DNA of 23,965 bases from a virus: the IMG/VR virus record IMGVR_UViG_3300034356_001443, positions 1-23,965 of that record; one strand, 5' to 3'. The position numbers were made by a program, and so were the translations under genes. The notes under the pieces are model-generated. The model was not told the origin of the DNA, did no database searches, and saw nothing but the letters and a program-made list of their open reading frames with translations. This document shows, piece after piece, positions 1 to 23,965 of the stretch. The first letter of the stretch is position 1. Each line of letters starts with the position of its first letter.

Positions 1-120
1 AATATTTAAAATTTAGGGATTGCTTGAATCAATAAAATAACTATAACTTATAATAAACATTATGTTAAATAGAGCATGTGTGTATATAATACTCATAGAC
101 GCAGAGTCTTTGGGGAAATG

Positions 121-579
121 TTATTTGGGAAAGGGTAAAGCAAGAACCTCTTCGTAGTCTTTGTGGGAAATTTCTATCCATCCTATTTCAAAGTCAACCC
201 ATCTTTTTTGGACTTCAAGATGAGCGATCTGTTTGTCCTCCGCCATCAAAGCGTCAAGGGTAGCTTTGGTCAGGTTATCTATATCTGGTTTTGATTGGTG
301 GAATCTGCCATGATGCAATTTCTTTTTTTTCTTTGACCAAGAGGGTGGGACTGGAATAAAAAAAGTTATGGAAGCTCCAACTGGGGGAAGGATAAATTGC
401 TTGGCTTTGGCTTCGGCTAAAAGATTAACTTTATACTTGTTGTATTTCTCTAGGCGCAGTAATCTACTTAAACCTGCGGGGCGTAATTTTTCTCTTGGTA
501 TCCTAAAAAATATGGAGTCACCTTGAGTTGCGCGAACGTGGGTCTGGGGTGTTATGTTAAGTATCGTCTTTTGCTGCAT
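121..579 (-). CDS. rusA: RusA-family Holliday junction resolvase
   Basis: A 152-residue protein with the RusA signature near its C-terminal third: KPDIDN at residues 97-102, followed by a lysine at 105 and a DALMAEDKQI segment around 109-118. In E. coli RusA the equivalent aspartates (D70, D72, D91) and K76 are needed to cut four-way junctions; here D99, D101, K105 and probably D115 fill these roles. The loop between the second and third aspartates is shorter than in the E. coli enzyme. A run of five lysines (83-87) could bind DNA. The family is dimeric and resolves recombination or replication intermediates in the host cytoplasm before packaging. Its start overlaps the end of the RHH gene by 23 bases, so the two are probably co-transcribed leftward. 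Family assignment is firm; activity is inferred. Confidence 0.9.
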   Translation of the reverse strand: MQQKTILNITPQTHVRATQGDSIFFRIPREKLRPAGLSRLLRLEKYNKYKVNLLAEAKAKQFILPPVGASITFFIPVPPSWSKKKKKLHHGRFHQSKPDIDNLTKATLDALMAEDKQIAHLEVQKRWVDFEIGWIEISHKDYEEVLALPFPK

Positions 580-718
580 TTCGTTTTCTTGTTTTTTCTT
601 TGATTGCTAATTGTAAAAGTAATTCAATTGTAACACTTATTGACCTTCTGTCCCTTAATGCTATTTCTTTTAAAACTTTAAATGTTTCGTCAGAAACTGA
701 TGTTGTTAATCTAGGCAT
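557..718 (-). CDS. Ribbon-helix-helix (Arc/CopG-like) regulator
   Basis: A small protein of about 53 residues beginning MPRLTTSVSDETFKVLKEIA. A short beta strand (RLTTSVS) followed by two helices matches the RHH DNA-binding fold, which works as a dimer inserting a two-stranded sheet into the major groove. The frame stays open ten codons further upstream to another ATG (748), but the start at 718 is preferred because RHH proteins begin just before the strand and because the extra stretch covers a repeat array that looks like an operator (721-747). The C-terminus is basic (KEKTRKR). It lies directly upstream of and overlaps the rusA gene, suggesting a two-gene operon under autoregulation. The regulatory role is inferred from the fold. 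Confidence 0.75.
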   Translation of the reverse strand: MPRLTTSVSDETFKVLKEIALRDRRSISVTIELLLQLAIKEKTRKRNAAKDDT

Positions 719-720
719 GG

Positions 721-747
721 TGATGTAGTTTGATGCAAGATACATCA
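721..747. promoter_or_regulatory. Candidate RHH operator with TGATG half-sites
   Basis: A 7-bp inverted repeat, TGATGTA (721-727) and TACATCA (741-747), with an additional direct TGATG at 731-735. The two direct copies are 10 bp apart, about one helical turn, the arrangement used by Arc/MetJ-type RHH proteins that bind cooperatively. It lies immediately upstream of the RHH start at 718. Binding is not demonstrated. Confidence 0.4.
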
Positions 748-769
748 TTATATGATATAAAATAAAAAA

Positions 770-788
770 CCTCCTTTTTTAAGGGAGG
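770..788 (-). terminator. Intrinsic terminator for the leftward gene at 817-1125
   Basis: Read on the minus strand, a hairpin with a five-pair GC-rich stem (CCTCC/GGAGG) is followed at once by six T residues and more T-rich sequence (769 downward). It lies about 30 bases after the stop of the basic-protein gene and would separate it from the RHH-rusA pair. Confidence 0.6.
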
Positions 789-816
789 CATTATTTACTA
801 AAACACTATGTATGGG

Positions 817-1125
817 CTATTTTAATTTCTTCATCATTGACGGCTTTGACCAAGTTGTTGATGTAATTCTTGATTTATAATCTAACCCGCTTGTTGGCGT
901 TGCTACGGCTTTTCTTCCTCTTTTGAATACGATCTCTCTAGCAGCCTTTGCTTTCATTTTTTCAGCTCTTTCAGCCATTGCCATCTTATATGGAGATGAT
1001 ACCGCTTTATCCAAGGCTTCACCAGCTTCTTTTTCAAACTTCTCTTGAGCTGCCTTTGGTACCATTCTACCCATTTCAGTTTCTACCATCTCAACCTTTC
1101 TTTTTTTCATTTGTGGAATTGCCAT
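817..1125 (-). CDS. Small basic hypothetical protein
   Basis: A 102-residue protein I cannot assign to a family. It is rich in Lys, Arg, Met and Ala. The middle (residues about 20-70) should form charged alpha helices (EKFEKEAGEALDKAV, AERAEKMKAKAAREI). The C-terminal part is polar and basic and ends KPSMMKKLK. There is no signal peptide or membrane segment. The start is the first ATG after an A-rich leader, as usual for Bacteroidota genes. A TATATTTG element lies upstream (1176-1183 on this strand) and an intrinsic terminator downstream, so it appears to be a single-gene transcript. The composition would fit a nucleic-acid-binding or virion-internal protein, but that is a guess. Confidence 0.65.
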   Translation of the reverse strand: MAIPQMKKRKVEMVETEMGRMVPKAAQEKFEKEAGEALDKAVSSPYKMAMAERAEKMKAKAAREIVFKRGRKAVATPTSGLDYKSRITSTTWSKPSMMKKLK

Positions 1126-1175
1126 GATATTTATTTTTTTCTTAACATTTTAAAATCTTGTGAAAATAATTTTAC

Positions 1176-1183
1176 CAAATATA
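1176..1183 (-). promoter_or_regulatory. Bacteroidota-type -7 element (TATATTTG)
   Basis: On the minus strand these bases read TATATTTG, a perfect match to the Bacteroidota -7 consensus TAnnTTTG. It lies about 50 bases upstream of the leftward ATG at 1125. No TTTG is seen at the expected -33 distance. Confidence 0.5.
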
Positions 1184-1514
1184 CGAAAAAAAATTATAAA
1201 AAATTTTTGCCACCCCCCCCATCTATTAAAAGAAAAACTGAAAAGTTATACATCAACAGACACTTGAGGGTACCCCTATAGAAATTTTGTGATCATTTTT
1301 TTGGGGCTGCCGAGATCCTAGCACCGAGTACCCCTGTTTTCCGTTGACCTTGCACCTTTATGCCTATAGTTAGTAGCTGTATTGGTTTTCGGGCATTGGT
1401 TTAAGGCTGTTGGTTATACCCTTGCAATTGATTTTGGTATGGTATATGGGTGCCTCCTTGCTTTGCTTTTAGTGGTGGGTTTAAGGGGTATAGAGAGGTT
1501 GATATAAGGGGGGA

Positions 1515-1559
1515 TTTGTAGCTACATTCATAATTTTACCCTAACTTTGTAGCTACAAA
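1515..1559 (+). promoter_or_regulatory. Promoter embedded in two palindromic operators
   Basis: Two copies of the perfect palindrome TGTAGCTACA lie at 1517-1526 and 1548-1557, centres 31 bp apart (about three helical turns). The second extends to a 14-bp palindrome, 1546-1559. TAACTTTG at 1542-1549 matches the Bacteroidota -7 consensus exactly and ends inside the second palindrome. A TTTG at 1515-1518, inside the first, could be the -33 element, although the 23-nt spacer is longer than the usual 19 or so. The RHH start follows at 1568, giving a short leader. This fits autoregulation by the RHH protein. Confidence 0.7.
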
Positions 1560-1567
1560 ATATTTAT

Positions 1568-1864
1568 ATGGCAAAAAGTAAACCAATTGGAGTCAGATTT
1601 GACTTGGAAATTTTAGAAACGATTAAAAAAGAACAAAATTTAACATCAACACAAGCGGTGGTAAATTATTTTATGGATTCTTATGGCAAAACGGAAACTA
1701 AAAGAGGCGCACCATTTAAAAATATGCCTCCTTATGACAGAAACAGCCCAAAATCAGAGGTTAGTTCCAAATTGGAACAAATACCAGTTGAAAACCACAA
1801 AACGCCGCCAAAGGGCTTAAAAGGGATAGATTTAATTATTTGGAAATCAGAAAATGGAATTTAA
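1568..1864 (+). CDS. Ribbon-helix-helix-like regulator with polar tail
   Basis: A 98-residue protein whose first 40 or so residues resemble an RHH domain: a strand (KPIGVRFD), helix 1 (LEILETIKKEQ), a turn (NLTS) and helix 2 (TQAVVNYFMDSYG). The rest (about 41-98) is polar and Pro/Lys-rich, probably disordered, perhaps a partner-binding or DNA-contact tail. The start is the ATG just after the double palindrome, which makes this protein the natural candidate for binding it. Its 3' end overlaps the next gene by 11 bases, so it probably leads an operon of four small genes. The fold is a pattern-based call; the operator link is inferred from position. Confidence 0.65.
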   Translation: MAKSKPIGVRFDLEILETIKKEQNLTSTQAVVNYFMDSYGKTETKRGAPFKNMPPYDRNSPKSEVSSKLEQIPVENHKTPPKGLKGIDLIIWKSENGI

Positions 1865-2399
1865 TTCGTATTTTAGCGTAAATAATGAAGATATGCCGCA
1901 AGATTTATTAAAATCAATGAAAAAAAATGCAAGTGACACCATATCAGTGGCTAGCAAAGATGATCCTAGGTTAAAAAAATATCAAGATAGTTTAAGATTG
2001 TATAATGCAACCAAAGATACATTTGATCCTAAATATTATAAAAAAAATGGTGGGGCTAAAAATGGTGGAGCTAGTTGGTATAATTTTAAAGGAACAAGAA
2101 GTGATGTTGTTAAGTTTGAAAAAAATCATAAAATTGATTCAGATTTTGAATATTATAGAACAGGTAAGTTTCCCGGTAAAATACAACCTACATCAGTAGA
2201 AGATTGGGGCGAAGGTATGGCTGCTCCAGTATATAAAAAACCGGTTCAACCAGTTAAATATCAAAAGCCAGAACCTCCTAAAGCAGAAGTTAAAGCAGTA
2301 AAAGGTAGTAAGAAGTATTTTATAAATGAAACAGAAGTAGATGAACCAACTTTTAATAAAATAGCTCCAATTAAATCAATGAAAAAAAATGAAAAGTAA
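1854..2399 (+). CDS. Hypothetical protein, Lys/Pro-rich C-terminus
   Basis: A 181-residue protein of unknown family. The N-terminal half is charged and helical (residues about 15-55). The centre is rich in Gly, Asn and aromatic residues (YYKKNGGAKNGGASWYNF, about 61-78, and FEYYRTGKFPGKIQP). The C-terminal third contains Pro-Lys-Val repeats (KKPVQPVKYQKPEPPKAEVKAVK) followed by a short fold-like segment (KKYFINETEVDEPTFNKI) that resembles a small beta hairpin plus helix. There is no signal peptide or membrane segment. It overlaps the previous gene by 11 bases and the next by 11 bases, so the genes are translationally coupled. Aromatic/Gly-rich motifs of this kind occur in phage head-internal proteins, but I would not assign a role. 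Confidence 0.65.
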   Translation: MEFNSYFSVNNEDMPQDLLKSMKKNASDTISVASKDDPRLKKYQDSLRLYNATKDTFDPKYYKKNGGAKNGGASWYNFKGTRSDVVKFEKNHKIDSDFEYYRTGKFPGKIQPTSVEDWGEGMAAPVYKKPVQPVKYQKPEPPKAEVKAVKGSKKYFINETEVDEPTFNKIAPIKSMKKNEK

Positions 2400-2544
2400 A
2401 CTAAAAATGATGAAACGAGCAGATGGATCATATTCGCCTCGTGGTTTATGGGATAATATTCGTGCCAACAAGGGTAGTGGTAAAAAACCAACTGCCGCAA
2501 TGTTAAAACAAGAAAAGAAAATTAAATCACAAGAAAAAATGTAA
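2389..2544 (+). CDS. Small basic protein, 51 aa, phage type
   Basis: A short gene starting at an ATG inside the end of the preceding gene (11-base overlap, different frame) and ending TAA just before the next start. The product begins MKSKLKMMKRADGSYSPRGL and continues with WDNIRANKGSGKKP and a Lys-rich helical end (AAMLKQEKKIKSQEKM). The mixture of real-protein features (RADGSYSPRGLWDN) with tight packing between two genes argues for a true gene. From memory, similar short proteins are common in uncultured freshwater phages, but I could not check this. Function unknown; its basic charge suggests nucleic-acid contact or packaging inside the head. Confidence 0.65.
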   Translation: MKSKLKMMKRADGSYSPRGLWDNIRANKGSGKKPTAAMLKQEKKIKSQEKM

Positions 2545-2547
2545 TTT

Positions 2548-2832
2548 ATGTCTGGAGCTTGGCAAAGAAAAGAAGGAAAAAATCCTGAAGGTGGATTAAA
2601 CGCAAAAGGTCGTGCATCTTACAATGCAGAAACTGGTGGCAATCTAAAGGCTCCTGTGAAATCAGGTGTTAATCCTCGTAGAGTTTCATTTGCAGCTAGA
2701 TTTGCAGGTATGATGGGGTCAATGAAAAAACCAAATGGCGAACCTACTCGTAAGGCATTAGCTCTTAAAGCTTGGGGATTTGGTAGCGTAGAAGCAGCTC
2801 GTAAGTTTGCTAACACTCATAAGAAATCATAG
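2548..2832 (+). CDS. Small basic conserved phage protein (DUF6321-like)
   Basis: A 94-residue, strongly basic protein. The N-terminal stretch SGAWQRKEGKNPEGGLNAKG and the following RASYNAETGGNLKAPV resemble a small family in phages and aquatic viruses labelled DUF6321 (Trp, then GGLNxKGRxSY and LKAPV). The middle, RRVSFAARFAGMMGSMKK, looks like a basic helix, and the C-terminal half (TRKALALKAWGF...EAARKFANTHKKS) is helical. It has no acidic domain or membrane segment. It begins 3 bases after the previous stop and is the last gene of the rightward group, meeting the leftward gene at 2843 tail to tail with only 10 bases between. The family match is from memory; molecular function is unknown. 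Confidence 0.65.
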   Translation: MSGAWQRKEGKNPEGGLNAKGRASYNAETGGNLKAPVKSGVNPRRVSFAARFAGMMGSMKKPNGEPTRKALALKAWGFGSVEAARKFANTHKKS

Positions 2833-2842
2833 GTTATTTGAT

Positions 2843-3085
2843 TTATGTTTCTTCTAAAATTGCTTTGCCTGCATCTGATAATGGTCTAGGAAATATTCTT
2901 AATTTTTTTCCTGTTGTTGGACACTGAAACATTACACCGCCATCCATTGTTGGGGTAATTTTTATTTCCATAAAACCTTCTGCACTATCAGTTGCTGCTA
3001 CTACATGTGGAACATCCATATCAAATTGAATACAAAAATCACAGCCAATTAATTGGTCTTTATTTTCTTTTTTATCTTTTGCCAT
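2843..3085 (-). CDS. Hypothetical protein with CxxC motif
   Basis: An 80-residue protein of unknown function. After a charged, Lys-rich N-terminus (MAKDKKENKDQ) it has C15-x-x-C18 and a third cysteine at 55 (FQCPTTGKK). This could be part of a zinc ribbon, but a fourth ligand is not obvious (His27 is possible). The middle (EGFMEIKITPTMDGGVMFQC) reads as beta strands. It is the last gene of the leftward recombination cluster and its start overlaps the end of the exonuclease gene by 14 bases, which suggests coupling with that nuclease. A role as accessory protein to the exonuclease is inference only. Confidence 0.6.
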   Translation of the reverse strand: MAKDKKENKDQLIGCDFCIQFDMDVPHVVAATDSAEGFMEIKITPTMDGGVMFQCPTTGKKLRIFPRPLSDAGKAILEET

Positions 3086-3806
3086 TGTTAAAGTTTTTAT
3101 GGGTTTCTTCTATTTGGATTAAATATTCTCTTGCTTTTTCTACCTTGTATTGTATTTTTAAAATATCATCTTCGTTTCTATCTACTTTGTATAACAATAC
3201 TCTTTCTGCGATGTCTATGTCATCAAACTTCATGTTAAACTCTATTTTCATAGCCTCCCTTACAAATTCTGGGCTTTCTTCGGAAATAACATCCATCTTT
3301 TTTAAGAGATAATACTTCTCTTGCTCAATAATATTATCTGGCGTATTTGATAAACAGTAGGCTATACTGCCTGAAATAGCACCTGTAAGCCACATATAGG
3401 ACATTATTTGCCAATAATATAGATTATCTAGCTTGTCTGGTAAGTTGCCTAGAAATGTCCACAAATCATAACTAGACTTAACATCAATAATATGGTTGCC
3501 GTCAATAATATCGGGTAATCCTGTAATAAAATCATTCTTAAATCTTTCTTCATTCTTTTCTAATGGCTTTTTCAAGTATTCCGATAGCATTTCAATAGAA
3601 TTACCTTCTACTTCAATACCTTTTTTCATTTGTTTGGTTTGAATATCTCGTTTGCGACCATACTTTTCAGTAATATAAACATCCAATAAGTGTTTTTGTG
3701 CTGTTTTAGAAAGTAACCCCGCTTCTTTGTCAGCTTTAGATACAGGTTCGGTCATTAAATACCCCACAGAGCTTGCTCGTATTAGGGATTCATTAAAATT
3801 TATCAT
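3072..3806 (-). CDS. PD-(D/E)XK exonuclease (YqaJ/Cas4-like)
   Basis: A 244-residue nuclease. The core motifs are in order: KKGIEVEG with a catalytic-type acidic residue (E65/E67), GLPDII with D99, IIDVKSS with D108 and K110 (the PD...D-x-K signature), and YYWQIMSYMWLTG with Q133 and Y137, the QxxxY motif of lambda-exonuclease/RecB/YqaJ-type enzymes. Such enzymes resect double-stranded DNA ends 5' to 3' to feed single-strand annealing recombination. Its length matches the YqaJ/lambda exo group. It lies in a leftward operon 2 bases after the gene at 3809 and overlaps the gene at 2843 by 14 bases. No RecT, Erf or Beta-like annealing protein is recognisable beside it, though one of the unknown neighbours could serve. 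Family assignment is good; the exact subgroup is uncertain. Confidence 0.85.
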   Translation of the reverse strand: MINFNESLIRASSVGYLMTEPVSKADKEAGLLSKTAQKHLLDVYITEKYGRKRDIQTKQMKKGIEVEGNSIEMLSEYLKKPLEKNEERFKNDFITGLPDIIDGNHIIDVKSSYDLWTFLGNLPDKLDNLYYWQIMSYMWLTGAISGSIAYCLSNTPDNIIEQEKYYLLKKMDVISEESPEFVREAMKIEFNMKFDDIDIAERVLLYKVDRNEDDILKIQYKVEKAREYLIQIEETHKNFNNGKR

Positions 3807-3808
3807 AG

Positions 3809-4186
3809 TTAAAATAGTTTTCCCTGTTGTTCAAAATAATCCGAGCTTAAATTAAAATTCTTTCTCATTGCGTTGTATGTTTCAAACCACGCGCGCGCTT
3901 GCGACTTTGCCATACGCTCAATTCTTTCACAATACTCAATGGCTTCTTGCCTTTCTTTCATTATCCAATAACCTTTGGCATCAGATAGAATCATATAACC
4001 TTTTTTGATCCTTAAATCACGAATTACCTGCCTTATCTTTCTTAATGTTGATTCTCTTCTATCTATTTCGTGAACAGGGTGGCTACCCAACCATCTTTGT
4101 GAGGCGGCAATCTCTTGTTGTGTTATTCTATGGTTACAATTAAATATTAAATTTATAATACATTGCTCATCATCAGTAAGTAGCAT
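3809..4186 (-). CDS. Winged-helix-like DNA-binding protein
   Basis: A 125-residue protein. Residues 1-76 look like a winged helix: helix (TDDEQCIINLIFN), ITQQEIAA (typical helix 2), a recognition-helix-like RRESTLRKIRQVIRDLRIK at about 43-61, and a hairpin wing (KGYMILSDAKGYWIMK, 62-77). The rest is a long helix with many Arg/Lys and aromatics (QEAIEYCERIERMAKSQARAWFETYNAMRK). This build is common in phage replication or recombination accessory proteins and small regulators. The ATG shares one base with the stop of the preceding gene (4186), so translation is coupled. The DNA-binding call rests on pattern only; the target is unknown. Confidence 0.65.
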   Translation of the reverse strand: MLLTDDEQCIINLIFNCNHRITQQEIAASQRWLGSHPVHEIDRRESTLRKIRQVIRDLRIKKGYMILSDAKGYWIMKERQEAIEYCERIERMAKSQARAWFETYNAMRKNFNLSSDYFEQQGKLF

Positions 4187-4554
4187 TATTTTATAGTTTT
4201 AAGTTTATTATTGTAATGTTCTAAAATCTCTGAATTACTTTTAGCCATCAACTCCCAAGCTCTTAATTCTTCTATTGTGTTGCAGGCATCTATAAATTCT
4301 TTTGTTTTTTCAGCTAAAGATTTCTTTGATTGGCTAGGAATAACCTCTTCGGTAATTTGCTCATTGTTAAAATAACCCAAATCTTTTAACCTAACTACAT
4401 TTTGTTTATGGTAGTCCTCAACAAGCTCACGAGCAATGTCTAAAGCCTTATTAGCTGACTCTCCTTGGTTAATGGCAAACTCAACTCCTATTTTTTCAGA
4501 TGAATAATTGCCTAAATTAAATGTTCGTTGGTAAATAATGGTTTGTATGTGCAT
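4186..4554 (-). CDS. Hypothetical protein of the recombination cluster
   Basis: A 122-residue protein I cannot name. The first 35 residues read as a beta-rich start (MHIQTIIYQRTFNLGNYSSE, then KIGVEFAIN). The next segment is an amphipathic helix (ESANKALDIARELVEDYHKQN). A polar linker follows (about 65-78), then a C-terminal helical part (AEKTKEFIDACNTIEELRAWELMAKSNSEILEHYNNKLKTIK) resembling the small helical tails of phage replication/recombination proteins. From memory, similar proteins occur near recombination nucleases in phages of Bacteroidota, without a known function. It sits between the 65-aa gene (5-base gap) and the winged-helix gene (one-base overlap) in the leftward operon. Confidence 0.65.
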   Translation of the reverse strand: MHIQTIIYQRTFNLGNYSSEKIGVEFAINQGESANKALDIARELVEDYHKQNVVRLKDLGYFNNEQITEEVIPSQSKKSLAEKTKEFIDACNTIEELRAWELMAKSNSEILEHYNNKLKTIK

Positions 4555-4559
4555 AAAAT

Positions 4560-4757
4560 TTATTTATATCTTGTAACAGCGGTTTTTTCGTTTGAGTATT
4601 TTATTTTAAAAATCTTGTGAGCTTGGTCTTTTTTTCTTCTTAATAAAGAAACCATTACCATAACCGAAGTATATGGGTTTAAGAAAATAAGCGTTTCGTC
4701 TATTTTCATTTCAGCTACTTTTGAAGAAACTGAATCTGGGCTAGGGTATCTTGCCAT
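4560..4757 (-). CDS. Small hypothetical protein, first gene of leftward operon
   Basis: A 65-residue protein of unknown function. It has a hydrophobic centre (ETLIFLNPYTSVMVMVSLLRRKK, about 21-43) that is too broken and charged to be a confident membrane span, and a basic end (AHKIFKIKYSNEKTAVTRYK) that reads as beta strands. The start ATG at 4757 follows a leader with a TATCTTTG promoter element (4773-4780), making this the probable first gene of the 2843-4757 transcript. Its size, placement and clean spacing (5 bases to the next gene) support a real gene. Confidence 0.55.
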   Translation of the reverse strand: MARYPSPDSVSSKVAEMKIDETLIFLNPYTSVMVMVSLLRRKKDQAHKIFKIKYSNEKTAVTRYK

Positions 4758-4772
4758 AATTATATTTTTTTA

Positions 4773-4780
4773 CAAAGATA
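4773..4780 (-). promoter_or_regulatory. Bacteroidota-type -7 element (TATCTTTG)
   Basis: On the minus strand this reads TATCTTTG, a perfect TAnnTTTG match, about 16-23 bases upstream of the ATG at 4757. No TTTG lies at the usual -33 spacing. The upstream DNA (4781-4820) is almost pure A/T in a repeated AAATAAAT pattern and could act as an activating AT-rich stretch. Confidence 0.5.
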
Positions 4781-4845
4781 ATTAAATTAACTAAATAAAT
4801 TAAATAAATAAATAAACCGACAAAAAACAATTACCTCTGTAAAAA

Positions 4846-5385
4846 TTAAACAAATTTCTTTTTTACTAGGTTCAGCTTTGACCTGTATTCAATAATCAAA
4901 TGCTTTAGCTCATCTTTTGTTGGTTTAGTTACTTGTCTTGCTGTTTCTCGAAGGTATTCTACCACAGCGTTATTTTCTTCGTATAATTTTTCTTCAAATA
5001 CCTCTAAATTACCCAATTTAAAATAATTATCATCCAAGGATTGTGGTCTGCAATTAGCCTCCAACCATCTTGTACCTAAATTAGCTCTGGGTATGAAGTG
5101 TCCACATTGTATTTCTTGCCATTTAATTTTTTTACCGCTAGTATAACACTCTGTAATGCCATTTTTATCGGCATATTTACAGCGTATATATTGACTAAAA
5201 ACATGATCTAAATCACTTACTAAATTTTGAAAACTTTCTCCATCATCTTCAAATTCTTCCATTCTCTTTTGAGTCGATTGTACGGTAGCGCATTGTTTAC
5301 ACATTTTTTTAGAAAACCAATAATCAATGTTACCACAATTTACACAACGCTTTTTCTTGGTTATTATTGTACTATTGTATGCCAT
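4846..5385 (-). CDS. ninG: NinG/Rap-type recombination protein
   Basis: A 179-residue protein matching the lambda NinG (Rap) family. Near the N-terminus C14-x2-C17 and C29-x2-C32 form a four-cysteine zinc site (RCVNCGNIDYWFSKKMCKQC). The second half carries the conserved core around residues 93-125: QCGHFIPRAN, TRW (105-107), and ANCRPQSLDDNYFKLGN, an HNH-like arrangement with H96 and N111. Lambda Rap binds and cuts branched recombination intermediates such as D-loops and Holliday junctions. The gene is transcribed leftward from its own promoter (5400-5430), facing away from the replication operon. Having NinG together with RusA gives this phage two types of branched-DNA nuclease. Family assignment is strong; the activity is taken from the lambda protein. 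Confidence 0.88.
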   Translation of the reverse strand: MAYNSTIITKKKRCVNCGNIDYWFSKKMCKQCATVQSTQKRMEEFEDDGESFQNLVSDLDHVFSQYIRCKYADKNGITECYTSGKKIKWQEIQCGHFIPRANLGTRWLEANCRPQSLDDNYFKLGNLEVFEEKLYEENNAVVEYLRETARQVTKPTKDELKHLIIEYRSKLNLVKKKFV

Positions 5386-5399
5386 AATAAATATTTTAA

Positions 5400-5430
5400 C
5401 AAAGTTAATTAAATTAAATAAATAAACAAA
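5400..5430 (-). promoter_or_regulatory. Leftward promoter for ninG
   Basis: On the minus strand a TTTG (5427-5430) is followed after exactly 19 nt by TAACTTTG (5400-5407), matching both the -33 and -7 Bacteroidota consensus elements. The ninG ATG (5385) lies 14 bases beyond the -7 element, implying a very short leader. Confidence 0.7.
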
Positions 5431-5437
5431 AATAAAT

Positions 5438-5468
5438 TTTGCAATTTGATTGAATATATTTTACTTTG
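5438..5468 (+). promoter_or_regulatory. Rightward promoter for regulator/replication operon
   Basis: TTTG (5438-5441), a 19-nt spacer, then TTACTTTG (5461-5468), one mismatch from TAnnTTTG. Transcription should start near 5475, just before the ATG at 5489. The -33 elements of this and the ninG promoter lie back to back, only 7 bp apart. Confidence 0.65.
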
Positions 5469-5484
5469 TGTTAAATCAATCAAA
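5445..5484. promoter_or_regulatory. Inverted-repeat operator over the rightward promoter
   Basis: A perfect 9-bp inverted repeat, TTTGATTGA (5445-5453) and TCAATCAAA (5476-5484), with half-site centres 31 bp apart. The left half lies between the -33 and -7 elements and the right half covers the predicted start point, so occupancy should block transcription. The adjacent HTH gene is the likely binder. Binding is inferred. Confidence 0.5.
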
Positions 5485-5488
5485 ATTT

Positions 5489-5695
5489 ATGGAAAAAGAA
5501 ATTAAAAATGATGTAAGAGGTGCCATATTATTACATCTCGATGGAATTGAGCGCACTTTAGCTTGGCTTTCGGATAAGACTCAAATACCCTACCCAACAC
5601 TTTATTCTGTATTTAAGCAAAGGACATTTGTTCTATCTGATAGAAATTTAGCAAAAATAAATAGAGCATTAGACACTGATTTTATTAACGATTAA
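5489..5695 (+). CDS. Cro/CI-like helix-turn-helix regulator
   Basis: A 68-residue protein consisting almost only of an HTH domain: helix 1 (VRGAILLHLDGIE), helix 2 (TLAWLSDKTQ), recognition helix (PYPTLYSVFKQ), then helices RNLAKINRALDTD. This is the XRE/Cro layout. An in-frame ATG at 5450 would add 13 residues, but it lies upstream of the predicted promoter -7 element (5461-5468), so the start at 5489 is chosen; it also matches the short N-terminus usual in the family. It is the first gene of the replication operon and sits beside an inverted repeat, so it is likely an autoregulating early switch that may also affect the ninG promoter next door. Confidence 0.78.
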   Translation: MEKEIKNDVRGAILLHLDGIERTLAWLSDKTQIPYPTLYSVFKQRTFVLSDRNLAKINRALDTDFIND

Positions 5696-5705
5696 TTACA
5701 AAAAG

Positions 5706-6404
5706 ATGGCTAAAAGATTTACCGACACTGAAAAGTGGAAGAAGCCCTTTATAAGGGGCTTACAAGGTGCTTATAAGCTCCTTTGGTTATATATCTGCGA
5801 TGATTGCGACCACGCAGGTATTTGGCAGGTTGACATAGAGGTTGCAGCAATAAGAATTGGTGAAAAAATAGATTCAAAAGAAGCAATTAAAAGTTTTGAT
5901 GAGAAAATTATAATTTTTGATAAAGGTAATAAGTGGTTTATACCATCTTTTTTAGAATTTCAGTACCCATCTGGTTTAAATCCCGACAATAGAGCGCATA
6001 ATTCTGTAATCATATTGCTTGAAAAATATAATTTAAGAATTTCTAACAATAAGCCCCTTATAAGCCCCTCGGAAGGGTCTATGGATATGGATATGGTTAA
6101 GGATATGGATAAGGATATGGTAAAAGCAGAAAAAAAAATAAAATTTAAAGAAAATATTTTATTGACAAAAAAAGAACATTCACAGCTTGTTACAGAATTT
6201 GGTGAAAAGCATGTAACTGATTTTTATGAATACTTGGCAGCGTATAAAGTTGAAAAGTCATATAAAACAAAATCAGATTACCTAACTATCAAGCGATGGG
6301 TCGTAGATGCCATTTTAAAGCAAAATAAGACAGCTTCTCCCAAGATTGGTAATAAGTATCAGAACGAATTAGAAACCGCTAGAAACGCCTTTAAACCAAT
6401 ATAA
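5706..6404 (+). CDS. Phage replication initiator/replisome organizer-like protein
   Basis: A 232-residue protein with the layout of lambda O/DnaD-type initiators. The N-terminal part (about 1-110) is a winged-helix-like domain (FIRGLQGAYKLLWLYICDDCDHAGIW, then IEVAAIRIGEKI and IPSFLEFQYPSG). A low-complexity linker follows at 126-141 with the repeat pattern MDMDMVKDMDKDMVKA. The C-terminal part has a small helical domain (LTKKEHSQLVTEFGEKHVTDFYEYLAAYK ... YLTIKRWVVDAI), typical of loader-binding domains. It would bind the origin and recruit the helicase encoded next. As in lambda O, the linker DNA is a run of short repeats followed by A/T-rich sequence. It starts 10 bases after the HTH gene and ends 2 bases before the primase-helicase. 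The role is inferred from layout and context. Confidence 0.7.
   Translation: MAKRFTDTEKWKKPFIRGLQGAYKLLWLYICDDCDHAGIWQVDIEVAAIRIGEKIDSKEAIKSFDEKIIIFDKGNKWFIPSFLEFQYPSGLNPDNRAHNSVIILLEKYNLRISNNKPLISPSEGSMDMDMVKDMDKDMVKAEKKIKFKENILLTKKEHSQLVTEFGEKHVTDFYEYLAAYKVEKSYKTKSDYLTIKRWVVDAILKQNKTASPKIGNKYQNELETARNAFKPI
6083..6174 (+). other. Candidate replication origin: iteron-like repeats plus A/T-rich stretch
   Basis: Inside the initiator-like gene, GGATATGG occurs at 6083-6090, 6089-6096, 6101-6108 and 6113-6120, in a 6/12/12-base register, with a GGATAA variant between. It is followed directly by an almost G/C-free tract (about 6121-6174). Iterons plus an AT-rich unwinding region within the initiator gene is the lambda origin design. 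The repeats also simply encode the Asp-Met linker, so an origin role is unproven. Confidence 0.4.
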
Positions 6405-6406
6405 CG

Positions 6407-8266
6407 ATGATTACCATTTTTAAGAACATCTTTTCCAAAGAACCAAATTATATTTCTATTGAAGCTGCATTGAAAAGAATACAGCAGGGTAAAAGTAAGG
6501 CAATAGTAGAGGAAATTAGAAAAACAATTGATAAGGAGAAAGCAAATAAAATAAAATTAAACCTTCCGTCTATTTGCTTTAGTGGAAAATTTGGAGCAGA
6601 TAGAACCGATGTTCAATTAATTCAGCATAGCGGTTTTGTTGTGCTTGATTTTGATAATATTTTTGAATTACGAGATAAGCAAACTGAAATAATATCAAAT
6701 CCATTTGTTTACGCTTGTTGGATTAGCCCTTCTGGAAATGGATTGAAGGCATTGGTAAAAATAGCTAATGGTTCAAAGCATAGGGAACACTTTCAAGCCC
6801 TACAAGAAGTTTTTCCTGAAATTGACCGAAGTGGGATTAATGTAAGTCGGGTTTGTTATGAAAGTTATGACACCGAAATTTACATAAACGAAAATGCTGA
6901 AGTATTTAAGAAAATTAAGAAAACAGAGAAGGTTGTTGTTTACGAAAAGAATGATGATGATGAAAAGATTTTTAAAAATATTGTTACTTGGCTTTCAAAT
7001 AAAAACGAAGCATTTGTAACAGGGGAAAGGAATAATTTTATTTTTAAATTAGCATCCGCTTGTTGCCGATTTGGTATTAATGAAATTACCGCTAATTCAA
7101 TGATTCATAGCGAGTTTTTGACTAATTCTGAATTTACAAAAAATGAAGCTAATAGGGCAATTCGTTCAGCATACAAAGCAAATTCGGGTAATTTTGGTAG
7201 CGCATCTTTTGATAAAGAAATATTGGTAGATAAGGTTTCAAGAAGGGAAGTTGAAGTTGAAAAAGCTGTATTTGATGAAGGAATAAAATTGAAAGATGTA
7301 ATATATGGAATTGATGTAAAAGAGCAAGCGTTACGCATTTATGATGAAGGGTATGCTAAAGTAGAAGGCGTTGGAATACCTGAATTAGATGAAAGATTTA
7401 AGCCAAAAAGAGGTGAGGTAACCGTTCTTACGGGTATTGGTAACTATGGCAAATCTTCGTTTAAAAAATGGTATCAAGCTATGAGGATAATGTTGTACGG
7501 AGAGAAGTTTGCTACATTCTCGCCTGAAGATAATCCGCCCGAAGAGTACTACCACGACTTTGTTGAGATAATATTAGGATGTGATTGTAGCCCTGCAAAT
7601 ACACACAGACCAAGTAAGCAGGTGTATGAGTATGTTTATGACTTGGTTTGTCATCATGTATTTTATGTTTACCCAAAGGATGTATCACCTACGCCTCAAT
7701 ACATAATGGAAGTATTTTTAGAACTAATTGTTAAGGAGAATGTTGATGGGGTTGATATTGACCCGTTTAACCAATTGACAAATGAATATCAAAAGTTTCA
7801 AAGAAGTGATAAATATTTAGAGTGGGTATTGTCCGTATTTTCAAGATTTTCACAAATAAATAATATTTTCTTTTGGATAATTGCGCATCCGATAAAAATG
7901 CAAAAAGCAGCCGATGGGAACTACCCATGCCCCGATGTATTTGATTTAACTGATGGAGCTATGTGGAATAATAAAATGGATAATATCCTTGTGTACCATA
8001 GACCATTTGCTCAAACCGATCCTCAAAATCCATCTTGTGAATTTCATAGTAAAAAAATAAGAAGGCAAAAGATTGTTGGTAAAAAAGGCTTTATTTTGTT
8101 CCAAATGTTTTTCCAAACTAGAAGATTTTTATTTAATGGATTGGATTCATTGCAGAAAATTATAAACGATAAAAATATAATTTTAAGACCAGATGTGGCA
8201 GTGCAAAAGGCATTTGATAATTGGGTTCCTTATAAAGATGACAACGGAGAAGAAGTAAATTTTTAA
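6407..8266 (+). CDS. Primase-helicase: BT4734/VirE-N-like domain fused to RecA-like helicase
   Basis: A 619-residue replication enzyme. Residues about 15-165 match the BT4734-like/VirE N-terminal primase-type domain (FSGKFGADRTD, LDFDN at 80-84 with two metal-binding aspartates, CWISPSGNGLKALVKI). A helical segment around 200-265 (GERNNFIFKLASACCRFGI...AIRSAYK) resembles a primase C-terminal domain. The C-terminal half is a DnaB/Twinkle-like ATPase: Walker A GIGNYGKSS at 343-351, Walker B GVDIDPFN around 448-454, AHPIK at 493-497, and DGAMWNNKMDNILVYHRP near 515-532, as in T7 gp4-like helicases. It would unwind DNA and make primers at the fork. It follows the initiator-like gene by 2 bases and precedes SSB by 16. 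The domain type points to a Bacteroidota host. Confidence 0.85.
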   Translation: MITIFKNIFSKEPNYISIEAALKRIQQGKSKAIVEEIRKTIDKEKANKIKLNLPSICFSGKFGADRTDVQLIQHSGFVVLDFDNIFELRDKQTEIISNPFVYACWISPSGNGLKALVKIANGSKHREHFQALQEVFPEIDRSGINVSRVCYESYDTEIYINENAEVFKKIKKTEKVVVYEKNDDDEKIFKNIVTWLSNKNEAFVTGERNNFIFKLASACCRFGINEITANSMIHSEFLTNSEFTKNEANRAIRSAYKANSGNFGSASFDKEILVDKVSRREVEVEKAVFDEGIKLKDVIYGIDVKEQALRIYDEGYAKVEGVGIPELDERFKPKRGEVTVLTGIGNYGKSSFKKWYQAMRIMLYGEKFATFSPEDNPPEEYYHDFVEIILGCDCSPANTHRPSKQVYEYVYDLVCHHVFYVYPKDVSPTPQYIMEVFLELIVKENVDGVDIDPFNQLTNEYQKFQRSDKYLEWVLSVFSRFSQINNIFFWIIAHPIKMQKAADGNYPCPDVFDLTDGAMWNNKMDNILVYHRPFAQTDPQNPSCEFHSKKIRRQKIVGKKGFILFQMFFQTRRFLFNGLDSLQKIINDKNIILRPDVAVQKAFDNWVPYKDDNGEEVNF

Positions 8267-8282
8267 TATAAAAAACAAAACA

Positions 8283-8624
8283 ATGATTAGAATTTCTGTA
8301 ATCGGAAGATTGGGACAAGACGCAGTCGTAAACAATGTCAATGGTAAAAATGTAATTAATTTCTCTGTAGCCTACAGCGAAAAGTTTAAAAACCAACAAG
8401 GAGAAGATACCGAAAGAACAACTTGGGTTTCTTGCGCTTATTGGACTGAAAAGCTTAATGTGTCAAACTATTTAAAGAAAGGTACATTGGTTTATACGGA
8501 GGGAAAGCCAGAAGCAAAGTCTTATCAAAACACCAAGACAAATGAAACCGTACCACAATTACATTGTAGGGTATCAACAATACAATTATTGTCTAGTAGT
8601 AATAAAGAAGAAACTAATTTTTAA
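8283..8624 (+). CDS. ssb: Single-stranded DNA-binding protein
   Basis: A 113-residue OB-fold SSB. It begins MIRISVIGRLGQDAVVN, the usual first strand, followed by NFSVAYSEKF, TTWVSCAYWTEKLNVSNYLKKG and VYTEGKPEAKSY, matching the standard order of bacterial SSB strands. It is shorter than host SSBs and has almost no flexible tail; the end (NKEETNF) is acidic with a terminal Phe, reminiscent of the protein-binding tip, but not the classic DDIPF. It coats single strands at forks and during recombination. It follows the primase-helicase by 16 bases and its stop shares one base with the next ATG. Confidence 0.93.
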   Translation: MIRISVIGRLGQDAVVNNVNGKNVINFSVAYSEKFKNQQGEDTERTTWVSCAYWTEKLNVSNYLKKGTLVYTEGKPEAKSYQNTKTNETVPQLHCRVSTIQLLSSSNKEETNF

Positions 8625-8848
8625 TGTATATTCACGAACTTAAAAATATTATAGATGTCGAAACCCCACTTGGTAAAGGAAAAGCAATCGCTTGGATTGA
8701 CTACGGGACAGAAGTCAACACTGTTTGGAAAGTCGTATTATACCACAACGGTATGGTTAGGAACTTTTACGACACAGACATACTTGTTCGCCCCAATAAA
8801 ATGGACGGCGGGGAATTAGATAAAAATTATTTCAAAAACAAAAAATAA
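8624..8848 (+). CDS. Small hypothetical protein next to SSB
   Basis: A 74-residue protein of unknown function. The sequence reads as a small beta barrel: MYIHELKNIIDVETPLGKGK, AIAWIDYGTEVNTVWKVVLY, NGMVRNFYDTDILVRPN, with a charged C-terminal end (DKNYFKNKK). The pattern 'ETPLGKGKAIAWIDYG...WKVVLYHNGMVRNFYDTDI' looks like an SH3- or KOW-like fold. Its start overlaps the SSB stop by one base and its stop overlaps the next start by one base, so it is translated with SSB in the replication operon. It may assist replication; this is inferred from position only. Confidence 0.7.
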   Translation: MYIHELKNIIDVETPLGKGKAIAWIDYGTEVNTVWKVVLYHNGMVRNFYDTDILVRPNKMDGGELDKNYFKNKK

Positions 8849-8967
8849 TGGCAAAATTAACCAATTCATCCAAAATTACGTTTGGAACAAAAAAATCAGG
8901 AAGAGCTAAAAAATCTTACAACAAAAGCACTCCAAGACCAAAAGCGTACAGGGGACAAGGTCGTTAA
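8848..8967 (+). CDS. Very small basic protein, 39 aa
   Basis: A 39-residue gene starting at an ATG that shares one base with the previous stop. The product begins MAKLTNSSKITFGTKKSG and ends PRPKAYRGQGR; it has ten Lys, five Arg and no acidic residues. Translational coupling and the Gly-Gln-Gly-Arg end support a true gene. From memory, near-identical short proteins are frequent in aquatic Bacteroidota phages beside SSB-like genes, with unknown role. The composition recalls ribosomal-protein-like or nucleic-acid-binding tails. Confidence 0.65.
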   Translation: MAKLTNSSKITFGTKKSGRAKKSYNKSTPRPKAYRGQGR

Positions 8968-8977
8968 AATTTAAACC

Positions 8978-9118
8978 ATGAATAATAAAGCCGCAAAGAA
9001 ATTAAGAAGATTGTCTGTGTTTTTAGCTACCACTAAAGGTGGAACTATAGAAGATGCAGAAAGGATTTATAAAAATCTAAAGGTGGTTCATAAAGAAAAT
9101 AAAAAAGCCCCTAAATAA
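8978..9118 (+). CDS. Small basic helical protein, 46 aa
   Basis: A 46-residue product (MNNKAAKKLRRLSVFLATTK, then GGTIEDAERIYKNLKVVHKENKKAPK). Two short basic helices separated by a Gly-Gly turn; the second half (TIEDAERIYKNLK) looks like a genuine helix. It starts 10 bases after the preceding gene and its stop codon lies inside the loop of the terminator hairpin (9106-9127), so it closes the rightward replication operon. Similar tiny KKLRRL-type proteins occur in phages of this kind as far as I recall; function unknown. Confidence 0.6.
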   Translation: MNNKAAKKLRRLSVFLATTKGGTIEDAERIYKNLKVVHKENKKAPK

Positions 9119-9127
9119 ATAGGGGCT
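9106..9127. terminator. Shared terminator between converging operons
   Basis: A perfect 8-bp stem, AGCCCCTA (9106-9113) with TAGGGGCT (9120-9127), and a six-base loop. On the minus strand the hairpin is followed directly by six T residues, a canonical intrinsic terminator for the gene at 9135-9398. On the plus strand the following sequence is AT-rich but lacks a clean T run, so it is weaker in that direction. The stem includes the last codons of the plus-strand gene. Confidence 0.75.
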
Positions 9128-9134
9128 AATTAAA

Positions 9135-9398
9135 TTAAGCGTTTGCTGCTGCATTAATCTGTGCTACAGTAGAAGTCGTGTAAAACAATACGGCTACTTG
9201 GTTTAAGCCAGTAGGAGCTACTTCAACTATTGAGTTCATAGTTACTCCGTTTGCTACTGTATTTGCGGGAGCAGGGTAAGCTGCAATTGTGTTTACCGGG
9301 AATCCGTATGCAATACCAGAAGTTGCTGGAGTTCCGTTAGGGTTTAATAAAGCATATTGATTTCTTTGATATGCTGTAATTGATACTATATTTGCCAT
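9135..9398 (-). CDS. Paralogous small protein A (probable virion surface or decoration type)
   Basis: An 87-residue protein rich in Ala, Asn, Thr and Pro. It shares about half of its residues with the next leftward gene (9433-9810), including RNQY, NPNGTPATSG, VANGV-MNS, P-GLNQ and YT-TVA in the same order, so the two arose by duplication. This copy ends at residue 87 without the Thr-rich tail of its partner. The alternating hydrophobic pattern suggests a small beta-sandwich. No signal peptide or membrane span is seen. It lies 34 bases after its paralogue and before a strong terminator. A structural role is inferred from composition and location just before the packaging/virion genes. Confidence 0.65.
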   Translation of the reverse strand: MANIVSITAYQRNQYALLNPNGTPATSGIAYGFPVNTIAAYPAPANTVANGVTMNSIVEVAPTGLNQVAVLFYTTSTVAQINAAANA

Positions 9399-9432
9399 TT
9401 TTTAATATTTTTAATTGTTTTTAAATTTTTTT

Positions 9433-9810
9433 TTAAGGTGCTGCGGTTGTAGTAGTGGTAGTAGGTGCTGCGGTTGTAGTAGTAGTAGGTGCTGCGGTTG
9501 TAGTAGTGGTAGTAGGTGCTGCAGTTGTTGTAGTAGTGGTAGTAGCAATGCCACCGCCATTAATAGCTCCAATTAATCCAGCAACCGTTGCATTGGTGTA
9601 TAACTTTTCAGCTGGTTGATTTAAACCGCTTGGGTACATAAGAATCAATGAGTTCATTTGTACGCCATTTGCTACCACAGTTGTTGGTTGTACTTGTAAG
9701 GTAACAGTAGGTAATGAAAATAAGACACCGCTAGTTGCAGGGGTGCCGTTAGGGTTTGTTAAATCGTATTGGTTTCTACGATAAACATAAACAGATAAAT
9801 GATTTGCCAT
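9433..9810 (-). CDS. Paralogous small protein B with Thr/Ala/Pro repeat tail
   Basis: A 125-residue protein. Residues 1-88 are the same domain as in the gene at 9135-9398 (RNQY, NPNGTPATSG, VANGVQMNS, PSGLNQ). From residue 90 the chain becomes a tail of Thr runs broken by Ala-Ala-Pro, four repeats, ending ...TTTTTTAAP. Such tails are extended and rod-like, and look like stalks or mucin-like linkers. A similar Thr-run-Ala-Gly-Pro end is found in the small protein after the portal (15469-15855), and a related tract lies inside the connector-like protein at 19563. This argues that all are late virion proteins. A TATATTTG element is upstream (9854-9861). It is the first gene of a two-gene leftward unit that interrupts rightward genes. 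Confidence 0.65.
   Translation of the reverse strand: MANHLSVYVYRRNQYDLTNPNGTPATSGVLFSLPTVTLQVQPTTVVANGVQMNSLILMYPSGLNQPAEKLYTNATVAGLIGAINGGGIATTTTTTTAAPTTTTTTAAPTTTTTAAPTTTTTTAAP
9437..9544 (-). repeat. Coding minisatellite, four units of 24-30 bp
   Basis: Tandem units at 9437-9463 (27 bp), 9464-9487 (24), 9488-9514 (27) and 9515-9544 (30). Each encodes a Thr run plus Ala-Ala-Pro. All length differences are multiples of three, so slippage or unequal recombination changes tail length without breaking the frame. Confidence 0.9.
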
Positions 9811-9853
9811 TTTTTAATTGTTTTTTTTGTTATAAATTTTTTTTTGGGCAATA

Positions 9854-9861
9854 CAAATATA
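9854..9861 (-). promoter_or_regulatory. Bacteroidota-type -7 element for the paralogue pair
   Basis: On the minus strand this reads TATATTTG, a perfect TAnnTTTG match, 44 bases upstream of the leftward ATG at 9810. No TTTG at -33 was found. It indicates that the pair has its own transcript, independent of both flanking rightward operons. Confidence 0.55.
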
Positions 9862-9915
9862 ATAAATTTTGGTAGAAATAAAAAATCGTGTAATTTTAAT
9901 TAAATTAATTAAAAT

Positions 9916-10608
9916 ATGAAATTGATTGCGCCTAGTAATAAGGTTATTATAAAAGTGGATTTGGAAAGTAAGAATAGTCACACTTTTAAAGATGGAACAA
10001 AAATTAGACTAGAAAGGATATATGATAATTTTAACATGAGATATGTTAAGCCTGTTAATGGTATTGTGGTTAATGGAAAAGATATACCGGAAGGGGCTGA
10101 AATTCTTATCCATCACAATTCAACTCACGACACCTACAAGATATTTAATTATCAAAAGCCAACCACAGAGGCTTCATCGGATGTTCAATATTTTTCTATC
10201 CCAATAGAGGAATGTTTTTTATGGAGAGAAGGAAAAGGTTCTTCATGGAACGCTCTAAACGGATTTATTACAGCCTTGCGTATATTTAAGCCATATACGG
10301 GAATTATGGAAGGAGTAGAGCCTCAATTAATGAAAAATAAGCTGTATATAACAAGCGGCGAATTAACTGGTAATGTGGTAACAACCGTAATCTCAAGTGA
10401 TTATGAGATAATCTATCAAAATGATGACGGAACAGAAGGTAAGATTATTAGATTAAGATATTTTAACGATGGTAGCGATAGGAACGAAGTAATAGCCGTA
10501 GAGCATCATTTAACAGAAATGGTTATAAGCGGCGACTTGTTAGTAGGCTATAGTAAATCAGATGCTACCAAATTGGTAACAATTTCAACCCCAGAAATAT
10601 GTCAATAG
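9916..10608 (+). CDS. Hypothetical protein, possible double GroES-like fold
   Basis: A 230-residue, beta-rich protein without a firm family. The first half has the feel of a Cpn10/GroES chain: SNKVIIKVD near the start, then PVNGIVV, IPEGAEILIHHN (compare the 'VGDxVLxxxxxG' region of Cpn10) and FSIPIEECFLW (compare the final 'YxIxxxxDILA' strand). The second half (about 120-215) shows a similar order (KPYTGIM, LTGNVV, EVIAVEHHLTEMVISGDLLVGYS), suggesting two tandem copies. This is a weak, by-eye resemblance. It is the first gene of the late rightward block and overlaps the next gene by 10 bases. If correct it would be a second co-chaperonin-like protein besides that at 21031; otherwise it is an unknown late protein. 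Confidence 0.6.
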   Translation: MKLIAPSNKVIIKVDLESKNSHTFKDGTKIRLERIYDNFNMRYVKPVNGIVVNGKDIPEGAEILIHHNSTHDTYKIFNYQKPTTEASSDVQYFSIPIEECFLWREGKGSSWNALNGFITALRIFKPYTGIMEGVEPQLMKNKLYITSGELTGNVVTTVISSDYEIIYQNDDGTEGKIIRLRYFNDGSDRNEVIAVEHHLTEMVISGDLLVGYSKSDATKLVTISTPEICQ

Positions 10609-10967
10609 GATTAGAAAATATAATTAAAGATTTAGAAAAGCAAGTTGCTTATTACGAGCAAGATGGTATTGGGAAACTATATCATGCTTTAAATAGGAAA
10701 GCCAACGAAATGGCTGAATTGTTAAACAAGACTAGTCTTACAGCAATTGATATTGATGATCCAAAGATTAAGACATTTGAGAGGTTGCAAAAGATATGGG
10801 TAGATGCAGGTACTATTTCTGCTTCAATAAAAGCATTAGAAGTATTAGCTGGGATAAATCAAGAAGTAGCTGCTGATAAAAAAGAAATAGTTCAAGTTGT
10901 TAAAAAGCCGTTTTCTCCCGAAAACATGGCTGATGCGGTTGGCGAATTAGCTGGCAAAAAATTATAA
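10599..10967 (+). CDS. Hypothetical protein upstream of large terminase; possible small terminase subunit
   Basis: A 122-residue helical protein. Residues 1-50 form a charged helix (LENIIKDLEKQVAYYEQDGIGKLYHALNRKANEMAELLNK), followed by DDPKIKTFERLQKIWVDAGTISASIKALEVLAGI, a second helical region, and a basic C-terminal tail (KKPFSPENMADAVGELAGKKL). It lies directly in front of the large terminase gene with a 2-base gap and overlaps the gene before it by 10 bases, the usual place for the small terminase subunit that recognises the packaging site. I do not see a clear HTH, so the terminase role is a positional suggestion only. Confidence 0.65.
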   Translation: MSIGLENIIKDLEKQVAYYEQDGIGKLYHALNRKANEMAELLNKTSLTAIDIDDPKIKTFERLQKIWVDAGTISASIKALEVLAGINQEVAADKKEIVQVVKKPFSPENMADAVGELAGKKL

Positions 10968-10969
10968 TT

Positions 10970-13015
10970 ATGTACGAAAAAATTGAAGGGGGGACTATAA
11001 TTGATGTTCAAGGTTTAATGTGCAATTTGCCTCCGGAGGGTTATGTTTATAATATAATAACAAAGCAGTTAGAGCATAGAGGCGTGTACGAAAGGTCTAA
11101 AAATAAAGAGGAGCAATATTGGAAAAGAATCGCAATGCCTAGTTGGTATTCAGATACGATGAAGAAGTGGGATGAGTTTGACAAAAAGAAAAAGGACGAC
11201 GAGTCTGAATTTTATGACGAAAAGCTTGAAGAATTTAAAAGACAAGAGTGGGATAGAAGATTAAATGGGTTTTGGTATATGAATAATGGCGTTCCGTTAT
11301 ATTTAACGGGGATGCATTACTTATATTTACAATGGTGGTCAATAGATATTGGTTATCCTAAATTCAGGATGCCAGACTTGGAAAAGTTCTATTTTATGGA
11401 TTATTGTATTCAAGACCCATTGTGTATGGGGATGCTTGAAGTAACTAAAAGGCGTTTTGGTAAATCATTTGTGGCGGGGCTATTTGTTACCGAATATACA
11501 ACTAGGACTAAAATGACCAATGGAGGTATTCAGTCTAAAACGGGTTCTGATGCTAAAAAATTCTTTGCCAAAACAGTGGTAAATCCATTTAGAAGATTGC
11601 CTAAATTCTTTAGACCAGAATACGATATGTCTTTGGGGGTTAATCCAAAGTCAGAAATGAGATTTCAAAAAACAAACGTAAGAGGAAAGAAAGCAGAGGA
11701 AAATGTGGATAAAGATGAATTAGGTTCGGTTATTGACCATCAATCAGCTGATACAGTTGCCTATGATGGACAAAAGCTACATAGATATGTTGCGGATGAG
11801 TGTGGAAAAACTACCGAAGTGAATGTCTATGATAGACACGAGGTTGTGCGCTATTGCTTATTAGATGACGAAGGTCAAATCATTGGTAAGGCGCTTTATA
11901 CAACTACCGTAGAGAAGCTTACAACCGAAAAGGATGGAGTTCAAGCAGCTTTTAAGTTATTATGGGAAGAAAGTAATCAAGACAAAAGACAAGAAAATGG
12001 AACCACCTCTAGCGGTCTTTATAGATTTTTTATGTCCGCAAAGCGTACAAGAAACTTTGATGATTTTGGATTTCCTGACCAAGATAAAACATTGGACCAG
12101 ATTTTAGCAGACAGGGACACAGTAAAAAACAATCCAAGAGCATTATCTGCTCGTATTAGAAAAGAACCGCTAACTATTGACGAGGCTTTTAGTACAGATT
12201 CAGATAAGTGTATTTTTAATGTAATGAACATAGGCGCAAGGGAGGCTTCTTTAAAAGAAAACCCAGTATTAAAGCGTCATGTTTATTTCTATAGAGATAT
12301 AGACCAAGTAGTTAGGTGGAGAAGTATAACAGACAAAGAGCAAGATTTCCATTGGGTAATTACTCAATTCCCACCAAAGGGAGAAGAGAATAAACACAAA
12401 CACGATTTGTCATCTAGGAAACCAAGTAGAACAGATGATGGAGCAATAGCTATTGATGGTTATAGTAATAGTCAAGGTGGTAAATATGGTTCAAAGGCAT
12501 CTGCTTGGATTGGAAGAAGATATAATTTATTAGACCCGACAAGAACCGGAAAGGCAATTGGGCATTTGTATGGCAGACCGCAAATTAAAGAAACTTTACA
12601 TGAGCAGGTGATGTTAGCCGCTGAATTTTATGGGTATCAAGCTTGGTATGAGCATAATAGTGATGATTATCTATCTTATTTTAGAGATAGAGGAAGGGTT
12701 AATTATTTAGGTTCGTATCCCTTTGGAGCAATGGACCCGAATAAAAGAGATGCAGATAGGCATAAGGGATTCCCAACAACTCCGTTTAGTTTAACCAAAC
12801 AAACAGATGTTGGAATTATGTATTTTGAATATCACATAGATTCCATTGATTTTGAAAATTTACTAGAGGATGCAAAGCAATTTGACCCAAATAATAGAAC
12901 AGAATTTGACCAAACAGTATCATTTTTAATGTTATTAGTTTGCTTAATGGAGCCTGTTCAGAAACAACAAATGAAAGAACCTTTGGTAAAAAGTTACACT
13001 CCAAGTTTCAATTAA
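10970..13015 (+). CDS. terL: Terminase large subunit
   Basis: A 681-residue packaging motor. The ATPase part carries a Walker A-like TKRRFGKS at 159-166 (arginine-containing variant common in large terminases), and a Walker B ending in the acidic pair D276-E277 (LHRYVADEC). The nuclease part starts near 488 with AIAIDGYSN, where D496 is a probable metal ligand, and includes the late acidic residue D647 (EFDQTVSFLML). It pumps DNA into the prohead and cuts the concatemer. The N-terminal 150 residues are rich in Trp/Tyr (FWYMNNGVPLYLTGMHYLYLQWW), a pattern seen in large terminases of crAss-like and related Bacteroidota phages. Size agrees with those. It is followed by 60 bases holding a promoter element, then the portal gene. 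Confidence 0.9.
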   Translation: MYEKIEGGTIIDVQGLMCNLPPEGYVYNIITKQLEHRGVYERSKNKEEQYWKRIAMPSWYSDTMKKWDEFDKKKKDDESEFYDEKLEEFKRQEWDRRLNGFWYMNNGVPLYLTGMHYLYLQWWSIDIGYPKFRMPDLEKFYFMDYCIQDPLCMGMLEVTKRRFGKSFVAGLFVTEYTTRTKMTNGGIQSKTGSDAKKFFAKTVVNPFRRLPKFFRPEYDMSLGVNPKSEMRFQKTNVRGKKAEENVDKDELGSVIDHQSADTVAYDGQKLHRYVADECGKTTEVNVYDRHEVVRYCLLDDEGQIIGKALYTTTVEKLTTEKDGVQAAFKLLWEESNQDKRQENGTTSSGLYRFFMSAKRTRNFDDFGFPDQDKTLDQILADRDTVKNNPRALSARIRKEPLTIDEAFSTDSDKCIFNVMNIGAREASLKENPVLKRHVYFYRDIDQVVRWRSITDKEQDFHWVITQFPPKGEENKHKHDLSSRKPSRTDDGAIAIDGYSNSQGGKYGSKASAWIGRRYNLLDPTRTGKAIGHLYGRPQIKETLHEQVMLAAEFYGYQAWYEHNSDDYLSYFRDRGRVNYLGSYPFGAMDPNKRDADRHKGFPTTPFSLTKQTDVGIMYFEYHIDSIDFENLLEDAKQFDPNNRTEFDQTVSFLMLLVCLMEPVQKQQMKEPLVKSYTPSFN

Positions 13016-13047
13016 TTAAATTTTTTAATAAATTTCTTAATATTTAG

Positions 13048-13055
13048 TATATTTG
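13048..13055 (+). promoter_or_regulatory. Bacteroidota-type -7 element before the portal gene
   Basis: TATATTTG, a perfect TAnnTTTG match, ends 20 bases before the portal TTG start at 13076, implying a leader of only about 13-15 nt. No clear TTTG is seen at -33. It suggests that the portal-scaffold-capsid genes have their own late promoter in addition to read-through from terL. Confidence 0.5.
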
Positions 13056-13075
13056 ACACATAAAATTGATATAAA

Positions 13076-15457
13076 TTGTCAGATAGCCCATTATACATAA
13101 GCGCAGGAAATACTAGTGGTCAGTCGCTAAAGGACTTTCAGCTGACTACCGATCTTCCATCTAAATCAGATTTTGAATACGGAAAAAGAGTGGCGCAAAA
13201 TATTTATTCAACCATTTATGGCAATCAAACTTATTTTTGGCTTCGAAATAATCGTTTTAGAAAAAATAGACAAATTGCTAATGGAAAAATAGACATGAGT
13301 GTTTTTCTTGACAGATTAGAAATGAATAGCAAAGCCAATTTTGTAAATATAAATTGGAAGTCAATTATTATTGGTAATACAATTGTAGCTAGATTAGTTG
13401 GTTCATGGATGAGTAGAAAAGAAAAGATAACAGTTACTGCCGTTGATGAAACATCTGCAAAAAAGAAAAAAGAAATTGTAGATGAGGCTGAATTTATTTA
13501 TCAAAATAAAGAAGTCCTTGCGCAATTACAACAAGAATCAGGGATACCAATTATTCCCGAAGATCAATTTATAGCAGAAGATAAAGATGATTTAGATATT
13601 TGGACAACTGAATTTAATCACTTACCAGAAGAAATACTTTACAGCCTTGGTTGTAATAATGTTTTTGCTGCTAATGGATGGGATGATGTTTTAAAACAAA
13701 GGATATTACACGATTCAGCAGAAGTTGGGTTAGTGTGTACCTATACTTGGATGTGTGAATTAGGTGAAGTTCATGTTCAATGGATTAGACCTGAAAATGC
13801 AATTTATTCTTATTCTGATTTTCCTGATTTTAGAGATACTACTTATAGAGGTCATATTGTATCAATGAAGATTAGTGAATTGAGAGCAAGATATAGTAAA
13901 GATAATGGCGGAACTTTAACAGAAGAACAAATATTTAGAATAGCTCAATCTTCAAAAGAATATCAATTAACAGATAAGTTAAAATGGATGCAAGATTGGA
14001 ATGTTGCTTGGTTAAGACCTTATGATGAATGGAATATTGACTTAATGAACTTTGAAATTAGAACTTTAGATTCTGATGGATATACTGTTACCAAAACTAA
14101 AAAAAATGGCAGTACTATTATTAGAAAAGGAAAAACAGAAAAGTTAGATGATAATCAAGAATATATAGAAGAAAAGAAGTGGAATATATACAAAGGCGTT
14201 TATTGCCCTGTATTACAAATGATGATAGAGTGGGGTATTAAGAAAAATATGATTCGCCCACAAGACCCTAAAGAATTAGGAAATGCAGAATTTTCTTATA
14301 GCTTTTATATGTACGACCCATACGATATGCGTAATGTGGCTGTGCCTGAAAAAATAGAAGAGCCTATTGAACAGATGATTTTGGCTAGATTAAAGATACA
14401 ACAAATGGTTGCCAAGATGGTGCCAGCAGGTGCTTCAATTGATGTAGATGCATTGCAAGAATTAGATTTAGGATTAGGCGACTCCGTAAAACCACTAGAA
14501 GTACAAAAAATTTGGGAACAAACTGGTAAACTTTATTATCGTGGTAGAGATGCTGAAGGTAATAGAATACCTGTTCCAATTACAGAATTAGCTAACACAG
14601 GATTTGCTCCTCAATTACAAGCTTTAATTCAATTATACCAATTCCATTATCAAGTATTAAAAGATGAATTAGGGGAGGACCCGAACTTAATGAATCAAGC
14701 TGCTCAACCAAGAGTTGCTGCATCTAATATTGAAGCTTCAAGACAATTAGCAAATAACGCAACAGAATATATGTACGATGCATATATCTATGTAATGGAA
14801 GAAACAGCTAAAAAAGTAGCTTGTTTATTGAATAAGAGCGTAACACATGGCGCTAAAAAATATAGAGATATTTTAAAAGAAGAAGATGTTAAGGATAGAA
14901 ACTTTGTAGCAAAAGTTAAAATGTTGCCTACCGATATGGAAATTGCCAAATTGGAAGCAATGATGAATAATGCTATAGCGACTAATCCTCAATTTGTAAT
15001 GTATATTGATCCATTTAAGGTTATGAGAATTGCAAAAGAAAATACATCATTAGCTGAACTTTATTTTAGACAAGCGCAAAAGAAATTTATAAAAACAGAA
15101 CAGCAAAAAGCTCAAACAAATAGTGAGCAAAATGCTCAATCACAACAAGCTAGTATTCAGGCAAAGATGCAAGCTGATACGGTTTTGGAAGAAAAGAGAA
15201 ATTTAGCAAAAGAAAAACAAATTGTTTTACAGGGAGTTTTTGATTTGGCTAAAGCTAACATTTCAGTTCCAGCAGAATTACAACAAGTTGTAAGTGATAT
15301 ACTACAAAATTTAGAAGTTCCTGTAGCAGTACAAAATCAACAACAACAACAGGCTCTTGAGCAACAAGCGCAACAACAACAGCAAATGGAACAGCAACAA
15401 ATGGAACAAGGACAGCCACAAAATCAACAACCACAAGAACAATTACAAACAGCTTAA
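13076..15457 (+). CDS. Portal protein
   Basis: A 793-residue protein directly after terL, with the character of the large portals of podovirus-like Bacteroidota phages. The N-terminal half contains SDFEYGKRVAQNIYSTIYGN and RFRKNRQIANGKIDMSVFLDR, followed by a beta-rich central region (WMCELGEVHVQWIRPENAIYSYSDFPDF). Residues about 500-620 should hold the helical stem and crown (QALIQLYQFHYQVLKDELGEDPN, ASRQLANNATEYMYDAYIYVMEE). The last 100 residues are a coiled, Gln-rich tail (QNQQQQQALEQQAQQQQQ). Portals form the 12-fold DNA gate at one capsid vertex. The start must be TTG at 13076: an in-frame TGA lies just upstream (13067-13069) and the first in-frame Met is near residue 74. Identity rests mainly on position, size and composition. 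Confidence 0.82.
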   Translation: MSDSPLYISAGNTSGQSLKDFQLTTDLPSKSDFEYGKRVAQNIYSTIYGNQTYFWLRNNRFRKNRQIANGKIDMSVFLDRLEMNSKANFVNINWKSIIIGNTIVARLVGSWMSRKEKITVTAVDETSAKKKKEIVDEAEFIYQNKEVLAQLQQESGIPIIPEDQFIAEDKDDLDIWTTEFNHLPEEILYSLGCNNVFAANGWDDVLKQRILHDSAEVGLVCTYTWMCELGEVHVQWIRPENAIYSYSDFPDFRDTTYRGHIVSMKISELRARYSKDNGGTLTEEQIFRIAQSSKEYQLTDKLKWMQDWNVAWLRPYDEWNIDLMNFEIRTLDSDGYTVTKTKKNGSTIIRKGKTEKLDDNQEYIEEKKWNIYKGVYCPVLQMMIEWGIKKNMIRPQDPKELGNAEFSYSFYMYDPYDMRNVAVPEKIEEPIEQMILARLKIQQMVAKMVPAGASIDVDALQELDLGLGDSVKPLEVQKIWEQTGKLYYRGRDAEGNRIPVPITELANTGFAPQLQALIQLYQFHYQVLKDELGEDPNLMNQAAQPRVAASNIEASRQLANNATEYMYDAYIYVMEETAKKVACLLNKSVTHGAKKYRDILKEEDVKDRNFVAKVKMLPTDMEIAKLEAMMNNAIATNPQFVMYIDPFKVMRIAKENTSLAELYFRQAQKKFIKTEQQKAQTNSEQNAQSQQASIQAKMQADTVLEEKRNLAKEKQIVLQGVFDLAKANISVPAELQQVVSDILQNLEVPVAVQNQQQQQALEQQAQQQQQMEQQQMEQGQPQNQQPQEQLQTA

Positions 15458-15468
15458 AATAAAATAAA

Positions 15469-15855
15469 ATGGCAAATGCAACTAAAATATTAATCAGACT
15501 GACTAAATTTAGTTCAAAAATTAGTAATGTTATTGATTGCACAGCGCAATTCAATGCAGCAGACAGTTTTTTTCAAGATTTATCAGGATGGGATGTAGCC
15601 GTAGTTCAATTAGTAAACCCCGGAACTACTATACTTTTTAAAACAACCAATGATGATGGTTCTGTAACAGGTCAAGTAATGCCTGCACCAGAAGTGCCTG
15701 AATATTGGACTACAGTTTTAGGAATTAATTTAACTACAAAAACCGATGTATCTTCGTTAGCAACTACGGGTATTGTTAGTTTTGGTATTATAGGAAAGTA
15801 CTTGCAATTAATTGCTGCCGGTGCAACCACTACTACTACCACTGCAGGACCTTAA
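15469..15855 (+). CDS. Small virion-type protein with Thr-run C-terminus
   Basis: A 128-residue protein between portal and scaffold-like genes. It reads as a small beta domain (MANATKILIRLTKFSSKISNVI, WDVAVVQLVNPGTTILFKT, IVSFGIIGKYLQLIAAG), and ends in a run of six Thr followed by Ala-Gly-Pro (residues 120-128). The same kind of ending is seen in the gene at 9433-9810 and in the tract inside the protein at 19563. The location, 11 bases after the portal stop and 23 before the scaffold-like gene, fits a head decoration, head fibre or portal-associated protein. The N-terminal 'MAN' and overall size recall the paralogue pair at 9135-9810, but I cannot align the domains convincingly. Role inferred. 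Confidence 0.65.
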   Translation: MANATKILIRLTKFSSKISNVIDCTAQFNAADSFFQDLSGWDVAVVQLVNPGTTILFKTTNDDGSVTGQVMPAPEVPEYWTTVLGINLTTKTDVSSLATTGIVSFGIIGKYLQLIAAGATTTTTTAGP

Positions 15856-15878
15856 AATAGAAACCAAATAAGCATTTT

Positions 15879-17027
15879 ATGCCAGAAAATAACCCAGCAG
15901 CTCCTATTGAGCTAGCAGTCGGCTTCAATCCCTTTGGGGATGATAATGCACCACAAGTGCAAAATAAGGTAGAAGAAGCCCCTATCTTAAATGAGCAACA
16001 AGCTCCTCCTCAACAAGAGGGAACAAAAGTAGAGGAACCATCTTCAGCTCCTCAAACTTCTTTTGATCCAAATCAATTTGTAAAAGAAAGATTTGGATTT
16101 GAAAGTGTAGAGCAAGCTGAAGAAGAATTTAAGAGATTTAAAGAACCTAAAGAGGAATTTAAATTTCAAGATGACATGAGTAAAACATTGTTTGATGCTA
16201 TTAAAGAAGGCAAAACAGATGATGTTTATCAAATCCTGAATCAACAAAAAAGATTGGACAAGTTAATTTCAAATGAATTAACTCCTGATTTAGCTGTTGA
16301 TATTATAAAGACGAATATTCAGAATAAATACAAAGATTTAACTTCAGATGAGGTTGACCTCTTGTTTTATGACCAATATTTCGTACCTTCAAAGCCTGAA
16401 CAAGGTTACGATGAATCCGATGAGGATTATGCTACCAAGGTTAAAACATGGCAATCACAAGTAGATTATCTAGACAAGAAAATGATGATTGAGGCGAAAG
16501 TGATTAGACCTGAATTAACTAAATTAAAAAGTGAATTAAAGCTACCTGATATTTATGGAGAGGCAGAGCAAGAGGCTAATTCAAGAGAAGAACTTGAGAA
16601 TATGCAACAAGCTAGGTCAGTCTATGAAAAAACACTTGATTCTGATTTCCAATCCTTCAGCGGATTCACAGTATCGGTAAAAGACGAGGATGTCGAAATA
16701 CCGATTTCTTTCAATGTAGCTGAAGATGAAAGGTTGGCAATGAAGAACAGTTTGGCAGATTTTGATAGTGATTCTTATTTTGGAGAAAGATGGTTCGCCG
16801 AGGATGGTAAGCCAAAAGTTCAACAAATGATGGCAGATAAATATTTGCTTGAGAATTACAACAAAATACTACAAAAAGTGGCAAATGAAGCAGCTTCCCA
16901 AAGGATGCTTGCTCATCTTAAAAAAACAGGTAATATTAATATCAACCAACCCACCCCACAAGGTACGCCAACACCAAGCGCTAATGCCGAAAGGGATAGA
17001 TTAGCAGCTTGGGCGTTTAGTTCGTAA
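15879..17027 (+). CDS. Scaffolding-like protein
   Basis: A 382-residue, strongly acidic protein just upstream of the capsid gene. Residues 1-65 are Pro/Gln/Glu-rich and disordered (NNPAAPIELAVGFNPFGDD, QQAPPQQEGTKVEEPSSAPQ). The middle is charged and helical (EQAEEEFKRFKEPKEEFKFQ, then a long stretch of Asp/Glu/Lys helices to about 250). Residues 255-330 may form a small globular part (FQSFSGFTVSVKDEDVEIPISF), and the C-terminus ends with a polar linker and a short helix (AERDRLAAWAFSS). Acidic helical proteins in this slot normally scaffold capsid assembly and leave before DNA entry. No protease motif is seen. The call rests on position and composition. Confidence 0.7.
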   Translation: MPENNPAAPIELAVGFNPFGDDNAPQVQNKVEEAPILNEQQAPPQQEGTKVEEPSSAPQTSFDPNQFVKERFGFESVEQAEEEFKRFKEPKEEFKFQDDMSKTLFDAIKEGKTDDVYQILNQQKRLDKLISNELTPDLAVDIIKTNIQNKYKDLTSDEVDLLFYDQYFVPSKPEQGYDESDEDYATKVKTWQSQVDYLDKKMMIEAKVIRPELTKLKSELKLPDIYGEAEQEANSREELENMQQARSVYEKTLDSDFQSFSGFTVSVKDEDVEIPISFNVAEDERLAMKNSLADFDSDSYFGERWFAEDGKPKVQQMMADKYLLENYNKILQKVANEAASQRMLAHLKKTGNININQPTPQGTPTPSANAERDRLAAWAFSS

Positions 17028-17073
17028 CTTAATATTGCCCTTGGGGAAGGTATAAAAATAAAAATCAAATATC

Positions 17074-18483
17074 ATGGCAGGAATACCTACCTCGAATATT
17101 TTGCAGCCGGGTTCAATCTCGTTGCAAACACAGAATAGGCAACTTATGGTTGACCTACAATTATTAACTCCTCAATATTACAAACAATATACTGAAAAGT
17201 ATGGTAATGAGGATTTTACATGGTGGTTAGCCGCTCATAGCGGTATGGAAGAAGTTAAAAACCAAAACTTTTTCTGGTTTGAAAACAGAGGTAAATTAAT
17301 GCCTGCTGTTACAAATGACTCAACAGTAGCTGCTGGCGTTGGTTCAACTGTTACTTTAACTTTAGGAGCAGAGGCTTACTACAACAGTGGTACTCAAACT
17401 CCTTTAAGAGTTAATGAAACTTTGCGTGTTGCATCTTCAAATATTGAAGGTGTTATTTTAAGTATTGACGATTCTGTTCCAAATGCATTTACTTTTGATG
17501 TTGCTCCAAAGCAAACATCTCAAAGATTTGCTTCTGCTGGTTCAACTGACTTGTTAGCAGGTGAGGTTTTATTGTTTGGTGGTGATGCAGATGCTGGTGA
17601 AGCTTCTGGTCAAATCGATCCTTTAATCCCATTGGATGAAAGATATGATAACAACATTACGCAAATTCGTGATGGTTGGAGTAATACCGATTTAGCTCAA
17701 ATGGCTGATACTTTTTATGAGTATCCTGTTTCTGCTGATATGGCTGCTAATGGCGTTAGTGCTTTTACTTACAAAGGAATGTACAAGACTCTTGTTCGTT
17801 TCAAGAATAATGTTGAAGCAAAATTAATGCGTGGTAGTACTCAAAACAATACTGCAATTAATAATTCTCTAGGTACACAAGGTATTATCCCTAAAGTAGT
17901 AGCTGATGGCGAAACTGTAGGATACACTCCGGGTACTTTAGATATCGCTAAATTGCATGAAATCACTCGTATTATGGATGTTAACGGTTGTGCAAAGCAA
18001 TCTGCTTGGTTAACTGATATCTACCAAAGACAAGACTTTAGTGATGGTATCTTCGCTGCTTACCCAGCAGGTGCTTTCGTTTATGGTCAAGGTGAAAAAT
18101 CAAAAGAGGCTTCTGTTGCTTACGGATTTCAAGAAATCTTCATTGATGGATATTTATTATCTGTTAAGAAGTATTCTCAATTTAACACAGAGGTTACAAC
18201 TGGTTTAACTCCAAATGTAGATTACTTCCGTAATTTCGGTTTAATCTATCCAATGGGCGAAACAAAGGATAGCAGAACTGCTCAAGCATACAAGAACATC
18301 ACAGTTATGTACCAAGAACCACCTAAAGGCGGAACTGTTGGTAACGGTATTCGTGTATGGCAGTTTGGTGGTGGTTCTCCTAATCCAACTGATGGTACAA
18401 TGACAAACCAAATCGCAATGATTACATATCGTGCGACTCGTGTTTGTGCTGCGAACCAATTCATTATCGTTCAAGGTAGTTAA
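17074..18483 (+). CDS. Major capsid protein
   Basis: A 469-residue protein in the canonical place after the scaffold-like gene. It begins MAGIPTSNILQPGSISLQTQ, then a Trp/Phe-rich region (EDFTWWLAAHSGMEEVKNQNFFWFENRGKLMP), a beta-rich insertion (about 80-175), a helical spine region (LAQMADTFYEYPVSADMAANGV...YKTLVRFKNNVEAKLMRGS), and the P/A domain (KLHEITRIMDVNGCAKQSAWLTDIYQRQDF ... FRNFGLIYPMGETKDSRTAQAYKN). This fits an HK97-fold capsid of the size found in crAss-like and related phages. The codon use is richer in GCT/GGT-type codons than its neighbours, as expected for a very highly expressed gene. A strong hairpin follows the stop (18516-18546), separating it from downstream genes. Confidence 0.85.
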   Translation: MAGIPTSNILQPGSISLQTQNRQLMVDLQLLTPQYYKQYTEKYGNEDFTWWLAAHSGMEEVKNQNFFWFENRGKLMPAVTNDSTVAAGVGSTVTLTLGAEAYYNSGTQTPLRVNETLRVASSNIEGVILSIDDSVPNAFTFDVAPKQTSQRFASAGSTDLLAGEVLLFGGDADAGEASGQIDPLIPLDERYDNNITQIRDGWSNTDLAQMADTFYEYPVSADMAANGVSAFTYKGMYKTLVRFKNNVEAKLMRGSTQNNTAINNSLGTQGIIPKVVADGETVGYTPGTLDIAKLHEITRIMDVNGCAKQSAWLTDIYQRQDFSDGIFAAYPAGAFVYGQGEKSKEASVAYGFQEIFIDGYLLSVKKYSQFNTEVTTGLTPNVDYFRNFGLIYPMGETKDSRTAQAYKNITVMYQEPPKGGTVGNGIRVWQFGGGSPNPTDGTMTNQIAMITYRATRVCAANQFIIVQGS

Positions 18484-18515
18484 TTAACGCGCATTTGCGC
18501 TGTTGATATTAATCG

Positions 18516-18546
18516 GGTAGGGGCAACTTTATTGATTGTCCCTACC
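18516..18546 (+). terminator. Hairpin after the capsid gene
   Basis: GGTAGGGGCAA (18516-18526) pairs with TTGTCCCTACC (18536-18546): an 11-bp stem with one G-U pair and a nine-base loop, followed by TATTTT. It lies 33 bases after the capsid stop. A smaller GCGCA/TGCGC hairpin lies at 18489-18500. The T run is short, so it could act as a partial terminator or as an mRNA-stabilising structure. Confidence 0.65.
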
Positions 18547-18573
18547 TATTTTAAACATTAAAAATAACCATTT

Positions 18574-19467
18574 ATGGCTCGTTTAAAGGCAGTAGGAACC
18601 TCCGATGCGAATTACGCAAACCAAGGAGAAGTAATAAGAAAGATAAGACAAGAAGAGGAGTCTATGACAGCAATGTCAGAAGCGCCATCAACTAGTACTA
18701 CATTTAAGATTTACAAGTTAACAGATACCAAAAAGAACGGTAAATACCACATGGAAGGTATTGACGATGTCTTGCATCCTGAAAGAAAAAGGATTGAGCG
18801 CGTTAGGCTTTTGACAGGTTATCCTAGTATTTGGGTAGAAGATCAAAAAAGTCTAGAAAAGACTTTTGTTGAAAGAAACAGAAGGAGTTTAATATTTGAC
18901 AGAAGGGTTTTAAGAATACCCGATTACGATAGTACAGCTCTTGAGTTTTTATCAGTATGCAATGCTAATGTGGATAATCCAAACAAAAAAGGTACAAGAA
19001 AAATAACCTTTTTCCAATGGAACCCAGAAAGACAAGCAGAAGTGGAACGCGCTAAAAGAGTTGCTAAAATTGAAGCTATTAAATTTGCTTCAATGGCTAG
19101 TGATGAAGATATGCGTAAGCACTGCAACTACTTGGGAGTTTTATTTAACGATGAATTAGGTATGCCTAAATCAATGCATGCCTTGAGAAATGACTATGAG
19201 CTTTATGCTGAAGCGCAACCCAATAAGTTTATGTTAAGTGCGGGCAGTAAAGAAGTGGAAATAGCGTTCACCGTTAAAAAGGCTCTTTTAGACAATAAGA
19301 TTGATGTTTCTATAAGGAAAGGTTCTGCTTATTGGGCTAATGATGGAGGTTTCATTTGTAAAATACCTTCAGGAGCAAAACCACAAACATATTTAGTAGA
19401 ATATGCAATGTTGCCACAAGATGAAAGTAAAGCTTTCCTAGAGCAGTTAAAGAAGTTTAATTACTAA
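18574..19467 (+). CDS. Hypothetical protein after the capsid gene
   Basis: A 297-residue protein of unknown family. The first 40 residues are flexible (GTSDANYANQGEVIRKIRQEEESMTAMSEAPSTST). Residues 44-130 read as a mixed beta region (FKIYKLTDTKKNGKYHMEGIDDV, RVRLLTGYPSIWVED). The middle, 150-200, is a charged helix (ERQAEVERAKRVAKIEAIKFASMASDEDMRKHCNYLG). The last third (KEVEIAFTVKKALLDNKIDVSIRKGSAYWANDGG) may form a DNA-binding or small regulatory domain. It ends 23 bases before an intrinsic terminator. In related phages this slot between capsid and connector genes often holds head-internal or head-completion proteins; that is the best guess here. Confidence 0.7.
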   Translation: MARLKAVGTSDANYANQGEVIRKIRQEEESMTAMSEAPSTSTTFKIYKLTDTKKNGKYHMEGIDDVLHPERKRIERVRLLTGYPSIWVEDQKSLEKTFVERNRRSLIFDRRVLRIPDYDSTALEFLSVCNANVDNPNKKGTRKITFFQWNPERQAEVERAKRVAKIEAIKFASMASDEDMRKHCNYLGVLFNDELGMPKSMHALRNDYELYAEAQPNKFMLSAGSKEVEIAFTVKKALLDNKIDVSIRKGSAYWANDGGFICKIPSGAKPQTYLVEYAMLPQDESKAFLEQLKKFNY

Positions 19468-19490
19468 TCTTTCCCCTCTAAAATAAAAGA

Positions 19491-19523
19491 AGTCCCGTAG
19501 CCTAAAAATTACGGGGCTTTTTT
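19491..19523 (+). terminator. Intrinsic terminator
   Basis: AGTCCCGTA (19491-19499) pairs with TACGGGGCT (19510-19518), nine pairs with one G-U, ten-base loop, followed by a run of six T residues (19518-19523). This is a textbook rho-independent terminator ending the capsid-downstream transcript. Confidence 0.88.
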
Positions 19524-19536
19524 GTTTGTTTTTTTG

Positions 19537-19544
19537 TATATTTG
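19537..19544 (+). promoter_or_regulatory. Bacteroidota-type -7 element for the connector genes
   Basis: TATATTTG, a perfect TAnnTTTG match, 13 bases after the terminator's T run. It decides the start of the next gene: a TTG at 19542 lies inside this element and cannot be on the transcript, whereas the ATG at 19563 is about 12 bases past the predicted start point. Confidence 0.65.
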
Positions 19545-19562
19545 GGATATAAAAAAAGCATC

Positions 19563-20393
19563 ATGAACATAGATGATATGTACAAAATTTGTCAGTATGC
19601 TATAAACAAGAGCCAGAACGGGTATCTTACTAGTTCTGAATTTAATTTATTAGTAAATCAAGCACAAACATCGTATTTAGATTATTTGTTAGGCGAATTT
19701 CAGCAATATCAATATGGCAGAGCGCAAGCTAGAGTTTCATACAGCCAAAATGAAGATATAAGACAAAGATTATCTCCATTAATTACAGAAACAACACTTT
19801 CAATAAACGGAACAGGAATTGCATCATATCCATCTGATTATGTTCAAGCAGATGCAATGAGAACATCAGCATTTGCAAGAGTTAGATTTGTTCAACAAGA
19901 TAGCTTATATTCTTATTACAATAGTACTATAGACCCTATTGCTACAAATCCTATTTATCTTATAGAGCCAGATGGTTTTAAGTTTTACCCAATAACATTA
20001 GGTTCGGCAGTTTTAACATACGTAAAAAATGCACCAGAAATGATTTGGGGATATTGTTTAGATGCTAATGGAAGGCAAGTGTATAACCCAACAGCTCCAC
20101 CAACAACAACGACTACTACAACCGCTTCGCCAACAACAACGACTACATCAACTACATCTACTACATCAACAACAACGACTACTACTACATCAACAACATC
20201 AACAACTACAGCGGGACCAACAACTACAACAACTACATCTAGTTTAAATTGTATTACTTACAGTATTCAGCCAATATGGTATGATGTGGATTTATTAGAG
20301 ATAATAGCTCGTACTTTAAAGTTGGTAGGCGTAAGTTTACAAATAGGACAAGTAGAACAATATGCTAATCAAATTACCCAACAAGGACAATAA
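19563..20393 (+). CDS. Connector/ring-like protein with internal Thr-rich tract
   Basis: A 276-residue protein. The first 45 residues are helical (MNIDDMYKICQYAINKSQNG, then FNLLVNQAQTSYLDYLLGEF). Residues about 60-165 are beta-rich (TTLSINGTGIASYPSDYVQADAM, NPIYLIEPDGFKFYPITLGSAVLTYVK), the typical layout of head-tail connector/ring proteins in podovirus-like Bacteroidota phages. Residues 177-227 are an inserted Thr/Ser/Ala/Pro tract. After it comes IQPIWYDVDLLEIIARTLKLVGVSLQIGQVEQYANQ, which resumes the fold as a C-terminal helix. ATG 19563 is chosen over TTG 19542 because the latter overlaps the promoter element. Its stop shares one base with the next ATG. The role comes from gene order and general resemblance. 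Confidence 0.65.
   Translation: MNIDDMYKICQYAINKSQNGYLTSSEFNLLVNQAQTSYLDYLLGEFQQYQYGRAQARVSYSQNEDIRQRLSPLITETTLSINGTGIASYPSDYVQADAMRTSAFARVRFVQQDSLYSYYNSTIDPIATNPIYLIEPDGFKFYPITLGSAVLTYVKNAPEMIWGYCLDANGRQVYNPTAPPTTTTTTTASPTTTTTSTTSTTSTTTTTTTSTTSTTTAGPTTTTTTSSLNCITYSIQPIWYDVDLLEIIARTLKLVGVSLQIGQVEQYANQITQQGQ
20091..20243 (+). repeat. Thr/Ser-coding simple repeat within the ring-like gene
   Basis: About 150 bases dominated by ACA/ACT/ACG codons in short recurring groups (ACAACAACGACTACT and ACATCAACA types), coding for Thr and Ser with two Ala-Ser/Gly-Pro breaks. Unlike the tail at 9437-9544 it lies inside the gene and keeps the reading frame. Confidence 0.85.
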
Positions 20394-21025
20394 TGACTAG
20401 AAATATATTTATAGAAAGAATATTAAGACAGATTTACAATGGTCAGCCATCTGACGATAGTAGCATTACTTATAGTTTAGTTAATCAATGGCTTAACGAT
20501 GCTATTGGATTAGCTGCTAAAAAGAATTATACTGATGGTATTCAAATGGATGGTATCGCTTATGTAAACAATTCTTTTTATACAACATTTACAAATTTAG
20601 ATATCGCAGCAGAGCCGGTTGATACTGTAACATATAGCGTAGATTTGCCTCAAATACCAGTAGCGTTAGGTAAGAATGAAGGTATTGCTACTTTGCAGTT
20701 TGTTGGTGACAAGAGAACATCTCAAACAGCTATACCATTAAGCATGAATCAAGTTGCATATATTGAGCAATTAAGACCAATACAGAATAAAATACTTTAT
20801 TGGATTGAAGGTAAAAATATATACATTAAAAGTGCAATACAATTAACCTCATATAAAGCTACGATAAGAATGGTTAGTGGCGGTGATTCAACAGATTTGG
20901 GATCAACATTAATAGTTCCTGATGATTATGTTCCTATGATAGTAGAATATATCAAAGGTCAATTAGCTTTTGAAAGGTCAAGACCAATAGATACAAGTAA
21001 CGATGGCGTAGATAATAATAATTAA
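20393..21025 (+). CDS. Head-tail connector/ring or tail-tube-like protein
   Basis: A 210-residue protein coupled by one base to the preceding gene. It begins MTRNIFIERILRQIYNGQPS, with helix SLVNQWLNDAIGLAAKKNY, then a beta-rich centre (YVNNSFYTTFTNLDI, VTYSVDLPQIPVALGKNEGIATLQFVGD, SYKATIRMVSGGDSTDLGS) and a final helix (DDYVPMIVEYIKGQLAFERSRPID). A helix-beta-helix layout with 'VPDDYVPMIVEYIKGQLAFERSRP' at the end is typical of the small connector/ring proteins in crAss-like and related phages. It would build part of the neck between portal and tail. Assigned by pattern and neighbours. Confidence 0.65.
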   Translation: MTRNIFIERILRQIYNGQPSDDSSITYSLVNQWLNDAIGLAAKKNYTDGIQMDGIAYVNNSFYTTFTNLDIAAEPVDTVTYSVDLPQIPVALGKNEGIATLQFVGDKRTSQTAIPLSMNQVAYIEQLRPIQNKILYWIEGKNIYIKSAIQLTSYKATIRMVSGGDSTDLGSTLIVPDDYVPMIVEYIKGQLAFERSRPIDTSNDGVDNNN

Positions 21026-21030
21026 ACTAT

Positions 21031-21303
21031 ATGACACCAATTAGAGATTTAGTATTAGTAAAGCCATTTATGGCGGATGAAATTACCGAAGGCGGACTTT
21101 ATATCCCTGAAAATTATAGGGAAAGAAGCAGCAAGGCACAAGTTGTAAAAGTAGGGAATGGGACAGCTAAAGTGAAAATGGAAGCCAAAGTGGGAGATGT
21201 TGTTTTCCATATTAAAGGCGCAGGAGAACCATTTGTAATTGATGGGGAATATTATTATTTAATTCGTCAAAACGATATATTATCTTACGTTTCAAATAAT
21301 TAA
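21031..21303 (+). CDS. GroES-like co-chaperonin
   Basis: A 90-residue Cpn10 homologue close to host GroES length (about 95). It starts TPIRDLVLVKPF (canonical 'I+PLxDRVLVK'), followed by the mobile-loop region (about 15-33) EITEGGLYIPENYRE, where the IVL tripeptide of GroES is replaced by LYI (23-25), then QVVKVGNGTAKVKME, KVGDVVFH, and GEYYYLIRQNDILSYV, the conserved final strand. It should cap the host GroEL and help fold a phage protein, as T4 gp31 does for its capsid protein. It lies in the virion block, 5 bases after a ring-like gene and 2 before the next, so it is made together with them. Family assignment is strong; the client is unknown. Confidence 0.9.
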   Translation: MTPIRDLVLVKPFMADEITEGGLYIPENYRERSSKAQVVKVGNGTAKVKMEAKVGDVVFHIKGAGEPFVIDGEYYYLIRQNDILSYVSNN

Positions 21304-21305
21304 AA

Positions 21306-22079
21306 ATGGCATCACAAACAAGAAATTATATAACATTAGATTCAGTTATCAATGATTATATAGATCAATCGGAACAAGGAGTGCATAAGTATGCTAAATT
21401 ATATAACATAGCTTTTAGAGGTATGCAAGAAATGGGACTTGACTTTTTTTATAAAATAAGAACAGTTAAGATTCCTATTGATACCACAAATTATACAGCT
21501 CAATTACCAAACGATTATGTAAGCTATACAAAAATTGGTGTATTAAATTCTAGAGGAGAAATTATCCCATTGAAGTTTAATAACAAAATGACATTTTATG
21601 CTGACCAACAACCAGATAGACTTGCTTTAACTCAAGACAATACTTTGGTTACATGGTATCAGCAAAATGCTCCATTATTTTACAATTATTGGGATGGATA
21701 TGGATTTACTAATATTTATGGTGCGCCTAGTGGTTCACCATTTGTTGGTCAATTTAATATAGATGACTCAAACGGAGTAGTTCTATTAAACCAGAACTTT
21801 TATTATGATTATGTCATGATTGAATACTTATCAAGTGGTAACCCTGATGAAACATATATGATTCCACTTCAGTTTAGGGAGGCAATGATTGCCCTTTTAG
21901 CATGGAAAGATATCGCAAATTTACCAAGTACAAGAAAAGGTAATTTAGGAGATAAAAGAGATAGAAAAGATACTTATTATAATGAAAGAAGATTAGCTAA
22001 TGCTAGATTCAAGCCATTGTACTTAATGCAAGCTTACGAACAAAATTTAGACGCACAGCGCATGACTGTAAAAGCCTAG
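21306..22079 (+). CDS. Tail tubular/ring-like protein
   Basis: A 257-residue protein. It opens with NYITLDSVINDYIDQSEQGV and the helix KYAKLYNIAFRGMQEMGLDFFYKI, then beta strands (VKIPIDTTNYTAQLPNDYVSYTKIGVLNSRGEIIPLKF). The centre holds Tyr/Gly/Asn-rich loops (QNAPLFYNYWDGYGFTNIYG), and the end is FREAMIALLAWKDIANLPST followed by RRLANARFKPLYLMQAYEQN. This is the usual look of podoviral tail tube/adaptor proteins in Bacteroidota phages, e.g. the ring proteins of crAss-like phages. It precedes the giant stabilization-type protein by 6 bases, the same order seen in those genomes. It ends in TAG, evidence for the standard code. Confidence 0.7.
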   Translation: MASQTRNYITLDSVINDYIDQSEQGVHKYAKLYNIAFRGMQEMGLDFFYKIRTVKIPIDTTNYTAQLPNDYVSYTKIGVLNSRGEIIPLKFNNKMTFYADQQPDRLALTQDNTLVTWYQQNAPLFYNYWDGYGFTNIYGAPSGSPFVGQFNIDDSNGVVLLNQNFYYDYVMIEYLSSGNPDETYMIPLQFREAMIALLAWKDIANLPSTRKGNLGDKRDRKDTYYNERRLANARFKPLYLMQAYEQNLDAQRMTVKA

Positions 22080-22085
22080 TAAAAA

Positions 22086-23965
22086 ATGCCAATAATAAAT
22101 AACCCATTTAACGGTAAACTAAATTTAGATGTTGCTGAATACAGAATTAGCAATGGTGACTATTTAGATGCCTTAAATATAACGAAAGACGCAGAAGGCA
22201 AAGGTCAAGATAGAGTTATTTCTAATATTTTAGGTAACTCTCAAATAAATTATACTTTACCAGCAGGTACTAATAAAGTTATTGGTTTTTATGCCGACAA
22301 GGTAAGGAATAGAGCCTATTATTTCGTTTGGAATAGTGGTGGTTACAATAGCATTTTATATTATGATCTAAATACAGAAATAGTATTTAAGGTTTTAGAA
22401 AGTAAAACAGATAGCGATGGTGTTGATATTTTAAGTTTTAACCCGTCTTACAAGGTTTTGTCAGTTAATCTATATTATAGAGATGACGAAGGTGATATTT
22501 TATTTTTTAATGATGGATTAAATCCACCTAGAAATATAAATGTATTAGCTAATTATGGAACATCTTGGAAAGCTGAATATTTAACTGTTATCAAAGCGCC
22601 TCCTGTAATGCCACCAAAAGTGGTCTACGAAAGTGAGGATAACTCAAACTTTACAATTAATAATTTAAGAAATAAGTTATTTCAATTTTCATATAGGTAT
22701 GTTTATGATAACAATGAAAAATCGGTATGGAGTTCAAAAAGCATAGTCCCATTGCCGCAACAGCCAACAATAGAACTTACAGATGTAAATTTTAGAGATA
22801 ATGCAAGAATATCAATATCCGTATCAACCGGTGGCGTAAATGTAAAAAAGATAGAATTTTGTTTTAGAGAAACATATACTTTAGGAACTAGTGATTGGTA
22901 TCTATTAGCTCAAATAGACAAGGCTGTTGACGGATTACCATACCCTTCTGCTGTTGCAGATAATGACATTTACACATACAAGTTTTTAAACGATCAGATT
23001 TATTCCGTATTAGATGTAATTGATACAGCGCAGTTGCAAGATTGGGTTCCTCAAAAAGCAAATGCAGCTGAATTAGCTAATGGTAATGTTTTATTATACT
23101 CTGGAATTACAGAGGGTTTTAATAAAATTCAAATGGATTTAGAGCCAGCAAGCACTCAATATATTGTTGACGGATATTTCATTGACATCTGCGGTATTTT
23201 GTTTTTTGCTACTTGTAATGGATTAGATAGCGGTAGCAACAGTACGATTATGAAGGTTTTTGTATATGGCACAGGTACTAATACAAGTGGTATTGTTACT
23301 ACTTTAAATAACCCATCAGGTATATATAAAATAAATGCAATTAATGCTAATGGTAGCGATATTAGCGCTTCATTTCAATATAATTCCGTAACGCCATTGC
23401 TAGTGTCTAGTTTGCTAAATGGCATATCAACGGCACTTCAAGCGGCTGGATGGAATCAGGTTAGCATAGTAAATAATGTTTTAACTGTTTCATATACAGC
23501 AGTTGCGGGTGGCGCTACCTTGCTATCTAGTGGCGTGGCTTATATATATGTAGCGGGTCAGCCAGATAATACAACCCTTGCAAATGCATGGAGTTCAGGT
23601 TATCAATATGGACTACAATATTTTGATGCCGAAGGTAGAACAATAGGTGCGCAAGTTGATTTGAATGGGGATATAACAAATGGTTCTAGTTTTACTACAG
23701 TGCAAGAACCATATAGTATATTCCCCGGTTTTGAAGCTAGATTTCCTAAAGTTTATTTATTTATTAATAATATACCGCCTTTAGATGCTATTTATTATCA
23801 AGTTTTAAGGTCTAATAATACCACTTATAACAAAAGATTATATTGGATAAGCGATTCGGCTTATTCTAGTATTGTTTCAGTAGGAAGTACCGAGCCAAGA
23901 TATATTTTTGTTAATGTAAAAAATATAGAAACATATAATAAACAAATAAGCTCTACTTCTAGTGT
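22086..23965 (+). CDS. Tail stabilization/muzzle-type protein (partial, runs off window)
   Basis: An open frame of at least 626 codons from ATG 22086 with no stop before the window ends. The N-terminus INNPFNGKLNLDVAEYRISNG, followed by DYLDALNITKD and ISNILGN, has the 'N-G-K-x-N-x-D ... Y-x-D-A-x-N-I ... NIxGN' look of the phage stabilization proteins found after ring proteins in crAss-like phages. The centre contains LNDQIYSVLDVIDTAQLQDW followed by VPQKANAAELANGNVLLYSGITEGF, the most recognisable stretch of that group (compare 'DNVPxxAxxQExxGNRxxYGNYxEGY'). The beta-rich remainder fits a large tail-hub or muzzle protein. A Gly/Thr/Ser-rich insert lies around residues 390-495. Its true length is unknown. 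Confidence 0.75.
   Translation, partial: MPIINNPFNGKLNLDVAEYRISNGDYLDALNITKDAEGKGQDRVISNILGNSQINYTLPAGTNKVIGFYADKVRNRAYYFVWNSGGYNSILYYDLNTEIVFKVLESKTDSDGVDILSFNPSYKVLSVNLYYRDDEGDILFFNDGLNPPRNINVLANYGTSWKAEYLTVIKAPPVMPPKVVYESEDNSNFTINNLRNKLFQFSYRYVYDNNEKSVWSSKSIVPLPQQPTIELTDVNFRDNARISISVSTGGVNVKKIEFCFRETYTLGTSDWYLLAQIDKAVDGLPYPSAVADNDIYTYKFLNDQIYSVLDVIDTAQLQDWVPQKANAAELANGNVLLYSGITEGFNKIQMDLEPASTQYIVDGYFIDICGILFFATCNGLDSGSNSTIMKVFVYGTGTNTSGIVTTLNNPSGIYKINAINANGSDISASFQYNSVTPLLVSSLLNGISTALQAAGWNQVSIVNNVLTVSYTAVAGGATLLSSGVAYIYVAGQPDNTTLANAWSSGYQYGLQYFDAEGRTIGAQVDLNGDITNGSSFTTVQEPYSIFPGFEARFPKVYLFINNIPPLDAIYYQVLRSNNTTYNKRLYWISDSAYSSIVSVGSTEPRYIFVNVKNIETYNKQISSTSS

Follow-up and report, generated by a model that had tools for sequence, protein, structure and literature searches.

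In the window, by which we mean the whole analysed stretch of 23,965 nt (an IMG/VR virus record and a fragment of a crAss-like podovirus), three proteins carry runs of threonine closed by Ala/Gly-Pro, and comparison with related contigs gives good support to these tracts acting as flexible linkers and as seams of module exchange. That the tracts are also O-glycosylated is plausible from gene linkage and from the family of an enzyme that the relatives encode. Combining hydroxyl-saturated linkers or tails on virion proteins, a module seam, and O-glycosylation by the phage's own enzyme, the joint reading seems to us evenly poised between holding and failing. According to it, the tract would be a flexible, hydroxyl-saturated linker or tail on virion proteins, used by one family of crAss-like podoviruses from aquatic habitats and by other phages around it, and as any Thr-rich sequence would be tolerated there, it is here that modules would come and go and be traded across unrelated anchors and phage types. 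O-glycosylation would probably take place in the host cytoplasm, through a phage-encoded fusion of a GT4 domain with a TibC/Aah-type O-heptosyltransferase, and a mucin-like coat would hold the linkers in an extended form, protect them from proteases, and let them mask or display modules. Here, sequence comparison demonstrates the linker and seam steps, and display on the virion surface is suggested by homology.

The late region of the window encodes a terminase, a portal, and head proteins of PHROG families, along with crAss ring protein 2. Membership of a Crassvirales-like group is indicated by the last of these (20393-21025, + strand, tract-free), which scores over the Pfam cut-off for PF25702 and fixes the phage identity, and by the crAss-like gene order. 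By terminase, the closest cultured relatives are Flavobacterium Elemovirus and Cellulophaga phages, with 22-28% identity. In phiCrAss001, whose structure has been solved, the order runs portal, head-fibre gene, capsid, rings, and muzzle (PMC10172136). The window shares this portal-to-muzzle order, the ring-2 family, and a small gene after the portal, though no Thr tracts or strings of modules were found in the consulted passages of that description (PMC10172136). Also tract-free in the window are the portal protein (PHROG 6547; 13076-15457, + strand), which we took as a reference gene, and a virion structural protein (PHROG 13704; 17074-18483, + strand) at the major-capsid position. Inside the same late gene cluster, the ORF at 21031-21303 reads like a candidate GroES-type co-chaperonin.

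The gene at 9433-9810 is read from the minus strand, whereas the head and tail genes run the other way, and encodes a small protein of 125 aa, in which an 87-residue N-terminal domain is followed by a C-terminal tail of four Thr-run/AAP units, with the C-terminal end reading ATTTTTTTAAPTTTTTTAAPTTTTTAAPTTTTTTAAP. While the preliminary description was right to place a tail in this late-region gene, the coordinates it gave are those of the whole gene, the tract proper being at 9436-9546. Among the orthologues, the 87-residue domain is kept and the tail varies between 27 and 43 residues, even where the orthologues are near-identical, which suggests that larger units have been duplicated and lost. 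Moreover, a tail-less paralogue of 51% identity (9135-9398, minus strand), omitted from that description, shows that the domain can occur without the tail.

Just after the portal, the gene at 15469-15855 (+ strand) encodes a small protein ending in TTTTTTAGP (15826-15852), and this C-terminal tail is kept in 18 aligned members, including the one in the window, and absent in tract-free relatives. Its position is the same as that of the head-fibre gene gp21 of phiCrAss001, the likeness being one of position only (PMC10172136). Searching the PDB by sequence gave no convincing match for this protein, and its AlphaFold model and that of a 73-aa module, both weak (pLDDT 63 and 68), gave no significant structural match. 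Both the 9433 and the 15469 proteins are putative virion components. Further downstream, a tail-ring-type protein (PHROG 14543, virion structural protein; 19542-20393, + strand) has an internal 52-residue Thr/Ser tract at 20088-20243, this being an insertion in a loop of family-variable length. As only the window and a 98%-identical contig (L005) have this tract, it was rejected as a conserved feature of the ring protein, and the ring profile had no match in the PDB. There is also a fourth carrier, the homologue of the muzzle (tail-tip) protein (22086-23963, + strand), of which the window end leaves only the N-terminal part, and whose tract, past that end, is seen in the near-identical L005.

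In fact, the pattern T5+[AGS][AG]P occurs five times in the window ORFs against a mean of 0.001 in residue-shuffled ORFs, with none of 2000 shuffles reaching five, and so the three tracts originally described are present far beyond chance. The accompanying view that their host proteins are otherwise not clearly related agrees with our BLASTP comparison. Common ancestry of the three carriers was rejected, as no similarity was found outside the tracts.

Relatives were gathered via the ring protein, and most of the resulting 51 loci have Thr tracts in the same few genes, these being the post-portal small proteins (as C-terminal tails), the muzzle (in the C-terminal part), and the small genes that come directly behind it. 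With about 50 related contigs carrying them at fixed gene positions, the tracts are common to relatives rather than random and unshared, the exception being the ring-protein tract, which belongs to the window's species only. In the muzzle C-terminus of L005 and relatives, Thr tracts alternate with small modules of 65-106 aa, up to about eight per protein, and the muzzle of L027 has a tract-flanked module inserted inside the protein, near residue 391. Some relatives (e.g., L019, L025, and L037) lack late-region tracts altogether. In five tract-free contigs (L016, L025, L026, L037, and L053, at about 5640-6290), a single ORF of about 212 aa seems to unite the two post-portal proteins; in tract-bearing relatives these come from separate genes, each with a Thr tail. 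Beyond the family, a pattern scan of IMG/VR returned at least 120 tract stretches, on proteins of many unrelated kinds. The cultured relatives of the clade (elemo, phi38:1, and part of phi19:3) have no poly-Thr and no Gly-Thr-Ser repeats; elemo has a single collagen-like stretch, Pro-rich and of an ordinary kind.

The segments between tracts, excised from 245 distinct tract-bearing proteins, were clustered, which revealed several module families sitting on anchors that have no detected similarity to one another. The tracts thus separate discrete modules that recur on other proteins, as inter-domain linkers do. Among 111 cross-anchor module pairs with at least 40% identity, there are 72 in which the alignment comes to within five residues of the tract on either side, and the DNA identity of six inspected pairs is 72-88% (82-88% in five of them), so that the seam proposed in the preliminary description is supported by near-alike modules on non-homologous anchors and by the fall of DNA identity at the tract. 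Third-base agreement at identical residues is 0.73 in modules and 0.41 in the flanking tract, the latter figure coming from 64 tract residues of four pairs and being indicative. Because every segment ends at a tract by the way it was excised, the weight rests with the alignment from end to end and with the drop in third-base agreement. Shared modules are carried by the muzzle protein of crAss-like phages and also by proteins of L115, a phage whose Phage_portal-type portal is unlike the crAss-like portal of the window phage. Modules have thus moved between phage types, with homology ending at the tract. As for the tract being an attachment handle, this holds in the sense of a linker and in no other. 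Within a single genome, the muzzle of L033 (12363-16214) and the next gene (16248-17108) share a C-terminal module with 82% DNA identity, which suggests duplication or gene conversion between neighbours.

The window has no TibC gene, the 24-kb fragment stopping short of the region that encodes the enzyme in relatives. Among the relatives, 12 of 15 family contigs have a gene with a GT4 domain, and it was GT4 that led to TibC; GT2, found in only two of the 15, was rejected as the common enzyme. The protein is a fusion of an N-terminal GT4 and a C-terminal TibC-type protein O-heptosyltransferase domain, mostly of about 680 aa; three contigs have longer open frames, of 1,150-1,160 aa. It scores 212.9 and 245.2 bits against TIGR04414 (autotransporter O-heptosyltransferase; cut-off 200), and the C-terminal domain matches TibC (4RAP) with an E-value of 2e-42. 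For TibC itself, the catalytic and sugar-site residues and the iron-finger cysteines are defined (PMC4358343). In our alignment of the phage enzymes, the equivalents of the catalytic Asp110, the sugar-site Thr226 and Lys230, and the four iron-finger cysteines are invariant, and that of Trp305 is kept at 90% or more. The sugar-binding Arg286 of TibC is not conserved in the alignments, with Thr and other residues found at its position in the phage enzymes. By score and by these residues other than Arg286, the relatives' enzyme belongs to the BAHT/TibC family, and it is predicted to transfer heptose to a protein hydroxyl. While this likeness to the TibC/Aah heptosyltransferases (BAHT, TIGR04414, PDB ID: 4RAP) extends to the score over the cut-off, the catalytic Asp, the Thr/Lys/Trp set, and the four cysteines, the known enzymes are bacterial and encoded beside autotransporters, and the phage version is GT4-fused, lacks Arg286, and lies beside fibre and Thr-tail genes.

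The fusion is present in 21 of 23 near-complete family contigs of 46 kb or more (18/20 and 3/3), and TibC was found in none of 33 random contigs and in six of 40 other tract-bearing contigs, many of the remaining 34 being fragments. Of the long family contigs, two have no TibC gene that scores over the cut-off. One is IMGVR_UViG_3300032323_002596 (L013/L014), which carries the same late region at both ends in inverted orientation, probably as an assembly artefact. A glycosyltransferase-like protein of 480-490 aa with weak similarity to TIGR04414 is encoded by L207 (G013), L206, and L209, and in G013 it replaces the full fusion. Overall, the enzyme occurs in hundreds of IMG/VR contigs and in almost no cultured phages, only four records of the cultured/GenBank phage collection matching TibC and none of these belonging to the clade. 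Its relatives in bacterial genomes are at most 39% identical.

We inspected 80 TibC-centred loci within 10 kb, 73 of them outside the ring family and seven inside. Outside the family, a poly-Thr gene is found in 30 of 73 loci, a collagen-like Gly-Thr-Ser gene in 37, and either in 51, and when the TibC proteins are clustered at 80% identity, 27 of the 33 groups have one or the other neighbour. Such genes are absent from all 120 random loci, which were not matched for host or habitat (a looser ORF filter gives one T6 run), and from all 88 controls with a GC content of 40% or less. Part of the association could stem from host and habitat. These counts are ORF-based; an S/T-run pattern scan was set aside, as in the controls it matched apparently acidic genes in antisense. 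In about a dozen loci, a Thr-tailed small gene lies 300-470 bp from TibC on the other strand, and in one tract-free relative the TibC-adjacent MKTI protein has Gly-Thr-Ser repeats in place of poly-Thr at its end, as though what is preserved were the density of hydroxyls and not the sequence. The idea of a glycosylation handle is thus backed by the relatives' TibC-type enzyme and by its place beside poly-Thr and Gly-Thr-Ser genes, which is guilt by association.

Were the tract only a recombination seam, easing module exchange with no role of its own, the coincidence of module boundaries and DNA-identity loss with tracts would be accounted for. We consider this improbable, though, as 18 members of the 15469 family and nine of the 9433 family retain C-terminal tails that bear no module and so have nothing to exchange. 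Neutral expansion at the DNA level, with ACN triplets spread by slippage as baggage, would fit the 27/51-bp unit tandemly repeated in the 9433 tail and the differing tail lengths of orthologues. However, the usage of ACA, ACT, ACC, and ACG inside T-runs is close to Thr codon usage elsewhere in these genes, and identical adjacent Thr codons make up 0.349 of 2083 pairs against 0.365 expected, so that codon mix and adjacency look like random draws from the genes' own usage. Triplet slippage (a microsatellite) predicts an excess of identical neighbours and was rejected. With tracts recurring at the same gene positions across diverged relatives as well, we find expansion scarcely credible; unit duplication may alter tract length, and Thr content looks to be under selection.

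A weightier contender, which we nevertheless think rather doubtful, is that the tracts are unmodified disordered spacers or tails, comparable to the PT-linkers of bacterial cellulases, with TibC acting on the Gly-Thr-Ser fibre or another target. Inside the family, tract and TibC do not strictly go together, since G014, G117, and G156 are tract-free and yet keep TibC, with Gly-Thr-Ser repeats carried instead, so that collagen-like fibres may be the sole substrate. Likewise, the seven ring-family TibC loci all have a Gly-Thr-Ser gene and only three have a poly-Thr gene, and the tails of MKTI orthologues are acidic or Pro-rich, not Ser/Thr, in three or four cases. The known TibC modified Ser, not Thr (PMC4358343), and this, along with the persistence of the enzyme in tract-free relatives, indicates that TibC may act chiefly, or even solely, on the collagen-like fibre. 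On the other hand, an unmodified linker would not need near-pure Thr, as Gly/Ser or Pro-rich sequence would do, and Thr is kept with fully mixed codons; moreover, poly-Thr genes are near TibC in 14-16 of the 33 TibC clusters against 0/120 random loci. That many aquatic phages have a TibC-type enzyme of their own reserved for poly-Thr/(Gly-Thr-Ser)n tracts of the virion, giving a mucin-like coat whose recognition modules are displayed and traded between unrelated phages, is a reading that we hold tentatively, at a little under even confidence.

Ser/Thr/Pro linkers of modular extracellular enzymes are likewise low-complexity hydroxylated strings between exchangeable domains, though these are secreted enzymes and the Thr tracts here are on virion proteins. 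For the capsids of mycobacteriophages Che8 and Rita, phage-encoded glycosyltransferases and glycans on virion proteins are reported (PMC11256854); these are other phages, and the acceptors proposed here are low-complexity Thr or Gly-Thr-Ser tracts. In Clostridioides difficile, the SgtA gene adjoins that of its Thr-rich collagen-like substrate BclA3, in which the sugar is O-linked to Thr (PMC7157674). This resembles the glycosyltransferase gene beside a Thr-rich collagen-like gene seen here, although SgtA is of the GT-A type, with its target on the spore surface, and the phage candidate is TibC-type. In the open-licence literature, we found no paper on crAss-like phages and threonine-rich sequence, on TTTTTTAAP as a phage tract, or on phage collagen-like proteins and O-glycosylation. 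What is new is the connection of the relatives' GT4-TibC fusion to poly-Thr and Gly-Thr-Ser genes, which suggests, without proving, that the tracts are sugar-coated. A low-complexity tract that had no explanation thereby becomes a system of two parts, acceptor tracts and a named enzyme, that can be tested. If true, virion glycosylation would be common in environmental phages, and Thr linkers would mark the swap points of surface domains, which matters for how host range evolves and for annotating virion proteins now called 'hypothetical'. A further candidate part of the modification pathway is a protein of unknown function (phrog_4417 in L115:122-1084, with look-alikes at L076:11127-12089 and L178:560-1489), which directly follows Thr-tract genes in the other phage type and, in a crAss-like contig, has a similar protein located between the TibC fusion and another glycosyltransferase gene.
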